From Candidatus Acidiferrales bacterium (GTDB lineage: Bacteria > Acidobacteriota > Terriglobia > Acidiferrales > UBA7541): a DNA stretch of 64,000 nt. The notes under the pieces were generated by a model. It saw nothing but the letters and a program-made list of their open reading frames with translations. It was not told where the DNA came from and searched no databases. Within the stretch, counting starts at the first letter, position 1, and every line of letters begins with the position of its first letter. The stretch spans positions 186,001-250,000 of the forward strand of contig DASYYH010000027.1 of the NCBI GenBank assembly GCA_035934015.1. The letters run 5' to 3'. Position numbers and translations under genes: made by a program. Shown one piece after another: positions 1 through 64,000 of this stretch.

Positions 1-1587
1 CGCCCCGGCGAAGCTGGTCCGCTCGCCTTGAAGCGCGAATTGCGCATGCACGAAGCCGAAGCCGTGCGCCTCGAACGCTTGACCGCGGAAACGCATGCGG
101 AATTGACTCGTCTCGAAGAGGAACAGCGCCGCGTCGAAGCCGATCTCGCGCAAAATCTCGTCAAGCACGTGGAAGCCGAGCGCGCTCGCGTCAGCGCGTT
201 TCATCAGTTGGAACAAGCCCACGAAGAGCTGTCGCGATTCGAGCAACAGCTTGCCGAAGTTGAGCGTGAAGTCGCCCGGCTTGCCGGCGAAGCCGAAGAG
301 GCGCGCGCGCGCGCCAACGATACTCGGCGTTTGAGTGAGCAGGCTCTGATGTCGCGCGCCGGCGCCGAACAGCAAGCCTCAGAAGCCACCGAGCGTTTAG
401 CTGCCATACGCGAACAAGTGCAGATGCAACAGGGAATCCTGGCCACTCGGCGCGAGGAGCTGGCGGCCATGTCCGAGCGGCTGGCAAACGCCGAAACCCT
501 CGAAGCGCGCTTGGCGGAGGAGTTCAATCAGGCGCGTGAACGCATGGGCGCTCTTCAGGAGCAGCATGGCGCCCTGACGCGCGAAAAATCTGAACGCGAG
601 GCCGGCAGCGCGCAGCTCGAACAGCAAATCGAACATCATCGCAATGAGAAAAATCGGCTGCAACAGCGCCAAATGGAACTCGAATCGCAATGGAACGCGC
701 TGCGCGACCGCGCCGCGAATCTCGATGACGGCCTGCGCACAAAAAGGCAGCTTTTCGAGGAGGTGCGCGCCAATCGCAACCAGAGCGAGATCGAAAAGGC
801 CCGCAACGATTCCGATCGCGAATATCTGCGCCAGACGTGCATGGCCGAGGCCAATGCCCAGCCCGAGGAGCTGGTCGCGCAACAGGAACACTGGATCGAG
901 GGCGAAGAGCTCGCTGCTGCGGAAGCGAGCTACGCCGAAAAGAAAGAACGCCTCGAGTCCATGGGCCCGGTCAACATGATGGCCCTCGAGGAATATCAGG
1001 AATGCGACCAGCGCAACACCTTCCTCACGCGGGAGCGTGACGACCTCGTCGAATCAATACAAAATACGCAGCAGGCCATCACGGAGCTGGACACCGTTTC
1101 GCGCCAGAAATTCGAGGAAGCCTTCACGGTCATCAATCGGAATTTCTCCGAGGCATTTCGCGTTCTATTTGGCGGCGGCTCCGGAGAAATGCGTTTGACC
1201 GAGCCGGATAGCTCAGGCGATTGCGGCATCGACATCGTCGCTCAGCCGCCCGGCAAGCGTCTTCAGAATATTATGCTTCTTTCCGGCGGCGAAAAGGCTA
1301 TGACGGCTCTCGCCCTGCTGATCGCCGTGTTCCGCTTCCAGCCGAGCCCGTTCTGCATACTCGACGAAGTTGACGCGCCGCTCGACGAAGCCAACGTTGG
1401 CCGCTTCAATCGCATGCTCCTCGATATGGGCGAGCAAACGCAATTCATCATTGTGACGCATAATCGCAAGACCATGGAGATGGGTTCCGTGCTCTATGGC
1501 GTCACGATGCAGGAACCCGGCGTCTCCAAGCTCGTCTCAGTTCGTTGGGACGAGCCCGTCGAGCGCGCGCGATCCACGGCTGCGTAG
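1..1587 (+). CDS. smc: Chromosome segregation ATPase SMC, C-terminal part (5' truncated by window edge)
   Basis: SMC forms a ring-like ATPase that compacts and segregates the chromosome with ScpA/ScpB. The frame is open from base 1 (about 528 codons visible), so the N-terminal Walker A head, first coiled-coil arm and hinge lie outside. The visible part starts as charged coiled coil (Glu/Arg/Ala-rich, about 320 residues). It then enters the C-terminal head with the GPVN segment near base 964, the ABC signature LLSGGEKAMTALALL near base 1276 and Walker B CILDEVDAPLDEANV near base 1354. Both ATPase motifs are intact, so only the 5' end is missing. The next gene, purC, has its own promoter, so smc probably ends its transcription unit. 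Identification is secure. Confidence 0.96.
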   Translation, partial: RPGEAGPLALKRELRMHEAEAVRLERLTAETHAELTRLEEEQRRVEADLAQNLVKHVEAERARVSAFHQLEQAHEELSRFEQQLAEVEREVARLAGEAEEARARANDTRRLSEQALMSRAGAEQQASEATERLAAIREQVQMQQGILATRREELAAMSERLANAETLEARLAEEFNQARERMGALQEQHGALTREKSEREAGSAQLEQQIEHHRNEKNRLQQRQMELESQWNALRDRAANLDDGLRTKRQLFEEVRANRNQSEIEKARNDSDREYLRQTCMAEANAQPEELVAQQEHWIEGEELAAAEASYAEKKERLESMGPVNMMALEEYQECDQRNTFLTRERDDLVESIQNTQQAITELDTVSRQKFEEAFTVINRNFSEAFRVLFGGGSGEMRLTEPDSSGDCGIDIVAQPPGKRLQNIMLLSGGEKAMTALALLIAVFRFQPSPFCILDEVDAPLDEANVGRFNRMLLDMGEQTQFIIVTHNRKTMEMGSVLYGVTMQEPGVSKLVSVRWDEPVERARSTAA

Positions 1588-1647
1588 CGTGCGCCGCGCA
1601 GCCGGCTGCGCACTGTGAAAAAGTTTTCCTCAGGTCCACCTTATCCG

Positions 1648-1675
1648 TTGACAACGTTTCTCTCTGCGCTAGAAT
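1648..1675 (+). promoter_or_regulatory. Sigma70-type promoter of purC
   Basis: A perfect TTGACA (1648-1653), a 16-bp spacer and TAGAAT (1670-1675, five of six consensus bases) lie in the smc-purC gap. Transcription would start near 1682, leaving a leader of about 24 nt that still holds the GAGG ribosome site at 1694-1697. Confidence 0.75.
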
Positions 1676-1705
1676 TGCGTCCTCTTTTTTAACGAGGAAA
1701 AAATC

Positions 1706-2602
1706 TTGGCGACTCCAGCAAATCATCCAATTTCACAGACAGATTTTCCGGGCCTGAAGCTCATCGCGCGGGGAAAAGTTCGCGACATCTACGATCTCGG
1801 CGAGCATCTGCTAATCGTCGCAACCGATCGTCTCTCAGCGTTCGACGTCATTCTCCCCACGCCGATTCCCGATAAAGGTCGCGTGCTGACGCAGCTTTCT
1901 CTCTTCTGGTTCGATAAGCTCGCAAGCATTTGTCCGCATCATGTAATTAACGCGACGGACTTTTCTGGTTCGCTGGCAAATTATCGCAGCGAGCTGCAGG
2001 GCCGTTCCATGATCGTCCGCCGCACGAACCCGCTTCCGATTGAGTGCGTCGCGCGCGGCTATATTTCCGGCTCGGGCTGGAAGGACTATCGCGCGACGGG
2101 AAAAATCTGCGGCATCCCGCTGCCTGCGGGATTGAAGGAATCTGATCGCCTTCCCGAACCGATCTTTACGCCAGCGACAAAAGAAACCACGGGCCACGAT
2201 GAAAATATTTCTTTCGAGGAAACGGCATCTCGCATCGGACAGGAGCTTGCCGCGCGCCTCCGCGACATCACCCTTGAAGTCTATAAGCGTGCATCGGAAT
2301 ACGCTGCGGAACGCGGAATCATTATCGCGGATACAAAATTGGAATTCGGCATGGACGGCAGCGAGTTGATCTGGATCGATGAAGCGCTCACGCCGGATTC
2401 TTCGCGCTTCTGGCCCGCAGACTCGTATGCGCCTGGCAAAGCGCAGCCTTCGTTCGATAAGCAATTTGTCCGTGATTATCTCGAGCGCATTGGCTGGGCG
2501 AAGCAGCCGCCGGCGCCCGCGCTCCCGCCGGATGTCGTCAACGGAACGCGCGCCAAGTATCGCGAAGCCTACGAGCGATTGACGGGACATCCGCTTCCTT
2601 GA
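1706..2602 (+). CDS. purC: Phosphoribosylaminoimidazole-succinocarboxamide synthase (SAICAR synthetase)
   Basis: PurC joins CAIR and aspartate using ATP to make SAICAR in de novo purine synthesis (cytosol). The 298-residue product has the family features in order: the N-terminal [10 protein letters not shown] nucleotide-binding segment near residue 22, the [14 protein letters not shown] segment near residue 114, and a C-terminal [20 protein letters not shown] region. Its length matches the roughly 300-residue PurC form. Translation starts at TTG 1706, because a GAGG Shine-Dalgarno lies 8 bases upstream and no in-frame ATG fits the family N-terminus. A strong promoter sits just upstream, so it is transcribed independently of smc. 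Confidence 0.96.
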
Positions 2603-2660
2603 GGCTTCGTTTCGCTGACCCGCAGCACGCCCCCGGAGCAGTACTTCGGAGGATGAAAAC

Positions 2661-2888
2661 TTGAGAGATCAATTGGAAGCCCTCGTAGGGCAGATGGTGG
2701 AGCGCGGGATTCTGCTTGAGGAAGCAGTCGCGGAATTCGAGCGGCGCTTCATCAAACGCGCCATCGATCAGTCCGGCGGCAATCAGACCCGTGCCGCGCG
2801 TGTACTGGGCATTCACCGCAATACGCTGAGCCGCAAGATCGGCGAATACAAACTGGAGAGCAACGGCCATCGCCGCGCCCATCGCTGA
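2661..2888 (+). CDS. Small Fis-type helix-turn-helix DNA-binding protein
   Basis: This 75-residue protein consists almost entirely of a Fis-like domain. A helical N-terminus is followed by a C-terminal helix-turn-helix around residues 49-70 (QTRAARVLGIHRNTLSRKI), the hallmark of Fis and of NtrC-family C-termini. No AAA+ domain is present, so it is a stand-alone Fis-like protein and not an activator fragment: it has its own start (TTG 2661) and a GGAGG ribosome site at 2648-2652. An ATG at 2653 is out of frame and stops after three codons. It may bend DNA or regulate transcription; targets cannot be read from the sequence. It follows purC by 58 bp and could be co-transcribed. Confidence 0.85.
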   Translation: MRDQLEALVGQMVERGILLEEAVAEFERRFIKRAIDQSGGNQTRAARVLGIHRNTLSRKIGEYKLESNGHRRAHR

Positions 2889-2931
2889 ATCCTGAACTAA
2901 AAGCTTTTGCTCTCCGACTCTGTTGCCTTCC

Positions 2932-2973
2932 CGAAAAAGAAAATGGCCGCCGCGTAACCTGCGTGCGGCGGCC
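2932..2973 (-). terminator. Rho-independent terminator of the 3.0-4.5 kb gene
   Basis: Read on the minus strand, a perfect 9-bp GC stem (GGCCGCCGC at 2945-2953 with GCGGCGGCC at 2965-2973, 11-nt loop) is followed by an ATTTTCTTTTT tract. It lies 22 bp past the stop of the secreted repeat protein. Confidence 0.75.
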
Positions 2974-2995
2974 GTACTCCAGCGAATCTATATTT

Positions 2996-4525
2996 CTACT
3001 TCGCGCCCGGACGATGCGGCTTCTTCTCGCCCTTCTCCGGCGGAATTACCGACGGATCGACCGTGCATTTATCGAAATGCACAAGGAATGGCTGCGCATC
3101 ATAGCTCACCAGAGTTCCGGTGAATTTGATCTCGCCATTCTTTAGCAAACGTGCCGCTTCCGGTTGCACAGGAACATCCGTCGGAGCCGCACCGCCCGCT
3201 GGTGCCGCTGGCGGCGCCGTGTGAACCAGCACATCCAGATTGGGCGTCGTGCCAGCTTCAATCGCCTCTCCCGTCGCGGCCGTGAACACCTTGAAATCAA
3301 TCGTATCCGTCCCCGGCGTAACATCAGTGATCTTGCCAACCACGGAAGGAATTTCCTGCCCGCAGACCGCAAGCCAGGTCATCTTCGCTTTGTCGCCGCC
3401 AGTCTGCAAATCGCTCAAAATCGAAAGCAAATTGCTGGCCTGGAGAATTTTGTTCAAGTCTGCGGCATTCGGAATCGAATACGTTGTCGGCCGCGTGCCC
3501 TGCGTTCCGGCCAGTTGAATCAGCTCATTCAGTTGCGCATCCAGCAAAGTACCGCAGGCAGGCTGCTCATAATTGAACATTTCTGCGCGCAAGTACGACT
3601 GAATCTGCGCCTTGCCTGAACCGTTCAGAGCCACGGCGCGCGCCAAATCCCAAAATCCATTCATATACAGATCCGTGAGCGCGCTGCTGTCAGTCGCCGG
3701 CGCTGGTGTCGCGGCACCCGTCGCTGGAGTAGCAGGAGTCGTCGATGCCGCCCCATTCGCAGGCGTTGCTGGCGTCTGCGACTGCGCAGGAGCCTGCTGC
3801 GCTGCCAACTGCAAATACGAAACGCCAAGCCGATAATACGTCGCCGCTGTGGTTTGATCCGCCGTGCTGCCCGTGGCGGCAACGTCCGCATTGAATGAAT
3901 CAATGGCGTTCTTGTAGTCCTTCATGTCAAACGACGCAATTCCCGCCGTGTAATTAAAGAGCAAAATCACCGGCTTCTTCGACTGCGCGAATTGATCGTC
4001 CGTCTGATTGGCGGGCTTGGGAATCTGAGCCAGAACCTTCAAACCATCCAGCGCCGATTGCCGCGCTTTCGTCAATTCATCCTGCGCGTTCGCATCCTTC
4101 TCGTTGAACGACTGATTGAACGCCACAGCGCGCAGATAGAGTGCCTGCAGCCGGTCGCCCGTGATGGCTTCCTTCGATTCGCCTGGAATCAAGAGCAGCT
4201 TGTCATCCGGAACCGCCAGAAACTTGTCGACGTATTCGATGGTTTTTGGAAAGTTCTTCAGTTGGTTGTACGTCGTGTAATAAATCTTGTACGCGAGCGG
4301 CACAAGAACGGAGTTCGGAAATTTGGAGACGAAATCGTCGAGACCTTGAACCTTCGCTTGCGGGTCATTTTGTCCCGCAGCTGTCTGGAATGCGTTATAT
4401 TCCGACAGCGTGTACGGCGTTTTCGACGCTTGCTGGTCCTGCGCGTACGCCATCGAAGCGCTCGCTGCCAGCAACGCTGTCGCAAACGTCAAAACTGAGA
4501 TCCCGGCGAACCACTTTCGCATCAT
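2996..4525 (-). CDS. Secreted alpha-helical repeat (TPR-like) protein of unknown function
   Basis: About 509 residues. The start is one of two adjacent ATGs (4525/4522) behind GAGGAGG at 4538-4544. A signal peptide follows (KWFAGISVLTFATALLAAS, cut near AYAQ), so the protein is periplasmic or outer-membrane associated. Residues about 30-250 alternate helices resembling tetratricopeptide repeats (for example YYRLGVSYLQLA). A low-complexity Thr/Pro/Ala linker with TPAT repeats follows at about 255-290, then a C-terminal domain holding a beta-rich segment (VVGKITDVTPGTDTIDF). The C-terminus is Lys/Pro-rich. It has its own promoter and terminator, so it forms a single-gene unit. I do not recognise a specific family; a role in envelope assembly or trafficking would be inference only. 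Confidence 0.85.
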   Translation of the reverse strand: MMRKWFAGISVLTFATALLAASASMAYAQDQQASKTPYTLSEYNAFQTAAGQNDPQAKVQGLDDFVSKFPNSVLVPLAYKIYYTTYNQLKNFPKTIEYVDKFLAVPDDKLLLIPGESKEAITGDRLQALYLRAVAFNQSFNEKDANAQDELTKARQSALDGLKVLAQIPKPANQTDDQFAQSKKPVILLFNYTAGIASFDMKDYKNAIDSFNADVAATGSTADQTTAATYYRLGVSYLQLAAQQAPAQSQTPATPANGAASTTPATPATGAATPAPATDSSALTDLYMNGFWDLARAVALNGSGKAQIQSYLRAEMFNYEQPACGTLLDAQLNELIQLAGTQGTRPTTYSIPNAADLNKILQASNLLSILSDLQTGGDKAKMTWLAVCGQEIPSVVGKITDVTPGTDTIDFKVFTAATGEAIEAGTTPNLDVLVHTAPPAAPAGGAAPTDVPVQPEAARLLKNGEIKFTGTLVSYDAQPFLVHFDKCTVDPSVIPPEKGEKKPHRPGAK

Positions 4526-4614
4526 CGTCCTATTGCCTCCTCGCTCGGATCCGCAAATCTCGAAATTCACATCAAGCTTGCGCGTATCAAAATTGCGGAT
4601 GAAGAAACCCTCGG

Positions 4615-4643
4615 ATTATAGGGAAAGCCTGCGAGTCACGCAA
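4615..4643 (-). promoter_or_regulatory. Sigma70-type promoter of the secreted repeat protein
   Basis: On the minus strand TTGCGT (4643-4638), a 17-bp spacer and a perfect TATAAT (4620-4615) precede the gene. The start point would be near 4608, giving an 80-90 nt leader. The -35 box is weak, the -10 box is perfect. Confidence 0.6.
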
Positions 4644-4766
4644 GACGAATTCCCTTTTCTTTTCGTCCCTGCGAACGCGCTTTCCGTCCCAGTGATGCCA
4701 CGACCTATTTGGTGAGATGATGACTCAGCGCCAAGTGTCGCCTCGAACTCCAAGGAGGTAAATCTC

Positions 4767-5486
4767 ATGCCCAATGAATCAACCCTCGCCGGTCAGCACG
4801 CTCTCATCACCGGCGCCAGTCGTGGTATCGGGCTTGCTATTGCTCAACGCCTCGGACGCATGGCCGCGCGCATCACCATTTGCGGCCGTAACGAGAGATC
4901 TCTCGCCGACGCTCGCTCGCAACTCCAAAAAGAAGGCATCGACGCATTCGCTTTCGCCGCCAACGTCGCCGATAGCCACCAAGTTTCTAGCCTCGTCGAA
5001 GCCGCCAGCGCAAAATTCGGCGCCATCGAAATTCTCGTCAACAACGCCGGCGTCGGCCGTTTCGGTCCCATTCAGCAGTTCACCGAAGCGGACTGGGATA
5101 CCGTGTTAGACACCAACCTTAAAGGAGTGTTCCTGGTCAGCCGCGCAGTCATGCCCGGGATGATTTCGCGCGGCCGCGGCCACATCGTCAACATCAGCTC
5201 GCTCGCCGGCAAAAACTCCTTCGCTGGCGGCAGCATTTACTGCGCATCGAAATGGGGTCTGCTTGGCCTGACCTATTCCATGGCCGAAGACTTGCGCGCT
5301 CACGGCATTCGCGTCGCCGCCGTCTGCCCCGGCTCTGTCGCGACGGAATTCTCGCCCCACGCCGGCAAAGACCCGCGCAAAATGCTTCAGGCCGAAGACG
5401 TCGCCCACGCCGTCGCCATGATCCTCACCGAAGCGCCGCAATCCTTCATCAGCGAAGTCCTCCTCCGCCCCACCCAAAAGCCATAG
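4767..5486 (+). CDS. Short-chain dehydrogenase/reductase (SDR, classical type)
   Basis: NAD(P)-dependent oxidoreductase of 239 residues, the usual length of classical SDRs. The cofactor motif GASRGIG is at residues 16-22, NNAG at 92-95, the catalytic serine in NISSLAG near 146, and the YCASK catalytic Tyr/Lys pair at 158/162. The start at ATG 4767 is fixed by AAGGAGGT at 4751-4758. It is divergent from the secreted repeat protein and convergent with the M24 peptidase, so it is likely monocistronic. Substrate cannot be deduced; 3-oxoacyl reductase-like and sugar/alcohol dehydrogenase roles both fit this fold. Confidence 0.92.
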   Translation: MPNESTLAGQHALITGASRGIGLAIAQRLGRMAARITICGRNERSLADARSQLQKEGIDAFAFAANVADSHQVSSLVEAASAKFGAIEILVNNAGVGRFGPIQQFTEADWDTVLDTNLKGVFLVSRAVMPGMISRGRGHIVNISSLAGKNSFAGGSIYCASKWGLLGLTYSMAEDLRAHGIRVAAVCPGSVATEFSPHAGKDPRKMLQAEDVAHAVAMILTEAPQSFISEVLLRPTQKP

Positions 5487-5514
5487 CGCGTGGCAATGAC
5501 CCCGGTGCGGCGCT

Positions 5515-6861
5515 TTAAGACGACGTGCTCGAGCCGAACGGATCTTCGAGTGACGGGCTCGCCGGAGTCAACAGCTCGGCTCCATCTTCGGTGACGTGCA
5601 TGTCATCTTCGAGCCGAATTCCAAATTCGCCCGGGATGTAGATACCCGGCTCGTCGCTGGTCGTCATGTTCGCTTGCAGCACCGGATGCAGAGGCGAACC
5701 CCACATGTTGTTGTCGACCAGGTACGGCCATTCATGCATGTCCATGCCCAAGCCATGACCGACGCGATGAGTGAAGTACTTGAAGCCAGGGCCGTAACCA
5801 GCGTCAACGATGACTTTGCGCGCGGCCGCGTCGACAGTCCCCGTCACTACGCCGGGCCTCGCAGCTTTCAAAGCAGCCTGCTGCGCTGCGTGGACGATAT
5901 CGAAAACCTTCGCCATCTTGTCAGTCGGTTTGCCCAGCACAAATGTCCGAGTGATGTCCGACGTAAACCCTTCCACCCTGCAGCCATCGTCGAGCATGAT
6001 GATTGTGCCTTCGCGGATGGTTTGCGGCGTTCTCGACCCGTGAGGCAAAGCCGTGTATTCGCCGATATTCATGCTCGCTTCTCCCACGAATCCCACTTGG
6101 GCGTAGGCGGCATGGATCAAAGCTTGCACGTCGGCTCCCGTCATCCCCACTTTCAGGGACTTGTAGACCGCTTCATAAACGCTGAGCGTAGCGTGCGCCG
6201 CCAGCCGGATGCACTCGACCTCGTGGTCGCTCTTGATCATGCGGCACCCGGCCGTGACCGGCGTTGCGCTGACGGTCTCGATTGCGTGCGCGCCCGCGTT
6301 GGCGAGACTATTCGAGAAGACGTATTTGACCTCCTCTTCAATTCCCAGCCGGCCAGTGCTGATGCCGTGATCTTTCAGGCTCGTAATGAGCAGCGCGAAC
6401 GGATTCTCGTCTTCCTGCCATATTCGGATGTCAGCCGCTGATCCGAAAGGGCTATTGGCCAAAATCTCTCGCGCGCGTCCCTCCTCGAACGCCGGACATA
6501 CGATGAACGGATTCGCTCTGGCGGGAATCACCACCGCCCACAGACGCTCGCCTCCGCCGATCTGCGCATTGGCGAAATAGAGCGTCGACGTGCCTCCGCA
6601 CAGCGCGATGGCGTCAATCTCGTTCGCCGTCATCAGGCTCTTGGCCTTTTCGACGCGCGCCATGCGCTCCTCGTTCGTGATCGGACGCACACGCGGCGTC
6701 ATCGACGGCAGCGCCGCAATCGCTGGCGGCAGCGGCCCGCGCATCGCTTCCTGAGGCTGCCGTTCCTGCGCCAAAGTCGAAGCACCCATCAGGGACTTGC
6801 TCGCGGCGGCTGCCGCAACACCTGCCGACGTCAATCGCAGAAATGAGCGCCTTGACCACAT
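5515..6861 (-). CDS. Tat-exported M24-family metallopeptidase (Xaa-Pro aminopeptidase-like)
   Basis: A 448-residue protein with a twin-arginine signal at the very N-terminus (RRSFLRLTSAG followed by an alanine-rich segment), so it should be folded and metal-loaded before export. The creatinase N-domain spans about 65-200 and the pita-bread catalytic domain about 210-430. All five dinuclear-metal ligands are recognisable: Asp pair near 289 and 300 (LDDG...SDITRTF), His near 368 (VGHGLG), Glu near 403 (DEPGIY) and Glu near 415 (RLEDD). It should release N-terminal residues from Xaa-Pro peptides in the periplasm. It is convergent with the SDR with a 28-bp gap and no obvious terminator. Confidence 0.92.
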   Translation of the reverse strand: MWSRRSFLRLTSAGVAAAAASKSLMGASTLAQERQPQEAMRGPLPPAIAALPSMTPRVRPITNEERMARVEKAKSLMTANEIDAIALCGGTSTLYFANAQIGGGERLWAVVIPARANPFIVCPAFEEGRAREILANSPFGSAADIRIWQEDENPFALLITSLKDHGISTGRLGIEEEVKYVFSNSLANAGAHAIETVSATPVTAGCRMIKSDHEVECIRLAAHATLSVYEAVYKSLKVGMTGADVQALIHAAYAQVGFVGEASMNIGEYTALPHGSRTPQTIREGTIIMLDDGCRVEGFTSDITRTFVLGKPTDKMAKVFDIVHAAQQAALKAARPGVVTGTVDAAARKVIVDAGYGPGFKYFTHRVGHGLGMDMHEWPYLVDNNMWGSPLHPVLQANMTTSDEPGIYIPGEFGIRLEDDMHVTEDGAELLTPASPSLEDPFGSSTSS

Positions 6862-7136
6862 CGCTTCCTCCTCAGTCCGAAGATGACTTCTTCCGTTCCA
6901 TCCAGCGCCTTGCCTCGCCGCGATGGCCTGTGAATCCTACGCGCCTTCCGCCATCGACACAACAAATCTGAACCTTCAGCCGACGTTCCACGCATCCCTG
7001 AGTTCGTGAGAAGAATCCGAGCCAGCGAGAGATTCTTTGACGCCTGCTCGCCGTGGCGAGTGGCGGGCGCAGCCGAAGGGCGCACGCCGTGCGCGCGCAA
7101 GGTAGTCGGCGTCTCACGCCGTGCGCCAGGGCAACA

Positions 7137-9623
7137 CTATTCAAATCGGAGGGCGATCATTGGGTCGGACTTCGCGGCGCGATACGCCGGAAGAAGCGCT
7201 GCGATTACAGCCACAAGCATCATCACGCACGTCGCAAATGCAAAACTTACGGGATCGCTTGGACTCACCCCCCACAACATCGAGCGAATCATCTGCGCCG
7301 CGGCAAATCCCGCCGCAACACCAAGCGCGACTCCAGCGAAAACTACAATCACCGTCTCGCGCAAGATCATCTGAAACACATCGCGCGGCTGTGCGCCCAA
7401 CGCCATTCGAATGCCGATTTCGCGAGTCCTTTCCGCAGTGGTATACGACGTCACCCCGTAAACGCCGATCATCGCCAGCAGACCAACGAACAAACTGAAG
7501 GCCATCGCGATCAGTTCCATGGCGCGATTTCGGTGAAGGACGTTGTTCATCCCTTCCATTAGCGACCCATATTTGACAGCGACACCCGAATCAACAGTCC
7601 CTGCTGCACTCTCCAAACGTTTTTCGATCTGGGGAAATGCTCCGGCAACTCGAATTTCATAGCTGCCCAGTCCCGAGCATGAATCCGCGCACTGCGAGAC
7701 TGGCCTATACAAGATGAGAAGGGGCCCGTAATCGGGCCGGCGATATTGAATATCTGCGGCGACGCCGACTACCTCGACGGTGTAGTCCTGCCCCTTGCCG
7801 TTGCTGTCGTTTTCGCGAAATCGAAGCCCGACGGGATTCACTTTCCCAAAAAATGTTTCCGACAAAGTTTTGCTGAGAATCGCTACCGGAAGTGAAGCGC
7901 TTCTGTCGCCGTCATTAAATTCCCGGCCTGTCAGTATCGGAGTGCGCCGGGTTTTGAAGAAATCAGGGGAAACAAAGATTGGAATAGGAGCAAGCCGCCG
8001 CTCCAATCCATTTGACCCATGAACGGCCAGCCGGACCGGGTACATCTGAGAAAATGTGCGAGACCACGACGCGGAAACGACGCCGGGCACGGAACGAAAT
8101 TGCACCAGTAGTTCCTGGCCGACGAATGCTTCGCGCTGTGAGTTTTCGCCGGTCTCCTGCAAGGTCGCATGGGCCACCAGCACGCCCTTAGGGTCATAGC
8201 CCAGATCCGCTGTGAGGAACGCGTGCAGTGTCCGCGCCAGCAAGCCTGCGCTGACGAGCAGCGCCATAGACAACGCAACTTGCACGACAATGACGAGAGA
8301 ATTGGAAATGCGGTTGGTACGTTTCCCCGTCGCCACGCCATTGTTCATCGCGGAATAAAGTGGAATGCGAGTTGCGCGAATCGCCGGCGCCAGCCCAAAC
8401 AGGAGCGCGCAGAACAACGTGATACCTACGACAAAGAAAACGAGCTTCGTGTCCCAAGACAAATCGAGGGAGATTTTCTCGTCGGGCCAGGAGAGCGCCC
8501 ATAACAGCGTTTGGCTAGCCCAGCGTTCGATCAGAAGTCCCGCCGCCGCGCCGATCAGCGACAAGGCAACGCTTTCTGTGAGCAGTTGCCGCACCAGGCG
8601 CCAGCGCGATGCGCCCAGCGCAAGCCGCGTGGCGATCTCGGCTTGGCGTTTCGTAGCACGCGCGAGAAGCAGGTTGCCCAGGTTCGCACAGGCGATGATC
8701 AGAGCGACAGCTGCCATAATCATCAGAAGCAGGACCGTACTCGTCTCGTTCCATAATTCAGCGAGGGCCTCACTCCGAATCGAACTCACTGTGAGAGGCG
8801 TGCGCATAACTGTTCGCTCGCTGGCGTTATCCGATTTTGGCGGCAAAGCTTTGTCTATTTCCGAACTTAGGACTTGCAGCCCGGCGTCGGCCTGGCTCAG
8901 GCTTTCTCCTGGCTTCAGCCTGCCGACGATGGATATTAGTGTGGCTGAATCGTCCAGAGACGGCGTATGTTTTCCGTAGAGCAGCGGATAATCCCGGTAT
9001 GTTCGCTCTGCCTCAAGCGGCATGAATATCTCAGACATTTCTCCGATAACCACACCGAAAAAAGAGCGCGGGGCCACTCCAACGATGCGGAATTCATTCC
9101 CATCCACAAGGATCGTTTGGCCAAGCACGTCTCGCGATTGGCCGTACAACTGACGCCATGATCCGTAGCCGATCACGCATACGGGCGGCGCACCGGGCCG
9201 GTCATCGGAAGGCTGCAAAGCCCGGCCGATAACCGCAGGAACGCCGAGAGTTTGGAAGTAATCTCCGGAAACGTACAAGCCGGAAACTTCTCGGCTTTGC
9301 TTGTCGGCAGTGATGTCGAAATTCGCGTCAAAATAATTGTAGGCAAGGACGCTCGAAAACATATTTTGACGGTCACGAAGGATTTTCCACTCTGCGTATG
9401 TGTGCAAGTTTCCTGCAACCCCGCGTACAACTTCGACGAGCTGATCGGCTCGCTCTATTGGCAAGGGCCTGAGCGCCAGCGCGTACATGACGGAGAAGAT
9501 CGCTGTCGTCGCACCGATTCCCAGCGCGAGCGAGAGAACCGCAACGGCAGTCAGCCCCGCGCTGCTGCGCATCGTGCGCAGGGCATAGCGAATGTCATCG
9601 AAGATCGACTCGAGCAGTCGCAT
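7137..9623 (-). CDS. ADOP-type orphan ABC permease (MacB/FtsX-like)
   Basis: A membrane protein of about 828 residues with two FtsX-like halves. An N-terminal segment (DDIRYALRTMRSSAG) leads into TM1 and a long periplasmic MacB_PCD domain. A central block of three TM helices follows (VLLLMIMAAVALIIACANLGNLLLA onward, with RQAEIATRLALGASRWRLV). A second periplasmic domain and a C-terminal three-TM block close it (TREIGIRMALGAQPRDVFQMIL). The duplicated layout without an ABC ATPase gene nearby is the acidobacterial duplicated orphan permease pattern. The start is taken as ATG 9623; a GTG at 9653 is also in frame and neither has a clear ribosome site. Partner ATPase and substrate are unknown; transport of peptides, toxins or lipoproteins are family-level possibilities only. 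Confidence 0.9.
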   Translation of the reverse strand: MRLLESIFDDIRYALRTMRSSAGLTAVAVLSLALGIGATTAIFSVMYALALRPLPIERADQLVEVVRGVAGNLHTYAEWKILRDRQNMFSSVLAYNYFDANFDITADKQSREVSGLYVSGDYFQTLGVPAVIGRALQPSDDRPGAPPVCVIGYGSWRQLYGQSRDVLGQTILVDGNEFRIVGVAPRSFFGVVIGEMSEIFMPLEAERTYRDYPLLYGKHTPSLDDSATLISIVGRLKPGESLSQADAGLQVLSSEIDKALPPKSDNASERTVMRTPLTVSSIRSEALAELWNETSTVLLLMIMAAVALIIACANLGNLLLARATKRQAEIATRLALGASRWRLVRQLLTESVALSLIGAAAGLLIERWASQTLLWALSWPDEKISLDLSWDTKLVFFVVGITLFCALLFGLAPAIRATRIPLYSAMNNGVATGKRTNRISNSLVIVVQVALSMALLVSAGLLARTLHAFLTADLGYDPKGVLVAHATLQETGENSQREAFVGQELLVQFRSVPGVVSASWSRTFSQMYPVRLAVHGSNGLERRLAPIPIFVSPDFFKTRRTPILTGREFNDGDRSASLPVAILSKTLSETFFGKVNPVGLRFRENDSNGKGQDYTVEVVGVAADIQYRRPDYGPLLILYRPVSQCADSCSGLGSYEIRVAGAFPQIEKRLESAAGTVDSGVAVKYGSLMEGMNNVLHRNRAMELIAMAFSLFVGLLAMIGVYGVTSYTTAERTREIGIRMALGAQPRDVFQMILRETVIVVFAGVALGVAAGFAAAQMIRSMLWGVSPSDPVSFAFATCVMMLVAVIAALLPAYRAAKSDPMIALRFE

Positions 9624-9759
9624 AGACGGATGAACGGATGTTACCACCCGCACGCCGCGCTATGCTCCCTCAGGTCGAGAAGGTTTCGGCGTGGACAACA
9701 GGCAAGTGCCCCTCTCAGAGACAAACCGCTTCGTCAGGCCCTTGCTGCTTCATTTTCTC

Positions 9760-9788
9760 TTGACAGATAGTTAATCATCTGGTACATA
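9760..9788 (+). promoter_or_regulatory. Strong sigma70-type promoter of the predicted small RNA
   Basis: A perfect TTGACA (9760-9765) is followed after 17 bp by TACATA (9783-9788); CATAGT at 9785-9790 is an alternative -10 with a 19-bp spacer. Start would fall around 9794-9797, exactly at the base of the first hairpin. Confidence 0.6.
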
Positions 9789-9794
9789 GTAGTT

Positions 9795-9872
9795 AGCAGC
9801 CTGGAAAAACCCAGGCTGCAAACGATAGCGATGGAAGTATGCAAGGCCACGGCGACGTGGCCTTTTTGTTTT
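9795..9872 (+). ncRNA. Predicted intergenic small RNA with two hairpins
   Basis: A transcript of about 78 nt fits between a consensus promoter and a perfect intrinsic terminator. Hairpin 1 has a perfect 9-bp stem (9796-9804 with 9811-9819) and an A-rich AAAAAC loop. A 23-nt linker, mostly purine, follows. Hairpin 2 has a perfect 9-bp stem (9843-9851 with 9856-9864) capped by a GCGA tetraloop and followed by a U tract. No protein gene follows in this orientation before dcd, which is on the other strand, so it is not an attenuator for a downstream gene. I could not match it to a known riboswitch or sRNA class by eye. An 18-codon ATG frame (9831-9887) crosses the terminator and lacks a ribosome site. 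Confidence 0.55.
9843..9872 (+). terminator. Rho-independent terminator of the small RNA
   Basis: Perfect 9-bp stem AAGGCCACG/CGTGGCCTT with GCGA loop, followed by TTTGTTTT (9865-9872). Confidence 0.8.
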
Positions 9873-10017
9873 CACGAAGCGCCGTAGCTGCATTCTGGCG
9901 AAGGAGTTTCGCTTTTAGGAGGGAACCCGGCACAGCCACTGCAGCGTCGGGCGCGCCGTAGCCAGCCCCCCCTGGGCGGGCCTTGGCGAAGGCGGGCTTT
10001 TTATGCGCTTTAGGAGA

Positions 10018-10133
10018 TTCGAATCGCGAATCTATGAAGAATTAGAACTCGAGGCAACTGACACAGAACAAACAACGGGAGGTCGTTCTAATCGCTGATT
10101 CTTTCGATTTTTTGCGAAATCCAGCGATTAGAA
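10018..10133 (+). repeat. Two-box intergenic element, copy A, with attached inverted repeat
   Basis: The boxes TTCGAATCG (10018) and TTCTAATCG (10086) are 68 bp apart. The segment between them matches copy B at roughly three quarters of positions. The second box is also the left arm of a perfect 12-bp inverted repeat, TTCTAATCGCTG (10086-10097) with CAGCGATTAGAA (10122-10133), whose loop contains a smaller TTTCG/CGAAA stem. Confidence 0.65.
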
Positions 10134-10209
10134 ATCCTCGCCTCCGTCCGCCATTTTTCCCGATTCGGGAAATCGCCCGCCTCGTCAGGCTTGCCCACCG
10201 CGGCGGGAA

Positions 10210-10298
10210 TTCTAATCGAGTTTCTATGAGAAATAAGAACTCAATGCAACTCGCACAAAACAAACAGTCGGACTCATTTCTAATCGAGTTTTCTCGCC
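10210..10298 (+). repeat. Two-box intergenic element, copy B
   Basis: TTCTAATCGAG occurs at 10210 and again at 10278, the same 68-bp period as copy A. Shared internal blocks include TCTATGA, AGAACTC, GCAACT and ACAAACA in the same order. Copy B starts 192 bp after copy A in the same orientation. Confidence 0.65.
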
Positions 10299-10390
10299 AA
10301 AATTTCTCGCCTTCCGTCCGTTCTCGGACACCACGGCTCGCCGTTGGCAGACGCGCCGCCGCCCCTCAGCCGCAAGCCGGCACAGCTTCC

Positions 10391-10945
10391 CTACAGTCGC
10401 GGCAGGACGATTCCCTGCTGCGACTGATACTTGCCCTTTTTGTCTTTGTAGGAGATTTCGCAAACTTCGTCGGATTCGAAAAAAATCACCTGGCAAAGCC
10501 CTTCGTTGGCGTAGATGCGCGCTGGCAGCGGCGTTGTATTGCTGATTTCCAGCGTGACGTAGCCCTCCCACTCCGGCTCGAATGGCGTCACGTTGACGAT
10601 GATTCCGCAGCGCGCGTATGTCGATTTCCCCACGCAGATCGTCAGCACGCTTCGTGGAATGCGGAAATATTCCACGGAGCGCGCCAGCGCAAACGAATTC
10701 GGCGGAACGATGCACACAGGCCCTTTGAACTCCACAAACGAGCGCGCGTCAAATTGCTTCGGATCGACAATCGTCGAATTGACGTTGGTGAAAATGCGAA
10801 ATTCATCGGCTACGCGCATATCGTAGCCATAAGACGACACGCCATAACTGATGACGCCATCGCGCACCTGGCGATCCGCAAACGGCTCGATCATTTTATG
10901 TTCGCGCGCCATCTTCGTTATCCAGCGATCCGACTTCACGCTCAT
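10391..10945 (-). CDS. dcd: dCTP deaminase
   Basis: Dcd converts dCTP to dUTP, feeding dTMP synthesis through dUTPase. The 184-residue protein is close to the usual 185-195. It shows the trimeric dUTPase-like fold motifs: [13 protein letters not shown] near residue 36, [18 protein letters not shown] near 95-113, and the catalytic-glutamate segment [19 protein letters not shown] near 128-146. A GGAGG ribosome site precedes ATG 10945. It is divergent from the HU-like gene. Some family members are bifunctional (dCTP deaminase plus dUTPase); that cannot be decided here. Confidence 0.95.
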
Positions 10946-11006
10946 TCGATTCCTCCGGAGAAATCCATTTCGAAAAGGCGCGAAATGTTATTACACCGCG
11001 TGCAGC

Positions 11007-11036
11007 TTGACAACCTGCAACCGCGCCATCTAGCAT
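11007..11036 (+). promoter_or_regulatory. Sigma70-type promoter of the HU-like gene
   Basis: TTGACA (11007-11012), 18-bp spacer, TAGCAT (11031-11036). Transcription would begin near 11043, just ahead of the AAGGAG ribosome site at 11048-11053. Confidence 0.55.
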
Positions 11037-11065
11037 ACCTTGCGGCAAAGGAGCGGCTTGCTTCC

Positions 11066-11332
11066 ATGATCAAACTCGATATCGTCAATGCAGTCGTGCA
11101 GCGCACCAACATTCCTCGCACCAAGGCCGAACAGGCTGTCGAGACTGTTTTTGAAGCTTTGAAGAACGCTCTCGGACGCGGCGAGCGCATTGAACTTCGC
11201 CGTTTCGGTGTATTTAACGTCAAGCCGCGCAAGACGGGCATCGGACGCAATCCGCGCACGGGCCAGCAGGTAAACATTCAGCCGGGAAAAGCAGTTCGCT
11301 TCAAACCCGGAAAAGAGTTGCAGGCGCTCTAG
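11066..11332 (+). CDS. HU/IHF-family DNA-binding protein
   Basis: Histone-like nucleoid protein of 88 residues, the typical length. It starts MIKLDIVNAVVQ at ATG 11066 with AAGGAG 12 bases upstream. The dimerisation helices occupy residues 1-45, the GRGERIELRRFGVF strand about 38-51, and the DNA-binding arm with GRNPRTGQQVNIQPG about 59-73. The arm proline-containing signature is intact. HU-type proteins bend and compact DNA as dimers. Whether it behaves as HU or as an IHF-like subunit cannot be told. A longer frame upstream reads through intergenic repeats and is not coding. Confidence 0.93.
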   Translation: MIKLDIVNAVVQRTNIPRTKAEQAVETVFEALKNALGRGERIELRRFGVFNVKPRKTGIGRNPRTGQQVNIQPGKAVRFKPGKELQAL

Positions 11333-11372
11333 CTCCATTTTCTTTCGCATCCGAAATTTGCGTCTTCTCCAG

Positions 11373-11401
11373 TTGGCGCGGTCGCTGCCAGCGTGTAATC
11401 T
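11373..11401 (+). promoter_or_regulatory. Promoter of the M50 protease gene, possibly leaderless
   Basis: TTGGCG (11373-11378), 17-bp spacer, TAATCT (11396-11401), then six bases to GTG 11408. That spacing would put the start point at the start codon. A TATAAT at 11401-11406 overlaps the same site. No Shine-Dalgarno is present. Confidence 0.4.
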
Positions 11402-11407
11402 ATAATT

Positions 11408-12394
11408 GTGGATTCTGGCAACGGACATTCTCGCCCGCCAGTAGAAATTGTTGATCCGGGCTATCCCCTTTTTCTCCAGCCGCGGATTATTTATCCTTCG
11501 CCGCAGAAGCGGCCCTTTGTTCTTTCGCTCGTTCTTTTTGTTCTCACGATGATTTCGACGCTGGCTGTTGGCCGCGAATTCTGCGTATCGTATGCGCAAA
11601 ATCGTGCGCCCTTCTCAGGAATCGATAATCCTTATGTCCCCACGTTTCACGCTCTGATTCATCCGCGCCTGTTGCTGGGCGGAATTCCTTTTGCGTTCAC
11701 GTTGATTGGAATTCTACTGGCGCACGAATTGGGGCATTACTTTACGTGCCGCTATTACAGAATTGACGCGAGCTATCCGTATTTTCTTCCGGCGCCGACG
11801 ATCATTGGAACGTTCGGCGCGTTCATTCGCATTCGCTCGCCGATCGTCAACCGCAAAGCATTATTTGATGTGGGATTTTCGGGGCCGGTCGTGGGATTCA
11901 TCCTGGCAGTCCCAATTCTTGCGTATGGCGTGTATACATCCAAGATCGTGCCGGGCGTGCAAAGTGGCGCGGCTGTCGTCTTTGGCAGTCCGCCGCTGAT
12001 GAAATTTTTTTTGGAGCTTTTTCATCCGGGCGTGCGCGAAAGCAATATTCTTCTGAGCCCCATCGCCCTTGCGGCATGGGTGGGACTGCTGGTCACGGCG
12101 ATCAATCTTCTGCCGGTCGGGCAGCTTGACGGCGGGCACATCGTTTACAGCGTCACCAGCGGTTACCACCGATTGATTTCGCCGCTATTCGGAATCGGAC
12201 TTCTTATCATGGGCATCACCTACTGGCACGACTGGGTGGTGTTTGCCCTGCTGCTGCTTTTCCTGGGATTTCGCCACCCGCCGTTGATTGACGTATGGAC
12301 TCCTCTTGACGCCAAGCGGCGCGCCTGGGCGGTTTTTGCGCTCATCATGTTTTTTCTTTGCTTCACGCCGACGCCGCTGAGCATCCCGCGCTGA
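11408..12394 (+). CDS. Site-2-protease-type membrane metalloprotease (peptidase M50)
   Basis: Intramembrane zinc protease, 328 residues with several hydrophobic helices. The HExxH motif is at residues 106-110 (AHELGHYF) in a membrane helix, and the third-ligand motif LPVGQLDGGH has its aspartate near 241. It lacks the PDZ domain of RseP, as in the compact M50 group. The first 40 residues are proline-rich and cytosolic. The GTG 11408 start has no ribosome site but sits directly after a -10-like box, so it may be leaderless. Substrate is unknown; anti-sigma factors or membrane proteins are the usual targets of the family. Confidence 0.9.
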   Translation: MDSGNGHSRPPVEIVDPGYPLFLQPRIIYPSPQKRPFVLSLVLFVLTMISTLAVGREFCVSYAQNRAPFSGIDNPYVPTFHALIHPRLLLGGIPFAFTLIGILLAHELGHYFTCRYYRIDASYPYFLPAPTIIGTFGAFIRIRSPIVNRKALFDVGFSGPVVGFILAVPILAYGVYTSKIVPGVQSGAAVVFGSPPLMKFFLELFHPGVRESNILLSPIALAAWVGLLVTAINLLPVGQLDGGHIVYSVTSGYHRLISPLFGIGLLIMGITYWHDWVVFALLLLFLGFRHPPLIDVWTPLDAKRRAWAVFALIMFFLCFTPTPLSIPR

Positions 12395-12426
12395 GGGTCT
12401 TTTTTCAGGCGCTGAGGATCGCAACC

Positions 12427-14853
12427 TCAAAGCAAGCTAGCGGGATCGACATCCACGATCACGGCACTATCGGGAATTTCTTTTTTTGCACAGAATTCCA
12501 GGCAGCCATCGAGCACTTGAGCGAGCAGGCGGCGGTTCGGCGTTTTCAATAAAATTTGGAACCGAAATTCGCGCCGCAATTTTGAGAGAGCAGCGGCGGC
12601 CGGCCCGAGGACTTTCAGTTCGCTGATTTTCTTGGCATCCAGGAAGCTCGTGAGCGCACGGCACCATCGGATCGCATTCTCTATCTTGCGATCGCGCACC
12701 AAAATATTAGCCAGCGCGATGAACGGCGGATAATGCATCATACGGCGAAAATGAATCTCTCTCTCGAAGAATCTGCGATAGTCCTGGTCCACGGCATGCT
12801 GAATCGCGTAATGCTCGGGATAATACGTCTCAATCAGCACTTCGCCCTGCAGCTTTCCGCGTCCGGCGCGTCCGGCCACTTGAGTGAGAAGTTGAAATGT
12901 TCTTTCCGCGGCGCGGAAATCGGGCCGCCCCAGCGCCAAGTCAGCGGAAACAACGCCCACCAGAGTCACGCGCTCGAAGTCATGTCCCTTTGCAACCATT
13001 TGCGTGCCGACGAGCAAATCAAGTTCGCCGCGCGCAAAAGCGCCGAGGACTTTTTGATACTCTTTTTTTGTGCGCACCGTATCGCGGTCGAGGCGAGCGA
13101 TGCGCGCTTTCGGAAACTGTTCGCGCAAATATTCTTCGACGCGCTCCGCGCCATCACCCACGAAATACAAATACTCGGATTTGCACTTGGGGCAGAGTTT
13201 CGGCACAGGCGCCGAATATCCGCAATAATGACATTCGATGCGTGCGCGGTTTTTGTGGTACGAAAGGGCGATGCTGCAATTCTTACATTCGATTCCCGCG
13301 CCGCAGCTCCGGCAAAGCAAGTACCAAGAATATCCACGCCGGTTGATGAGAACGAGCGCTTGAGTGCCTGCTTCGAATCGCAGTGCGATCGCCGCCAGGA
13401 GTGAAGCGGAAACTGGAGCGGCGCGCTGCATCTGGCGAAATTCCTCGCGAAGATCAACGAGCTTTACGGCTGCCAGCGGACGATTTTCGACGCGCGTCTT
13501 CAGCTCCAGCAAGCGATATTTTCCTATCTGGGCATTGTGGAAACTTTCGAGAGAGGGCGTGGCGGATCCAAGCAGCGCCACGGCGCTCTCGAGCCGTGCA
13601 CGAACGATCGCCACGTCGCGCCCGTGATAACGCGGCGTCTCTTCCTGCTTGTAGCCTGACTCCTGTTCCTCGTCGACGATGATCAGCCCCAAATTTTCCA
13701 GCGGCGCAAACACCGCCGAGCGTGTGCCGACAACGATTCGCGCCTCGCCGCGCCGCACGCGCCACCATTCCCGCGCGCGCTCATTTTTTGCGAGCCCGCT
13801 ATGCAGCACGGCGACAAAATCGCCGAACCGCGCGCGGACCTGGCGGCTGAGCCACAACGTGAGCGCAATTTCCGGGACGAGGACAATGGCAGTCCGCCCT
13901 TGTGCAAGGGCCGACTCGATGGCGGCCAGGTAAACCTCCGTCTTTCCGCTTCCTGTGACTCCATGAAGCAAAGCAGCCGTGAAAGTTTTCGAGGCGAGCC
14001 ATTCGCGCACGATGGTCGCGGCTCTTTCCTGCTCGGCATTCAGCACATTGGCAGGCGGAATGAAATCCGTATCCCATGGATCCTCTTCGGCGGTCAGCGG
14101 TTCTTCCCAAGTTGTTACTTTCCCCTGCTTTTCCAGGCGCGCAACGACGGCGCGGGAGACGTCCTGTTTCAACAAGAACGGCAAGGGCAACGGCCCGCGC
14201 TCGGCCGAGAGCATTTCGCGGATTTTTTCTTCTGTCGCGCCACTAGCGGCCGCATGCGAGCTCCACGCGACGATTTTTTTCATGCGCTCGCGCTTGCGGC
14301 GCATGCGGTCACTGGCGCGCAAATATCCGCGGCGCACAAGGCTCTCCGCCGACGCCTCGCCTCCCGAGATGCGTTGCAGGCGCGAAGAGACAACCGGTTT
14401 CCCCGCGCGTTCGAGGATTTCCAGTAATGCTAGATCCAAGGAATTTCCTGGACTCAGCGACTCTCGCTGCCGCAATTCCTGCAGGAATCCGCTGCCGTGT
14501 TCCGTGAGCGCATATTCACGGCCATGGCGCAACTCCGCCAAGGGAGGCAGCATGGCACGCAACGTCTCGCCGAGGGGCGCGACGTAATAGCGGCTCACCC
14601 AAATTCCCAGTTCGATTAATTTCGCGGACAGCACGGGGACAGGATCCAACAGCTCGGCAATTTCTTTTGTGTTCTTTCCCTCCGGAGGTTTAGCGCCGAC
14701 GCTCACGACGACACCAACCATTGCGCGATTGCGAAACGGCACGACGACGCGGCTCCCGATGAGTTCCGCAGAGGCCAAGGATTCAGGAATCGCGTAGGTA
14801 AACGATGAACGCAGCGGAACGGGCAGCGCGACTTCGCAGAATCTTGCAGTCAT
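12427..14853 (-). CDS. priA: Primosomal protein N' (replication restart helicase PriA)
   Basis: PriA recognises stalled forks and reloads the replicative helicase. The 808-residue product has the N-terminal 3'-DNA-binding domain (about 1-100) and a Walker A motif GVTGSGKTEVYLAAI near residue 298. The helicase box DEEQESGYKQEETPRYHGRD follows near 391-410. The zinc-binding insert is present, with paired cysteines in CRSCGAGIECKNC and CHYCGY...CPKCKSEY (about 510-550). The C-terminal helicase domain has GTQMVAKGHDF. It is last in the long minus-strand run and convergent with the M50 gene. All key motifs are present. Confidence 0.96.
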   Translation of the reverse strand: MTARFCEVALPVPLRSSFTYAIPESLASAELIGSRVVVPFRNRAMVGVVVSVGAKPPEGKNTKEIAELLDPVPVLSAKLIELGIWVSRYYVAPLGETLRAMLPPLAELRHGREYALTEHGSGFLQELRQRESLSPGNSLDLALLEILERAGKPVVSSRLQRISGGEASAESLVRRGYLRASDRMRRKRERMKKIVAWSSHAAASGATEEKIREMLSAERGPLPLPFLLKQDVSRAVVARLEKQGKVTTWEEPLTAEEDPWDTDFIPPANVLNAEQERAATIVREWLASKTFTAALLHGVTGSGKTEVYLAAIESALAQGRTAIVLVPEIALTLWLSRQVRARFGDFVAVLHSGLAKNERAREWWRVRRGEARIVVGTRSAVFAPLENLGLIIVDEEQESGYKQEETPRYHGRDVAIVRARLESAVALLGSATPSLESFHNAQIGKYRLLELKTRVENRPLAAVKLVDLREEFRQMQRAAPVSASLLAAIALRFEAGTQALVLINRRGYSWYLLCRSCGAGIECKNCSIALSYHKNRARIECHYCGYSAPVPKLCPKCKSEYLYFVGDGAERVEEYLREQFPKARIARLDRDTVRTKKEYQKVLGAFARGELDLLVGTQMVAKGHDFERVTLVGVVSADLALGRPDFRAAERTFQLLTQVAGRAGRGKLQGEVLIETYYPEHYAIQHAVDQDYRRFFEREIHFRRMMHYPPFIALANILVRDRKIENAIRWCRALTSFLDAKKISELKVLGPAAAALSKLRREFRFQILLKTPNRRLLAQVLDGCLEFCAKKEIPDSAVIVDVDPASLL

Positions 14854-14912
14854 GTGGGATTAGTGTAACAGCATGGCTTGAGACGCAGAACCGGCTCTGC
14901 CTTAGCGCCTCG

Positions 14913-15803
14913 TTACACGCTGACGAGCGCGACTCCGGCAAAAATCAGCGCGACACCCAGCCACTGGCGCCGACCCAGCCTCTCGCGCAGGAATGCTGCG
15001 GCGAACAGCAACGTGACCACGCCATAGAGAGACGAGAGCACAGTAGCGATGGCGATTTCCTCCTGCTTGAATGCAAGATTATTGGCGACAAAGCCTGCCG
15101 TATCCGCAAGGGCAATGAAAAAAATCAGCCATGCCGAAGAGCCCCTCGGAATCTCCGCAGATTGTCCCAGCGGGCGAAGCAAGAGCAGCAGAACCGCGAA
15201 GGAAATGAGACGGATTACCCATACGGAAGCGAGTCCGCCGAAAATGGGCATCACGCGAAATCCCAAAATCCAATAATTCACGCCAAAACCCAGGGCTGCG
15301 GCGAGCGCCCATGGCACGCCGCGCAACACGTGGCGGCGATGATGGCCGGGGAGCTGGGAGTCATCGTGCGCTGCGATTTTCGATGGCAGCGCCAGAGCGG
15401 CGACGATTACTCCGACGATTACAAAGATCACACCGACGGCATGTGCGCGCGTCAATCGCTCGCCGGTCGAAATCGAAAGAACAACGGTCAACGCGGGATA
15501 ACTTGCGGCAATGGGAGAAACGAGCGCGAGGATGCCAATTTCAAAGGAACGATAAAGCGCCAGCGATGCCAGCACACTCAACATTCCTGCCAGAATGATC
15601 CATCCCCAAATGTCCCACCGCAGAGGCGGAAAAAATCTCGTCCAATGGCCCATTGCCGCCATGCAGGCCGTGAGGGCAAAAAGCCCCGCGAGCTGCATGA
15701 ACATGAGAGCGCGCAACGCTCCCACGCGGCGCGTCGCGAAGCGCGCCATGAAGTCCGCCACTCCCCAGCCGAAGGCCGCCGAAAGCCCGAGGAAAATTCC
15801 CAA
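14913..15803 (-). CDS. EamA/DMT-superfamily transporter
   Basis: Inner-membrane transporter of 296 residues with about ten hydrophobic helices in two EamA repeats. Repeat 1 begins ALSAAFGWGVADFMARFA and repeat 2 starts near residue 155. A hydrophilic loop rich in Lys/His lies in the middle (SKIAAHDDSQLPGHHRRH), followed by the second five-helix bundle ending in GVALIFAGVALVSV. Such proteins export metabolites or amino acids; the substrate is not predictable. It lies 59 bp upstream of priA and 143 bp downstream of udg, so it may have separate transcription. Confidence 0.88.
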   Translation of the reverse strand: MGIFLGLSAAFGWGVADFMARFATRRVGALRALMFMQLAGLFALTACMAAMGHWTRFFPPLRWDIWGWIILAGMLSVLASLALYRSFEIGILALVSPIAASYPALTVVLSISTGERLTRAHAVGVIFVIVGVIVAALALPSKIAAHDDSQLPGHHRRHVLRGVPWALAAALGFGVNYWILGFRVMPIFGGLASVWVIRLISFAVLLLLLRPLGQSAEIPRGSSAWLIFFIALADTAGFVANNLAFKQEEIAIATVLSSLYGVVTLLFAAAFLRERLGRRQWLGVALIFAGVALVSV

Positions 15804-15946
15804 CGCGCGTCTCCCTCAAGAGGCTTGAAATTTCGATTTGCAATACGCTGCACTGCCAACGAATTGCAGCGCAACAGTGTAACAGGAGGGTTCGATTCAA
15901 CCGAAAGCTGAATCGTCAACGGATGTGAAAGGAAAATAACAGGAAC

Positions 15947-16780
15947 TTACCGCCGCGCCGGAGGCTTCAATCCGAGATGCGCCATCACCTTTTTCAAATC
16001 TTCCCAGACTTCGCCCTTGGCATTTGGATTGCGGAGCAAATAGGCAGGATGGTAGGTGGCGAGCATCGGCACGCCGCGAAAATCCATCCACTGGCCGCGC
16101 AGGCGCGAAATCGACATCTTGGATCCCAAGAGCGATTGAAACGCCGTGGCACCCAGACAAACGATCGCCTTGGGGCGGATCACGGCGAGCTGGCGGAAAA
16201 GAAATGGCGAGCAAGTCTCGACTTCGCCAGGCTCAGGCACGCGATTCTGCGGCGGCCGGCATTTCACGACGTTGCAGATATATACGCCCTCGCGGCGCAA
16301 GCCCATGGCTTCGATCATTTGCGTGAGCAATTTTCCCGCGCGGCCGACGAAAGGCAGGCCTTGCACATCTTCGTCGTGTCCAGGGCCTTCGCCAACAAAA
16401 ACCAATTCCGCCCTAGGGTTGCCGGAACCAAAGACAATGTTTGTTCTCTGCTCACAGAGTTTGCAGCGCTTACAGTCGCCGATGTCCTCGCGAATGCGCT
16501 CCAAAGTGTCGTTTTCGATGCGTTCGCCGGATTCAAACAAAGAAGCGCTCTTGACGACAGGAGGCGCAGCCGCCAGCGACGCATTCTGGGATGGCAAAGG
16601 GAGATTGGGAACTGGAATGCGCGCCGCGGGAATGGAGTGGGAGGCCGGAATTTCCTCTTCTGCAGAATTGACTGCAGGCGCAACGGTGCGGGAAGAACGG
16701 CCGAGATAGAAAGAGGAAATATTCAGGTCATCGAAATACTGCAGCCAGGCTTCGACGCGCGCGCGGCTTTCCGAATTCAC
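15947..16780 (-). CDS. Uracil-DNA glycosylase, type-4 (iron-sulfur) family
   Basis: Removes uracil from DNA, starting base-excision repair. The catalytic domain (about residues 95-275) has the Fe-S cysteines CKRCKLC, motif 1 FVGEGPGHDEDVQGLPFVG, the loop CRPPQNRVPEPGEVETC supplying the other two cysteines, and motif 2 HPAYLLRNP. About 90 N-terminal residues are low-complexity and poorly conserved in appearance, making the protein longer (277) than a minimal type-4 enzyme. Such N-terminal extensions also occur in phage-polymerase-related UDG-like proteins. The start overlaps the coaBC stop by 4 bp (ATGA), so translation is coupled. The pairing with dcd at 10.4 kb is only proximity. Confidence 0.92.
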   Translation of the reverse strand: MNSESRARVEAWLQYFDDLNISSFYLGRSSRTVAPAVNSAEEEIPASHSIPAARIPVPNLPLPSQNASLAAAPPVVKSASLFESGERIENDTLERIREDIGDCKRCKLCEQRTNIVFGSGNPRAELVFVGEGPGHDEDVQGLPFVGRAGKLLTQMIEAMGLRREGVYICNVVKCRPPQNRVPEPGEVETCSPFLFRQLAVIRPKAIVCLGATAFQSLLGSKMSISRLRGQWMDFRGVPMLATYHPAYLLRNPNAKGEVWEDLKKVMAHLGLKPPARR

Positions 16781-17982
16781 TTCAAGCCTTTGCGAAGCTC
16801 CGCGACGTGATCGAAAATGCGGTTGGCGAGTTCGAATTTCGACATTTTCGGCAAGGCCAGTTCGCGGCCATCGCGCAGGAACAAGGTTACGATGTTTGTG
16901 CCGGTGTCGAATCCCGCGCCTTCCATCGTCACGTCATTAGCCACAATCATGTCCGCGCCCTTGGATTTCAGCTTATGGCGTGCGTTCTCCGCCACGCGCT
17001 CCGTTTCCGCAGCAAAACCGACCAGGATTTGTCCGGTCTTGTCTCGCGCGAGTTCACCGAGAATGTCGACCGTGGGCTCAAGTTCGAGCATTACGTGCCC
17101 CGCGCCACGCTTCATTTTCTGCGCCGCAGCGGCAACAGGCCGATAGTCCGCGACCGCCGCGGCCATAACCACGGCATCGGCAGAGCGAGCGCTTTCGCGC
17201 ACGGCGCGATGCATCTCCTCGGTGGAACGAACGGGCACCCAGTCCACTTCTGGAGGAGCTTTGAGTTCTGCCGGGCCGCTGATCAGGATGACATGCGCGC
17301 CACGCCGCGCGGCAGCATCCGCGAGGGCATATCCCATCTTCCCCGACGAGCGATTCGTCAACATCCGGACAGGATCGAGCTCTTCGACCGTGGGGCCTGC
17401 GGTGACGACAACCGTCATGCCGTCCAGATCGTGCTTCAAACCAAGAGTCTCGCACACGGCGCTGGCGATGGCTTCGGTACCTGCCAGGCGACCCGGCCCG
17501 GTCATCCCACAAGCGAGGTAGCCTTCATCCGGCTGGACGACACGCACGCCGCGCGCCCTGAGCGTCTCCAGATTTTTCTGGGTCGCAGGATGCTCCCACA
17601 TGTTGACGTTCATCGCGGGGGCGACGATCACAGGCGCTTTGGTCGCAAGGTACAACGTTGTCAAAAAATCGTCTGCGACGCCATTGGCGAGCTTCGCCAA
17701 AATGTCCGCCGTTGCCGGCGCAACGAGGAGCAAGTCGATCCGCTGCGCGACGGCGATATGTTCGATGGCGCTTTCGACATTTGCAGCGGATTCCCTTTCG
17801 CCAAAAAGTCCAGTAATTACCTTTTGCCCGGTGAGCGCAGCGAATGTGAGCGGCGTGACGAATTCCTGCGCTCCTCGCGTCATCACAACCTGGACGTCGA
17901 TTTTTTCCTGCTGCAGACGGCGAACAAGCTCCGCCGCCTTATAAGCAGCCACTCCGCCCGAGACTCCCAACGCGACGCGCAT
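16777..17982 (-). CDS. coaBC: Bifunctional phosphopantothenoylcysteine decarboxylase / phosphopantothenate-cysteine ligase
   Basis: CoaBC makes 4'-phosphopantetheine from phosphopantothenate and cysteine in CoA synthesis. The 401-residue product is the standard fused form. The CoaC flavin domain (about 1-185) has GVSGGVAAYK at the N-terminus, the catalytic histidine region IEHIAVAQ, APAMNVNMWEHP and the active-site cysteine loop CGMTGPGRLA. The CoaB domain (about 190-400) has VTAGPTVEELDPVRMLTNRS and KMKRG. It is upstream-coupled to rpoZ (19-bp gap) and overlaps udg by 4 bp. The rpoZ-coaBC-priA neighbourhood is conserved in many bacteria. Confidence 0.96.
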   Translation of the reverse strand: MRVALGVSGGVAAYKAAELVRRLQQEKIDVQVVMTRGAQEFVTPLTFAALTGQKVITGLFGERESAANVESAIEHIAVAQRIDLLLVAPATADILAKLANGVADDFLTTLYLATKAPVIVAPAMNVNMWEHPATQKNLETLRARGVRVVQPDEGYLACGMTGPGRLAGTEAIASAVCETLGLKHDLDGMTVVVTAGPTVEELDPVRMLTNRSSGKMGYALADAAARRGAHVILISGPAELKAPPEVDWVPVRSTEEMHRAVRESARSADAVVMAAAVADYRPVAAAAQKMKRGAGHVMLELEPTVDILGELARDKTGQILVGFAAETERVAENARHKLKSKGADMIVANDVTMEGAGFDTGTNIVTLFLRDGRELALPKMSKFELANRIFDHVAELRKGLK

Positions 17983-18001
17983 CGATATTTCCTACGAAAG
18001 C

Positions 18002-18226
18002 CTAGGACTTCCTCTGCTTTCCGTCTTCGGCTGAACCATCGGCCGATTCCGGAAGCTCAAACTCCAACATTCCCTTCTGCAATTCCTCTTCGGCGACGCG
18101 CGTGTATTTGTGATTTCGGGGATTTTCAATCAATGGCCGGCCCCCAGCCATCAGTTGACGGGCGCGGCGCGCCACGAGGACAACGTAAGCGAATCTGCTA
18201 TCTGGTGTTTCGGATGAAACCGCCAT
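18002..18226 (-). CDS. rpoZ: RNA polymerase omega subunit
   Basis: Small RNA polymerase subunit that stabilises beta'. The start is placed at ATG 18226, giving 74 residues: GGAGG lies 11 bases upstream inside the end of gmk, and the protein then begins MAVSSETPDSRFAYVVLVARR, aligning with omega N-termini. The conserved ARQLMAGGRPLI segment follows near residue 22-33 and an acidic tail ends the protein. A longer frame reading back into gmk is a shadow. The gmk-rpoZ-coaBC order is the common bacterial one and supports the call. Confidence 0.9.
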   Translation of the reverse strand: MAVSSETPDSRFAYVVLVARRARQLMAGGRPLIENPRNHKYTRVAEEELQKGMLEFELPESADGSAEDGKQRKS

Positions 18227-18233
18227 AAATGCA

Positions 18234-18857
18234 TTATCCTCCAAACGATTCCAGTATTTTGCGAACGCGATCCCGATTTTGCATTGTCCGGCAACGCGCT
18301 CCGTGAGCGATTGCCTGAACAGCGTGGCCCGCCGACTCAAGATTTTCGTTAATCACGACATAATCGTAATCCACGTACTGCTCCATCTCCAAGCGCGCCT
18401 GTTCGAGCCTCCTCCGTATCTCATCTTCGCCATCCAAGCCACGGGCGCGAAGGCGCGTTTCCAACTCTTCCCTTGATGGAGGCACAATAAAGATGGCGAT
18501 CGATTCCGGGACTTTCTCCCGAACCTGCCTTGCGCCCTGAACATCGATTTCGAGCACTAGATCCTTTTTCTGCGCGAGCGCTTCAGCCAGCCATTTCTTC
18601 GGCGTGCCGTAGCTGTGCTTTCCGAAAACACAGGCATACTCAAGGAATTCGCCATCTCGCGCCATTCGCTGGAACTCGTCCTGAGATACAAAATGATACC
18701 ACCGGTTATCGCTTTCCCCCTGACGAGGCGGGCGCGTGGTGACGGAAATCGAAAGCATCGTCCCGGGAAGCTCCAGCAACTTTTTCACGAGCGTAGATTT
18801 GCCCGACCCCGAGGGCCCCGAAACGATAAAGACGAGTGGTTCATGCGATTCAGCCAT
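18234..18857 (-). CDS. gmk: Guanylate kinase
   Basis: Phosphorylates GMP to GDP with ATP. It has 207 residues, the usual length. The P-loop GPSGSGKST is at residues 14-22. The GMP-binding segment SVTTRPPRQGE is at about 38-48, with VSQDEFQRMARDGEFLEYA following. The lid and arginine helix region (IFIVPPSREELETRLRARG) is near 125-143. It follows yicC by 15 bp and precedes rpoZ by 7 bp in one operon; the GMK product links purine metabolism to ppGpp precursor supply. Confidence 0.96.
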   Translation of the reverse strand: MAESHEPLVFIVSGPSGSGKSTLVKKLLELPGTMLSISVTTRPPRQGESDNRWYHFVSQDEFQRMARDGEFLEYACVFGKHSYGTPKKWLAEALAQKKDLVLEIDVQGARQVREKVPESIAIFIVPPSREELETRLRARGLDGEDEIRRRLEQARLEMEQYVDYDYVVINENLESAGHAVQAIAHGARCRTMQNRDRVRKILESFGG

Positions 18858-18872
18858 CGTTGCCCGACAATG

Positions 18873-19775
18873 TTACTCGACGTTCTGCACCTGTTCGCGA
18901 AGTTTTTCGATCTCGGATTTCAATTCAAGCCCAAGCTGCGTGATTTCGAGTCCGCCGCTATCGATTCCGTTTGTCTTCGAGAGCAGTGTATTCGTCTCGC
19001 GCTGCATTTCTTGCAGGAGGAAATCGAGCTTCTTGCCAGCTTCGCCGCCCGCTTCCAGCAAGCCGCGGAATTGCTGGACGTGGCTCTTGAGGCGCGCCAA
19101 TTCCTCGGTCGTGTCGCTGCGCTCAGCAGCAAACGCGGCTTCCTGCGCCAGCCGGTTTGGATCGAGCGAATAATTTCCGAGCAATTCTTTCAAGCGCATC
19201 TCAAGTCGCTTCGCGTATGCGGGCTGCGCGCGCTGCGCAAGCAATTCGATTTTCTGCGCCGCCTGCGTCACATTATCGAGGCGACCTGATAACTCCGCGC
19301 CGAGCGCCCGTCCCTCCACTTGCTTCATTTGTTCCAGCCGGTCGATTGCCTGCCCCAAACAAGAGCGGACGACAGTACTGAGCGCTTCAAGCTCATCATC
19401 CGCAGGAGCTCCGGATGACGCAACGCCGGGCAAACGGAGTATCGCTGCCACATCCGGATCTGCTTTGAGACCAAATTGCTCGCTCAATGACATCGCAGCT
19501 TTCAAATATTCGGCGGCAACTTCGCGATGAATGGTAATCGAGTTTTTCTTCCCCGCCTCGACCTGCAGGGTCACATCCAGATGTCCGCGGCGAATTCTTT
19601 CGCGCGTCAACTGGCGGATTTCCGTTTCGAGCGCGTCCCATCCTTCCGGCATTCGAATACGCACGTCGAGAAAACGATGGTTCACGCTTCGCAGGCTCAG
19701 TTGAACGGCCCAGCCATTTTGCTCAACGCGCGCTTGCGCGTATCCGGTCATCGACTTGAGCATCGGGGCAGACAT
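18873..19775 (-). CDS. YicC-family endoribonuclease-like protein
   Basis: A 300-residue YicC-like protein. The N-terminal domain begins MLKSMTGYAQARVEQNGWAV and includes LRSVNHRFLDVRIRMPEG, both strong family signatures. The C-terminal DUF1732 half is coiled-coil-like and ends with QEMQRETNTLLSKTNGIDS. YicC of E. coli is described as an RNase adaptor/ribonuclease acting on small RNAs; the exact role here is inferred from family. The start ATG may be a few codons downstream (MLKSMTGY). Its position immediately upstream of gmk is the typical arrangement. Confidence 0.93.
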   Translation of the reverse strand: MSAPMLKSMTGYAQARVEQNGWAVQLSLRSVNHRFLDVRIRMPEGWDALETEIRQLTRERIRRGHLDVTLQVEAGKKNSITIHREVAAEYLKAAMSLSEQFGLKADPDVAAILRLPGVASSGAPADDELEALSTVVRSCLGQAIDRLEQMKQVEGRALGAELSGRLDNVTQAAQKIELLAQRAQPAYAKRLEMRLKELLGNYSLDPNRLAQEAAFAAERSDTTEELARLKSHVQQFRGLLEAGGEAGKKLDFLLQEMQRETNTLLSKTNGIDSGGLEITQLGLELKSEIEKLREQVQNVE

Positions 19776-19776
19776 A

Positions 19777-21612
19777 TTACACGGGTCCGGCAGTCATCGG
19801 CGGCTCGATTTCCTGGAATTGAAGATTGTAGAGCCGCGCATAGGCGCCGCCCTGGGCGAGGAGTTCCTCGTGCGTGCCGCGCTCCTTGATTGTTCCTTCT
19901 TCCAAGACAACGATCAAATCGGCGCGGCGGACGGTCGACAGACGGTGCGCGATTACAAATACAGTGCGGTTCTCCATCAAAGTGTTCAATGCGCGCTGCA
20001 CGAGCATCTCGGACTCCGTGTCCAGTTCCGATGTCGCTTCATCGAGAATCAGAACCGGCGCATCTTTCAACAAGGCTCGCGCGATGGCGAGCCTCTGGCG
20101 CTGGCCGCCGGAAAGACGCTGGCCGCGATCTCCGATCCTTGTCTGATATCCCTGCGGCAATTGGGTGATGAAATCGTGCGCCAGCGCGGCTTTCGCTGCT
20201 GCGACCACGCGCGCTTCTGGCAAATCGGGCCGGCCATAACACAAATTGTTCCAAACCGTGTCGTTGAACAGAATCGTTTCCTGCGTCACGATCGCCATCT
20301 GTTCGCGCAACGAACGCAGATTCACCGCGCACACATCTTGTCCATCGATGCGCAGCGTCCCCATCGTTGGACTGTGAAATCGCGGCAGCAGATTGACGAG
20401 CGTAGTTTTCCCCGCACCGCTCGAACCTACGATTGCCACAACGCCGCCGGCCGGCACTCGCAAGTCGATATCATGGAGAACGATCGGCCCGCTTTCGTAG
20501 GAAAATCCGACGTCTTGAAATTCAACTTCTTTCGAAAAACGGGGCAAATCGACGCTTCCCGGCTTTTCCGCAAACTCCTCCTTAAGCGCGAGGAAACCGA
20601 TGACTTCCGCGGACGCGCCGACGGCGAGTTGAAACTGATGATACAAACTGCCCAGCCGCTTGATTGGTTCATACGCGCGGAAAAGAGAATAAATAAACCC
20701 GATCACCATGCCTGTGGTCATGACATTCCGGCGTATCTCGTCGCGGGCATAGAGCAACAGAACGGCGAAGACGACCGCCCCTAGCAAATCCATGAGCGGT
20801 GAGGTCACGACATACGCTTTCACCCAGCGCATGTTCTCGCGCAGCAGGCGCCGTGCCGCTTCATGGAATTTCTGTATTTCAAAATTCTCCATGCCGAAGG
20901 CTTTCACGACGCGGTTGCCACTCACCGTCTCCTGAAGGATCTGACTCAGATCCGCGACGCGCGACCTGCTGTTCTGCACCGACCGCCGGATGCGGCGGCC
21001 CAGCTTGCCGACCGGATATACAACAAGAGGTATGATGATTGCGGAACCAAGAGCCAGCCGCCAATTCAGCCAGAGCAAAACGCACACGAAGGCCACGAGT
21101 GCAAACACTTGCTGAAAGAAATCCGCCAGATGTTCCGACAGCGCGCTGCGAACCTGGTCCACGTCGCTGATCGCAGCAGACATCAGGCGTCCCGTCGGAT
21201 TATGCTGAAAGAAACCAATCGGCTGCCGGACAAGCTTGTCATATACCTGGTTGCGCAAGTCGGTCACGCCGGCATGCCCGGCATATTGGATCATCGTGCT
21301 TCCAAAAAACTCGGCGCCGGCTTTGAAAAAGAACAGGGCCACGAGGCAAATCGCGAAAACTGTCCAGACGTAATGAATATTCGAAGGCAGGAATGAGTTG
21401 AGATAGATGACGCGGTTACTGAATGGCAGTGTGACGAGCTTTACCTTCGTCGCCGTGCTGTGCGGGTTCAGGATGGTATCCACGGCGGGGATGATCATCA
21501 ATGCGATCAGCCCTTCGCAGACTCCGACGACCGCCAGCAGCACAACTCCAAAAATCAGCCGCAGCCGGTATGGCCGCACAAATTGAAATAAGCTTCGAGG
21601 TTGGGAGGGCAT
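19777..21612 (-). CDS. MsbA-like ABC exporter (ATP-binding plus transmembrane half-transporter)
   Basis: A 611-residue half-transporter that would homodimerise. The N-terminal domain (about 1-330) has six TM helices, starting PYRLRLIFGVVLLAVVGVCEG. The ATPase domain has Walker A GSSGAGKTT near residue 395-403, signature LSGGQRQRLAIARALL near 500 and Walker B VLILDEATSELDT. Placement within the LPS-export run supports a lipid A flippase role (MsbA-type), but sequence alone does not exclude drug or peptide export. It ends 2 bp before yicC and is preceded by a 93-bp spacer without a recognisable gene. Confidence 0.88.
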   Translation of the reverse strand: MPSQPRSLFQFVRPYRLRLIFGVVLLAVVGVCEGLIALMIIPAVDTILNPHSTATKVKLVTLPFSNRVIYLNSFLPSNIHYVWTVFAICLVALFFFKAGAEFFGSTMIQYAGHAGVTDLRNQVYDKLVRQPIGFFQHNPTGRLMSAAISDVDQVRSALSEHLADFFQQVFALVAFVCVLLWLNWRLALGSAIIIPLVVYPVGKLGRRIRRSVQNSRSRVADLSQILQETVSGNRVVKAFGMENFEIQKFHEAARRLLRENMRWVKAYVVTSPLMDLLGAVVFAVLLLYARDEIRRNVMTTGMVIGFIYSLFRAYEPIKRLGSLYHQFQLAVGASAEVIGFLALKEEFAEKPGSVDLPRFSKEVEFQDVGFSYESGPIVLHDIDLRVPAGGVVAIVGSSGAGKTTLVNLLPRFHSPTMGTLRIDGQDVCAVNLRSLREQMAIVTQETILFNDTVWNNLCYGRPDLPEARVVAAAKAALAHDFITQLPQGYQTRIGDRGQRLSGGQRQRLAIARALLKDAPVLILDEATSELDTESEMLVQRALNTLMENRTVFVIAHRLSTVRRADLIVVLEEGTIKERGTHEELLAQGGAYARLYNLQFQEIEPPMTAGPV

Positions 21613-21705
21613 TTTCCCTTACGATCTTCCTTGTGACCAACCAGCGTTTCTTCTTCCACTTTACCGAAGGCTCGTTTGCCGCGCCAGAGTTCGTAATGCA
21701 AACAG

Positions 21706-22590
21706 TCACGATACAGAGCGATCGAGGTCTCTGTGCTCGATCTTGGTCGTGTAGCCGCGCTTCGCAAGGACTTTGGCTACTGCCTCAGCCATCATCACGG
21801 AGCGGTGCCGGCCACCGGTGCATCCGAAAGCGACCGTAAGATAGCTCTTTCCTTCGCGAATGTAATGCGGAATCAAATACGCGAGCAGCCCATCGATACG
21901 GCGCAGAAATTCTCCCGTCTGCTTGAAAGAGCGAATGTATCTGGCTACGCGGGCATTCTGGCCGCTGTAGGGCCGCAGCTTGGCGACGAAATATGGATTC
22001 GGCAAAAAGCGAACGTCGAAGACCAGGTCCGCGTCCGCAGGCAAACCGAAGCGGTAGCCGAAGCTCGTCAGAGAAATCAACAGCGGCTTGCGTCCTGCTT
22101 TTTGAAAACGTTCAATAATGAACTGGCGCAGATCGTGTACGGTGAACTTGGTCGTATCGATCACGACATCCGCGAGAGCGCGAATCGCTGCCATCTGTTT
22201 CTGCTCGAGGCGGATTCCTTCGGCAATGGAGAATTCAGCGCCCATCGGGTGCGGACGCCGCGTCTCGTTGAACCGGCGCGCCAGAGCCTGCTCGCTTGCC
22301 TCGATGAAAACCAGCGTTGCCGGATATTCCCGCCGCAATTTGCGGTACACATCCGGCAGACGCTTCAGTTGTTCTCCTTCACGCGCATCCACGAGAAGCA
22401 CGGCGCGCTCAAATTCGCCGCCGCCCTCCATATACAATTCGGCGAAAGAAGGAATGAACGATACGGGAAGATTATCGACGCAATAAAATCCAAGATCTTC
22501 GAAAGTCCGCAGAACCGAGCCTTTGCCAGAGCCGGAAAGGCCCGTGAGAATGACTAGCTGGCGATTCTGTTGCGTATGGCTGGGCGCCAA
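21706..22590 (-). CDS. rapZ: RNase adapter / nucleotide-binding protein RapZ family
   Basis: P-loop protein of 294 residues. Walker A GLSGSGKGS is at residues 17-25, followed by LEDLGFYCVDN-like sequence (here FEDLGFYCVDNLPV). The C-terminal domain carries the SFGYRFGLPADADLVFDVRFLPNP block and the GCTGGRHRSV motif near residue 260. E. coli RapZ binds glucosamine-6-phosphate and targets GlmZ for RNase E; outside enterobacteria the role may be second-messenger or nucleotide sensing. It follows rpoN by 11 bp, as in the classic rpoN cluster, but hpf and ptsN are missing between them. Confidence 0.93.
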   Translation of the reverse strand: MAPSHTQQNRQLVILTGLSGSGKGSVLRTFEDLGFYCVDNLPVSFIPSFAELYMEGGGEFERAVLLVDAREGEQLKRLPDVYRKLRREYPATLVFIEASEQALARRFNETRRPHPMGAEFSIAEGIRLEQKQMAAIRALADVVIDTTKFTVHDLRQFIIERFQKAGRKPLLISLTSFGYRFGLPADADLVFDVRFLPNPYFVAKLRPYSGQNARVARYIRSFKQTGEFLRRIDGLLAYLIPHYIREGKSYLTVAFGCTGGRHRSVMMAEAVAKVLAKRGYTTKIEHRDLDRSVS

Positions 22591-22601
22591 AGCGTCGCTC
22601 T

Positions 22602-24044
22602 TCAGTTCTTTTGCCGTCGCTGATGCGTGCTGGGAATGCGCAGATCTTCGCGATACTTGGCCACGGTCCGCCGCGTAACGTGAATGCCCTCTTCGTCGAG
22701 CCGCTTGGCAATCTGCTCGTCGGTCAGCGGATGCGTCGCGTCTTCTTCTTCGATCATTTTCTTGACCCGCCGCTTCAGAGAGAGAAGCGACATGTCGCTG
22801 CCCTGCGGCCCGTTCACGGATTCCGAGAAAAAGTAGCGCAGCTCGAAAACCCCCTGGGGCGTGTGCGCATATTTGTTGGCCACGGCGCGGCTTACGGTGG
22901 ACGGGTGCACGCCGACCTCTTCGGCAACTTCTTTTATCATCATCGGCTTCAGATGATCTACGCCGTAATTCAGAAAATCCTGCTGGCGGCGCAGAATCGA
23001 CTGGCAGACGCGCACGATCGTATGCTTCCGCTGCTCGATATTTTTCATCAATTGCACGGCCGCACTGAAGCGCTCTTTGACGTAGTTGCGCACATCACGA
23101 TCGGCCGCGTCGCGCGCCAGGAGCTTGCGGTACACCGGGCTCAAGCGAAGTTGCGGCATGTCGTCGTCATCCAGGAAAGCCTGCCATTCGCCGTCGACTT
23201 TGCGGAATTGAATGTCCGGTTCGACGAGACGCGGTTCGGTCCGGTTGTAGCGCAGGCCCGGCTTGGGATCGAGACGCTTTACGAGGTCCACGGCGCGCTT
23301 CACGGCTTCTATCGGACGGTTTAGCGCTCGCGCGATTTCTTTGAGCTGATTGTTTTGCAGCATCTTCAGGTGGTCGGAGATGATTTGCTGCGCGAGCGTA
23401 TTCTGCGGATCAAGGAGCTTCACCTGCAAGAGCAGGCATTCCTTCAGGTCGCGCGCGGCGATCCCGGGAGGATCGAATTCCTGAACCACAGCGAGGGCCT
23501 CCTCGACATCTTCGGCTGAATATCCGCCGGATTGGGCAATTTCCTCGAGCGTCGCCACCAAATATCCGTTTTCGTCGAGATTTCCTACGATGACTTCGGC
23601 GATCTTCTGCACTTGTTCACTGCAAATGCTGACACTTAACTGCCAGAGGAGATAATCAGCCAGATTTTGCGGCGAAGATAAAAACTTGTCGAATCCCGGC
23701 TTTTCGGTTTCTTCGCGTTCGCTTCCGGCACCGGTGGATGCTCCGGTATCCAGATATTTAGTAAAAAACGAGCCGATATCGAACTCGTCGAATGGATTAG
23801 CTTCTTTCGTCTCCGGAACTTTCTCCGTTTCCTCTTTGACGAAAGTTTCGTCGGTGTAATTCTCAGTGACCACGCCGTCATCCCCGAGCACTTCCAGCAT
23901 CGGGTTCTCCATCACTTCTTGATTGATCATCTCGCGCAGTTCGAGCCGGTTGAGCGCCAGCACGCTCACCATTTGCACGAGTCCCGGCGTCAGAACTTGC
24001 CTTTGCGCGAGCCGAAGATTCAATTTGGGCTGGAGAAAGTTCAT
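22602..24044 (-). CDS. rpoN: RNA polymerase sigma-54 factor
   Basis: Sigma54 directs transcription that needs AAA+ activators. The 480-residue protein has the glutamine/leucine-rich region I (QRQVLTPGLVQMVSVLALNR, activator interaction), an acidic region II (about 60-110), the core-binding domain, the helix-turn-helix (KEVAEEVGVHPSTVSRAVANK, about 355-375), and the diagnostic RpoN box ARRTVAKYRE near residue 460. All regions are intact. It lies directly downstream of lptB with a 4-bp gap, the widespread lptB-rpoN linkage. The stand-alone Fis-type protein at 2.7 kb lacks the activator domain. Confidence 0.97.
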   Translation of the reverse strand: MNFLQPKLNLRLAQRQVLTPGLVQMVSVLALNRLELREMINQEVMENPMLEVLGDDGVVTENYTDETFVKEETEKVPETKEANPFDEFDIGSFFTKYLDTGASTGAGSEREETEKPGFDKFLSSPQNLADYLLWQLSVSICSEQVQKIAEVIVGNLDENGYLVATLEEIAQSGGYSAEDVEEALAVVQEFDPPGIAARDLKECLLLQVKLLDPQNTLAQQIISDHLKMLQNNQLKEIARALNRPIEAVKRAVDLVKRLDPKPGLRYNRTEPRLVEPDIQFRKVDGEWQAFLDDDDMPQLRLSPVYRKLLARDAADRDVRNYVKERFSAAVQLMKNIEQRKHTIVRVCQSILRRQQDFLNYGVDHLKPMMIKEVAEEVGVHPSTVSRAVANKYAHTPQGVFELRYFFSESVNGPQGSDMSLLSLKRRVKKMIEEEDATHPLTDEQIAKRLDEEGIHVTRRTVAKYREDLRIPSTHQRRQKN

Positions 24045-24048
24045 GGCC

Positions 24049-24774
24049 TTAGTTCAGACGGAAATTCTCTCCCAGGTAGAGCCGGCGGACTTCCGCATCC
24101 TGGCTCAATTCGTCAGGCGTTCCCGAACTCAAAATCTTCCCGCCATGAATGATATAGGCGCGGTCGGTTACGGCGAGAGTGTCGCGGACGTTGTGATCGG
24201 TAATGAGCATGCCGATGCCGGCGACGCTCAAATCGGCGATAATTTTCTGCAAGTCCAGGACGGTGAGCGGGTCGATTCCGGAAAAGGGCTCATCAAGGAG
24301 CACAAACGAAGGCTGCAGCGCAAGCGAGCGCGCAATTTCCAAGCGGCGCCGCTCGCCGCCGGAAAGCACATAACCTTTGCTGTAGCGAATTCCTTCGAGT
24401 CCCATTTGCGCCAGCAACTCCTCCACGCGATCGCGCCGTTGCTCTGCGGTGATAGGGAGCGTTTCGAGTACGGCGAACAAATTGTCTTCTACAGTCAGCT
24501 TGCGAAAGACAGAAGGTTCCTGGGGAAGATAGCTGATGCCGCTACGCGCACGAAGGTACATGGGCAGGTCACTGATATCCTCGCCATCCAGTAGGACTCG
24601 CCCGAAATCCGGCCGCGCCAGCCCGACCAAAATATAGAACGTCGTGGTCTTACCAGCGCCATTCGGCCCGAGCAGCCCAACCACTTCACCCTGGTGAATC
24701 TCCAAACTGACGTTATCGACGACCGTGCGGCCTCGGTAGCTCTTGCTCAACTCGGCGGCTTGGAGTTTCAACAT
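24049..24774 (-). CDS. lptB: LPS export ABC transporter ATPase LptB
   Basis: ATPase of the LptB2FGC complex that pulls lipopolysaccharide from the inner membrane. It has 241 residues, with Walker [10 protein letters not shown] at 36-44, Q-loop region [18 protein letters not shown], signature [15 protein letters not shown] and Walker [17 protein letters not shown], all typical of LptB. It follows the LptC/A fusion by 6 bp and precedes rpoN by 4 bp. lptF and lptG are not in the window. Its presence confirms an LPS-bearing outer membrane. Confidence 0.95.
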
Positions 24775-24780
24775 GCGAAT

Positions 24781-27030
24781 TCATTTCGCAATCCGGTGCA
24801 TGGTCACGGTTCGCGTGCCCTTTTTCGACTTCACAAGAATCGTATCACTCGCTAAAAAGAAGGTCAATTCACGGCCCGTTGTCGTGTTTCCAGAACCGTC
24901 TGACACTGTGGGTTGTCCTCCGGAAAGTGTGAATTTCCCACCGGGAGCGTCGTATTCGCCCTGCTCGGCGGTGCCGATGCGTCCGTTCTGTTCGATGCGC
25001 ACAGCGCCCTCGGCAGTGGCATGGTCGAGCTTTCGCTGGCCACCATCGCCATTCGACAGAAAAAGCTCCATAGTACGGCTCGAAATTGTGCCTTTCGCGG
25101 AGCGCGCATCGACGCCGCCGGACAGATTCACTCTGTTCAGATCACCCCGGTAATCGACCTCTGGTGCGCGCACTTGCCAAACCACCGGGCCCCGGGTCTT
25201 CGCACTCTTGTCCGCCGGTTCTTCAAAGGTCGCTAACACGTTCCCGCGAGCCTCGGCCCGATTGGCATCTCCCCAGAACTCGATTGTCTCCCCCTGGAGC
25301 AGCGCAGAGTCTTGCCAGAAGCGCGCGTGTCCGGAGAACGTGGCATGCCCGCCGCTCTGTGGAGCGATGGATTCGCGTGAGGCAAACGTGCCGGTCATCT
25401 CGTCCGCTGAAACATTCGCGGAAATCGTCTTTGCGAGGCTATCCCCGCTGTCCTTCGTTGCGACATAGCTTGCCACTACGTTGTCATTCGCACGCATTTC
25501 TCCCGTTTTTTGATTCATCTCAATGCGCGATGCGCTTAATCGCGAAGCCGCGTCAGAAACCTGAGCCGAACCTGTCAGAATGAGCTGGTTCGTATCGCGT
25601 GTGATTCTCGCTCGCTCCGCACGCGCTGTTCGGCCCGCCTGATGGATCGTTACGGAGCCATCTTCGTTGATCGTCTGCCAGCCGCCGCCGCCGCCGCCGC
25701 CAGCGCCGAAGGTGGCCGTAAGATTCTGCGCTGAGGTCGTCTCTGATGGCTTGGAGTCTTCCGCATGAATCACTTCGACACCGGAGGCGCCGTGGAGAGC
25801 ATCCAATTTGCTTTTCGCGTCAAACGCTGCAGTCAATCTTCCGGCGCGGATCTGATCGGATTCACCAGGGCCACTGATAACAACCTGCCCCGGTGCTAAA
25901 GTCTCCGCTGTATCAACGTGCATTGTTTTTCCGTCCGTGTCCGGAGCAAAATTCATGCGCATTGCTTCTGTTTCCAAAATTCGTTTCACCTGACCATATT
26001 GGGTCTCCGCGTGGACATTCCCTGTCGCCAAAACTTCGCGCGGCATGCTGCGACCATTACCCTCAACCATCACGAGCTGAACGCGGTTGGCCGCCAATCG
26101 GTTCGTTTCGTAGCGCCGCTCCTCCTGGCAATGCACGTTTCCGCTGGCGACTATTTTTTCCAATACATCCCCGGCGCCCAATGACGCTCGCATCTCTTCC
26201 GCGGTGAGAGACACCGTTCCTCGTGCGTCCTTGCCGTTCAGCGCCGGCTGCCCGGTGGCAACCACACTTTTCGGCTGCATTGCGGCGTCCAGTACCAACT
26301 CCAGTGCTCCGGTCGTGATTTCTTGTCGTCCTTCTGTGGCCCGAACCGGCCCTGACAGCAACAAATCGTCAGTTTCTCTTCGAAATTCCAGCGCACTGCC
26401 GCTCAGAAACACCGGGAGCACGTCTCCCCTGCTCACAGACGTGAGCTTCAATTCCACGTTGCTTTTGAGTTTTACATCTTCGTTTTGTGGATCGTATACA
26501 ACTCCCGTTCCTTTCCCTTCGCCTCCGGGAAATGTGAGCGTCACATCGTTCGGTGTGCTGACCTGGCCTGAGTCATGGTCAAATAGGATGTTGCTTGTCT
26601 GCAATTGCATGCCTTGTGCCGACGATGTGGCGTCGGCGTTTCTCAAATCAACCTGCACTTGGCCCTGGCACCGGATGCTACCCGAAGCGGGTTCATAGCT
26701 GCACTCGCTCGCTCGCACGGAATCGTCGCGGTCACCTTCTTTTCCATAAATGGTAATCAGCACGTCTTCGAGCAGGCTGCGATTTTGGTCCTTGTACTCC
26801 GTCGCTCGCGATGCGCGCACAGTGAACAACACGCGGTGGTTGACGGTCCTCGAGATTGCAAAACCCGCTGACTCCTGGGCCACGCTGGCGGGTACGGGCG
26901 CTGGCAGATTTTTTTGCATAACTCGCGCACCGATCCGCCCCCGCAAATAAATGGCAAATACTACGAGCACAATGGCGATTGCAACGCCAGCGGACCATCG
27001 GGCGTAGCGCGCAGCCTCTTTGTTTTTCAT
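24781..27030 (-). CDS. LptC-LptA-like fusion: periplasmic LPS transport protein with repeated OstA-like domains
   Basis: A 749-residue protein. The N-terminus has one TM anchor (WSAGVAIAIVLVVFAIYLRG, about residues 13-32) and an LptC-like domain (about 50-190). Several further beta-jellyroll OstA/LptA-like repeats follow, recognisable as alternating GxVxA..GD.A.YD.....G patterns such as TGNVHAET, ASGNVHCQEE and SGHARFWQDS. The last one resembles LptA near 690-740 (GEYDAPGGKFTLSGGQPTVSDG). E. coli LptC and LptA are separate and each has one such domain, so here one chain may span part or all of the periplasmic bridge. A run of seven glycines (GAGGGGGGGW) sits mid-protein. It heads the LPS/sigma54 operon and has its own promoter. 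Confidence 0.85.
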   Translation of the reverse strand: MKNKEAARYARWSAGVAIAIVLVVFAIYLRGRIGARVMQKNLPAPVPASVAQESAGFAISRTVNHRVLFTVRASRATEYKDQNRSLLEDVLITIYGKEGDRDDSVRASECSYEPASGSIRCQGQVQVDLRNADATSSAQGMQLQTSNILFDHDSGQVSTPNDVTLTFPGGEGKGTGVVYDPQNEDVKLKSNVELKLTSVSRGDVLPVFLSGSALEFRRETDDLLLSGPVRATEGRQEITTGALELVLDAAMQPKSVVATGQPALNGKDARGTVSLTAEEMRASLGAGDVLEKIVASGNVHCQEERRYETNRLAANRVQLVMVEGNGRSMPREVLATGNVHAETQYGQVKRILETEAMRMNFAPDTDGKTMHVDTAETLAPGQVVISGPGESDQIRAGRLTAAFDAKSKLDALHGASGVEVIHAEDSKPSETTSAQNLTATFGAGGGGGGGWQTINEDGSVTIHQAGRTARAERARITRDTNQLILTGSAQVSDAASRLSASRIEMNQKTGEMRANDNVVASYVATKDSGDSLAKTISANVSADEMTGTFASRESIAPQSGGHATFSGHARFWQDSALLQGETIEFWGDANRAEARGNVLATFEEPADKSAKTRGPVVWQVRAPEVDYRGDLNRVNLSGGVDARSAKGTISSRTMELFLSNGDGGQRKLDHATAEGAVRIEQNGRIGTAEQGEYDAPGGKFTLSGGQPTVSDGSGNTTTGRELTFFLASDTILVKSKKGTRTVTMHRIAK

Positions 27031-27084
27031 GCCGCTAATTCCTGCCGGACGATCAACTCATTTCTCCACATTACTTAGAGGCTG

Positions 27085-27113
27085 AGTATAGGAAACAGGT
27101 TTGTGGATCACAA
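27085..27113 (-). promoter_or_regulatory. Sigma70-type promoter of the lpt-rpoN-gmk run
   Basis: On the minus strand TTGTGA (27113-27108), a 17-bp spacer and TATACT (27090-27085). Transcription would start near 27078, about 48 nt ahead of the LptC/A fusion start codon. Confidence 0.6.
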
Positions 27114-27175
27114 TAGATACCCGTGGGCGCGAATCCTACTGCGCACGCCCAGCATCTCACTTTCTGGAGAAAATC

Positions 27176-28189
27176 ATGCCAAAAATGAAAGCCGCACAAG
27201 TTACGAAGCCTGGCGCGGATTTCGAAATCGTCGAACGCGAGATCCCTCAACCACCAGCAGGACATGTGCGGATTCGCGTGCGCGCTTGTGGGATCTGCTT
27301 CAGCGATCATTTGACAAAGGATGGCCTCTGGCCGGGCGTCACGTATCCGCGCGTGCCGGGGCACGAAGTGGCGGGAGAAATCGATGAGGTTGGCCCAGGT
27401 GTTACGAATTGGGAAAAAGGGCAACGCGTCGGCGTCGGATGGCACGGCAAGCACGACGGGACATGCTTAACTTGCCGCCGCGGAGATTTCGGCAACTGCC
27501 CGAGTCTGCAGGTATCCGGGATCAGCTTCGATGGCGGCTATGCGGAATATATGATTGCACCTGTCGAGTCACTTGCGGCGATGCCGGATAGCCTTGACGC
27601 TGCCGAAGCTGCACCGCTGCTGTGCGCGGGCGTCACGACATTCAACTCATTGCGCCACGCCGGCGCACTTCCCGGGGATCTGATTGCCGTGCAAGGAATC
27701 GGCGGCCTCGGCCACTTGGGAATCCAATTCGGCAGTAAGTCTGGCTATAAAGTGGCCGCGGTTGGCCGAGGATCCGCGAACGCGCCCCTCGCGAAAAAAC
27801 TGGGAGCAAACGTGTACATTGATAGCCAAACCGCCAATGCAGCAGAAGAGTTGCAAAAACTTGGCGGCGCACAGGTCATTTTGGCGACGGCGCCAAATTC
27901 GAAATCCATGTCTTCGCTGATCAATGGCCTCGGGCCGAACGGCAAGATGATCGTGCTTGGTGCGGCGCCGGAGCCAATCGAGGTTGCGCCGATTCAACTC
28001 ATCAGCGGAAAGAAAAGCATTCAGGGCTGGTCGTCAGGGATTCCGGCGGACTCGGAAGACACGCTGCGATTCGCGGAATTGACCGGCGTCCGGCCGATGG
28101 TTGAGAGATTTCCTCTTGCCAAAGTGAACGAAGCTTTTGCACGAATGGCCAGCGGCAAAGCAGAATTCAGAGTTGTGCTGACAATGTAA
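27176..28189 (+). CDS. Zinc-dependent alcohol dehydrogenase (MDR superfamily)
   Basis: Medium-chain dehydrogenase of 337 residues. The start ATG 27176 is preceded by a CTGGAGAAA ribosome site; 25 codons further upstream are not family-like. Catalytic zinc ligands are the Cys in GICFSDH (about 42) and His-Glu in PGHEVAGE (about 64-65). The structural zinc loop appears as CLTCRRGDFGNC, which shows only three of the usual four cysteines. The Rossmann motif GIGGLGHLGIQF is near 172-183. It resembles cinnamyl/aryl alcohol or propanol-preferring dehydrogenases; substrate is unknown. It is divergent from the LPS operon and convergent with the GGDEF gene. Confidence 0.92.
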   Translation: MPKMKAAQVTKPGADFEIVEREIPQPPAGHVRIRVRACGICFSDHLTKDGLWPGVTYPRVPGHEVAGEIDEVGPGVTNWEKGQRVGVGWHGKHDGTCLTCRRGDFGNCPSLQVSGISFDGGYAEYMIAPVESLAAMPDSLDAAEAAPLLCAGVTTFNSLRHAGALPGDLIAVQGIGGLGHLGIQFGSKSGYKVAAVGRGSANAPLAKKLGANVYIDSQTANAAEELQKLGGAQVILATAPNSKSMSSLINGLGPNGKMIVLGAAPEPIEVAPIQLISGKKSIQGWSSGIPADSEDTLRFAELTGVRPMVERFPLAKVNEAFARMASGKAEFRVVLTM

Positions 28190-28240
28190 TTTTGCTGCCG
28201 AAGGCTCAGCGGCGAGGACTCGACTGCGGAAGCTGTGGAG

Positions 28241-29410
28241 TTAGGCTTGTGGCAATACGCCCGTATTGGCCGCGGCAACCCGGTCACGCGTTGTATTCTT
28301 CACCAGGTACATGGCCTCATCGGCCAAATGCAGAAGTCCGGCCTTGTCGGCAGAGTCGACGGGATACGAAGCGACGCCAACGCTCGACGTGACGTGCACA
28401 TTCAAGCCGACATCCTTCAGCCACGTTGTGCTGCGGATCAACCCATGCAATCGCTTAGCCACGCGGCAGGCGTTCTCTTTGGAAGTCTGCGGCAAAAGCA
28501 GCACGAATTCGTCGCCGCCGTAGCGAAACGCGAAATCAATCAGCCGGCAGTTGTCCTTGATCACGTTGCCGATTTCGCCCAGTAGTTTCGATCCCATCAA
28601 ATGCCCGTGCGTGTCGTTCACATTCTTGAAATGGTCGAGGTCAATGAAAATAAGCGAAAATTCGTAGCTGTAGCGATGGGATCGATAAATCTCCGTGTCC
28701 AGCATGAAATTGAGATGCCGCGCGTTGTAAAGACTCGTGCAGTCATCCGTAATCGTGAGTTCGTGAATGCGCTGGACGTGACGCGCGTTTTCAATAGCGA
28801 TCGCTGCATAATCGGCAAGCGCCTCAAGCAAAGCCAACTCTCGCGGGCTGAAGCCGGCATCGCCCACGCAATTAATCAGCTCGATTACGCCGAGGCATTG
28901 GTCGCGGAAACGCACCGGCACGGCCACAATGGAACGCGTCTGCATCTTTGTCTTTTCGTCGACCTGAGAAAAGAAGCGCGAATCCGTTCTGGTGTCCGGT
29001 ACCACGACGACTTCACCCGTCTGCGCAACCCAGCCGGCAATTCCCTGTCCGAGTTTGATTCGCACGTCTTTCAGGGCGTCAGACCCTTCGCCTGTGGCGA
29101 TTTCGAAGTAAAGTTCCTGTTTTTCGGTGTCCATCAGCAGCAACGACCATGTGTCCGGCCGCAGTACTTCATTGATTTTCTCCATGATCGTGCGCAAGAC
29201 CTGATCGAGTTGCAGAGAAGAAGTCAGAGCTTTGCCGAGTTCATGGAAGACGGCAACTTCGTTTCCTTCGGGAATGGGTTCGTGGCGCACTACGGCTGGG
29301 TTTCGGCGGCGTTCGATTCCGTGAAAGGGTTTGGGTTCGGGCACTTTTCGGTTTAGACCGCCAAGAACTGGTTCGGTTGGATGCGATTCACCTTCGGGCA
29401 TCGTTGGCAT
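28241..29410 (-). CDS. Diguanylate cyclase with GAF sensor domain
   Basis: Cytosolic signalling enzyme that makes cyclic di-GMP. A GAF domain spans about residues 75-215 (VLRTIMEKINEVLRPDTWSLL onward). The GGDEF domain follows (about 230-385), with the DLDHFKNVNDTHGH metal/nucleotide segment and an intact RYGGDEFVLLLPQT active site near residue 294. No signal peptide or TM segment is visible. The start is uncertain: ATG 29410 or ATG 29401 (leaderless) fits the promoter overlapping this position. An upstream frame to 29524 would run through the divergent rodZ-like promoter and is less likely. The N-terminal 60 residues are Pro/Arg/Glu-rich and probably disordered. Confidence 0.9.
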   Translation of the reverse strand: MPTMPEGESHPTEPVLGGLNRKVPEPKPFHGIERRRNPAVVRHEPIPEGNEVAVFHELGKALTSSLQLDQVLRTIMEKINEVLRPDTWSLLLMDTEKQELYFEIATGEGSDALKDVRIKLGQGIAGWVAQTGEVVVVPDTRTDSRFFSQVDEKTKMQTRSIVAVPVRFRDQCLGVIELINCVGDAGFSPRELALLEALADYAAIAIENARHVQRIHELTITDDCTSLYNARHLNFMLDTEIYRSHRYSYEFSLIFIDLDHFKNVNDTHGHLMGSKLLGEIGNVIKDNCRLIDFAFRYGGDEFVLLLPQTSKENACRVAKRLHGLIRSTTWLKDVGLNVHVTSSVGVASYPVDSADKAGLLHLADEAMYLVKNTTRDRVAAANTGVLPQA

Positions 29411-29437
29411 TATAAGTACGCGAGAGCGGGACTGCAA
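29409..29437 (-). promoter_or_regulatory. Promoter of the diguanylate cyclase gene, possibly leaderless
   Basis: Minus strand TTGCAG (29437-29432), 17-bp spacer, perfect TATAAT (29414-29409). The ATG at 29401 lies seven bases after the -10 box, where transcription should start. Confidence 0.5.
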
Positions 29438-29508
29438 CCGACAGCATTCGTGTCGTGCGTAAGAGTCAAATCGGCTCAACGGCATGGTACCAGCCACGAG
29501 AGCATTGA

Positions 29509-29537
29509 TTGACACCCCTCTCATGGCCGCCTATATT
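29509..29537 (+). promoter_or_regulatory. Sigma70-type promoter of the RodZ-like gene
   Basis: Perfect TTGACA (29509-29514), 17-bp spacer, TATATT (29532-29537). Start near 29544 leaves a leader of about 13 nt before ATG 29557. Its position shows that an earlier in-frame TTG at 29509 is the -35 box and not a start codon. Confidence 0.75.
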
Positions 29538-29556
29538 TTTTATTGAGCACGTTCCC

Positions 29557-30495
29557 ATGAGCCCTACTTCGCATGTGTTTGGTGAACATTTGAAGCGCGA
29601 GCGCGAAATGCGCGGCGTTTCGCTGGAGGAAGTGGCTGCGGCCACGCGCATCAGCATCCGATTCCTCGAAGCCCTGGAAAATGAGCAATGGGAGCGCCTC
29701 CCGGGAGGCATCTTCAACCGCGGATTCATCCGCTCTGTCGCCAGATTCCTCGGTTTGGATGAAGAGGGTCTCGTCGCGGAATACGCACTTGAGACGCGCG
29801 AGCGGCCGGAGATTGCAGTTTGGACCAAAGAGCCCGTTCGCATGCGGCCGAACTGGTTCGCAATTGTAATCGCAATATTGGTTGTGGCCGGAATAGTCGC
29901 GGGTGCTATTTACGGATATCGCCGGTATGGCCCAACCATCCGTGCATGGCACGAGTCCCACCCAATTTTCAGAACCGTTTTGGCGCGTTTCAGTCGTCCG
30001 AAAACCCCTGTTTCGAACGGCTCACTGAATGGAAATACAGCTACAGCACCAGCGCCAGTCCAAACTCCGGCGCGCTCGACGGTTGCTCCCAAAACAGAAT
30101 CTCAATCCCCCGCCCAAACCCAAATGACAAAGAACCTCGCGAGTTCCTCTGGCACTGCTGCTCCGAGTTCGACAGCCCCACCGGCGCCAGCTCTTTCTCC
30201 CTCTTCCGATTCCGCATCGAGTTCCGGCCCGATGGAGTTGAAGGTTGAGGCAGGGGAAACGTCGGACGTTGTTGTTCTCGCGGATGGCAAGACAGTTTTT
30301 TCCGGCACATTGGATGCTTTGCGCACGTTGACTCTGCGCGCACAGACGAGCTTCACAGTTTCTTCCAGTAAATCCAGCGCCGTTCTTTTGGAACTGAATG
30401 GCCGCACAGTTCCGCCGCTTGGCCCTCCCGGACAGCCGGGCAAAATCACGCTCACACGCGACAATCTGAAATCGAATTTGGGAGGCCCCAATTAG
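29557..30495 (+). CDS. RodZ-like helix-turn-helix membrane protein
   Basis: A 312-residue bitopic protein. Residues about 5-75 are an HTH domain of the RodZ/HTH_25 type (LKREREMRGVSLEEVAAATR, then PGGIFNRGFIRSVARFLGLD). One TM helix follows near 97-118 (FAIVIAILVVAGIVAGAIYGY). A long Ser/Pro/Ala/Thr-rich periplasmic linker (about 145-225) leads to a C-terminal DUF4115-type beta domain (ELKVEAGETSDVVVLADGKT). This is the layout of RodZ, which links MreB to the elongation machinery, but mreB genes are not in the window. It is driven by the strong promoter at 29509 and translationally linked to the next gene. Confidence 0.85.
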   Translation: MSPTSHVFGEHLKREREMRGVSLEEVAAATRISIRFLEALENEQWERLPGGIFNRGFIRSVARFLGLDEEGLVAEYALETRERPEIAVWTKEPVRMRPNWFAIVIAILVVAGIVAGAIYGYRRYGPTIRAWHESHPIFRTVLARFSRPKTPVSNGSLNGNTATAPAPVQTPARSTVAPKTESQSPAQTQMTKNLASSSGTAAPSSTAPPAPALSPSSDSASSSGPMELKVEAGETSDVVVLADGKTVFSGTLDALRTLTLRAQTSFTVSSSKSSAVLLELNGRTVPPLGPPGQPGKITLTRDNLKSNLGGPN

Positions 30496-31450
30496 CAACG
30501 ACGTTCGCGAGGAAATTAAATCTGGCCGGGCTCGTCCGGAGCGGAAACTGGCGGTCTGCACTGGCGGTGTTTCGCTTACTCCAGCCGAGCGTGCCGAGAT
30601 CCTGGCGGTTCTCGCCTGGGATCCCGAAGAAGGGGTTGCGCAAAGGGCATCCTCGGCCCTTCTTAGCATGCCTGCCGAGAGTTTTATAGCGGCGCTCGAA
30701 CGTGTAGATGTTGCGCTTCAGCTTTTTGATTATTGCGCTGAAAATCTCGGCGGCAAGCCAGGAATCGCCGACGTGATGGCGAAAAACCCTTCATGCCCCG
30801 CCACGACGGTTCGCAAGGTCGCGGGATTTCTCACGACCACGGGCATCCAGGCCCTGCTCGATAATCTGGAGCGGCTCACCGCTAGTGTCCCTTTGATTGA
30901 CGCGCTGGCATCTTCGGCTGAGGCGAATGCGGAACAACGAGGATTGCTCCAAGAACTGCTGGGAGGAGCTCTGGGCGAAAGCCATTATGAAGATGCTGTC
31001 TCGGCAATCCCTATGGATCAAGGGAAGCGCCAGACTCTCATCCAGCGCCTGTCCAAAATGAACGTTGTCCAGCGCGTGCAATTAGCGTTGCTCGGCGGGC
31101 GCGAAGAACGCATTGCGCTGATTCGTGATCCGAACAAAGTCGTTCAGCGTTCTGTCCTGCAGTCGCCGCGGCTAACCGAGTCGGAAGTCGAAAGCTTCGC
31201 CGCGATGACCACGCTCACCCAGGAAATTCTCCGCATCATTTCGAACAATCGCCTCTGGATGAAGAATTACACCATCGTCCGCAACCTCGCATCCAATTCG
31301 AAAACTCCGCTCGACATTTCCTTGCGTCTCTTGCCCCGCATCAACCCGCGCGACTTGAAAATCCTCTCGGCCAGCAAGAATATTCCGGAAACTCTTCGCG
31401 CCATGGCCGCAAAGATGGGAAACGCGCGAAACGAAGCCCGCAAGGAGTAG
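30491..31450 (+). CDS. Uncharacterised alpha-helical protein, probably started at ATT and coupled to the RodZ-like gene
   Basis: I do not recognise the family. The unambiguous part begins at ATG 30668 (260 residues), but the same frame is open for 59 more codons and reads like protein (LTPAERAEILAVLAWDPEEG). No ATG, GTG or TTG occurs there. ATT at 30491-30493 overlaps the RodZ-like stop codon and sits five bases after GGGAGG (30480-30485), so an ATT start giving about 319 residues is proposed. The body is leucine/alanine-rich amphipathic helices without TM segments or signal peptide, resembling HEAT-like solenoids (RDPNKVVQRSVLQSPRLTES). Function is unknown; context suggests a partner of the RodZ-like protein. 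Confidence 0.7.
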   Translation: MSNDVREEIKSGRARPERKLAVCTGGVSLTPAERAEILAVLAWDPEEGVAQRASSALLSMPAESFIAALERVDVALQLFDYCAENLGGKPGIADVMAKNPSCPATTVRKVAGFLTTTGIQALLDNLERLTASVPLIDALASSAEANAEQRGLLQELLGGALGESHYEDAVSAIPMDQGKRQTLIQRLSKMNVVQRVQLALLGGREERIALIRDPNKVVQRSVLQSPRLTESEVESFAAMTTLTQEILRIISNNRLWMKNYTIVRNLASNSKTPLDISLRLLPRINPRDLKILSASKNIPETLRAMAAKMGNARNEARKE

Positions 31451-31504
31451 ACTTCGCGGGACGGGCCGTTCCGCTCGCAGCCCAGGAAAGATTCTTGCAG
31501 AAAT

Positions 31505-32914
31505 TCAGTTTTTGGACGCGGGAGCGTGAGTGGCCAGCGACGCCTGGATCTTTTTCGCGTATTCTCGGGCCTTCGCGAGAATTTGCGCTTCATCGAGCGT
31601 CAGCATTCGTCGATGTTCCATCACAACTCTTCCATCGACGATCGTTGCGTCCACGTCGCTGGCTTTCAGCGCGTAGACAAGCTGGGAATATACGTTATAC
31701 ATGGGCGTCGCGTGCGGAGCGTCCGCACGAATCAGGATCACATCCGCTTTTTTCCCCGCTTCGAGCGAACCGATTTCTTTCCCCATGTGCAGCGCTCGCG
31801 CTCCGTTGATTGTCGCCATTGCTACGGCCTCTTCCGCGGGGAGAGCCTGAGGATTCAAGCGAGCCACTTTTTGCAATTTCGCGGCAATGTCCATTTCTTC
31901 AAACATGTCCAGATCGTTGTTGCTCGCCGCTCCGTCGGTTCCGAGCCCCACGGGAACGCCTGCTGCGATCAAATCGGGCACGGGGCTGACGCCGCTCGCC
32001 AATTTCATGTTGCTCGAGGGATTGTGCACGCACCCGACGTGTCGGCTCGCCAGCAATCGCATGTCTCCGGCATCGACCCAAACGCAATGCGCAGCGGTGA
32101 CATCTGGACCGAGAAAACCGATGCTCTCCAGATATGCAGTCGGCGAAAGACCGCATTTCGCACGGCTTCCAGCGCTTTCCGCTGGCGCCTCCGCGAGATG
32201 AATCAAAATCGGCACATGATACTTCCGCGCTAGCGCCGCGGCTTCTTGCAGCGTCTTCGCCGAACACGTATAGATGGAATGCGGGGCTACGGCGGGCGTG
32301 ATCAGCGGATCGCCCTGCCAGTGCTTGATGTACGCTTCGGTATAAGCAATCATCTGCGGCACGGACTTGTTATCGGGAGAGGGAAAATCGATGAACGTCT
32401 CTCCAAGCACGCCGCGCATCCCAGCCTCTTTTGTTACGCGCGCGACATCGTCCTCAAAATAATACATATCCGCGTACGTTGTGATTCCACCGCGTAGCAT
32501 CTCCAAAATGCCGAGGCGCGTTCCCCACTCGACGAAATCCGGCGTGACGTTTTTCGCTTCCGCTGGGAAAATGTATTTCTGCAGCCAGTCATTGAGCGCC
32601 AGATCGTCGCCAAGCCCGCGAAACAAACTCATGGCCGCGTGCGCGTGCCCGTTGATCAGGCCTGGCATCACGATTTCGCCAGTCGCGTCAATCGTCTTCG
32701 TTGCTTCGTAGCGCGACTCGATTTCTGCTTCAGGCCCCACAGCCAGAATCGCTTCCCCGCGCACGGCCACGGCGCCCGGGTTATATATATGCCGCGCTGC
32801 ATCCATCGTCACGACAGTCCCGTGCGCAATGATCAAATCCGCCTGTCGTTTCGATTGCGCCGGAAGATTCACGGCAATGAAAAGCGATGCGAGGATAAAT
32901 GATGTCCATTTCAC
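31505..32914 (-). CDS. Exported amidohydrolase (MTA/SAH deaminase-like, metal-dependent)
   Basis: Metal-dependent hydrolase of the ATZ/TRZ-SAH deaminase group, about 469 residues. The GTG 32914 start gives a clean signal peptide (KWTSFILASLFIAVNLPAQS); a TTGAGG ribosome site precedes it, although an ATG at 32956 is also in frame. Metal motifs are intact: NGHAHAAMSLFRG (HxH), HLAEAPAE, AHCVW and GTDGAASNNDLD. The family deaminates S-adenosylhomocysteine, methylthioadenosine or related purines. The signal peptide would make it periplasmic, which is uncommon. As the last gene of the nucleoside-salvage run it may deaminate a nucleoside before uptake. Confidence 0.88.
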   Translation of the reverse strand: MKWTSFILASLFIAVNLPAQSKRQADLIIAHGTVVTMDAARHIYNPGAVAVRGEAILAVGPEAEIESRYEATKTIDATGEIVMPGLINGHAHAAMSLFRGLGDDLALNDWLQKYIFPAEAKNVTPDFVEWGTRLGILEMLRGGITTYADMYYFEDDVARVTKEAGMRGVLGETFIDFPSPDNKSVPQMIAYTEAYIKHWQGDPLITPAVAPHSIYTCSAKTLQEAAALARKYHVPILIHLAEAPAESAGSRAKCGLSPTAYLESIGFLGPDVTAAHCVWVDAGDMRLLASRHVGCVHNPSSNMKLASGVSPVPDLIAAGVPVGLGTDGAASNNDLDMFEEMDIAAKLQKVARLNPQALPAEEAVAMATINGARALHMGKEIGSLEAGKKADVILIRADAPHATPMYNVYSQLVYALKASDVDATIVDGRVVMEHRRMLTLDEAQILAKAREYAKKIQASLATHAPASKN

Positions 32915-32964
32915 GCTTTGCCTCAACCTTCGATGTCGGTCAGCACTGAAGTGCATTTGTATTT

Positions 32965-33357
32965 TTAGAGATGAGAGGCGTCAAACGGCCGCGGCAACAA
33001 TTTTGCCGAGCGCTCGCGTTCGACTTTGCCTTTCAAATTCGCCAGTACAACGGGCACATCTCCGCAAAATTCCCAAATGATTTGACGGCACGCACCACAG
33101 GGTGGCGTAAGCTTATCCGTGTCCGTGACGACGGCAATCGCGTCGAAATCTTTCTCCCCTTCGGAAATTGCCTTGAAAATCGCCACACGCTCCGCGCACA
33201 GCGTCAGCCCGTAACTCGCGTTCTCTATGTTGCACCCGCCGAAAATCCGTCCTGATTTCGTCCGAACCGCTGCGCCAACGCGAAATTCAGAGAAAGGCGC
33301 ATGTGCATGTTCGCGCGCCTGGCGCGCCGCCACGATTAATTTTTCTTCTTCGCCCAT
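32965..33357 (-). CDS. cdd: Cytidine deaminase
   Basis: Deaminates cytidine and deoxycytidine to uridine forms. ATG 33357 (130 residues) is preferred, because AGGA lies 7-10 bases upstream and the length matches tetrameric Cdd; a TTG at 33381 overlapping the previous stop is possible. Zinc and catalytic motifs are intact: GCNIENASYGLTLCAER (Cys and Glu of the CAE motif) and PCGACRQIIWEF (PCxxC). It sits between purine nucleoside phosphorylase and the exported amidohydrolase, within a nucleoside-salvage operon, so uridine formed here could be cleaved by the pyrimidine phosphorylase upstream. Confidence 0.95.
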   Translation of the reverse strand: MGEEEKLIVAARQAREHAHAPFSEFRVGAAVRTKSGRIFGGCNIENASYGLTLCAERVAIFKAISEGEKDFDAIAVVTDTDKLTPPCGACRQIIWEFCGDVPVVLANLKGKVERERSAKLLPRPFDASHL

Positions 33358-33377
33358 CTCAATTCCTGTCCGTTCGT

Positions 33378-34157
33378 TCAATCCATGTGCGCGGCGATTC
33401 TGGGCAAAACCGCTTGCAGCAGAGCGATGAACTGTCCGCTGACGCGATCGCCCGTTTCGAGCACCTCATTGTGATCGAGCGGATCTTTAAGCACTCCTGC
33501 AGCCATGTTCGTCACGCACGACAAGCCAAGCACATTCATTCTCATATGCCGAGCCGCAATGGCTTCCGGCACGGTGGACATTCCGACGACATCCGCGCCG
33601 ATCGATCGCAGATAGCGAATCTCCGCTGGCGTCTCATAACTGGGTCCAGTCAGCGCTGCATACACTCCTTCGGAAACTTGCAAACCTAGCCGTTGCGCTT
33701 CCGTCTGAGCAATTTCACGATAGGCTTTCTTGTATACCTCGGTCATGTCCGGAAACCGTGGTCCGAAACGCTCTTCATTTGGCCCAATCAACGGATTCGA
33801 GCCTTGCAAGTTGATATGGTCACGCAGCACGACGAATGTTCCTCGCCGGAAATTCAGATTGATGCCGCCTGCCGCGTTCGTCAAGACCACCGCGCGAATT
33901 CCAAGTCTTCCCAGGACGCGCATCGGAAAAATGACGCCTTGAAGCGAATATCCTTCGTAGAAATGCACACGTCCCTGCATGACGGCAATCGCAGCACCCG
34001 CGGCCTTGCCAATGACGAGGTTTCCCGCATGGCCAATCGCCGTCGAACGCGGGAATCCGGGGATGCGTTCGTATGGAATTCGCGTCGCATCTTTCAAACC
34101 GTCGGCAAACGAACCCAGCCCTGAACCCAGAACTATGGCAATTTTCGGCCGTAGCAT
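33378..34157 (-). CDS. Purine nucleoside phosphorylase (PNP-II type)
   Basis: Phosphorolytically splits guanosine/inosine. From ATG 34157 the product is 259 residues with the phosphate loop IVLGSGLGSF at the N-terminus, the MQGRVHFYEGY segment near 57-67, VVLTNAAGGIN near 93-103 and the base-recognition GPSYETPAEIR region. The family N-terminus normally includes about 15-20 more residues, and the upstream frame does contain a matching stretch (RAERAAKFIRSKT). No ATG/GTG/TTG occurs between it and the nupC stop. So either the protein is slightly short or it starts at a rare codon. It overlaps cdd only if that uses TTG 33381. Confidence 0.93.
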   Translation of the reverse strand: MLRPKIAIVLGSGLGSFADGLKDATRIPYERIPGFPRSTAIGHAGNLVIGKAAGAAIAVMQGRVHFYEGYSLQGVIFPMRVLGRLGIRAVVLTNAAGGINLNFRRGTFVVLRDHINLQGSNPLIGPNEERFGPRFPDMTEVYKKAYREIAQTEAQRLGLQVSEGVYAALTGPSYETPAEIRYLRSIGADVVGMSTVPEAIAARHMRMNVLGLSCVTNMAAGVLKDPLDHNEVLETGDRVSGQFIALLQAVLPRIAAHMD

Positions 34158-34240
34158 TGTTTTCGAGCGAATGAATTTTGCGGCCCGTTCCGCGCGCGCG
34201 AATTCGCCCCTTTGACTTGTTTTTGCTCTTGATCCTGGGC

Positions 34241-35482
34241 TCACTTCAGCATGATCCCCACAATGGACGCCGACATCAAATTGGCCATCGTTCCTGCAAA
34301 CATAGCGCGAAGCCCCAGCCGCGCCAGCTCGTCTCTTTTGTTGGGCGCCAGCGCACCGATGCCACCGATCTGAATCCCAATGGAACTGAAGTTCGCAAAA
34401 CCGCACAGCGCGTAAGTGGCAATCGTAAACGACCGCGGATCGAGCATAGCTTTCATTGGCCCGAGCTGCCCATACGCAATCAATTCGTTCAATACCATTC
34501 GTGTTCCCAACAGGCTACCGATATGACCTGCGTCGCGCCAGGGCACGCCGATCAGCCACGCGATCGGCGAAAGTGCCCAGCCCAATATCTGTTCGAGGCT
34601 CGAGGGAAAATGCGTCAGCCCATGCGGGGCGAGCCAGTTGTGCAGCCCGCCAAGAATTCCGTCGCACAAATAAATGAGTGCAATGAAGGAGATCAGCATC
34701 GCCGCCACGTTCAAAGCGAGATGCAATCCGTCAATCGTGCCGCGCGAAAGTGCGCCGAGGGCATTCGGATCCTTTTCGATCACGCCAATTTCCACGCGTC
34801 CCGCCGTGATCGGCGTCTCCGTTTCCGGGACGAGCATTTTCGAAAGCAGCAGCGTCCCCGGCGCGGTCATGATCACCGCGGTAATCAAATGCTTCGCATC
34901 GACTCCAAAGGCGATGTAGGCAGCCATGATTCCGCCGGAAACGTGCGCCATTCCGCTGGTCATGATGGTCATCAATTCCGAACGCGTGGCTTCCGGCAGG
35001 AACGGACGAATCGTCAGCGGCGCTTCTGTCTGCCCCATGAAAATGCTCGCCGCGATATTCAGCGATTCCGCGCCGCTCGCGCCCATCAATCGAGTCATCA
35101 CTTTCGCCGCTTGCCGCACGATGAACGGCATGATTCCGTAGTAGTAGAGCAAAGCAAAAAGTGCGGCGATGAAAATAATCGTGGGCAGAACCTGAAAAGC
35201 GAAGAACATGCCGAGGTGCGAACTCTTTTTCCCCAGCTCGCCGAAAACAAACGTCGATCCGTAGTACGAATAATCCAGCAACTTGTTTACTGCCGCGCCG
35301 ATGTCGCCGAAAAGATTGCGGCCAATCTCCGTGTCGAGGACGAAGAACGCAAAGCCAATTTGCAGCGCTAAGCCCCAGCCGACAGTCTTCAGCCGAATCG
35401 CCCGGCGGTTCGTGGAAAAAAGGTAGGCGAGCCCGAGAATTGTCGCCATTCCCAGAATGCCGGTCCAGTGGCGATGAAACAT
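34241..35482 (-). CDS. Concentrative nucleoside transporter (NupC/CNT family)
   Basis: Inner-membrane, cation-coupled nucleoside importer of 413 residues. ATG 35482 follows a GGGGGAA ribosome site; an upstream open stretch of 54 codons reads back toward deoA and is not family-like. Features include several TM helices and CNT core motifs GQTEAPLTIRPFLPE, MTSGMAHVSGGIMAAYIAFG and CGFANFSSIGIQIGGIGALAP near the C-terminus. The neighbours (pyrimidine phosphorylase upstream, PNP and Cdd downstream) fit uptake followed by cleavage. The fusion of importer and catabolic genes in one run argues for use of nucleosides as carbon/nitrogen source. Confidence 0.94.
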   Translation of the reverse strand: MFHRHWTGILGMATILGLAYLFSTNRRAIRLKTVGWGLALQIGFAFFVLDTEIGRNLFGDIGAAVNKLLDYSYYGSTFVFGELGKKSSHLGMFFAFQVLPTIIFIAALFALLYYYGIMPFIVRQAAKVMTRLMGASGAESLNIAASIFMGQTEAPLTIRPFLPEATRSELMTIMTSGMAHVSGGIMAAYIAFGVDAKHLITAVIMTAPGTLLLSKMLVPETETPITAGRVEIGVIEKDPNALGALSRGTIDGLHLALNVAAMLISFIALIYLCDGILGGLHNWLAPHGLTHFPSSLEQILGWALSPIAWLIGVPWRDAGHIGSLLGTRMVLNELIAYGQLGPMKAMLDPRSFTIATYALCGFANFSSIGIQIGGIGALAPNKRDELARLGLRAMFAGTMANLMSASIVGIMLK

Positions 35483-35517
35483 TAATTCCCCCGAAACTCT
35501 CCAAAGATTGCTCTTCT

Positions 35518-36825
35518 TTATGTGCCCACGATCTGGCGAATCAGCGAAGTTCGCTGTGGCGCTTCTGCGCCGATTGTGAAGCTCGATTCCAGCATCTGCA
35601 GCGCTGCGCCAAGCCGCTCCGCAGCGTTGTAATGCACGGTGCAAAGCGGCTCGCCTGCCTGAACCCTATCCCCGGCTTTCTTCTCAAGCACGATGCCAGC
35701 CGCCGGATCGATCGTATCGTCCATTTTTTCGCGTCCGCCGCCCAGTACGACGCTTGCTTGTCCGATTCTTTTGCATCCCATGCGCGTCACAAATCCGCCG
35801 TTCTTGGCCCGCACAACTTCCGTATTACGTGCTCGCGGCAGGCGCGCCAGGTCCTCCACGACGCGCTCATCGCCGCCCTGCTGCCCGACGACTCGCCGAA
35901 ATGTATCACGAGCCCGTCCGCTCGCAATCATTTCTTCTGCAAGACGCTTCCCTTCTGCGACGCTTGCTGCGCGCCCGCCAAGAAAAATCATCCAAGCCGC
36001 GAGTTCCAAGCAAAGCGTGCGCAGATCGTCCGGTCCGCGCCCGTGCAAAACATCGAGCGCTTCTTCGACCTCCAGCGCATTGCCGATTTTTCGCCCAAGA
36101 GGCTGACCCATCTCCGTAACCAGCGCCACGGCGCGCTTGCCCATGCCTTTTGCCGTATCAACGAGCAACTCCGCCAGCGCCGCGGCTTCGCTTTCGCTTT
36201 TCATGAACGCGCCGTCGCCGACCTTTACATCGAGAACCAGCGCATCAATTCCCTCTGCGAGCTTCTTGCTCATAATGGACCCACAGATCAGCGCCGGGCT
36301 CTCGACCGTCCCGGTAACATCTCGCAGCGCGTAAAGGCGTTTATCAGCGGGTGCGATTTCTGGCGTCTGGCCTCCAAACGCGCATCCGCAGGCCGCCAGC
36401 GATGTTCGAAACTCGGGGAGCGAGAGATTGACGCGAAATCCCGGAATCGATTCCAGCTTATCCAGAGTTCCGCCCGTATGTCCCAACCCTCGGCCGCTGA
36501 TCATGGGCACATACAATCCGGCCGCTGCGACCACAGGCGCGACGACCAAGGAGGTTTTGTCGCCAACGCCGCCGGTCGAGTGTTTATCAACCTTCGCCGC
36601 ACCAAGGGCGGAGAAATCCATCACTTCGCCCGACCGCAGCATTGCTTCCGTGAGCAAAGCGGTCTCCGCGCGCGACATGCCGCGGCACGTCACCGCCATC
36701 AGCCACGCTGCAAGCTGATAATCGGGCACAGTACCCCGCGCAGCGCCCTCGACAAGGAAATTGATTTCGTCGCGGGTCAGTTCCCCGCCGTCGCGTTTTT
36801 TGCGGATCAGATCAACTGCGCGCAT
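35518..36825 (-). CDS. Pyrimidine-nucleoside / thymidine phosphorylase
   Basis: Cleaves thymidine, deoxyuridine or uridine with phosphate. Starting at ATG 36825 gives 435 residues beginning MRAVDLIRKKRDGGELTRDE, the standard N-terminus; alternatives at 36849 (ATG) and 36855 extend it by 8-10 residues. The substrate loops are intact: KHSTGGVGDKTSLVVAP (about 75-91), MISGRGLGHTGGTLDKLESI (about 101-120) and VDVKVGDGAFM-like sequence (here LDVKVGDGAFMKSE). It overlaps the metallophosphoesterase gene by 14 bp, indicating co-translation. Whether it prefers thymidine (DeoA) or is a broad PyNP cannot be decided. Confidence 0.93.
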   Translation of the reverse strand: MRAVDLIRKKRDGGELTRDEINFLVEGAARGTVPDYQLAAWLMAVTCRGMSRAETALLTEAMLRSGEVMDFSALGAAKVDKHSTGGVGDKTSLVVAPVVAAAGLYVPMISGRGLGHTGGTLDKLESIPGFRVNLSLPEFRTSLAACGCAFGGQTPEIAPADKRLYALRDVTGTVESPALICGSIMSKKLAEGIDALVLDVKVGDGAFMKSESEAAALAELLVDTAKGMGKRAVALVTEMGQPLGRKIGNALEVEEALDVLHGRGPDDLRTLCLELAAWMIFLGGRAASVAEGKRLAEEMIASGRARDTFRRVVGQQGGDERVVEDLARLPRARNTEVVRAKNGGFVTRMGCKRIGQASVVLGGGREKMDDTIDPAAGIVLEKKAGDRVQAGEPLCTVHYNAAERLGAALQMLESSFTIGAEAPQRTSLIRQIVGT

Positions 36826-37771
36826 GAGGGCAGGCGGAATGCCAGCCATCAGCAATCGCGAGTCGGGCGGAAAGCTCCCGATGCGGTTCGAGGATCAGTC
36901 GAGGAATTTCGGAAGGACATCCATAACGCACCGGCAGGACTACCGTGCCAATGCCTCGGCTTACGTAAATCTGCGTTGCGCCCAGGGAATCGCGCCCCTT
37001 CTTGAATCGCATGCGCTCTTCGGAGCGTCCGTAGAGGCAGCCGACCAGCGGCAGGCGAATCTGCCCGCCGTGGGTGTGTCCAGAGAGCACCAGGCTGATT
37101 TTCATTTGCGCAGCGTCATCAATGATGCTCGGATTATGGGAAAGCAGGATCGTCGGATCTCCCTGCGGAATCCCGCGCATTGCCTTGGGCAAATCGGCGC
37201 GGTAATAAAAGTCATCGATTCCTGCCAGATAGCACCGCTGTCCCCGGCGTCTTAGAGATGTGTGCTGATTGCGCAGCACGTCAATTCCATGTCGTTCCAG
37301 GGCACTCGCGATTTCTTCCGGCCCGACGCGGAAATCGTGGTTTCCCAGCACGGCGTAGACGCCTTCACTGGCCCGTAACCCGCTCAGGATATCTGCAACT
37401 GGCTCGATGTAATTGCGCGACCGTGTAACAAAATCTCCGGTGATAGCCACCAAATCCGGCTCCAGCTCGTTGGTCATCTCCACGAGCGAGGCCAGTGCTT
37501 CCGCCGGAAAATACAACCCATAGTGGATGTCTGTCAGATGGACGATGCGGAAACCGCGGAATGCATCCGGCAGGCCCTCGAGGCTCATACGGTGCTCTGT
37601 GACTTCGAATCCGCCGCGAAACCGCAGGCGCCGCAGCTTGTGCATGCCATGCGACTGGCCCAGTGAATATTGCTCGATGCCACCGTTGTGCCACCGGCCG
37701 GCCAGCCGGTGCCACGGGTCAGCCAAATTAGGACGCCGCCTCGGTTGTTCTAGCGCGTGAGCGTAAGACAT
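36812..37771 (-). CDS. Calcineurin-like metallophosphoesterase
   Basis: Binuclear metal phosphohydrolase of 319 residues. The five motif blocks are in order: LTDIHYG (about 97-103), GDFV (about 132), LGNHDF (about 163), LSHNP (about 229) and SGHTHGGQ (about 250-257). The start ATG 37771 has a GAGGAGA ribosome site. The family includes UDP-2,3-diacylglucosamine hydrolase-like and YkuE-like membrane-lipid enzymes; no TM segment is seen here. Overlap with the pyrimidine phosphorylase start suggests it works with the salvage genes, possibly as a nucleotidase, which is inference only. Confidence 0.9.
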   Translation of the reverse strand: MSYAHALEQPRRRPNLADPWHRLAGRWHNGGIEQYSLGQSHGMHKLRRLRFRGGFEVTEHRMSLEGLPDAFRGFRIVHLTDIHYGLYFPAEALASLVEMTNELEPDLVAITGDFVTRSRNYIEPVADILSGLRASEGVYAVLGNHDFRVGPEEIASALERHGIDVLRNQHTSLRRRGQRCYLAGIDDFYYRADLPKAMRGIPQGDPTILLSHNPSIIDDAAQMKISLVLSGHTHGGQIRLPLVGCLYGRSEERMRFKKGRDSLGATQIYVSRGIGTVVLPVRYGCPSEIPRLILEPHRELSARLAIADGWHSACPHARS

Positions 37772-37944
37772 GCTCTCCTCAGAAAACTGCCGCGAACTTG
37801 CAGGCTACCACTCGTCAGTTGTGCTAGTAAAGGCGCAAATCCCTGCCGGCACACACAGGATTACCTGTACCTTGGTGCAACTTCTTTTGATTCGTTGCGG
37901 TTGCGAAAATACTTGCCAGGATCCGTTCCGGCCGACGTGGAAAC

Positions 37945-38781
37945 CTATCCCGGGACGAAGGTCCCCTCATCCGATTTCTTCGCGGCAATCTTGCAAGCGA
38001 GTTCGCGCATTTCTTCGTGTACCAGTCCATTCGATGCGAGGATTTCCCTCCCTCCCGGCGTGTACGGTCGCCCGGAAAAATCCGAGACTACACCTCCCGC
38101 TTCCTGTACCAGCAAAATCCCCGCAGCCGTATCCCACGGCTTTAGCCCAAACTCCCAGAAGCCATCGAAGTGACCGCACGCAACGGAACACAGGTCCAGC
38201 GCCGCCGCGCCGGCGCGCCTCACGCCATGCGAGCGGAGCGTGAACTCCCAATAGTAATCAATATTTGGATTCTGCACGCGCTTGTGCGTCGGGAATCCAG
38301 TGGCCACGAGGCTTTTCGCGAGCTTGTCCACGTTCGAAACGTGAATTTTCCTTTCGTTTCGATGGGCTCCCCCGCCACGCATCGCGGTAAAAATGTCTCG
38401 CGTCACTGGATTGCAAATTGCAGCAACAAGCGGCTGCCCCTCTTCGAAGAGGCCTATAGATACCGCAAAAACCGGATAGCCATGCGCGAAATTGGTCGTC
38501 CCATCGAGCGGGTCCACGTACCACTTATATCTCGCCGAGATATCGGGACCGGAGATGCCCCCTTCCTCGGCAATAATCGCATGCTGCGGGAAGTGCTTTC
38601 GCAGCCATTCGACGATCGCGGCTTCCGATTTCTTATCCGTCTCGGTCACCAGGTCCACTTCGGTCTTGTATGTGACGTTCTTCGGGCGATCCATGGCCTC
38701 GGCGATAATTGCTCCGCCGCGTTGGGCGGCCTCGACGGCAACCTCTAGAAATTCTCTGGCGCTGGTGCCTTCTTTGCTCAT
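37945..38781 (-). CDS. Inositol monophosphatase-family protein (SuhB-like)
   Basis: Lithium-sensitive sugar/inositol phosphatase family, 278 residues. Metal ligands are present: the EEGG segment (about 72), DPLDGTTNFAHG (about 92-103) and the C-terminal WDTAAGILLVQEAGG (about 222-236). SuhB-like proteins can dephosphorylate inositol phosphates or act on NADP/PAP, and E. coli SuhB also binds RNA polymerase; the exact substrate is not predictable. Its ATG overlaps the VWA stop (ATGA), so it is translated from the same transcript. A 173-bp gap without recognisable genes separates it from the metallophosphoesterase. Confidence 0.93.
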   Translation of the reverse strand: MSKEGTSAREFLEVAVEAAQRGGAIIAEAMDRPKNVTYKTEVDLVTETDKKSEAAIVEWLRKHFPQHAIIAEEGGISGPDISARYKWYVDPLDGTTNFAHGYPVFAVSIGLFEEGQPLVAAICNPVTRDIFTAMRGGGAHRNERKIHVSNVDKLAKSLVATGFPTHKRVQNPNIDYYWEFTLRSHGVRRAGAAALDLCSVACGHFDGFWEFGLKPWDTAAGILLVQEAGGVVSDFSGRPYTPGGREILASNGLVHEEMRELACKIAAKKSDEGTFVPG

Positions 38782-39710
38782 TCTTCTCCCGGCACTCCCG
38801 TAGCTAGATATCCCTGCCGGTAATGCAGGGTATACGGCCCTCCCGAAATCTCCAGTTCAATTCGGCAATACGTTCCCGGCTTTTCTTTCGGCACGGGATA
38901 ATAGCTCAGCAAGTACTGCGTGCGCAGCTCACGGCTGATCTGCTCGAACATCGCATCCAGTTGGCTCATTGCATCTGCGTAATAGACGGCTCCGCCAGTC
39001 GACTGGATAATTGTTTCGATAGCGTGTTCTCCAGCCGTGTTCCTGCCATTCTCATTTTTCACCGCCCGTATGAGAATCGTATACAGCAGCGCTTCGGACT
39101 GGATCGCTGCCTGCCGTGCCTCCTCATAGGAGGAGCGGCTCGTCGTCTCTCCAGCGTCCGTCACGAGCACGATGACGCGCCGCCGGTCTCGCGGCAATCT
39201 TTCAAGCTCTTGCGATCCCAGCACAATCGCATCGAAAAGCGAAGTTCCTCCGCCCGGGGAGATCTTTTGCGCCGCTGCTTGCAATTTCAAAATATTCGAG
39301 GAAAAACCGGCCGAAAGCTCCGTCACATCGTCGGAGAATTCGAAGACCCCAAGCACATCGCCGGGGCGCACGACGAGTTTGATAAACCGCGCTGCTGCCT
39401 CATTCTCAAATTTCATCTCCATGGTCGTGCTCATGCTCGAATCCACCATGAGCGACAATTCGAGCGGCCGGTTTGTCTGCGTCTCGAATCTTGCGATTTT
39501 CTGCTCGACGCCATTTTCGTCGAGCTTGAATGCCGATTCCGGCAAATCCGCGACGGGCTTGCCGGTGGAATCGAGGACGGTCGCCGGGACGCTCACCAAA
39601 TCCGTCTCCACGCGAATTCGTCCGTCCGTTTGCGCCTTGGCTGCCGGCACAAAGGCAAGCACCAAAGAAACGGCCACGCAGGCCGCCACAATTGACGTCA
39701 GCCGGTTCAT
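38778..39710 (-). CDS. Secreted VWFA-domain protein (acidobacterial VWFA-related type)
   Basis: A 310-residue exported protein with a signal peptide (SIVAACVAVSLVLAFVPAAKA). A beta-strand-rich N-terminal part is followed by a von Willebrand A domain whose MIDAS motif DSSMS is near residue 92-96; the threonine and aspartate of the other MIDAS loops lie near SPGGGTSLFDAI and VLVTDAGE. This combination is typical of the VWFA-related acidobacterial family. A metal-dependent protein-binding role in the periplasm is inferred. It starts directly at the moaE stop and overlaps suhB by 4 bp, so the moaD-moaE-VWA-suhB genes share one transcript. Confidence 0.9.
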   Translation of the reverse strand: MNRLTSIVAACVAVSLVLAFVPAAKAQTDGRIRVETDLVSVPATVLDSTGKPVADLPESAFKLDENGVEQKIARFETQTNRPLELSLMVDSSMSTTMEMKFENEAAARFIKLVVRPGDVLGVFEFSDDVTELSAGFSSNILKLQAAAQKISPGGGTSLFDAIVLGSQELERLPRDRRRVIVLVTDAGETTSRSSYEEARQAAIQSEALLYTILIRAVKNENGRNTAGEHAIETIIQSTGGAVYYADAMSQLDAMFEQISRELRTQYLLSYYPVPKEKPGTYCRIELEISGGPYTLHYRQGYLATGVPGEE

Positions 39711-40151
39711 TTATTGTGTAGATGTGTTCTCGGGAGAAAAGGCTTCCGCGGAGACTTTCGCACCTTCCGCCCAAACGCCGCCGTCTGCGAAATACTCCTT
39801 CTTCCAGATCGGCACGACCCGCTTCAGCGTATCGATTCCATATCGGCAGGCATCGAATGCTGCTCCCCGATGGGCCGCGCTTACGGCAACCAGCACACTG
39901 GTCTCCCCGATCTCGAGCCGCCCGAGCCTGTGCACCATCGCCAGCCCGTCAATGGCAAACCGTTCTTTCATCTGCGCGCCGATCTCCCGCATTTTCGCCA
40001 GCGCCATCGCTTCGTAGGCTTCATATTCGAGATAAAGTGTCTGCTTGCCGCGCGAATGATTTCGCACGATGCCCTCGAACAGAGCCAGCGCGCCATCTTC
40101 TGGCCGCTTCAACTTTGCCGCGACTTCGCTGGTCGCGATCTTCTCGCGCAC
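39711..40151 (-). CDS. moaE: Molybdopterin synthase catalytic subunit MoaE
   Basis: Large subunit of MPT synthase, which adds sulfur from MoaD thiocarboxylate to precursor Z. GTG 40151 gives 146 residues. Signatures are GALALFEGIVRNHSRGK, LEYEAYEAMA, HRLGRLEIGE and the catalytic-lysine block RVVPIWKKEYFADGGVW. The frame upstream remains open to the moaD stop, reading KISEEIYRIV, so the exact start could be a little earlier. It continues directly into the VWA gene. MoaD and MoaE together imply molybdenum-cofactor synthesis in this organism. Confidence 0.94.
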   Translation of the reverse strand: MREKIATSEVAAKLKRPEDGALALFEGIVRNHSRGKQTLYLEYEAYEAMALAKMREIGAQMKERFAIDGLAMVHRLGRLEIGETSVLVAVSAAHRGAAFDACRYGIDTLKRVVPIWKKEYFADGGVWAEGAKVSAEAFSPENTSTQ

Positions 40152-40184
40152 GATCCGGTAGATTTCTTCGCTGATTTTCGACTC

Positions 40185-40430
40185 CTATCCCCCGCTCACT
40201 GGCGGTAACAACGCGACTTCATCTCCCGGGCGCAGCACGGCGCTCCAATGGGCATATTCTCGATTGACCGCCGGCGCCACGGAGTCGCGGAACCCCTTCA
40301 GCCGCGGAAATCGCTGCGCATAGATCGAGAACAAGTCCTCCACGCTCGCGCCTTCGGAAGCCTCCAACGTCGCTTCTTCTGTGCCCACGATCTCCTTCAA
40401 TTGTCCGAAGAAAAGCACGCGCACCTGCAT
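40185..40430 (-). CDS. moaD: Molybdopterin synthase sulfur carrier subunit MoaD
   Basis: Ubiquitin-fold sulfur carrier of 81 residues. It begins VRVLFFGQLKEIVG and ends in the required diglycine (LPPVSGG), which is adenylated and thiocarboxylated by MoeB-type enzymes. It heads the minus-strand run and is in the same frame as moaE, separated only by a TAG stop and 11 codons. MoaD and MoaE are known to be fused in some bacteria, so this could be an early split or pre-fusion form. Confidence 0.93.
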   Translation of the reverse strand: MQVRVLFFGQLKEIVGTEEATLEASEGASVEDLFSIYAQRFPRLKGFRDSVAPAVNREYAHWSAVLRPGDEVALLPPVSGG

Positions 40431-40505
40431 GTTTCTATTCTATCCCTCAAAGCACGCTCTCGCTATCTTTCCCGACCCGCGCTTTTTTCCGCATGAGTGC
40501 CGTCC

Positions 40506-40534
40506 TTGACGCTCCTGCCATCTCCACGTAGTTT
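40506..40534 (+). promoter_or_regulatory. Candidate promoter of the TIGR01777-type epimerase gene
   Basis: TTGACG (40506-40511), 17-bp spacer, TAGTTT (40529-40534). The -10 box matches consensus at only three positions. Confidence 0.35.
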
Positions 40535-40580
40535 AGAAGTGCTCGATCGCTGAACCCCGGATTTGCCAAAGGAGCTTTGC

Positions 40581-41489
40581 GTGAAAATCATCATCTCGGG
40601 TTCGTCCGGACTCATTGGCAGCACGCTCGTCGATGCTCTTCGCTCCGATAATCATCAGATTGCGCGCCTCGTCCGTTCTGGTTCGCCATCGCAGCCTGGT
40701 CCTGCTTCGGAAAGCATTCGCTGGGAGCCGCCGGCCGGCTCGATCGATCTCGCCGCCATGGAAGGCGCGGACGCTATCGTTCATCTCGCTGGCGCTTCGA
40801 TCGGCGACGGCCGCTGGACCTCCGCCCGCAAGGAAATTCTTCGTCGCAGCCGTGTCGACGCGACACACCATCTTGTCGGCGGCCTGAGAAAGCTGCAGCG
40901 CAAGCCGCGCGTCCTCGTTTCCGCGTCCGCGGTCGGCTTTTACGGCGACCGCGGCGACGAAACTCTCACCGAATCTTCCGGACCGGGCAATGACTTCCTC
41001 GCTCAGATTTGCCGCGGCTGGGAATCTGAAGTCGCGCAAGCAGAAGAGTCGGGTATTCGCACAGTTTCACTCCGTTTCGGTGTGATCTTGGCCGAAAAAG
41101 GCGGCGCGCTTAAGCGCATGCTTCCTCCGTTTCGTCTTGGCGTCGGTGGACGCCTGGGCAACGGCCGCCAGTGGATGAGCTGGCTCACGCTTGACGAAGC
41201 CGTCTCCATCATTCGCTATTCCATCGATAAGGATTCTCTGCATGGCCCGGTGAACGCCGTTTCCCCCAATCCAGTCACGAATTCTCGTTTCACTAGCACA
41301 CTGGCCAGTGCATTGCGCCGCCCAGCTATCTTTCCTGCGCCGCGCGCGATTCTTCGCTTGGCGCTCGGCGAAATGGCTGATGCCCTGCTCTTTTCCAGCC
41401 AGCGCGTCATTCCCCAGAATCTGCGATCCAGCGGCTATCAATTTCGCCATTCGGATTTGAGAGAAGCACTTCGATCCCTGTTTCACTAG
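40581..41489 (+). CDS. TIGR01777-family NAD-dependent epimerase/dehydratase-like protein
   Basis: Rossmann-fold protein of 302 residues; GTG 40581 is chosen because AAGGAG lies 7 bases upstream and the protein then starts VKIIISGSSGLIGSTL, the family N-terminus. Other signatures are DAIVHLAGASIGDGRW, VSASAVGFYGDRGDETLTE and GGRLGNGRQWMSWLTLDE. The family resembles extended SDRs and is often annotated as epimerase or SulA-like, without a known substrate. It is divergent from moaD and about 130 bp before the FecR-like gene. Confidence 0.92.
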   Translation: MKIIISGSSGLIGSTLVDALRSDNHQIARLVRSGSPSQPGPASESIRWEPPAGSIDLAAMEGADAIVHLAGASIGDGRWTSARKEILRRSRVDATHHLVGGLRKLQRKPRVLVSASAVGFYGDRGDETLTESSGPGNDFLAQICRGWESEVAQAEESGIRTVSLRFGVILAEKGGALKRMLPPFRLGVGGRLGNGRQWMSWLTLDEAVSIIRYSIDKDSLHGPVNAVSPNPVTNSRFTSTLASALRRPAIFPAPRAILRLALGEMADALLFSSQRVIPQNLRSSGYQFRHSDLREALRSLFH

Positions 41490-41534
41490 ATTTTTTCGCG
41501 CGCCGGATGACTCGCTGTTTTTTAATTGTTCCCG

Positions 41535-41562
41535 TTGACATCGTCGCGCATTTTGTTAGCCT
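41535..41562 (+). promoter_or_regulatory. Candidate promoter of the FecR-like gene
   Basis: A perfect TTGACA (41535-41540) is followed after 16 bp by TAGCCT (41557-41562), a weak -10. Confidence 0.4.
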
Positions 41563-41619
41563 TTAACCAGCCCGGCGAGATGAATTTCACTTGGCTCATG
41601 GCGTCTCGGAGTAGGCGGA

Positions 41620-42363
41620 ATGCGTAAGCCGGCAAGTTCTTCTGCTGATGTTTTGAAGGTCGTTCGCCAAGCTCTCTCCATCGGAATCGCCGCCCTCGTT
41701 GCTGTTCCTCTTTGGGGAAGTCCCGCCGTCATCGGAACAGTTACAAATAGCCAATCTGCATCGGTTCGCGGCATTTCGCTCGTTGAAGGCACGAACATCT
41801 ACGACGGCGACATCGTTCAAACCAGCGAAAAAGGCGATGCTTGGTTGGCTTTGTCGGGTGGCGCGGGTATTCTTCTCGGGCAAGACACGCAAGTTCAGCT
41901 TAGTGAAGACCGCATTTCGACTCCGAATACCCCAGATGCTCCCATCGATTTCGATGTGTCCCAAGGCACCGTCAAATTCCGCAGTACGGCGCAAACGATG
42001 GTTGAAGGTTTACTCTACGATGCCACGATTCGCCCGGCGAATTCGCCCGAGGCTTCCGGATACGTTTATTTTACGTCGCCAACTTCAGCGATCATTGGCT
42101 CCGAAAAGGGTGATCTCCTCGTCACCACCGAACACGACGGCGCGACGCGCCTGATCCCTTCGGGCTCCGCAATCGCCGTGGACATGATTCCTTCCGAGCA
42201 GAATCAGGACCAGAATCCCAATCAGAATCGTTCTGCGAGGCGCCGCAAGGGTTTAATCGTTATCTTTGCCGCCGCTAGCATTGGTGCGATAACCATCGTG
42301 GCAATCATCCTAAATCACCACGAACGCCATCACGTAAGCCCGTCGAGCTTTCCGGGCCCGTAA
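41620..42363 (+). CDS. FecR-like exported protein with C-terminal membrane anchor
   Basis: A 247-residue protein. A hydrophobic N-terminal segment (ALSIGIAALVAVPLWG) is followed by a FecR-like beta domain: QSASVRGISLVEGTNIYDGD, then DTQVQLSEDRIST and SQGTVKFRS, the usual pattern of FecR domains. A second similar strand block follows. A Gln/Asn-rich stretch (QNQDQNPNQN) and a C-terminal TM helix (LIVIFAAASIGAITIVAIIL) with a His-rich tail end it. FecR domains relay outer-membrane signals to anti-sigma/sigma systems, but no sigma gene is adjacent; the ECF pair at 43.0-44.4 kb is close. Its role is unknown. Confidence 0.8.
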   Translation: MRKPASSSADVLKVVRQALSIGIAALVAVPLWGSPAVIGTVTNSQSASVRGISLVEGTNIYDGDIVQTSEKGDAWLALSGGAGILLGQDTQVQLSEDRISTPNTPDAPIDFDVSQGTVKFRSTAQTMVEGLLYDATIRPANSPEASGYVYFTSPTSAIIGSEKGDLLVTTEHDGATRLIPSGSAIAVDMIPSEQNQDQNPNQNRSARRRKGLIVIFAAASIGAITIVAIILNHHERHHVSPSSFPGP

Positions 42364-42399
42364 TTGGTAACTGTTCGAAAAGAGCTTTGCCGAAATAAA

Positions 42400-42430
42400 A
42401 AAAGGCGCTTCTTTATTGGAAGCGCCTTTT
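42400..42430 (+). terminator. Bidirectional terminator between the FecR-like and secreted 186-residue genes
   Basis: A perfect 12-bp stem AAAAGGCGCTTC (42400-42411) with GAAGCGCCTTTT (42419-42430) and a 7-nt loop. The T tract follows on the plus strand, and the A run before it gives a T tract on the minus strand. It sits exactly between two convergent genes. Confidence 0.85.
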
Positions 42431-42459
42431 CTTGTCGCAGAGAGTTTTCTTCCGAACCG

Positions 42460-43020
42460 TTATTTCACAACGTGTAGTGTCACCATAACTTTCAGCACAT
42501 GGCCATTGAACGGATCCGTGGCCGAGGTCCCCTCTGCCGTTTCGCCATCGTGTAATTTCAGACTGAAATGCGCATTAAAATTGCGTATCACCGGATATCC
42601 ACCCACGGCCTGAAGGATTTGATCGGTCTTGCCTTGGGTGTTGTCCGTGGCATAAACGGACGACCGATCGATGTTCACCAGCAAATCGTATGAATCGTCC
42701 GCGAGAATCAATGGCGTGCAGTCGATGCCTGTTCCGACATCCTGGTAGGAAATATCATTGCCCCGGGAAATCGGAACTCGGACCCCCATCCTCAGCTGCC
42801 CCATCTGGCGGCCTCTTCCTGCCGGTAGCGCCTCGACATACATCGTGTAAGGCATGCTGCTGATTTTCTGCTCGCCATTATATTCCGTGAGCAGAAAGTC
42901 GACTCGCAGATGCTTCGCAACCTCCTCGCTTGAACTCTTCGCTTGATCCTGTGCTCGCACCGCTGCTGGTATCATCGCCAGGCACATCAGGAATCCGAAT
43001 ATTCGCCTTCCAAGCTTCAT
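42460..43020 (-). CDS. Secreted protein of unknown function (186 residues)
   Basis: A signal peptide (RRIFGFLMCLAMIPAAVRAQ) precedes a beta-rich, cysteine-poor domain without membrane segments. Segments such as RVDFLLTEYNGEQKISSMPY, RMGVRVPISRGNDISYQDVG and HFSLKLHDGETAEG suggest a small outer-membrane or periplasmic beta structure. I do not recognise the family. It lies downstream of the ECF/anti-sigma pair with a 27-bp gap and its own ribosome site (AAAAGGAGCG), so it is likely the third gene of that unit. A strong terminator follows. Confidence 0.8.
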   Translation of the reverse strand: MKLGRRIFGFLMCLAMIPAAVRAQDQAKSSSEEVAKHLRVDFLLTEYNGEQKISSMPYTMYVEALPAGRGRQMGQLRMGVRVPISRGNDISYQDVGTGIDCTPLILADDSYDLLVNIDRSSVYATDNTQGKTDQILQAVGGYPVIRNFNAHFSLKLHDGETAEGTSATDPFNGHVLKVMVTLHVVK

Positions 43021-43047
43021 CGTTCGCTCCTTTTGGGGTTTCCGCGT

Positions 43048-43848
43048 CTATCGATTGTCGCCATCCACAAACTTGGGATTCGCATCATTCACGCCGCCTC
43101 CGGCCGTTGCGCCGCCTTCCTTGGTCGCATCGAGCGGCGCGATCTCAAGCGGCTTGATCTCCAAAGGCTGATCGGATTGCGTTCGCTTCAGTCCTGCGAC
43201 AATCGTCGCTCCATTCGCTCCTTGCGCGCTTTTCAACATCGCCGCCAGCTTCATCACCAACTGCATCTCTCCTAATGGCACGAGCACTTCCGGCTCGCGT
43301 TTTCCATTCTGCGTCCTGCGCACTGCAATTCGCCGGCCGCCGGCAATCACCGCCTCTGTTCGTGCGCCGGGGATTTTCGATGTTTCGCTGGATTGAATCG
43401 CCGCCGGAACCGACGGCCACCTCGCCGGCTCATTCTTTGCTGCGACCCGTACTCTTTCTCCTGCGGCAGGAAAAGTTCGTTCTTGTCTTCGCATTGCCCA
43501 CGTCACCGCTGCTAAGACCATCGCCGCGCATGCCGCGATTGCAAGCCATCGCGGCGCCATCGCACTTTTCGCCGTCCCTTCTTCCGCTATCCTTTGCCAC
43601 ACGACGCGAAGCAAATCCGCCGATGGTTCACCCGCCACTTCACTCGCCACGCCCTTGTCAATTTCTCCCAACAGCATCTTCGCGCGCCGCAATTCCTCGC
43701 TGCATGTTGGGCATTTCTGAACGTGCATCTCAAAATCCGTGCGCTGCCTCGCTGCCATTCCATCCGTCGCCGCTTCGATCATCACAGCTCGATACTTTTC
43801 ACAGTCCGCGACCACGCCTCTCAACGCATTGTTTACCTGCCGCCTCAT
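43048..43848 (-). CDS. Anti-sigma factor with zinc-binding ZAS motif
   Basis: A 266-residue membrane anti-sigma factor. The cytoplasmic ZAS domain has His42, Cys46 and Cys49 (HVQKCPTC), the HxxxCxxC signature that binds ECF sigma factors. One TM helix follows near residue 97-115 (WLAIAACAAMVLAAVTWAM), then a periplasmic tail with an Arg/Glu-rich segment and a C-terminal Asn/Gly region. Its ATG overlaps the sigma gene stop (ATGA), the classic arrangement. Proteolysis by a site-2 protease could release the sigma factor; an M50 protease is encoded at 11.4 kb, but a link is speculation. Confidence 0.9.
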   Translation of the reverse strand: MRRQVNNALRGVVADCEKYRAVMIEAATDGMAARQRTDFEMHVQKCPTCSEELRRAKMLLGEIDKGVASEVAGEPSADLLRVVWQRIAEEGTAKSAMAPRWLAIAACAAMVLAAVTWAMRRQERTFPAAGERVRVAAKNEPARWPSVPAAIQSSETSKIPGARTEAVIAGGRRIAVRRTQNGKREPEVLVPLGEMQLVMKLAAMLKSAQGANGATIVAGLKRTQSDQPLEIKPLEIAPLDATKEGGATAGGGVNDANPKFVDGDNR

Positions 43849-44399
43849 CGCAAGCTCTCCGCCAGCCTTTTCCGCGCCAGCCGCATCCGCGATTTCACCG
43901 TGCCCTCTGGCAAACCGAGCAGCTTCGCAATTTCTGGCGTGTCGTAGCCCATAATTCCCGTCATCACCATCACGATCCGCAATTTTTCAGGCAACGCATC
44001 CATTTCCTGTCTCAGCCGTCCCTGAAATTCTCTCGACGCTGCAATCTCTTCTGCGCTTTGCTTCGCATGAGCCATTTCGCGCGTGTCATTCATCGCCGCA
44101 TCTTGTTCGTAATTTGTCCTTCGCCGCCCGGCGCGCACGTGGTTCAAAGCTGTGCGCCACGCGATTCGCACGAGCCAGCTTCGGAATTTATCCCGGTCGC
44201 GCAACCTGTGAAATTTACGGTAGGCACGCAGCAAAGCCTCCTGCGCCACATCCTCCGCTTCCGCACGATTCCGCAGCACCCCCAGCGCCACGCGAAACGC
44301 TAGCGTCCCACACTCCTCCAGACGCGCCTGAAATTCGCGCTCGAGCGAATCGTCCTGGCTCACTAATATCTCGCCGCACCCCGCCGTCAATGCATCCAT
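43845..44399 (-). CDS. ECF-family RNA polymerase sigma factor
   Basis: A sigma factor of 184 residues. ATG 44399 is preferred because GGGAAGG lies just upstream; a further 24 codons upstream are possible. Region 2 (EDVAQEALLRAYRKFHRLRD, core and -10 recognition) and region 4 (DTPEIAKLLGLPEGTVKSR, -35 recognition) are both intact, and there is no extra domain. It overlaps the anti-sigma gene by 4 bp. Divergently, a run of exported proteins begins at 44.7 kb, so this pair may respond to envelope conditions and regulate them. Confidence 0.93.
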   Translation of the reverse strand: MDALTAGCGEILVSQDDSLEREFQARLEECGTLAFRVALGVLRNRAEAEDVAQEALLRAYRKFHRLRDRDKFRSWLVRIAWRTALNHVRAGRRRTNYEQDAAMNDTREMAHAKQSAEEIAASREFQGRLRQEMDALPEKLRIVMVMTGIMGYDTPEIAKLLGLPEGTVKSRMRLARKRLAESLR

Positions 44400-44720
44400 T
44401 GCCTTCCCGCTATACAAGACGCCGCTCGCCTCGTTTCCGATCACCCATGTTGCACACGTTCTCCACAACATTCGACTCGCCAGTGGCTTTATTTACTCCC
44501 AAGAGGGATAAACTCCCATTTTGTAGTTCCATTCTGAAACGCTACATCGCAATCAACCCCCGACTCCCCTCTCCATCCACACTCGACCAAGAACTCCCAA
44601 ATCTCCATAGCCCTTCGTTTCAATCAGATGCCACATATTTGCGATCCTTTCTCGCCATCTCACCAGTCTGCCCCGATCTGGAACAGTTCGTACCTTTACC
44701 CGCTACTGGGTCACAACAAC
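44400..44720. other. Divergent spacer between the ECF sigma gene and the Ig-lipoprotein gene
   Basis: No coding frame is convincing in this 321-bp region. On the minus strand GGGAGTAAAT (44500-44491) followed after 14 bp by GTCGAA (44476-44471) resembles an ECF-type promoter for the sigma gene. A second GGGAGTTTAT lies at 44517-44508. On the plus strand no sigma70 promoter or ribosome site is obvious before ATG 44721. Confidence 0.4.
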
Positions 44721-47066
44721 ATGAGCTTCTCTCGCGGACACTTTAACGAACGAAAGACATCCATTCATCCGGCGCGTTCTCGAATTCTTCTGCCGCAGAG
44801 GTGCCTTGCGCTGCTCATCATAGCTCTGGGCGCTTCCATCCCTTTTGCCGGATGTGGCCTCACTTCCGGACCATCCACAGGCGAACAGTCAACTGTGACC
44901 GTAACGGTCCAGCCTCCAAACGCCACCGTGCTCATTGGACAGTCCGAACAATTTACCGCCGCGGTTTCCGGCGTCGCATCCAACGCCGTCATCTGGAGCG
45001 TCAGCGGCATCGTCGGCGGCAATTCAACCGTCGGCACAATCTCGTCCGCAGGCCTTTACACCGCTCCCTCGTCGCTGCCCAATCCGCCCAGCGTCTCCGT
45101 CACCGCCTCAAGCCAATCCGTGCCTTCGGCGTCAGGCTCCGCGACAGTGCAACTCCAGAGCGGCATCATTGTTTTTCTCTCGCCCAATTCCGCGAATCTC
45201 GCTCCCGGCGGTTCTGCAGATTTCACCGCCAGCGTCACCGGCGTGTCCGTTACAAATTCAGCCGCCAGCTGGAGCGTCAACAATGTCCCCGGCGGAAATT
45301 CCACACTCGGCACAATCGCCTCGACCGGCGCCGATTCCGCTACGTACACCGCTCCCGCGATTCCGCCTTCTCCTGACGTTGTCACGATCAAAGCGACCAG
45401 CGTCACGGATTCCTCAAAATTCGCTTCAGCCACTGTCACGATTTCTTGTGTTGCTCCAAATTCCCTTTCGCCGGCGACGGCAAGCGTAGATCTCGGCGCC
45501 GCCCAAAGTTTCTCAGCGTCGCTTTGCGTAGCGCCTGGCACCCCCATCACATGGGAAGTCAACAACGTCACCGGTGGCAGTTCTACTCTTGGCACGATCT
45601 CCTCCACGAGTTCTGGCGCAACGGCGGCAATTTACACCGCTCCGTCTGTGATGCCCACCGTGAATCCAGTCACGATCCAGGCAGTCGCTGGCTCGCAATC
45701 CGCTTCCGCCACGATCACCATTGTCAACACAGGCTCGATCTCGCTTTCCCTTACGCCATCTTCCGCCACGCGCGCGCCGGGCCAAACTGCACTCTTCACC
45801 GCTTCTGTCACTGGCGCTGCAAATTCAATGGTCACTTGGACCGTCAATGGCATCGCCAACGGCAATTCCACTGTTGGCCAGGTCTGCGCACTGTCCTCAA
45901 ACTCTTGCGCTCCGCCGTCCGGCACGCAGGTGTCGGTCGACTATCTCGCGCCGCAATCTCCGCCGCAGCCAAGTATCGTCACGCTAACGGTCACGAGCAC
46001 GATTGCACCTGCGGCCACAGCCAGCGCTCAAATCACGATCCTTCCTCCCGCTCAGCCGGGAATCAGCATCGCTCCGTTCTATACTTTCCTTGCGCCATCG
46101 CAACAATTCCAATTTCTCGCCGATACTTCTTCTCTCGCAAGCTCTGCCGTCTCGTGGAGCGTTTCCTCTGCTGTTCCCGGTCAGGGCTGCTCCGGCGCAC
46201 TCTGCGGTTCCATCGACAACTCCGGCAATTTCGCGGCACCCGCCGCCGCGCCATCTCCCAATGCCATTGCCATCACGGCGGCAAGCGTCGCGAATCCATC
46301 GCTTTCCGCCACAGCCACTGTCGCGCTCACTTCCGGACCTGTGATTGAAAGAATTTTGCCCTCCGCCGTTGTCGCCGGAGCTCAAAATACCTTCACACTC
46401 GCCGTCAACGGCCTCAATTTTCTGCCGACCACAAGCAGCGGTTCGTCGCAACTCCTCGTCAATGATTCTCCGCGCACCACAAACTGCTCCACATCCTCGG
46501 CCTGCACCATCACCTTGCAACCCTCCGACGTCGCAACAGCCGGCACGCTCACCATCGAACTCCAAAACCCGGGCGCTCCCACTGCACTTTCCAATCCCGT
46601 CTCGTTCGTTATCCTCCCTGCGCCTTCATCCCCCTCGCCGATATTGCTAACGGCCGCCGCTCCCCTCGCTCAGAAACAAGACATCATTGTTCCCGAGCCC
46701 ACCACCGCTGGCGCCACCACATCGCCGATGAGCGTCGATTTCGTCGGCATGGTTAGCCCCGGCGGCTCCACATGCACGATTCAAGGCTCGCCGCTCTTTG
46801 TCGCACTCCCCGCTTCCGGTAGCACAACCATCAGCATTTGTGTGCAGGGGAACTTCCTCGATCCGACTTTCTCTTACTCCTTCACTTCCCCGCAAACCGG
46901 CGGCGACATCGGCATCACCACGGGATCCATGGCCAGTCTTTTCCCGAATCTCGTCGAATTGACGCTCACTCTTTCCAGTTCCACGGCACCGGGTCTTCGC
47001 TCTCTTTTCATCACTTCGCCCAATGGCGACATTGCTGTCGCTACGGGCGTCCTCGAGGTGCAATAG
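44721..47066 (+). CDS. Surface lipoprotein with about five Ig-like repeats and an IPT/TIG-like domain
   Basis: A 781-residue protein. ATG 44721 begins a lipoprotein signal: basic N-region, hydrophobic core LALLIIALGASIPFAG and Cys45 in the FAGC lipobox. Five repeats of about 85-100 residues follow, each with a TASVTG or similar strand, a W.VN/W.VS core and a G.ISS.G.YTAP-like turn (for example WSVNNVPGGNSTLGTIASTG), matching bacterial Ig-like (Big) domains. Residues about 540-630 look like an IPT/TIG domain. The C-terminal 150 residues are distinct and glycine/serine-rich. It probably sits on the outer membrane. It is followed after 2 bp by the 190-residue gene, so the unit is an operon. Confidence 0.87.
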   Translation: MSFSRGHFNERKTSIHPARSRILLPQRCLALLIIALGASIPFAGCGLTSGPSTGEQSTVTVTVQPPNATVLIGQSEQFTAAVSGVASNAVIWSVSGIVGGNSTVGTISSAGLYTAPSSLPNPPSVSVTASSQSVPSASGSATVQLQSGIIVFLSPNSANLAPGGSADFTASVTGVSVTNSAASWSVNNVPGGNSTLGTIASTGADSATYTAPAIPPSPDVVTIKATSVTDSSKFASATVTISCVAPNSLSPATASVDLGAAQSFSASLCVAPGTPITWEVNNVTGGSSTLGTISSTSSGATAAIYTAPSVMPTVNPVTIQAVAGSQSASATITIVNTGSISLSLTPSSATRAPGQTALFTASVTGAANSMVTWTVNGIANGNSTVGQVCALSSNSCAPPSGTQVSVDYLAPQSPPQPSIVTLTVTSTIAPAATASAQITILPPAQPGISIAPFYTFLAPSQQFQFLADTSSLASSAVSWSVSSAVPGQGCSGALCGSIDNSGNFAAPAAAPSPNAIAITAASVANPSLSATATVALTSGPVIERILPSAVVAGAQNTFTLAVNGLNFLPTTSSGSSQLLVNDSPRTTNCSTSSACTITLQPSDVATAGTLTIELQNPGAPTALSNPVSFVILPAPSSPSPILLTAAAPLAQKQDIIVPEPTTAGATTSPMSVDFVGMVSPGGSTCTIQGSPLFVALPASGSTTISICVQGNFLDPTFSYSFTSPQTGGDIGITTGSMASLFPNLVELTLTLSSSTAPGLRSLFITSPNGDIAVATGVLEVQ

Positions 47067-47068
47067 CC

Positions 47069-47641
47069 ATGAAGCTCATCGCCGCCGAATTGCTTTCAAT
47101 TCTGCTTGTCGTAGTATTCGCCGTTCTGCTCACACCACTCGCACGCTCCACAACTCTCGCGCAGCTTTCTCTCCAGCAGCTTGCAGCATCCGCGCACTTC
47201 GTCGTCCGCGTCCTGTGCCTCTCGAATGAATCGCTCTGGCGCGAAGGCGAAATCTGGACCATCACTTCGTTTCGCGTCCGCGAAAATTGGAAAGGAAATT
47301 CCCCCCGGGAAATTCAGGTCTGGATGATCGGCGGCAGCATCGGCCACATCACAAGTTATATTCCCGGCGCGCCGCGTTTTCTCGCTGGTGAAGAGGCCGT
47401 TCTATTCCTCGAACCCACACGCGACGGCTCGCTTTCCGTCACAGCGTGGGGCGAAGGCACTTTCCGCATCCGGCGCGACGCGAATAATGGTGAAGCTGTC
47501 GTCACGCAGGACACCGCTCTCGCGCCTGATTTCGATCCTGCGACTCACGCGTTTCGCGCTGCGGGAATTCGCGAACTGCCTCTCGCTCGGTTCAAATCCC
47601 GCGTTCTTGCCGCGGAAAAATCACAGCGGTGCACGCAATGA
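47069..47641 (+). CDS. Secreted or membrane-anchored protein of the matrixin-associated type (190 residues)
   Basis: The N-terminus is a long hydrophobic signal (LLSILLVVVFAVLLTPLARS). The mature domain has the pattern WREGEIWTITSFRVRENWKG, GGSIGHITSYIPGAPRFLAG, EEAVLFLEPT and GEGTFRIRR. I associate this pattern by memory with proteins encoded beside exported matrixin-like metalloproteases, but I cannot name a family with certainty. No catalytic residues are obvious. Its stop overlaps the next start (ATGA), so it is co-translated with the metalloprotease and may act as its inhibitor, chaperone or partner. Confidence 0.8.
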   Translation: MKLIAAELLSILLVVVFAVLLTPLARSTTLAQLSLQQLAASAHFVVRVLCLSNESLWREGEIWTITSFRVRENWKGNSPREIQVWMIGGSIGHITSYIPGAPRFLAGEEAVLFLEPTRDGSLSVTAWGEGTFRIRRDANNGEAVVTQDTALAPDFDPATHAFRAAGIRELPLARFKSRVLAAEKSQRCTQ

Positions 47642-48888
47642 AATGCTTTTTTTCACTTCGCCGCGCTTCGCGCTTGTTTGCAATTTCTACATGCGCTTTG
47701 CTCGTGCAATGCTGGCTCGCGTCCGTTGCTCTCGCCTATACGCGTGATTTCATTTTGCCCGCTTCCGGCGGCTGCCCGGTCGTCGAACGCCAGAATTTCT
47801 CCGTCGGCGCCGCGCCATTGCCGATTCAATGGAGCACTTCGCTCCCGAACCTTAATCCTCCAGTGATTCTCACCGCCGCCGCGCCGGGCACTGCCGCGCA
47901 ACTCACCGAAATCGAATCCACCATCGCGCAATCCTTCGCCATCTGGACCGGCGTCATCGGCACGCTCGTCAACGCCTCCTCCTATCCCAACGCTCTCGCG
48001 CCGCTCGCCGCCACGTCCGTGCAAAACGCCTGCTCCTCCGATCCGGTCAATGGCACTCCCAATAACGTCGATGGCGTCGACACCATCTGCTTCAATCAAT
48101 CTTCGTCTGCTTTCACCACCGGCGTCCTTTCCTTCACGCGCATCGTCGTCGCCAACGCTCCTTCACAATCCTTCGGCACCGCCCCCGCTTCGATTTTCGC
48201 CGGGCAAATCGTCGACGCCGACATCTACTTCCGCAATGACGGTCAGGCCACTTTCGCCACGCCTGCCGCGCTCGCGTCGAATCCGGGCGCCTACGATCTC
48301 GAATCGCTCCTTGCCCACGAGCTCGGCCATCTCTTCGGCCTCGATCACTCTGGAGTCTGGCGCGCCATCATGTTTCCTTACGCGCCGCCTCCCGGCTCAT
48401 TCCTCGCCACTCGTCCCACCGCCTCCGCGCCCGATGCGCCTCTCTCCGATGACGACCGCTCCGGCCTCCGCTCGCTCTATCCCGATCCTGCCGATACAGT
48501 TGACGTGGGCTGGATCTCCGGCCGCGTTCTGCCCGCGAATCCCTTCGCACTCGCCGATTTTCCGGCCACATCCGCCGGCCAGTACGTCACCGGAATTTTC
48601 GGCGCGCAGGTCGTCGCCGTCGACTCCTCCTCCGGCTCCGTCATCGCCGCCACTCTCGGCGGCTGGACATGCGACCCCGCGAACCCTCCCGCACAGTTCG
48701 ACGGCTCCTACACGCTCGGCCCGCTCCCCGTCGGCCACAGTTACGTCATCTACGCCGAGCCTTTCGTCGGTCTCGTGCAGGCCAGCGACATCGCTGGCGC
48801 CTTCGCCGGCGTCTGCTCCTCCAGCTCCTCTTCCCTGTGCACCCTCCCCTCGCCAAATACCAATTTCGCTCCCCGCTCTCAGCAATGA
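47638..48888 (+). CDS. Exported matrixin-type zinc metalloprotease
   Basis: A 416-residue protein from ATG 47638 (an ATG nine bases earlier is also in frame). A signal peptide (LFAISTCALLVQCWLASVALA) precedes a catalytic domain containing the extended zinc motif HELGHLFGLDH at residues 227-237 (His227, His231, His237, Glu228) and a Met-turn IMFPYA shortly after, defining a metzincin/matrixin. The C-terminal 130 residues (starting WISGRVLPANPF) are beta-rich and may bind the surface or substrate. A cysteine-containing N-terminal region could form a propeptide, but no cysteine switch is clear. It is co-transcribed with the Ig lipoprotein. Confidence 0.9.
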   Translation: MKCFFSLRRASRLFAISTCALLVQCWLASVALAYTRDFILPASGGCPVVERQNFSVGAAPLPIQWSTSLPNLNPPVILTAAAPGTAAQLTEIESTIAQSFAIWTGVIGTLVNASSYPNALAPLAATSVQNACSSDPVNGTPNNVDGVDTICFNQSSSAFTTGVLSFTRIVVANAPSQSFGTAPASIFAGQIVDADIYFRNDGQATFATPAALASNPGAYDLESLLAHELGHLFGLDHSGVWRAIMFPYAPPPGSFLATRPTASAPDAPLSDDDRSGLRSLYPDPADTVDVGWISGRVLPANPFALADFPATSAGQYVTGIFGAQVVAVDSSSGSVIAATLGGWTCDPANPPAQFDGSYTLGPLPVGHSYVIYAEPFVGLVQASDIAGAFAGVCSSSSSSLCTLPSPNTNFAPRSQQ

Positions 48889-48928
48889 CTCGCTTGCATC
48901 CGTCGGAGGAAGGGAGCAAATTATCTTC

Positions 48929-49534
48929 ATGCGCGATGCCGCAATTGTTTTCTCCCTTTTTCTCCTTAGCGCAGCGCCAGCTTCTTCCCAGCAGTCGTAT
49001 TTCCCAACCGATGACTTCATCGGATATCGGTTTGATAATTCCTTCACGACCGAATTCTACTCACGGAATTTGCGGGCATTGGATGAACCTTCGCTCTGGG
49101 AAGTTTCACAACAGGACAAACAGACTGTCGTTTATCGCTTCCTCTGGATACGCACGTTTGATCATCCAGTCGCCGTGCGCGTGACGATTGCGCCGAACAA
49201 TACTGGCACGGTGGTCGTCAAGATGAGCGATGGATTCGGAGAGGCCGGTCCTGGCCATCTGATTAAAGACGAAAGTCACACCCTTCCCGCAACGGAAGTC
49301 GCGGATTTAATAGCACGAATCCAGCGCGCAAACTTCTGGGATGTTCCGACGGTTGAACCAATGAAAGGAACTGGCCTCGACGGCGCGGAATGGGTTCTCG
49401 AAGGCGTCAGCAGCGGAAATTACCATGTCGTGACTCGGTGGTCTTCTCAAGCAAATGGCAGCTACCGCAAGCTCTGCCTGTTCTTCGTACACGATCTCGC
49501 GCACCTGAAGATTCCGCGTTCGCGCATCTACTAG
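48929..49534 (+). CDS. Secreted protein of unknown function (201 residues)
   Basis: The N-terminus is a signal peptide (AAIVFSLFLLSAAPASSQQ). The mature domain is beta-rich with YRFDNSFTTEFYSRNLRALD, RTFDHPVAVRVTIAPNNTG and ESHTLPATEVADLIARIQ. No family is recognised. A GGAGG/GGGAG ribosome region lies upstream (48904-48916). It is last in the exported-protein run; its stop shares a CTAG palindrome with the convergent M20 peptidase gene. Confidence 0.8.
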   Translation: MRDAAIVFSLFLLSAAPASSQQSYFPTDDFIGYRFDNSFTTEFYSRNLRALDEPSLWEVSQQDKQTVVYRFLWIRTFDHPVAVRVTIAPNNTGTVVVKMSDGFGEAGPGHLIKDESHTLPATEVADLIARIQRANFWDVPTVEPMKGTGLDGAEWVLEGVSSGNYHVVTRWSSQANGSYRKLCLFFVHDLAHLKIPRSRIY

Positions 49535-50718
49535 CCACAAAACTCCAAAATCATTTCCCTCAGCGCGTCGGCGCACTTTCCCACCGAGTCAATCTCCACA
49601 TACTCTTCCGCGCCGTGCAGTCCGCGTCCGCTCGGCCCGAAGACAACTCCCGGAATCCCCGCCTCCGCGAGCAGCGCCGTATCGGTCCACGCCGCCATCG
49701 CGCTCAATTCGCACGCGCCGCACGCGCGCCGTATCGCATCGCTCGCGCGCTTCACCACGGATGATTCTTCCGCAATCTGATACGCCGGCCGCGAACCCAA
49801 TCCGCCGCGCAGCGTCGCGCGAAATTCCGCATCCTGTTTCACCAGCGCGTCCAGCATCTCGCGCAACTCCGCCTCCACGCTCGCTTCCGTCTCTCCCGGC
49901 AGCATTCGCCGTTCGAGCTGCAATTTGCATTCCGCCGGATAACTCGAAAGCTCCTGCCCGCCTTCGATCATCGATGCGTGCAGCGACGCGCCTCCCAGCC
50001 GCGCATGCCTCGCTCGCGACGCAATTTTTTTCTCCAGCGCCTCCAGCGCCACAAGCACGCGTCCCATCATTCGAATCGCGTCGCGGCCTTCGCCCGGCAA
50101 ACTCCCGTGCGCCGCGCGTCCATGCGTCACGATCTCAAACCACGCATAGCCCTTATGCGCAATCACAAGCTTCAAATCCGTCGGCTCCATCACAATCGCC
50201 GCCGCGGCCTTGTATCCACGCTTGAGCAGAGCTTGCGTCCCCAGGCTGTTGCACTCTTCGTCCACAACTCCCGCGATCACGAGCGGTTTCGCCAGCCGCA
50301 CTCCATCTCGCGCAATCGACGCAGCCGCCGCGCACATCGCCGCCACGCCGCTCTTGATGTCCAGCGCGCCGCGCCCGTACATTTTCCCGTCGCGCACGCG
50401 CGGCGTGAAGGGCTCGCGCATGTCGCCCGCTCCCACCGTGTCGAGATGCGCCACAATCATCAGTCCCGGCATCGCGGATTCCGTCCGCGTGCCTCCGATC
50501 GTCGCCACCACGTTTGGCCTGCCCGCCGTGGCAGGCCTGCTCGCCGCCGCTTCTTCCAGTTCCGCCGCGATTCCGTTCGCACGCAAAAAATTCCGGACAT
50601 GCTCCGCCGCGCGCGCCTCTCCACACGCGCCGGGCACCAGCGTCGAGTTCACCGACTCGATCGCCACGAGTTCCTCGAGCAGCTTTAGTGTCGCTTTTGG
50701 ATCGATTGCCATTGCCAT
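49531..50718 (-). CDS. M20-family metallopeptidase (ArgE/DapE/CPG2-like)
   Basis: A cytosolic zinc amidohydrolase of 395 residues beginning MAMAIDPKATLKLLEELV at ATG 50718. Metal and catalytic motifs are intact: HLDTVGAGD (about 97-105), GRGALDIKSG (about 121-130), VVDEECNSLGT (about 153-163) and a C-terminal GLHGAEEYVE histidine segment. Members hydrolyse acyl-amino acids, succinyl-diaminopimelate or dipeptides; the substrate is unclear. Residues about 60-70 contain an insertion (ASRPATAGRPN) encoded by a perfect palindrome, discussed in the findings. It lies just downstream of the ICMT-like gene. Confidence 0.92.
   Translation of the reverse strand: MAMAIDPKATLKLLEELVAIESVNSTLVPGACGEARAAEHVRNFLRANGIAAELEEAAASRPATAGRPNVVATIGGTRTESAMPGLMIVAHLDTVGAGDMREPFTPRVRDGKMYGRGALDIKSGVAAMCAAAASIARDGVRLAKPLVIAGVVDEECNSLGTQALLKRGYKAAAAIVMEPTDLKLVIAHKGYAWFEIVTHGRAAHGSLPGEGRDAIRMMGRVLVALEALEKKIASRARHARLGGASLHASMIEGGQELSSYPAECKLQLERRMLPGETEASVEAELREMLDALVKQDAEFRATLRGGLGSRPAYQIAEESSVVKRASDAIRRACGACELSAMAAWTDTALLAEAGIPGVVFGPSGRGLHGAEEYVEIDSVGKCADALREMILEFCG
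50516..50537 (-). repeat. Palindromic element inside the M20 peptidase gene
   Basis: GGCCTGCC (50516-50523), 6-nt loop, GGCAGGCC (50530-50537). Seventeen of 20 bases match the palindrome at 57414-57433 in the iscS-iscU spacer. In the protein it adds a run reading RPATAGRP without breaking the frame. Confidence 0.6.
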
Positions 50719-50729
50719 CGGCGGGCTTC

Positions 50730-51149
50730 TCAGAACCAGGTTTTCTTGCGGTATTCCCGGTAGGTGTCGCCGAACTTCGCTTCCAGCACGCGCCGCTCTT
50801 CCCGCACGCGCACGATTTGCATCGGAATGATGATAAGAAAGATAAGGAAAAGCCGTGGCTGCCCGAAGTACACGAGCGCGCCGAAGATCAGAATCGCGCC
50901 AAACACATACACGGGATTCTGAATCTTCGAATACAGCCCGTGCGTCACCAGTCCTTTCGCCTGCGCGCTGATTGAAAATGATTTCCCCAGTTGCAATCGT
51001 GCCAGAGCCCAGAGAAAAAACGCCGGAATCCCAATCACCAGTCCCGCAATCTGATGCGCGCTCCACGTCGCCCCGTGCGTCGTGTACGCGCCGTAACTCA
51101 CTGCGCCCACTGCGGCTAAGATCCATATCCACGTCTTGCAATCTTTCAT
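50730..51149 (-). CDS. Isoprenylcysteine carboxyl methyltransferase-like membrane protein
   Basis: A 139-residue protein with about four TM helices (WIWILAAVGAVSYGAY, IAGLVIGIPAFFLWALARLQ, PVYVFGAILIFGALVYF, LFLIFLIIIPMQIV). The conserved C-terminal motif RVREERRVLEAKFGDTYREY is typical of the ICMT/phospholipid methyltransferase family. Likely SAM-dependent methylation of a lipid or protein; the bacterial substrate is unknown. It is 11 bp upstream of the M20 gene, suggesting co-transcription. Confidence 0.85.
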   Translation of the reverse strand: MKDCKTWIWILAAVGAVSYGAYTTHGATWSAHQIAGLVIGIPAFFLWALARLQLGKSFSISAQAKGLVTHGLYSKIQNPVYVFGAILIFGALVYFGQPRLFLIFLIIIPMQIVRVREERRVLEAKFGDTYREYRKKTWF

Positions 51150-51250
51150 GCCCGCAGTCTACACACCTCGCCCGCACTTCGCCATCTCAGGAATCAACCG
51201 GTGCGATTCCTTCAGGCGTTGCCACTGCAAACTTGTTCGTTACGATTTTA

Positions 51251-51325
51251 TGGTAGCGCCAACGGGAGTCGAACCCGTATTACCGCCTTGAAAGGGCGAT
51301 GTGCTAACCATTGCACCATGGCGCC
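51251..51325 (-). tRNA. tRNA-Glu (anticodon UUC)
   Basis: A 75-nt cloverleaf. The acceptor stem GGCGCCA pairs with TGGCGCT (one G-U pair), the CCA end is encoded, the anticodon loop CTTTCAA carries TTC at 51292-51290 (decodes GAA/GAG), and the T arm has GGTTCGACTCC. A promoter lies 43 bp upstream on the same strand. Confidence 0.95.
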
Positions 51326-51367
51326 ACGGCGTGCGCAGCGCCGAATCGCGCCGCGAAACTGCAAACT

Positions 51368-51396
51368 ATTATTCAGGATTCCCCGCGAATTGACAA
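51368..51396 (-). promoter_or_regulatory. Promoter of tRNA-Glu
   Basis: Minus strand TTGTCA (51396-51391), 17-bp spacer, AATAAT (51373-51368); each box matches consensus at five of six positions. The start would be near 51361, 36 nt before the mature tRNA 5' end. Confidence 0.65.
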
Positions 51397-51453
51397 GGCG
51401 CGACCCTGTTCCGCGAAGTTGAGGGCCAAATGAAATGGCTGTGCGCGCAGCCC

Positions 51454-52188
51454 CTACTTTCCCAGCGTGCTTGTCAGCCAATCCGTCACAGTTCGCACGA
51501 GCCATGGCCTGCTTGTGCTGAATCCGTGATCGCTTTCTTCGCTTCGCGCCCATTGGACGTTTGGAAATCCCTTGATGGATTCCGGATAGTGCGAAGGCGG
51601 AAAGATTTCGTCTTTCCCCGCAGTGATCAGCAGCAGCGGTCGCGGCGCAAGCGCGTGCATCGAGTCTGAGAGAGGCTGCAAGCCCTTCCATTGTTCTTGC
51701 AGATCCTGGCCTGTGACTCCATTCAGCATTTCCGCGAAGCTACGGGCCATCTCATCGGAAAAATGGAACGCGCTTGGTTCGATCAGCGGGCTAATGCCCA
51801 CGACCGCTCGAATGCCCGGGTCGGCAGCCGCATGGAGAAGCGCTGGATACGACCCCGTGCTGCCAGCAATCAGGACAATCCGATTCGTGTCGACCGAAGG
51901 CTGCTTCCGAATCCATTCCACCGCGGCGCGAGTGTCGTCGGCCAATCCCGCAAGCGAATACGTTCCTTGCGAACCCCAGCAACCGCGAAAGTGAAAGTAG
52001 AGGCAATTCCAGCCAAGACCGCGCAGCGCATAAGCAATGTCCAAATGCTTTTCAATCCCGGGCAAACCGTGAAGCAAAATCGCGGTCGGCCGGGGCATTT
52101 CTCCCGCGGCTTTGTAAAATCCACCCAAAAGCTTCGAGCCGCCGGATGGGAACACAACTCCATCTAGTCCCGCTTCAAACTTGCCCAT
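51454..52188 (-). CDS. Alpha/beta hydrolase
   Basis: A 244-residue alpha/beta-fold protein without signal peptide. The oxyanion HGLPG is near residue 34-38, the nucleophile serine lies in the elbow GSTGS near 107-111, and a catalytic-acid/histidine pair is suggested by AGKDEIFPPSHY near 200-211 and EESDHGF near 225-231. Family members include esterases, peptidases and lipases; substrate cannot be assigned. It is separated from the tRNA by 128 bp and from the YfiT-like gene by 137 bp without recognisable features. Confidence 0.88.
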   Translation of the reverse strand: MGKFEAGLDGVVFPSGGSKLLGGFYKAAGEMPRPTAILLHGLPGIEKHLDIAYALRGLGWNCLYFHFRGCWGSQGTYSLAGLADDTRAAVEWIRKQPSVDTNRIVLIAGSTGSYPALLHAAADPGIRAVVGISPLIEPSAFHFSDEMARSFAEMLNGVTGQDLQEQWKGLQPLSDSMHALAPRPLLLITAGKDEIFPPSHYPESIKGFPNVQWARSEESDHGFSTSRPWLVRTVTDWLTSTLGK

Positions 52189-52325
52189 GAATTCACCATG
52201 TCGAAGGATTCAAAAGCGCGCCATGCGAAAAAAATGAGAGGTTCGCTAGGAGCAGATGCAAACTCGCGTCGCCGCAGCGCGTGGCCGTCATCCAACACCC
52301 ATCTTCTGACTTCTCACTTCCAATT

Positions 52326-52859
52326 TTACTTCCAGCCTTTTCGTTCGCGCAGGCCGGTGATGTGCGCCACGTGGTGGCGGTCGTGCCAGGCGTGGAGGCC
52401 GAGGTAGTCATCAAGAGTCATCGTGCCGCGCTCGAGGTGCTTCATCTTTCGCGAAAAGTCAGATGGACTCATTCCGCGCACCAAATTGACCCACCGTTCG
52501 TCCAGGCCGTCCAGCAGCGCCAGCGAACTCTCGACAGGCGTGGTCTTCGAATCGCTCAGTTCCGCCCAGCGCGTTTCGTTGAAAGGCATAATCGCCGGTT
52601 CATCTTCGGTCAGCGCAAACTTGAAACGCGTGTAGGCGTTCACGTGGGCATCGGCCAGATGATGGACAACCTGCTGCACCGTCCAGCCGCCGTCGCGATA
52701 GGGCGTCGCAAGCTGTTCGCGCGACAATCCCGCCACGGCCGCGCGCAGTTTCTTTCTTGTCCCTTCGACTTGCGCTATGAGTTGTTTGCGATTTTCTTCG
52801 CTCAGCTTTTCGACGGGCTGATACTCTCCGATGGGATACCGCAGTTCCGCGTCGCTCAT
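52326..52859 (-). CDS. DinB/YfiT-family metal-dependent hydrolase-like protein
   Basis: A four-helix-bundle DinB-type protein of 177 residues from ATG 52859, which has an AAGGAGA ribosome site. It begins MSDAELRYPIGEYQPVEKLS and has the nickel/zinc histidines in VHHLADAHVN and HAWHDRHHVAHI, plus a VRG/GMSPSDFSR-type linker, all typical of the YfiT group. YfiT-like proteins are proposed thiol S-transferases or hydrolases acting with bacillithiol. It follows iscX with a 46-bp gap and may be co-transcribed with the isc operon. Confidence 0.9.
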   Translation of the reverse strand: MSDAELRYPIGEYQPVEKLSEENRKQLIAQVEGTRKKLRAAVAGLSREQLATPYRDGGWTVQQVVHHLADAHVNAYTRFKFALTEDEPAIMPFNETRWAELSDSKTTPVESSLALLDGLDERWVNLVRGMSPSDFSRKMKHLERGTMTLDDYLGLHAWHDRHHVAHITGLRERKGWK

Positions 52860-52905
52860 CTCTGGTCTCCTTGCCGAGTTTAGATGCGAGTTCGGCCCAG
52901 GAGAT

Positions 52906-53124
52906 TCAGCCGTGATTCTCCTGATATTCCTCGTGCCAGGCCATCTGAATCGCTTCGAGCTTGCCTTCGTTCGAGGCGTTCGCATCGCCAGCGAATCCGT
53001 CAAGCTCGATCACCCATTTGCGCAAATCCGTGAATCGCACTGTGAGCGGATCAACATCCGGAAATTTTTCCGCCATCCGTATGCCAATTTCTTCCGCGTT
53101 GTCCCAGTCCAATGTTCCCGGCAT
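52906..53124 (-). CDS. iscX: Iron-sulfur assembly protein IscX
   Basis: A 72-residue acidic protein that binds IscS and modulates sulfur transfer or iron delivery. ATG 53124 is preferred (AGGAGA upstream), giving MPGTLDWDNAEEIGIRMAEK, which matches IscX. Conserved acidic surface residues and the RFTDLRKWV segment are present. It is last in the isc operon after fdx. Confidence 0.92.
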   Translation of the reverse strand: MPGTLDWDNAEEIGIRMAEKFPDVDPLTVRFTDLRKWVIELDGFAGDANASNEGKLEAIQMAWHEEYQENHG

Positions 53125-53189
53125 TTTCTCTCCTGTCGGAATTTGTCCGCGCCGATTTGCAGTTCGCAATTCAGACCTTGAGCGTTGCT

Positions 53190-53600
53190 TTAGTGCTCCG
53201 CTTCTTTCGCGTAATTTTTATTCCATGACGGAATTTCGACAACAATATCTTTGGTGCCGTCGGGCACGCACTGGCACCCCAAGCGCGATTTCGGCGTGAC
53301 GCCCGGCGCTTCATCCAACTGATCCAGTTCCGCATCCGTCGGCTCATTGCATGTTTCTAGGCCCTCGTGGACAATCACGTGGCACGTCGAGCACGCGCAC
53401 ACGCCGCCGCACGCGTGGTCCAGGCCCATGTGAAATCCCGTGGCGATGTCGAGAATGCTTCCCGGCAGACCATCGTGCCCGTAGGGAAATTTCGCCGGAT
53501 CAACTTCGACCGCCTTCCCTTCCTTCGCGAACGTCACCTTGAATTTCTGCGTCGCAGGAGTGTATTTGGTCTCTTCGATATAAGGATTTTTTCCGCCCAT
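53190..53600 (-). CDS. fdx: 2Fe-2S ferredoxin of the ISC system
   Basis: An adrenodoxin/plant-type [2Fe-2S] ferredoxin of 136 residues that supplies electrons for cluster assembly. The cluster ligands appear as the cysteines in DHACGGVCACSTCHV (Cys pattern C-x5-C-x2-C) and the later LGCQCVPDG; all four sites are present. The protein is slightly longer than typical Fdx because of an N-terminal stretch. It starts 11 bp after hscA stops, with an AGGAG site. Confidence 0.94.
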   Translation of the reverse strand: MGGKNPYIEETKYTPATQKFKVTFAKEGKAVEVDPAKFPYGHDGLPGSILDIATGFHMGLDHACGGVCACSTCHVIVHEGLETCNEPTDAELDQLDEAPGVTPKSRLGCQCVPDGTKDIVVEIPSWNKNYAKEAEH

Positions 53601-53610
53601 CGCCGTGCTC

Positions 53611-55452
53611 CTAGACTTCGTCGAGCTTTCGTCCGCCTACCGCCGCTTGCAGAGCCTTATTCATCGCCAATTCCGCCAAGTGCGCCGTCGCTTTGTTCAA
53701 CTCATCGGTGCGCTTGCGCACCAGTTTGTAATCCGTTCCCGCCGCTGCTTCGCGCAAGTGCTTCACCGCCGCGTCGATTTTCGCGCGCTCTTTCGCCGCG
53801 AGAGTTTGCGACTCTTCGCGCGCGAGCGTCTTCTCCGTCGCGCGCAAAATCGTCTCCGCCTCGTTCCGCGCTTCGATCAACTGCCGCTGCTGAAAATCCT
53901 GCTCCGCGAATTCGATGGACTCCTCGAGCATCCGCTCCATTTCCGTGTCCGTCAATCCGTAGCTCGGCTGCACTTCGAGAGAACTCTGCTCGCCGGTCCG
54001 CAAATCCTTCGCCGAGACTTGCAAAATCCCGTTCGCGTCGATCAGGAATTTCACTTCCACGCGCGCCAGCCCGGCGGGACCCGGCGGCATTTTCAACTGG
54101 AATCGCGAAAGCGAACGGCAATCCCGCGCCAATTCGCGCTCACCCTGCAAGATGTGAATGTCGATTCCCGTTTGATTGTCCACGCCGGTGGTGAACAATT
54201 CCTGCGCGCTCGCCGGAATCGTCGAGTTTCGCGGAATCAGCTTGGCCACCACGCCGCCCATCGTTTCGATGCCCAGCGACAGCGGCGTGACGTCGAGCAG
54301 CAGCATGTCCTTCACGCCGCTTTCGAGGATATTCGCCTGCACTGCCGCGCCGAGCGCCACGACTTCGTCGGGATTCAGCTCGCAATGCGGCGCGCGTCCG
54401 AAATAATCGCCGACGGTTTTGCGAACCAGCGGAATTCGGGTCGAGCCGCCAACGAGCACGACTTCATCGATTTCGGATGGTTTCAACTTTGCATCGGCGA
54501 GAGCCATTTTCACCGGCGCCATCGTGCGCGCGACGATTGGCTGAATCAGTTTGTCGAACTCCTCGCGCGTGATCTCGCGCGTGTAGACGCGCTCGTCTGG
54601 CAGCACGAACCGGATCGTCGCGCGTTCCGCGCTCGAAAGCTGATGCTTGGCGTGAATCAGAGCTTTGCGCAATTCCTGAACAGCTTCCGGATGCTTCGCG
54701 AGATCAATGGCAAACTTCCCCTCGATTTCTCCGCGCGCCGTGGCCGCGAGAGCGTTGTCGATGTCGTCGCCGCCGAGATGCGTGTCGCCGTTTGTGGACA
54801 GGACTTGATAGATGTCGCCCTCGGTGGTCGAAATCAATTTCAGGATCGAAATGTCAAACGTTCCTCCGCCGAAATCGTAGACTGCGACGCGGCCGCGCTT
54901 TTGCTTGTGCAATCCGTACGCAAGCGCCGCGGCCGTTGGCTCATTCACCAAGCGCAGAACTTCGAGTCCCGCCAGCCTTCCTGCATCTTTCGTCGCCTGC
55001 CGCTGCGCGTCATTGAAATACGCCGGCACGGTGATCACTGCGCGGTCCACCGTGTCCTTGAAAAATTCCTCGGCCCACGATTTCAGTTCCCGCAGAATAA
55101 AGGCGGAAATTTCCGGCGGCGTGAAATATTTGTCGCCGAGGCGGACACGAATCACGTTGCGCGAATTTTCATCGATGCGGAACGGGAAAATTTTCAATTC
55201 GTCGCGCACATCTTCGACACCGCGCCCCATGAGGCGCTTCACGGAATAAATCGTTCGCTCCGGCTGCGTCAGCAGGCGGCGGCGGGCGGGTTCGCCGGCG
55301 ATGACGGTTCCGTCGGCGTCGAGGCTGACCACGGAGGGGCAGAGGGTCTCGCCGTAAGGGCCCGGGATGCACCGCGGGGCACCCGTCGCAGGATCGACGA
55401 ACGCAATCAGGCTGAAGGTTGTGCCCAAATCAATCCCGACTGCTTTACCCAT
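53611..55452 (-). CDS. hscA: Hsp70-type chaperone HscA of the ISC system
   Basis: A 613-residue Hsp70. ATG 55452 starts [20 protein letters not shown] (GGGAAG upstream); the 12 codons before it are not family-like. The nucleotide-binding domain shows [20 protein letters not shown] and GGGTFDISI; the substrate-binding domain and C-terminal lid follow. With HscB it releases clusters from IscU by binding its LPPVK motif, which is present in IscU here. The spacer to hscB is 145 bp and contains a two-box element. Confidence 0.93.
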
Positions 55453-55506
55453 TTCTTCCCTCTCTGTCCCTCGAAGAGCGTTTGCCAAAAAACGTGCAAA
55501 AATTAT

Positions 55507-55581
55507 CGATTAGAAAAAACGATGTCCTTTGTTTACAACCACTTAGGACAAATCCTAATTTCACGCATGTGGCGATTAGAG
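55507..55581 (-). repeat. Two-box intergenic element, copy C
   Basis: On the minus strand CTCTAATCG (55581-55573) and TTCTAATCG (55515-55507) are 66 bp apart, nearly the 68-bp spacing of copies A and B. The middle contains GAAATTAGGA and AAACAAAG, related to blocks in A/B but more diverged. A TTAGGA-CAAA-TCCTAA hairpin also lies here. The element separates hscB from hscA. Confidence 0.5.
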
Positions 55582-55597
55582 TTTCGGCTACTGGCCA

Positions 55598-56296
55598 TCA
55601 GCTTTGCCCCAATTCCTCGCCGACACTGCGGACGAGATTGCGAATATAGGAGCGGCGATTGAGTACTTCGTTCAATTTGGCCATGACGGCACGCTGGGTC
55701 TGGTCGTCCGCGGCCGCGTCGATGGCAGCGTCCCATTCGCCGAAGACGCTTTGCAGTTCTGCGTCGACTTCGTCGAGCTTTTCCTGGAAATTTTTCCGGG
55801 CGTCGGCGAGGCGCGCGCGAAGCTCGGTTAAATCACCACCGTCTGCTTTCGCCTCGCGCAACTCGTCGAGCGATTCATTGAGTTCAAAAACTTCCTCGAG
55901 CAACTCTGGCGGAGCTTGCTGCTTGGTCGTGCCTTCCTTGCGCACGCCGGCGCGAAGGAGAAGATATTCGACGCGCAAGATGGGATCGCGCAACGTGCGA
56001 TAGGCGTCGTTCAATTCGGAGGAGCGCTCCAGGGCCAGATTCCGCTCGTATTCTGGTGCAGCGACGAAATTATCGGGATGCAATTTCCAGCTCAACTGAT
56101 GAAAGCGCTGCTCGAGACCGGGTTCGTCGATTTTCAATTTCCGCAGCAGTGCGAAAAATGCGAAGTAATCAACGTCGTCGCCGAGCGGCTGAATTTTCCC
56201 GCAGGCGGCACAGAAATGACCGCCTCCTGAGGAAGCCTTGCAGCTCCAACAGGAAAGCAAAGGCGCAGCCTCAGTTTGTGTTTTCGTAGCGCTCAT
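55598..56296 (-). CDS. hscB: Co-chaperone HscB with an N-terminal zinc-binding motif
   Basis: A J-domain protein of 232 residues that recruits HscA to IscU. The J domain has HPD at residues 73-75 (LSWKLHPDNF) and the C-terminal IscU-binding helical bundle is present. Unlike E. coli HscB, it has an N-terminal extension with Cys16, Cys19, Cys29 and Cys32 (CWSC and CAAC), a CxxC/CxxC zinc-type site like that of eukaryotic HSC20. It is longer than bacterial HscB (about 170). Confidence 0.93.
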   Translation of the reverse strand: MSATKTQTEAAPLLSCWSCKASSGGGHFCAACGKIQPLGDDVDYFAFFALLRKLKIDEPGLEQRFHQLSWKLHPDNFVAAPEYERNLALERSSELNDAYRTLRDPILRVEYLLLRAGVRKEGTTKQQAPPELLEEVFELNESLDELREAKADGGDLTELRARLADARKNFQEKLDEVDAELQSVFGEWDAAIDAAADDQTQRAVMAKLNEVLNRRSYIRNLVRSVGEELGQS

Positions 56297-56362
56297 CGAA
56301 TTCTCAGGATTTCCCCCGCAGAGGACTGAAACGCAGGAGCCGGCCTACCTCTCATACAATTC

Positions 56363-56713
56363 TCACGCAGTGAAGGAGCTGCCGCAGCCGCAGTTTCGCG
56401 TCGCCTGCGGATTCTGAAAGATGAATCCCTGGCGTACGAGCGTCTCTTCGAAGTCCAGCGTGGTCTCCGAAAGATACAGAAAGCTCTTGGGGTCCACGAA
56501 GACGCGCGCGCCGTTCTCTTCAATCACTTTATCGCGATCGCGCGCATGCGTCTCCAGACGCATGGCGTAGGAAAGCCCCGAGCAGCCGCCGCCCTGCACG
56601 CCGACGCGCAGTCCGCCGGAGTCCGCGGGCACGCCTTCCCTGGCGAGCAATTCGCGGATTTTCTGCGCCGCTTTTTCGGTGACGCGGATCATGGGTTTTT
56701 GAACTGGCGGCAT
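56363..56713 (-). CDS. iscA: A-type iron-sulfur carrier IscA
   Basis: A 116-residue A-type scaffold/carrier. The conserved cysteines are Cys44 (GGGCSGLSY), Cys108 and Cys110 (NCGCGSSF). ATG 56713 or the in-frame ATG 56692 (MIRVTEKAAQKI) could be the start; the family N-terminus fits the second one. The gene sits between hscB and iscU; a 138-bp repeat-rich spacer separates it from iscU. Confidence 0.94.
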   Translation of the reverse strand: MPPVQKPMIRVTEKAAQKIRELLAREGVPADSGGLRVGVQGGGCSGLSYAMRLETHARDRDKVIEENGARVFVDPKSFLYLSETTLDFEETLVRQGFIFQNPQATRNCGCGSSFTA

Positions 56714-56851
56714 AAAGCCACCGCTACAAAACCTAACTGCAGATTCCTCGTCGCTGCTCCGCGCTTCGCACGGAGCAAAACGCTCCTCGGAATGACAACT
56801 GAAACCATCAATGCGAGATCCTTCTCTACGCTCAGGATGACAGCAAAGCTG
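56714..56851. repeat. Repeat-rich spacer between iscU and iscA
   Basis: This gap contains an imperfect hairpin (GCTCCGCGCTTCGCACGGAGC, 56757-56777), the 15-bp word CCTCGGAATGACAAC (56785-56799) that recurs at 57449-57463, and a related CTCAGGATGACAGC at 56830-56844. No open frame or promoter is seen. Confidence 0.5.
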
Positions 56852-57283
56852 TCAGCTGTGCGACGCCTGCGTCGCGCTGGCTTCGGTCGTCGCGGACTCT
56901 TCGCCGGCCTTGTGCTTCCAATCGGAGATAGCCGCCTTGATGGCGTCCTCGGCGAGCACGGAGCAATGGATCTTCACCGGCGGAAGCGAAAGCTCGCGGA
57001 CGATGTCCGTGTTCTTGATGGCGAGCGCCTCTTCGACGGTCTTGCCGCGGACCCATTCGGTGGCGAGCGAAGAACTGGCAATCGCCGAGCCGCAGCCGAA
57101 GGTTTTGAACTTCGCTTCCTCGATGACGCGGGTATCGGGATTGATTTTCATCTGCAGCTTCATGACGTCGCCGCATTCCGGCGCGCCGACGAGGCCGGTG
57201 CCGACGTTTTTATCCTTCTTGTCGAGCGAGCCGACGTTGCGCGGATTATTGTAGTGATCGATCACTTTGTCCGAATAAGCCAT
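56852..57283 (-). CDS. iscU: Iron-sulfur cluster scaffold IscU
   Basis: A 143-residue scaffold. ATG 57283 (MAYSDKVIDHYNNPRN) is preferred, as GGAGG lies five bases upstream. Cluster ligands are Cys37, Asp39, Cys64 and Cys107; the HscA-binding motif LPPVK is at 100-104. An alanine/threonine-rich tail (residues about 125-143) is an extra. It should assemble clusters from IscS-derived sulfur. Repeat-rich spacers flank it on both sides. Confidence 0.95.
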   Translation of the reverse strand: MAYSDKVIDHYNNPRNVGSLDKKDKNVGTGLVGAPECGDVMKLQMKINPDTRVIEEAKFKTFGCGSAIASSSLATEWVRGKTVEEALAIKNTDIVRELSLPPVKIHCSVLAEDAIKAAISDWKHKAGEESATTEASATQASHS

Positions 57284-57295
57284 CATGCCCTCCAA

Positions 57296-57471
57296 AAAAA
57301 TTTGTTCAGTTCTGCATCGCAGAACCTATGAACTTCAGGGGTTAAAACCCCTGAAGAACCGAAGCCGATACGCCGGAGCTAAAGCTCCGGCCCCCTAAAA
57401 CTGCATATTCCCTGCCTGCCCGCCACGGCGGGCAAGCTCGTCGCCGCACCTCGGAATGACAACATTACAAA
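57296..57471. repeat. Hairpin cluster in the iscS-iscU spacer
   Basis: Four hairpins occur in 130 bp: GTTCTGC-ATC-GCAGAAC (57309-57325), CTTCAGGGG-TTAAAA-CCCCTGAAG (57333-57356), GCCGGAGC-TAAA-GCTCCGGC (57372-57391) and TGCCCGCC-AC-GGCGGGCA (57417-57434). The word CCTCGGAATGACAAC follows at 57449-57463. The GGAGCTAAAGCTCC type looks like a REP-style element. No gene is present. Confidence 0.65.
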
Positions 57472-58695
57472 TCACGCTGTTTTCCAATTCATTTTGCTGA
57501 CGTCGACGCCTTCTTCCTTGGCCATTTCGTAGAGCGGCGAAAGCTCGCGGAGACGCCTCACGGTCTCGACGACGCGATCGGCAACGTAGTCCACTTCTTC
57601 CTGCGTGTTGAACCGGCCCAGGCCAAAGCGAATCGAGGTATGCGCCAGATCTTCGCCGACGCCGAGGGCTTTTAGGACGTAACTTGGCTCGAGCGTCGCC
57701 GAAGTGCACGCGGAACCGCTGGACACGGCGACGTCGTTGATGCCCATCAGGAGCGACTCGCCTTCGACATAGGCGAAGCTGATATTGATGTTGTTGGGCA
57801 GATGATGCTCCATCGTGCCGTTGATGAATGTTTCGTCGAGCTGCGACATGATGCGCTCCTTCAGGCGGTCGCGCAGCGCGCCGAGCCGCTTGGCCTCTTC
57901 TTGCATCTCCAGGCGACAAAGTTCGCAGGCCTTGCCGAATCCGACGATTCCGGGCACGTTCAGCGTGCCGGAACGCATCCCGCGTTCGTGGCCGCCGCCA
58001 TCAATGATAGCGGTCAACTGCACGCGCGGATTCTTGCGGCGAACGTAGAGCGCGCCGACGCCCTTCGGGCCATAGAGCTTGTGCGCGGAAATGGAGAGCA
58101 GATCGATTCCATCTTTCTGCACATCCACTGGCACCTTGCCCACCGCCTGCACGCCATCGCTGTGGAAGAAAACGCCCTTCTCCTTGGCGATCTTGCCGAT
58201 TTCCGCGACCGGCTGAATGACGCCGATTTCGTTATTGGCGTACATGATGGTGATCAAAATCGTCTTCGGCGTGATGGCATTGCGCAGCTCGTCGAGGCTG
58301 ATGCGACCGTCCTTGCCCACGGGAAGGTAGGTCACTTCGTAGCCTTCTTTTTCGAGGCGCTTGCAGGTGTCGAGTATGGCCTTGTGTTCGGTGACCTGCG
58401 TGATGATGTGGTTGCCCTTTTCGCGGTACATCTCCGCGACGCCCTTGATGGCCAGATTGTCGGATTCGGTGGCGCCGCTGGTGAAGACGATCTCCTTCGG
58501 CGTCGCGCCGATGAGCTGCGCTACCTGCGCGCGCGCGTTTTCGACTCCCTCTTCGGCCGACCATCCGAAAGCATGATTGCGGCTGGCGGCGTTTCCGAAT
58601 ACTTCGGTGAAGTATGGCGTCATGGCGGCGACAACGCGCGGATCCACCGGCGTGGTCGCATGATTATCCATATAAATCGGCAGCTTGATTCCCAT
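57472..58695 (-). CDS. iscS: Cysteine desulfurase IscS
   Basis: A PLP enzyme of 407 residues that converts cysteine to alanine and a persulfide. ATG 58695 is preferred because AGGAG lies six bases upstream; an ATG at 58701 is too close to it. N-terminal [23 protein letters not shown]-binding lysine in [12 protein letters not shown] and active-site loop [12 protein letters not shown] with the catalytic cysteine are intact. It follows iscR with a hairpin-bearing 85-bp spacer. Confidence 0.96.
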
Positions 58696-58721
58696 TCTCA
58701 TCTCCTAGATTTTCGTAATGC

Positions 58722-58773
58722 GTCAGTTTGAATTTTGACTCTTTGTGTCACGATCAAGAAAATTCAAACTGAC
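58722..58773 (-). promoter_or_regulatory. Long perfect inverted repeat between iscR and iscS
   Basis: Arms of 15 bp match perfectly (58722-58736 with 58759-58773), separated by a 22-bp loop. In the transcript this would form a stable hairpin between the iscR stop and the iscS ribosome site. No T tract follows, so it is not an ordinary terminator. Confidence 0.7.
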
Positions 58774-58780
58774 CCATGGC

Positions 58781-59218
58781 CTAAATTCGCAGCTCGACCA
58801 CCTCGGAAGCCGGGGCGTCGTCCGCCATCTGTGAAATCGTTACTTTGCTCAACATTTCGAGAATGCTGTTGTTCACTTTGCGCAGCGGTTCTTTGATGGT
58901 GCACGTTTTGGACTGCTCGCAGTTTCCGTGATGCGTGACGCAGGACGTGAGCGACAACGGGCCGTCGATGGCGTCAATGGCTTCGAGGGCGGTGATCAGC
59001 CGCGCATCGCGCGCCAATGTGTAGCCACCGCTCGAACCGTGCCGCGCGACGACGATTCCCACGCGCGCCAGCCGCTGCAGAACCTTGGCCATCAATGGCG
59101 TGGAGATGCCGTACGCTTCGGCGATGTCCGCTGCGCTGCACGAGCCTTCCTCGGCGTGCAAGGCAAGATGCTTCAAAGCGATCAGCGCGTAATCGGATTT
59201 TTTCGACAGTTTCAGCAT
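58781..59218 (-). CDS. iscR: Iron-sulfur-responsive transcriptional regulator IscR (Rrf2 family)
   Basis: A 145-residue Rrf2-family winged-helix repressor. It starts MLKLSKKSDYALIALKHLAL, the family N-terminus, and has the recognition helix near 38-50 (SAADIAEAYGISTPLMAKVL). Three cysteines at 93, 100 and 106 (SCVTHHGNCEQSKTC) fit a [2Fe-2S] ligand set like IscR. It is divergent from a thioredoxin-like gene, and a type-2-like operator lies across its start region, so it should autoregulate the operon. Confidence 0.94.
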   Translation of the reverse strand: MLKLSKKSDYALIALKHLALHAEEGSCSAADIAEAYGISTPLMAKVLQRLARVGIVVARHGSSGGYTLARDARLITALEAIDAIDGPLSLTSCVTHHGNCEQSKTCTIKEPLRKVNNSILEMLSKVTISQMADDAPASEVVELRI

Positions 59219-59230
59219 GTCGTCGCGACC

Positions 59231-59255
59231 ATATACGACTGCTCAAGTCGCATAT
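59231..59255 (-). promoter_or_regulatory. Type-2-like IscR operator
   Basis: The dyad ATATACGACT-GCTCA-AGTCGCATAT (plus strand) has 10-bp arms with one mismatch and a 5-bp spacer. Read on the minus strand it fits the E. coli type-2 framework ATA-N3-GACT-N5-AGTC-N3-TAT at every fixed position. It covers the predicted transcription start and upstream part of the iscR leader. Confidence 0.7.
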
Positions 59256-59257
59256 TT

Positions 59258-59287
59258 ATATTAGGCCTTTTCTCCTGGGGTTGTCAA
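59258..59287 (-). promoter_or_regulatory. Sigma70-type promoter of the isc operon
   Basis: Minus strand TTGACA (59287-59282), 18-bp spacer, TAATAT (59263-59258). The operator directly downstream would block it. Confidence 0.65.
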
Positions 59288-59473
59288 GAGCTAGATTTGA
59301 AGCAAACCTATTGCTAACATGCAGTTAAATCAGGACTAATTGAGTCCAATTTGGCTGGTTTGGTTCGCACAGCGAACGGCAATTTGGCGCGGTTGAATGG
59401 CAAACTTTCGGCGTCGAACCGTCATTTCTATTGCCACCGCCAAAACCCATTTTTCCGGCTCGCGAGCGGAGTT

Positions 59474-60355
59474 TCAAGGTTTCCACTTCTCGAGAAAATT
59501 TTCGACATCCTTCGGGGCAATTTTCGTCGTGTTCTCGAAATCGCCTTGCTTCTGGGAGACGAGCAAATTCCCATTGGCGTCGAGCACGGCCAGGCTGGGA
59601 ACACCTTTTTTCAGGGGAATCTGATATTTGCCGGCAAGGTCCAGATTTTTGTCGTACTGGCCGATATTGATGTGCACGACGACGTAATTCGGATCGAGGA
59701 TTCGCTCAATGGCCGGATAGTGAAACGAAGCGTCCAAGACATGGCAGTCGTAGCACCAGTTGCCTCCGAAATCGAGGAGCACGCGCTTGTGCTCACGTTT
59801 GGCAACGGCCAGACCCAAGCCAATGTCCGTTCGCGCCTCGGTCGGATCGGGATAGAGGTCCGGCTTTGACTCGACCGGCTGAGGCATGGTCCCGAGATAC
59901 GATCGTGCCGTAGCTACAATCAGCGGCTTGCTGTTTTCGTCCATCCAATACTGGGCGATGGTCGCAAAACGCTTCGTGATTCCATCGTTGACGCGCAGAG
60001 TCGCTTCAAGGGTGAACATCACACTCTGCACGCCCGGCTGCGGCGACTGAATTCGCAGAATCTTCGTGTCGAGGCGCTCGAGGCCCACTGGTTTCAAGGC
60101 CGACCAAAAATCCGGCTCGGCCGCGGGGTTGGGATCGTCGCCTTTGGGTGTGCGCAGCGTCGCGGGCGGTTCCGTGCTATAGAGGGCGCGCAGAGCGGCC
60201 GCGTCTCCGGAAAGCACCGCCGCTTTCCAAGTCTCCAGCGGTGCAAAACTTTCCGCGGCTGATGAACCTTGTGCTTGCGCTGCGCTCGCCATTGCGGCGC
60301 AAACTAACAACGCCGCCAGAACAGCGCCCATTCTTAGCTTGCCTATTTTTATCAT
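59474..60355 (-). CDS. Exported thioredoxin-like protein
   Basis: About 293 residues from ATG 60355, which starts a signal peptide (KIGKLRMGAVLAALLVCAAMASA). A 100-residue N-terminal domain (NTF2-like or unknown) precedes a thioredoxin-fold domain with the active site WCYDCH near residue 202. It includes a DFGGNWC-type lead and a GVPSLAVLDANG cis-Pro segment. A longer frame upstream (to 60481) reads into the promoter region and is not likely. It might be involved in disulfide or heavy-metal handling; it is transcribed away from iscR but toward it, so the genes are tandem on the same strand. Confidence 0.85.
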   Translation of the reverse strand: MIKIGKLRMGAVLAALLVCAAMASAAQAQGSSAAESFAPLETWKAAVLSGDAAALRALYSTEPPATLRTPKGDDPNPAAEPDFWSALKPVGLERLDTKILRIQSPQPGVQSVMFTLEATLRVNDGITKRFATIAQYWMDENSKPLIVATARSYLGTMPQPVESKPDLYPDPTEARTDIGLGLAVAKREHKRVLLDFGGNWCYDCHVLDASFHYPAIERILDPNYVVVHINIGQYDKNLDLAGKYQIPLKKGVPSLAVLDANGNLLVSQKQGDFENTTKIAPKDVENFLEKWKP

Positions 60356-60407
60356 GTTCGCCCGCTTTCCCAGCGCACGCCCACAAATCAGAATCCGGCC
60401 GCAACAA

Positions 60408-60413
60408 ATTATA
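60408..60413 (-). promoter_or_regulatory. Candidate -10 box of the thioredoxin-like gene
   Basis: A perfect TATAAT (60413-60408 on the minus strand) lies 52 bp before ATG 60355. No good -35 box is seen at the right distance, so the promoter is tentative. Confidence 0.4.
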
Positions 60414-60504
60414 CGTTTTCGTCGCGCCTCCGAAAGCGATAGAATTCCGGCACGCGTATGCCGAGAGAGGATGTCGGCCACGATACTAAGGATGCGCGAT
60501 TCGA

Positions 60505-60954
60505 ATGACGCGATTCATCAAAAAGCCGACTGAGGACGCGACCGACTCGCCAATTGGGCTGTTCGACCTTGGGCAGCTCGAACTCGGCGTTATGGAAATT
60601 CTCTGGCGGCGGGGAGAATCAAGCGTTCGCGACGTGGTGGGGAAAATCGCGCGGCCTCTGGCGTATACCACCGTAATGACCACGCTCGACCGGCTGTATA
60701 AAAAGAATCTGCTGGAACGGCGCAAGTCAGAGCGCGCATTCCTTTATTCTCCGCGACTCTCGCGCGCGGATTGGGAACGCAAACGCGCCGGCAATCTGGT
60801 CGCAGGATTCCTGGGAGGCACGCAGCCTTTGCGTGACCTTCTGATTTCCTGTCTTGTTGATGCCGTGGGCGAAAACGACCGGGCGCTGCTCGACGAGCTG
60901 GAAAAGAAAGTCCGCGAACGGCGGAAGGAACTTTTCCGAAGAGGGCGCTCATGA
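60505..60954 (+). CDS. BlaI/MecI/CopY-family transcriptional repressor
   Basis: A winged-helix repressor of 149 residues. The HTH core is GQLELGVMEILWRRGESSVR followed by YTTVMTTLDRLYKKNLLERR, the family signature. The C-terminal half should be the dimerisation helix bundle. BlaI-type repressors are removed by cleavage triggered by BlaR1. The gene overlaps the M56 gene by 4 bp (ATGA). Confidence 0.93.
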   Translation: MTRFIKKPTEDATDSPIGLFDLGQLELGVMEILWRRGESSVRDVVGKIARPLAYTTVMTTLDRLYKKNLLERRKSERAFLYSPRLSRADWERKRAGNLVAGFLGGTQPLRDLLISCLVDAVGENDRALLDELEKKVRERRKELFRRGRS

Positions 60955-61931
60955 CACTGCCCTATGCGCTCCGGCTTCTCTGCCTCTGCTTCGCCGCATT
61001 TTTCCTGATTCATGCGGCACTGAGCCTACTGGTTCGTTTTTTTTCGCCGGCAGCGATTCGTTTGAGCGAATCCGTGCGTCCGCGCCTCGCCGCACGCGTT
61101 CTTTTTTTTCTGCGGCTGACGCCTTTTGTTTTGACCATTTTCGCCGTGGCGGCCTTCTGCATACCAAGCTATCTGTGGTTTGAAGCCAATGCCGCTCCTG
61201 AACAAGTCGGCATCCTTTGTGTCTTCGCCGCGATCCTCGGACTCGCGACTTGGCTTTCGTCCATCAGCCGCGTCGCTTCCGCGTGGTTCAAGTCGCGCCG
61301 CAATCTGCGGCATTGGGAGCGCTCTTCTCTCAGAAGACAAATTGGAGGTGAAGATTCGCGCGTCCTCGTCGTGGCCAGCGAAGCCCCGCTGCTGGCGCTC
61401 GCTGGCGTCATTCGCCCGCGCATTTTCGTCGCCAATCGTCTGTTGCACGCTTTGCCGCCGGAACAACTGGATGCCGCTTTGCGCCACGAGCGCGGGCATA
61501 CCGTCTCGCACGATAATCTCAAGCGTCTCGTTCTTCTTTTCGCTCCGGGAATTCTGCCCTTCTTCCGCGGCTCTTGGCTGCTTGATCGTTCCTGGGCGCG
61601 ATTCTCCGAATTGGCCGCTGACGATTTCGCGGTCGCGGGCGATTCCTATCGGTCGCTTTCTCTTGCTGCTGCGCTTGTTCGCGCTGCGCAACTGGGTTCC
61701 TCTCCGGCCATTTCACCATTCGCCAGTTCCCTGCTTGCCAGCGCCAGCGATCTCTCCGAACGCGTTGACCGCCTTCTCGGCGCGCAGCGGCCGGTTCGTT
61801 CGTTGCACAAAGGAACGCATTTCTTTTTTGCCGGCGCTGGTCTCGCCGCGCTCATTCTTCTGATTGCCGCCCTGTCGCGGCCCGAAACCTTTCATTCTGT
61901 TCACAGCCTCCTCGAACTTCTCATTCACTAA
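60951..61931 (+). CDS. M56-family (BlaR1-like) membrane peptidase without a sensor domain
   Basis: A 326-residue protein with several TM helices. The zinc motif HERGH is in LRHERGHTVSHDN near residue 180-184, and the SELAADDFAVAGDSYRS segment follows, typical of BlaR1 M56 domains. The C-terminal penicillin-binding sensor found in Staphylococcus BlaR1 is missing, so the sensed signal differs. It should cleave the co-encoded BlaI-like repressor. Confidence 0.88.
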   Translation: MTLPYALRLLCLCFAAFFLIHAALSLLVRFFSPAAIRLSESVRPRLAARVLFFLRLTPFVLTIFAVAAFCIPSYLWFEANAAPEQVGILCVFAAILGLATWLSSISRVASAWFKSRRNLRHWERSSLRRQIGGEDSRVLVVASEAPLLALAGVIRPRIFVANRLLHALPPEQLDAALRHERGHTVSHDNLKRLVLLFAPGILPFFRGSWLLDRSWARFSELAADDFAVAGDSYRSLSLAAALVRAAQLGSSPAISPFASSLLASASDLSERVDRLLGAQRPVRSLHKGTHFFFAGAGLAALILLIAALSRPETFHSVHSLLELLIH

Positions 61932-61995
61932 ATCCCTAACTTCTTCGCTTCCGCTCAACCCTTCCGCGCTACCTGTCGTCGTCCATACGAGTTCT

Positions 61996-62018
61996 AATTA
62001 CGACCTGTGGTAGTAATT
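61996..62018 (+). promoter_or_regulatory. Dyad upstream of the TonB-dependent receptor, possible BlaI-type operator
   Basis: AATTACGAC-CTGTG-GTAGTAATT has 9-bp arms with one mismatch and a 5-bp spacer. The TAC.AC/GTAGTA halves resemble dyads bound by BlaI/MecI-type repressors. It lies 53 bp before the receptor start. Confidence 0.4.
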
Positions 62019-62070
62019 CGGCGCCTGCATTAATTTCCATTTGTTTCTTCTATTTCACGAGGGGCCGACC

Positions 62071-64000
62071 TTGAGGAATTGGCGGATTGCAATTCTCCTT
62101 CTTGCGCTTTTCCTATTTTCTCCGCCCGGCCAGGCGCAGGATTTTCGCGGCAGCATCGTCGGTGAGATCGTAGATGCGACCGGTGCGCGGGTTCCCTCGG
62201 CGAAAATCGTGGCTCGCTCGACACATACTTCCTTCGAGCGAGAGACGACCTCCGATGCGCACGGCGAATTCCGCCTGGAGGATCTTCCTCCGGGCCCGTA
62301 CCACCTGACCGTTACGGCTTCAGGCTTCGCGGAGGCCACGTCTGACGTCTCTGTTGTCGTGAGCTCCGTTCAGGATGTTAGCGTCACATTGCGGCCCGCG
62401 TCGCTTCAGCAAAGCGTCACAGTTCAAGGACAGTCTTCTTCCATCACCACCGAACCAATCGACATTACCAGTGCGGTCCACGGCGGCGCAGTCACGCCGC
62501 AGGATCTTGCGACCATTCCGCTGGCGCATCGCACATTCGCGAATATTGCTTTTCTTGTGCCCGGGACGGAGCCCGTTGAGCCCTCCGACCCCACAAAGGC
62601 GCGCATTACCGCCGTTTCCTTCGGCGGCAGTTCGGGACTGAATGACGTCCTGAGCGTGGACGGCGGCGATAATTCGGACGACTACATCGGAGGCTTTCTG
62701 CAGAATTTTTCGCCGGACGCGATCCAGGAATTCGCTGTTCAGTCCTCGCAACAGAATGCGGACACGGGACGCACGGTCGGAGGTTCGGTGGAAATCACGA
62801 CGAAGCGCGGCACAGATGAGTGGCACGGCGAAGGCGCCTTCCTGGAACGCGCGGCAGCCCTGAATGCGCGGTTCCCCATCGAAAATCCCGCGCCGCTTCC
62901 GAAGCAGCCTTTCTCTTCCCAAGATTACTCCGCCACGCTCGGTGGCCCGATCGTGAAGCACAAGCTGTGGTTTTTCACGTCGTTCGAATACCAGCACGAA
63001 AACGCCAGCATCGGCTACAGCCCGGCGAGCCTGACGCAGTTCAACGCGCTCGCTTCGATTGCCACGGATGGACTGATTCCTGGCGTGAATTCGATCGCCG
63101 TTCCGAACAACGTCCCGGTGCCTTTTCGCGACGCGATGGGTTCCGCGCGCATCGATTGGTCGCAGTCCAATCGCTCGCAGTGGTTTTTGCGCACCTCGGA
63201 GGACAATTACACGGCCAACAACTTCGCGGTGCAGCAAGGCACCCTGCCATCGACTGGCGCCGACTGGCACAGCAATTATCTGAACATGGTGATCAGCAAC
63301 CTATTCTCGTTCAGCCCGACGTGGCTTGGTTCGTTCGTCTTTGACGCCAGCGGCCTGCACCTGACGGAAGTTCGCAATTCGGACTACGGTTTCGCGCTCG
63401 CGTTTCCCTTCAGCGCGACGTCGCAGACAATTTCCGGTTATGAAACTTTTGGGGACAACCAATTCGTTACGCCGATCACTGCATTCCCGGTTCTGCGCAA
63501 CCAGGAAAAATACCAGTTTCGCTATGACGTCACTCATGCGACGGGCGATCACAATCCGCACTTTGGCGTGGATTTCATACACGAACCGGTGCTGAGCGGA
63601 GCGCTCTCAGGGACGGCGGAAACCTTGATCACGTATCCGAATGATCCCGCTTTTTATGCCGCGAATCCGTCCCAGTTCTATTTTAGCTCGCAATGCGCGA
63701 CAGCACCATCGGATCCGGCCATCACATGCACTCACACGCCGCAAAGCAATGGCAGTTTTTCGCAGGATATACAGCGCCTCGGCTTATATGCCGAGGACTT
63801 CTGGCGGGTAACACCGCACCTGACGATTGATCCGGGAATTCGTTACGACACGACATGGGGACTGTTCACCGGCTCGGGGCAAACGCAATCGCAGAATCCC
63901 GCGTATCTGACACTGCAAGCGCTGCAAATTCCGCTTATCAACGGCGCGCCGCATGACGATCGCGGACAGATCGCACCGCGCCTTGGGATTGCGTATTCGC
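62071..64000 (+). CDS. TonB-dependent receptor with carboxypeptidase-regulatory-like domain (3' truncated by window edge)
   Basis: An outer-membrane receptor, about 643 codons visible and still open at the window end. TTG 62071 is preceded by GAGGGG at 62059-62064. A signal peptide (WRIAILLLALFLFSPPGQAQ) is followed by a carboxypeptidase-regulatory-like beta domain (about 24-110: SIVGEIVDATGARVPSAKIV, DLPPGPYHLTVTASGF). The plug domain follows (about 115-250, SVDGGDNSDDYIGGFLQNF and SPDAIQEFAVQSSQ), then the start of the beta-barrel. This Oar/SusC-like layout is characteristic of Acidobacteriota. The ligand is unknown, probably carbohydrate or peptide. Confidence 0.92.
   Translation, partial: MRNWRIAILLLALFLFSPPGQAQDFRGSIVGEIVDATGARVPSAKIVARSTHTSFERETTSDAHGEFRLEDLPPGPYHLTVTASGFAEATSDVSVVVSSVQDVSVTLRPASLQQSVTVQGQSSSITTEPIDITSAVHGGAVTPQDLATIPLAHRTFANIAFLVPGTEPVEPSDPTKARITAVSFGGSSGLNDVLSVDGGDNSDDYIGGFLQNFSPDAIQEFAVQSSQQNADTGRTVGGSVEITTKRGTDEWHGEGAFLERAAALNARFPIENPAPLPKQPFSSQDYSATLGGPIVKHKLWFFTSFEYQHENASIGYSPASLTQFNALASIATDGLIPGVNSIAVPNNVPVPFRDAMGSARIDWSQSNRSQWFLRTSEDNYTANNFAVQQGTLPSTGADWHSNYLNMVISNLFSFSPTWLGSFVFDASGLHLTEVRNSDYGFALAFPFSATSQTISGYETFGDNQFVTPITAFPVLRNQEKYQFRYDVTHATGDHNPHFGVDFIHEPVLSGALSGTAETLITYPNDPAFYAANPSQFYFSSQCATAPSDPAITCTHTPQSNGSFSQDIQRLGLYAEDFWRVTPHLTIDPGIRYDTTWGLFTGSGQTQSQNPAYLTLQALQIPLINGAPHDDRGQIAPRLGIAYS

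Follow-up and report, generated by a model that had tools for sequence, protein, structure and literature searches.

A short transcription unit lying between an ADOP-family permease gene and dcd, in the genome of a soil-dwelling Candidatus Acidiferrales bacterium, is probably the gene-less derivative of a larger element. In its fuller form this element would comprise a promoter, a leader and a terminator, then the gene of an HTH-like protein, then a repeat designated R; deprived of the gene, it would yield a terminated, free-standing RNA some 75 nt long. As far as can be read from the sequences, most copies of the unit, that of the window included (the window being the whole stretch of 64,000 nucleotides analysed here), are without the gene and have the leader joined to R. 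Acidobacteriota are a dominant soil phylum and, to our knowledge, their small RNAs have been little described. Sequence alone here yields an RNA family of strongly conserved structure, together with candidates for a co-regulating promoter motif and for a partner protein. If the proposed reading holds, this would clearly illustrate how small RNA genes can be born, through the spread of the leader of a repeat-associated gene without the gene, a route known from few bacteria.

The unit of the window

All parts of the unit are on the forward strand. It opens with a -35 element, TTGACA (9760..9765), followed by a spacer of 17 nt (9766-9782) and an extended -10 element made of TGG and TACATA (9780..9788, with TACATA at 9783-9788). 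Within the spacer, between the -35 and -10 elements, AGTTAA (9770..9775; family consensus TAGTTAACT) is a possible operator. The predicted small RNA of about 75-78 nt (9795..9872), the ends of which are placed from the spacing to the -10 element and from the T tract, would comprise a first hairpin (9796..9819), a perfect 9-bp helix with arms GCAGCCTGG (9796-9804) and CCAGGCTGC (9811-9819) around the loop AAAAAC (9805-9810). There follows a predicted single-stranded linker, AAACGATAGCGATGGAAGTATGC (9820..9842), and then a predicted intrinsic terminator (9843..9872), with a perfect 9-bp stem (arms AAGGCCACG, 9843-9851, and CGTGGCCTT, 9856-9864), a GNRA-type loop, GCGA (9852-9855), and the T-rich tail TTTGTTTT (9865-9872). 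The original prediction had named these promoter elements with their 17-bp spacer, the two perfect hairpins and the GCGA loop, all of which are read directly, and its view of the whole as a complete short transcription unit agrees with both the architecture and the conservation of the family. The neighbours are also as it described them: the permease ORF (7137..9653, reverse strand) is divergent from the unit, dcd (dCTP deaminase; 10391..10945, reverse strand) is convergent with it, and no gene of the same strand comes next.

Between the terminator and R, small GCGCCGTAGC...GGCGAAGG repeats fill some 120 bp (9879..9999, forward strand). Several occurrences of a short repeat of some 45 bp, GCGCCGTAGCNG..TTTTGGCGAAGGAG, lie next to the unit (at 9879-9999 in the window, and at L011, L012 and L007), and in some copies this repeat is inserted between terminator and R.

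The 78-nt transcript of the window is predicted to fold with an energy of -37.4 kcal/mol, against -20.6 +/- 3.1 for shuffled sequences (z -5.5), and its terminator has the most G-C pairs among the 11 terminator-like matches present in 10 kb. As a class, such matches are not enriched (11 versus 12.3 in shuffles). TACATA agrees with TATAAT at three of six positions only and is absent from the list returned by a simple promoter scan; by itself, the window promoter is weak evidence. Because promoter and terminator scans alone do not exceed chance over the region, the decision falls to conservation, and that seen in related genomes settles the matter. A fortuitous likeness of intergenic sequence to a promoter and a terminator would agree with scans that are no richer than shuffles, but it is refuted by family E-values reaching 1e-26, by covariation and by a fixed order of modules, and we give it practically no credence.

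A dispersed family confined to one genus

A BLAST search with positions 9740-9890 retrieved further members from the window's genome and, in a sister species, five places; two of these, L007 and L013, lie at contig ends with flanks that match, and could represent a single locus. Covariance models, the first covering promoter and RNA and the second built from 42 members, gave 18 copies in the window's genome and 2, 10, 22 and 20 in four congeneric Candidatus Acidiferrales genomes (E-values 1e-22 to 4e-3), numbers which count model-search matches and are approximate because some of the genomes are fragmented MAGs. The second model found no copies in 34 genomes from elsewhere in the family, order and class, and the first found none in 196 non-congeneric genomes. 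Across some 85,000 GTDB species genomes, a set that may omit the window's own, the exact promoter pattern was met in only two MAGs, both from Candidatus Acidiferrales (JOPF100, JOPF102). Among the genomes searched, the RNA family is confined to one genus of Candidatus Acidiferrales. The original prediction had proposed a free-standing small RNA: the complete unit stands, but the prediction missed the multiplicity of the unit (about 18 copies in this genome), its coupling to R and its role as leader of a protein gene at one locus.

Promoter conservation is marked. In 71 copies the -35 block TTGAC, with 1.4-1.9 bits per position, is together with the -10 element the best conserved part, and in the extended -10 consensus TGGTAYACA the TG, the TA and two of the A positions hold 1.6-2.0 bits. 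The spacer motif TTAAC reaches 0.8-1.5 bits though it lies outside both elements, and is a possible operator. The 11-bp step from TTGAC to TTAAC resembles OmpR-type direct repeats, such as the CiaR site of streptococcal csRNAs (PMC8186281), a resemblance that is only a lead. Allowing at most one mismatch, the extended promoter motif occurs at seven sites of the genome (none for the reversed control); six are family copies, and the seventh precedes a member of the HTH-like gene family (L015, L086).

A family copy is found within about 1.3 kb of dcd in the window genome and in three of the four congeners (G003:C201, G002:C264, G004:C66), with none in G001; gene content downstream of dcd varies in every species, and the place may be a hotspot of insertion or recombination. 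Elsewhere, one family copy has an IS110-like transposase ORF some 500 nt upstream (L083, G000:C3:452049-453080, minus strand).

RNA subfamilies diverge strongly in sequence. At the other extreme, L056 and L058 have transcripts that are 100% identical within unrelated flanks, and the alignment of near-identical copies displays a left edge that is sharp at the -35 element. Comparison between species shows that many copies were inherited vertically at fixed loci. It is doubtful that we are dealing with a selfish miniature element, with hairpins acting as DNA in copying or in the binding of a mobility protein, and a passive promoter. Scattered, partly near-identical copies in unrelated surroundings, the sharp edge and the fixed module formed with R would suit such an element; yet neither terminal inverted repeats nor target duplications were seen in the aligned near-identical copies inspected, no clean empty site was found, many copies descend vertically at the same locus, and the HTH-like protein has no known transposase domain.

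Conservation of the RNA structure

In the 71-sequence alignment, 94% of the cells are paired, compared with 75% after shuffling columns and 25-48% when the structure is slid, partners being shifted by one to three columns. Changes on both sides are found in 15 of 17 pairs: at all nine pairs of the first hairpin, where 91.8% of cells are paired, and at six of the eight pairs modelled in the terminator; these counts, like those also made on 42 sequences, come from alignments fitted to the structure. For that reason, copies at the same locus in different species were also compared by ordinary sequence alignment: 45 changed pairs stay standard and 13 break, while a random single substitution would keep about 17%, with the proviso that a few comparisons share a sequence and are not all independent. 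For the 5' part the median z is -1.7, and in some copies its fold is not significant. Taken together, these alignments indicate that the RNA structure is under selection. The comparison of homologs that the original prediction called for has borne it out on this point: relatives keep the promoter, and compensatory changes are present in both stems.

Two further proposals about the RNA were rejected. An outer helix between the 5' tail and the linker gives a duplex energy of -2.32 with its own partner and of -2.32 across partners, and a short ORF has neither start codon nor frame in common across copies.

The linker is nearly identical in the closest paralogs, largely preserved across four species at an orthologous locus (locus B, below), and purine-rich in the family as a whole (71% A+G). 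Its near identity in close paralogs and its preservation at locus B would suit a family of trans-acting base-pairing small RNAs comparable to the CiaR csRNAs, with a promoter motif common to siblings, two hairpins leaving the linker open to pair with mRNAs, probably via Hfq, and R as an incidental neighbour. The host genome has an Hfq gene, which makes trans activity of the RNA possible. Set against these points, linkers of different subfamilies share a purine bias only, some ten copies have almost no linker, and R accompanies 66 of the 71 copies, a bond that a purely trans-acting RNA would not need. We hold this explanation as a tentative possibility. A sponge of CsrA/RsmA, of the CsrB type with its GGA motifs, was ruled out, the genome being without a CsrA gene (no PF02599 member found in it).

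Coupling to the repeat R

In the window, the first copy of R (10017..10133, forward strand) contains, in order, TTCGAATCG, a first site that is one base off, AATTAGAA (10040-10047), GCAACTGACACAGAACAAAC (10054-10073), TTCTAATCG (10086-10094) and CGATTAGAA (10125-10133); a second copy follows at 10209..10286 (forward strand). In general, R consists of TTCTAATCG, AATTAGAA in inverted orientation and AACTNNCACAAAACAAA, after which TTCTAATCG recurs at a distance of 65-69 nt from its first occurrence. R is present within 250 nt downstream of the unit, on the same strand, in 66 of 71 copies, 56 of them with a correctly spaced second site, and the five that lack it are all members of subfamily B; an R-type site upstream of the unit was seen in two copies only. 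In many copies R comes some 20-30 nt past the terminator, whereas in the window about 120 bp of small repeats intervene. The order and orientation of unit and R are fixed.

R is present in two other genera of the family as well. There are 20 exact matches to its pattern in genome G000, and R also follows units unrelated to the RNA family. Could R be a coding segment, as the pattern SNR..TKQ..SNR at the ends of HTH-like genes might suggest? The distance between its sites is often 65 or 68 nt, not a multiple of three, and class-A R has a stop; this proposal was therefore set aside, and action of R at the DNA or RNA level is likelier.

Several further observations concern R. The bases immediately following the two TTCTAATCG sites agree with each other in a given R but vary from one R to another (GCCAGA, GCGGAA, AGTTT, GGGACA), as if both sites of one R evolved in concert. 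A second type of unit is found about 100-150 nt upstream of R (L164, L167, L169, L170, L174, L175, L176, L181 and L189). Its promoter reads TTGACAAC..GTTAAC..TATAA, and it contains a micro-ORF some 22-24 codons long; these micro-ORFs share an end, for example MVSASNSATLSFPRGSRWRLLAA or MFSSSIVAHRNPRGPRWGICLA before the stop, and form a dispersed family of micropeptides in which RW is conserved. One IMG/VR contig (L228, 1-720 and 2034-3266) carries R, a promoter of the GTTAAC type and, 1.5 kb away, the gene of a site-specific integrase; it may be the edge of a provirus or host sequence. A search for a plasmid origin gave no match.

The HTH-like gene and locus B

Four species share the orthologous locus B, where a gene running in the direction of the unit begins 73-129 nt downstream of it and encodes an uncharacterised protein with the Cys/His pattern F.RH.RKC.IC.H....IE..Y..W....YRHA...GL. 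One gene for the HTH-like protein is at G000:C3:160991-161587, minus strand. Searches of Pfam, NCBIfam, PHROGs and PDB gave no useful match; we infer the name HTH-like from the sequence pattern, and the protein is probably DNA-binding. At the 3' end of the locus-B gene, a full R is in frame in two of the four species, and the other two have an R site located at the stop codon or 60 nt upstream. More generally, 14 of the 15 readable genes of the HTH-like family in the genus have CTAATCG between -173 and +57 nt of the stop codon. Several of these genes carry the same type of promoter, and several paralogs have a leader with a different terminator or with none. The protein is encoded in 23 of 101 genomes, including all eight R-positive genomes of the set, which count as three genera since five of them belong to one genus.

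L123 and L057 have the Rs most similar to that of the locus-B gene (95% and 92%, respectively) and, locus B apart, also the most similar leaders (82-84%). Similarity of leaders and similarity of Rs are correlated in G000 (p 0.0045) and G003 (p 0.0005); no correlation was seen in G004, in G002 or among distant leaders, so that the two ends may recombine independently. From the leader/gene/R layout of locus B, the match between nearest R and nearest leader, and the correlations in two genomes, leader and R appear to be the two ends of one module. With regard to the shared ends looked for in a MITE, promoter/leader and R flank the HTH-like gene at locus B, which makes this locus a candidate for an autonomous, gene-bearing form.

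This arrangement also bears on a purely local role, in which the unit would be a cis-acting 5' control region attenuating or insulating the gene beyond R. In the window genome 13-14 of the 18 downstream genes are co-directional, the downstream flank is often the one conserved between species, as upstream of alaS, and at locus B the HTH-like gene begins close by. But dcd is convergent in the window, about three other copies are also without a co-directional gene, and in most cases 100-330 nt or more, with R in between, separate the unit from the gene; as a general explanation this is unlikely. The original prediction had considered an attenuator improbable. This remains true of the window because dcd is convergent; attenuation is likely at locus B, and may be the ancestral role at loci other than that of the window. 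As to alaS, a short-linker copy with R precedes it in two species (L129 and L130 in G003; L134 in G000), and in G003 two contigs have this arrangement while their upstream sequences are unrelated.

A module that would have shed its gene

We favour a composite module of which the RNA unit would be one end and R the other. RNA polymerase would start at the extended -10 promoter with its shared TTAAC spacer motif and make an RNA of about 75 nt, in which a single-stranded linker separates a 5' hairpin from a hairpin with a GNRA cap, before stopping at the T tract. The fuller module would run from promoter, leader hairpin and terminator to the HTH-like gene, with R at the stop codon of the gene; at locus B the terminator would limit read-through into that gene, in other words act as an attenuator. 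Where the gene is missing, as in the window, the short RNA alone would remain. We infer gene loss at the origin of these copies, with deletion, recombination or transposition as possible routes. The HTH-like protein would act on R or on the promoter. Carried further, this would make an undescribed dispersed Acidobacteriota system, in which the protein recognises R and the co-regulated, structure-conserved RNAs have spread with R to some 20 sites per genome as a genome-wide regulatory layer, an extension that we regard as quite doubtful.

Relation to known systems

A literature search on repeats or small RNAs of Acidobacteria returned nothing on this element. The original prediction had recognised no named RNA class, and indeed none of 4227 Rfam families scores at or above its curated gathering threshold. 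The best weak match is isrK (RF01394), with 21.5 bits against a gathering score of 50; isrK is a two-hairpin small RNA ending in a terminator, and the agreement is one of generic shape only. Acido-1 (RF01686) and Acido-Lenti-1 (RF01687) are structured non-coding RNAs described from Acidobacteria (PMC2864571), and their models give no Rfam match to the window unit.

The streptococcal CiaR csRNAs (PMC8186281, PMC3091779) are likewise siblings under one promoter motif. They measure 87-151 nt and their motif is TTTAAG-N5-TTTAAG, where that found here is TTGAC-N6-TTAAC. The csRNAs are complementary to ribosome binding sites, whereas the purine-rich Acidiferrales linker looks like a ribosome binding site, not like its complement. 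The passages of PMC8186281 consulted mention no repeat attached to csRNAs, in contrast with Acidiferrales units, which are coupled to R.

In Coxiella burnetii, QMITE1 and QMITE2 gave rise to the small RNAs CbsR3, CbsR13 and CbsR16 (PMC5896051). Like the family described here, QMITEs are species-restricted, dispersed elements in tens of copies, which carry or supply sigma-70 promoters and small RNAs, and the positions of their copies are conserved between strains (PMC5896051). QMITEs have terminal inverted repeats and direct repeats (PMC5896051), neither of which was found in the Acidiferrales copies inspected. These MITE-derived small RNAs of Coxiella are the closest precedent; unlike them, the Acidiferrales unit has covarying stems, its own terminator and a fusion to the direct-repeat element R, and it shares both ends with a protein-coding gene family.

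Follow-up and report, generated by a model that had tools for sequence, protein, structure and literature searches.

Two GAC-N7-GTC dyads at the isc promoter of a Candidatus Acidiferrales bacterium, probable operators of the adjacent RisR-like Rrf2 regulator

The Rrf2-family regulators used for comparison here are Escherichia coli IscR, Myxococcus xanthus RisR, Streptomyces coelicolor NsrR (ScNsrR) and the Xanthomonas-type regulator behind the model TIGR02944. E. coli IscR, which reportedly controls over 40 genes (PMC5411485), has type 1 sites with the consensus ATASYYGACTRWWWYAGTCRRSTAT (PMC3899308) and type 2 sites with the consensus xxWWWWCCxYAxxxxxxxTRxGGWWWWxx (PMC4055776), the former being specific to [2Fe-2S]-IscR and the latter accepting both forms of the protein (PMC12594620). 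Glu43 is reported to contact the CC bases of type 2 sites, the E43A exchange to let apo-IscR gain binding to type 1 sites, and the recognition helix of ScNsrR to contain Ala44-Lys45 (PMC5411485). According to PMC9973013, the RisR holo-protein represses isc in M. xanthus, and its footprint on a GAC-N7-GTC site covers most of the −10 element as well as the putative isc start. The same source assigns RisR to the Rrf2 group IS6, which includes Acidobacteria, mixes ISC- and SUF-linked members and contains regulators that switched between the two systems, and it describes RisR sites as diverging from IscR sites. For Acidobacteria, no studied case of an operator in Fe-S homeostasis was found in the literature searched, which was largely without subscription papers.

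The window analyzed here (the whole stretch of 64,000 nucleotides from a Candidatus Acidiferrales assembly) holds an isc cluster on the reverse strand, headed by an Rrf2-family regulator gene and preceded by two operator-like dyads, O1 (proximal) and O2 (distal), as listed in Table 1. The host had been taken for an acidobacterium in the initial annotation, and the closest named loci indeed belong to Candidatus Acidiferrales MAGs. The genome encodes two Rrf2 proteins, and the SufB/D core was not found in it by a search that was positive in 14/14 control genomes. The 79-nt gap between the regulator gene and iscS contains a 52-bp palindromic element (58722–58773; 15-nt arms GTCAGTTTGAATTTT / AAAATTCAAACTGAC), which is a REP/MITE-like repeat with four exact-arm copies in the genome and 13 arm pairs lying 36 nt apart at no more than one mismatch per arm; its loop carries a GAC-N7-GTC core without the operator flanks. 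The same gap measures only about 3–12 nt, depending on the iscS start, in relatives (L179/L196 and L180/L197). On the forward strand, a penicillinase-repressor gene (BlaI/MecI type, PF03965) is followed by a membrane-protein ORF resembling a BlaR1-type peptidase (60505–61931).

Table 1. Features of the isc promoter and operon, in window coordinates
Feature	Position	Strand	Remarks
O1, proximal operator	59231–59255	−	ATATGCGACTTGAGCAGTCGTATAT; single exact framework match in the assembly; position kept in L016–L022
−10 hexamer	59258–59263	−	TAATAT; aligns with TAGAAT/TAAAAT/TATTAT/TACACT in relatives
−35 hexamer	59282–59287	−	TTGACA; spacer of 18; TTGAC retained in relatives
O2, distal operator	59328–59352	−	AAATTGGACTCAATTAGTCCTGATT; contains TGGACTCAATTAGTCCT; distal core 96–105 bp upstream of O1 in 15/15 loci of the order
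Rrf2-family regulator, first isc gene	58781–59218	−	145 aa; Cys93, Cys100, Cys106, Asp9
iscS, cysteine desulfurase	57472–58701	−	NF010611, 661.9 bits (cut-off 548)
iscU, scaffold	56852–57295	−	TIGR01999, 217.8 bits (cut-off 192.4)
iscA-type carrier	56363–56713	−	TIGR00049; below the IscA equivalog cut-off
hscB, co-chaperone	55598–56296	−	TIGR00714
hscA, chaperone	53611–55488	−	TIGR01991
fdx, isc-type ferredoxin	53190–53600	−	best match TIGR02007, below the cut-off
iscX	52906–53169	−	TIGR03412

The initial annotation had placed a 25-bp dyad directly behind the −10 hexamer and read it as an autoregulatory IscR type 2 operator over the isc start. Both the dyad and its place were confirmed: O1 matches the framework that had been quoted, ATA-N3-GACT-N5-AGTC-N3-TAT, with zero mismatches (the three other matches in the window have three mismatches each), starts 2 nt past the −10 of a TTGACA-18-TAATAT promoter and ends 12 nt short of the start codon of the regulator (59218), so that the predicted isc start site, at about 59251, would fall inside it. 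Its arms agree at 9 of 10 positions, a value reached in 1.3% of 2000 first-order Markov resamplings of the 255-bp intergenic region. Across the whole assembly (3.37 Mb, 98.6% complete) the framework has a single exact match, which is O1, and one other place with two mismatches; the reversed-pattern control gave one place. Seven further loci of the clade (L016–L022) have a TTGACA or TTGACT −35, a −10 and the operator, and the −10-to-operator distance is unchanged among them. Autoregulation gains from this kept place after the −10 and from a conservation far above chance, and we hold it as probable. The proximal operator ends 3–4 nt ahead of the start codon in L019–L022 and overlaps it in L177, which leaves no space for a usual ribosome-binding site; the leader of these relatives would be very short.

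The type 2 label did not hold, as the quoted framework is that of type 1. Against the type 2 consensus, O1 has mismatches at 6 and O2 at 9 of the 16 specified positions, and against the full degenerate type 1 consensus (25 positions) the counts are 7 and 8, with all seven of O1 falling outside the fixed ATA, GACT, AGTC and TAT. The region upstream of iscR in E. coli K-12 contains ATACCCGACTAAATCAGTCAAGTAA, which has one mismatch to the same framework. Both dyads consist of GAC-N7-GTC with AT-rich flanks, as described for operators of RisR and of Rrf2 group IS6; O2 agrees with the RisR consensus T[t/g]GAC-N7-GTCC[t/a] at every position, and O1 fits the core only, missing 3–4 positions outside it. 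The GAC-N7-GTC frame is common to distant Rrf2 groups, though PMC9973013 calls RisR sites divergent from those of IscR. The relabelling matters since it reverses the prediction, the cluster-loaded protein and not the apo-protein now being the expected repressor.

O2 was absent from the initial annotation and lies 97 bp upstream of O1. Fifteen loci of the order were compared, eight recruited by protein identity (the window and L016–L022) and seven through an exact pattern match (L176, L177, L178, L183, L186, L189, and L194). O1 and O2 are both present in all 15, separated by 96–98 bp in 12 loci and by 101–105 bp in three, and the register between O1 and the promoter is constant, by eye, within 1 nt. 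A second promoter ahead of O2 was not recognised by eye in the window; TTGAC-like and GAAT/GGAT-like elements precede O2, again by eye, in L176, L177, and L194. Across the phylum set, the distances between sites fall into clusters at 19, 24–27, 31–35, 51–52, and 97–98, with single values of 63, 71, 112, and 121; they do not follow one helical phase, so looping is no more than a possible arrangement. A different multi-site layout from the same phylum is seen in L025 and L090, where three tandem operator-like dyads stand before isc at every 19 bp. Just upstream of O2, heptamers of the form CCRTTCR recur every 21 bp (59373–59400 and 59415–59421, the third copy being CGGTTCG); pairs of CCRTTCR at about 21 or 42 bp occur in 5/15 loci of the order versus 0/89 other acidobacterial upstream regions, and these repeats are possibly a tandem activator site in the closest relatives of the window.

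A scan of the genome for the same dyad, which the initial annotation had proposed as a check, was run with patterns and returned only this promoter at zero mismatches. The pattern AWNNNSGACYNNNNNRGTCSNNNWT has two exact matches in the genome, O1 and O2 (reversed pattern: 0 at zero mismatches), and no exact sites were found elsewhere in the assembly by this pattern scan, which degenerate sites could escape. One-mismatch places number 13, i.e., 15 together with the two exact ones versus 18 for the reversed-pattern control, and a wider regulon in the own genome was rejected, given that these places are no more frequent than in the control. Reading frames were inspected around eight of the 13 (L160–L167), two of which looked attractive. 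The L165 site, a weak lead, precedes an Aconitase_C gene reading as leuD by about 50 bp. The L167 site, upstream of an alcohol dehydrogenase gene, was set aside as an operator candidate, since it looks like the loop of the repeated palindromic element and has one of the arms of this repeat 3 bp away.

When 21 genomes (the own and 20 relatives) were scanned, 28 exact places were obtained versus 18 for the control. Of these, 17 are at the regulator gene (the two of the window, 13 recognised by tblastn, L147, and one at a contig end recognised by its neighbouring gene) and 11 are elsewhere, a number within the control total of 18. One of the 11, the near-perfect site ATATAGGACTATAAGAGTCGTATAT (L191 1999–2023, G400:C49), lies about 200 bp upstream of a PF00291 (PALP) gene that reads like a cysteine synthase; found in a single genome, it is only a lead, through which sulfur supply may possibly be linked to the regulator in one relative. 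With no exact sites elsewhere in the own genome and the others at control level, the regulator looks local, unlike E. coli IscR, and judging from sequence its regulon is probably a single operon.

Conservation was assessed on 11 acidobacterial loci among 50 named ones together with those from a search of 396 Acidobacteriota genomes (152 with a match), the acidobacterial set comprising 101 loci including the window: 92 with an iscS-like gene, seven with sufB, and two with neither. Of the 92 isc-linked loci, 74 (70 of 87 without near-duplicates) carry the GAC-N7-GTC core no more than 160 nt upstream of the regulator, as compared to 3.1 on average and 9 at most in first-order resampling of the 87 loci (200 runs). 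Other spacers (N3–N14) were found in 0–8 of these 87 loci, and among the 63 other inverted triplets the most frequent reached 13. The strict 25-bp pattern with all flanks is present in 40/92 loci. Eighteen isc-linked loci have no core within 160 nt, and for four of them (L079, L111, L141, and L152) the upstream stretch looks, by eye, like the tail of another gene. Outside Acidobacteria, the core was found within 400 nt in only 5 of 39 more distant loci (L027, L038, L056, L060, and L063), so it is not a general property of Rrf2 neighbours.

The logo of 108 unique sites, in which GAC and GTC are fixed by the search, reproduces the AT-flanked 25-bp frame, with A and A/T at −12 and −11, T at −9 and C/G at −7 in the left half, and mostly G at +7, G/T at +8, A at +9, and A/T and T at +11 and +12 in the right half. 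The 74 loci have one site (40 loci), two (31), three (2), or four (1) within 160 nt. Under strict promoter scoring, a promoter and a site were scored together in 19/92 loci; the centre of the nearest site lies 14–24 nt after the first −10 base in 16 of them, eight of these being the loci of the clade, and precedes that base by 8 nt in three.

An orthologous regulator heads suf instead of isc in seven loci (L117, L136, L143, L150, L151, L154, and L156). SufB scores above the TIGR01980 cut-off in 7/7, and the gap between the regulator and sufB, measured in six, is about 330–440 nt, that of L117 holding an IscA/SufA-type gene. All seven carry GAC-N7-GTC in the 160 nt ahead of the regulator, which shows that the site follows the regulator and not the isc genes. 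One genome (G028) has two regulator copies, one at suf with a site (L117) and one at isc with no site in 160 nt (L152). A search for IscU in eight genomes (G014, G028, G134, G151, G175, G277, G293, and G362) gave a single match above the TIGR01999 cut-off, in G028, while six genomes had only partial matches below 55 bits and G277 had one of 110 bits and one partial; IscU above this cut-off was thus not found in 6/7 suf-linked genomes, G028 being the seventh. The operator appears to have moved along with IS6-type regulators between ISC and SUF, which fits the statement on regulator switching in PMC9973013 and adds the DNA site to it.

The name IscR given to the regulator in the initial annotation proved too specific. 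The protein belongs to the Rrf2 superfamily (PF02082, 116 bits, cut-off 30), and the only equivalog model it passes is TIGR02944, the SUF system Fe-S cluster assembly regulator (116.1 bits, above 110.65); it fails both IscR models (TIGR02010, 79.4 of 207.55 bits; PRK10857, 70.4 of 275) and is also far below the models for NsrR (68.4 of 182 bits), RirA, and CymR. An AlphaFold2 model with a mean pLDDT of 84 shows the Rrf2 fold and comes near solved structures including CymR, T. potens IscR, RsrR, E. coli IscR, and NsrR. The phylogenetic tree, with long branches, open forks and weak deep support, was used only for the separation from E. coli IscR and NsrR, and apart from these two it places the window protein with Acidobacteria and one Nitrospinota protein.

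The three cysteines are kept in 92/92 orthologues, with an x6-x5 spacing in the window protein and 84/92 (the first loop is x7 in six, x9 in one and x5 in one), and the position of ScNsrR Asp8 is occupied by Asp in 90/92. The position of ScNsrR Arg12, the residue linking Asp8 and the recognition helix, is Ile in the window protein by an ungapped reading, and the column of IscR His107 holds Arg in 51 and Lys in 41 of the 92. The columns of IscR Ser40, Glu43, and Gln44 read Pro, Ala, and Lys in the window protein; among the orthologues, 88 have Ala and four have Ser in the Glu43 column, and 92/92 have Lys in the Gln44 column. Gln (40), Ala (36), and His (13) account for 89/92 residues in the Arg59 column, where neither Arg nor Lys occurs, and the window protein has an Arg one residue before it. 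The wing motif Gx2GGx2L (G61, G64, G65, and L68) is invariant in 28 sequences. With Ala or Ser in the Glu43 column, the acidobacterial proteins are without the residue that keeps the apo-protein off type 1 sites in E. coli (PMC5411485), so release of O1 by the apo-form would require another kind of switch, e.g., the recognition-helix movement proposed for ScNsrR.

Set beside RisR as described in PMC9973013, the locus has the same GAC-N7-GTC core with AT-rich flanks and the same placement of the site over the −10/start of isc, and the proteins have in common three Cys, the Gx2GGx2L wing and the absence of Ser40, Glu43, and Gln44 of IscR. The RisR gene, however, adjoins suf and controls both isc and suf, whereas here the regulator heads isc in a genome without detected SufB/D; RisR has a Cys spacing of x9-x5 (C92, C102, and C108) instead of x6-x5, keeps the minor-groove wing residue Arg59 of IscR, which the window protein does not, and its isc promoter differs from the present one with two sites 97 bp apart. 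E. coli IscR resembles the window protein in being encoded by the first gene of the order iscR-S-U-A-hscB-hscA-fdx-iscX, in the Rrf2 fold and in the fixed type 1 bases of the operator, and differs by the replaced His107, Glu43, and Gln44 columns and by the scores below both IscR models. TIGR02944 is named for suf, but the gene that passes its cut-off here stands beside isc. ScNsrR shares Ala-Lys in the recognition helix (A44 and K45 there) and Asp at the position of the fourth ligand, but it has another operator and other targets, and the window protein is far below the NsrR cut-off.

O1 is very probably, on the sequence evidence above, the promoter-proximal one of two operators by which the adjacent RisR-like Rrf2 Fe-S regulator represses its own isc operon. 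Counting against this reading are the 18 isc-linked loci with no core in 160 nt, the fit of the strict pattern to only 40/92, the scarcity of the core outside Acidobacteria, the changed Arg59 and Arg12 positions, and a second Rrf2 protein in the genome. Another protein could bind there, e.g., the second Rrf2 protein of the genome (contig C16), which has three Cys and an IscR-like Glu-Gln pair in its recognition helix (YLEQ); we consider this very improbable, as the sites accompany the gene of the adjacent regulator at isc and at suf, and the 200 bp upstream of the second protein's own gene contain no GAC-N7-GTC. The dyad could also act in RNA, as a hairpin or attenuator of the 5′ leader with no protein site involved, given that O1 would sit in the leader with 9/10 arm positions pairable and that a weak terminator-like call was obtained, on the opposite (+) strand only. 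However, the observed and expected pairing frequencies are close to each other (0.44/0.40 at ±7, 0.32/0.32 at ±8, 0.62/0.54 at ±9, and 0.44/0.46 at ±11) and G faces G at ±7 in 30 of the 108 sites; without covariation between facing positions, the dyad shows the behaviour of a DNA operator. No transcript from this promoter would include O2, which is located upstream of the −35, and a site overlaps the −10 in three loci. The hairpin reading, very improbable, was rejected on the lack of covariation and the position of O2.

A true IscR type 2 site, bindable by the apo-protein, would likewise present a general Rrf2 dyad with AT-rich flanks, but this reading was rejected on the mismatch counts for O1 and O2; the Glu43 replacement throughout the 92 orthologues speaks against it as well, and it is extremely improbable. 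A chance dyad near the promoter has next to no probability: the resampled intergenic regions do reach the same arm agreement at the low rate given above, but conservation in relatives refutes it, and the site occurs once in the genome.

For repression by the adjacent regulator, the most likely mechanism, by analogy, is that of RisR, with a holo-dimer on O1 occluding RNA polymerase. The cluster-loaded dimer would occupy O1 and block the polymerase from opening or leaving the promoter; its cluster is probably [4Fe-4S], with Cys93, Cys100, and Cys106 as ligands and possibly a fourth one in Asp9 of the partner subunit. Upon cluster shortage or oxidation, the apo-form would release the operator and isc would be derepressed. 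O2 probably strengthens repression in a cooperative or looped manner, or else may serve a second promoter that is recognisable only in some relatives.

A wider joint reading is put forward tentatively, as one we hold to be possible but somewhat doubtful. An operator code, roughly AWnTn-S-GACY-N5-RGTC-S-nAnWT, would be common to Rrf2 lineages that stand far apart in phylogeny (E. coli IscR type 1, RisR, and the acidobacterial regulators) despite different base-reading residues (Glu43 to Ala, Gln44 to Lys, Ser40 replaced) and probably a different cluster. On this view, the ancestral way of binding in Rrf2 proteins would be that of type 1, with type 2 an addition needing Glu43, regulator and operator would shift as a unit between ISC and SUF operons in Acidobacteria, and the second operator at a nearly constant 96–105 bp in the order of the window would make up a two-operator repression module. 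A description of such a module in this family was not found in the literature searched, again largely without subscription papers.

The arrangement proposed here is ordinary in kind. What the locus offers for Fe-S cluster homeostasis in Acidobacteria is an operator open to testing, together with its probable regulator and a regulon that is probably one operon, in a genome context where ISC was found and SufB/D was not. Sites recognised by proteins that have Ala where E. coli IscR has Glu43 would, moreover, provide natural material on how Rrf2 proteins select site classes.
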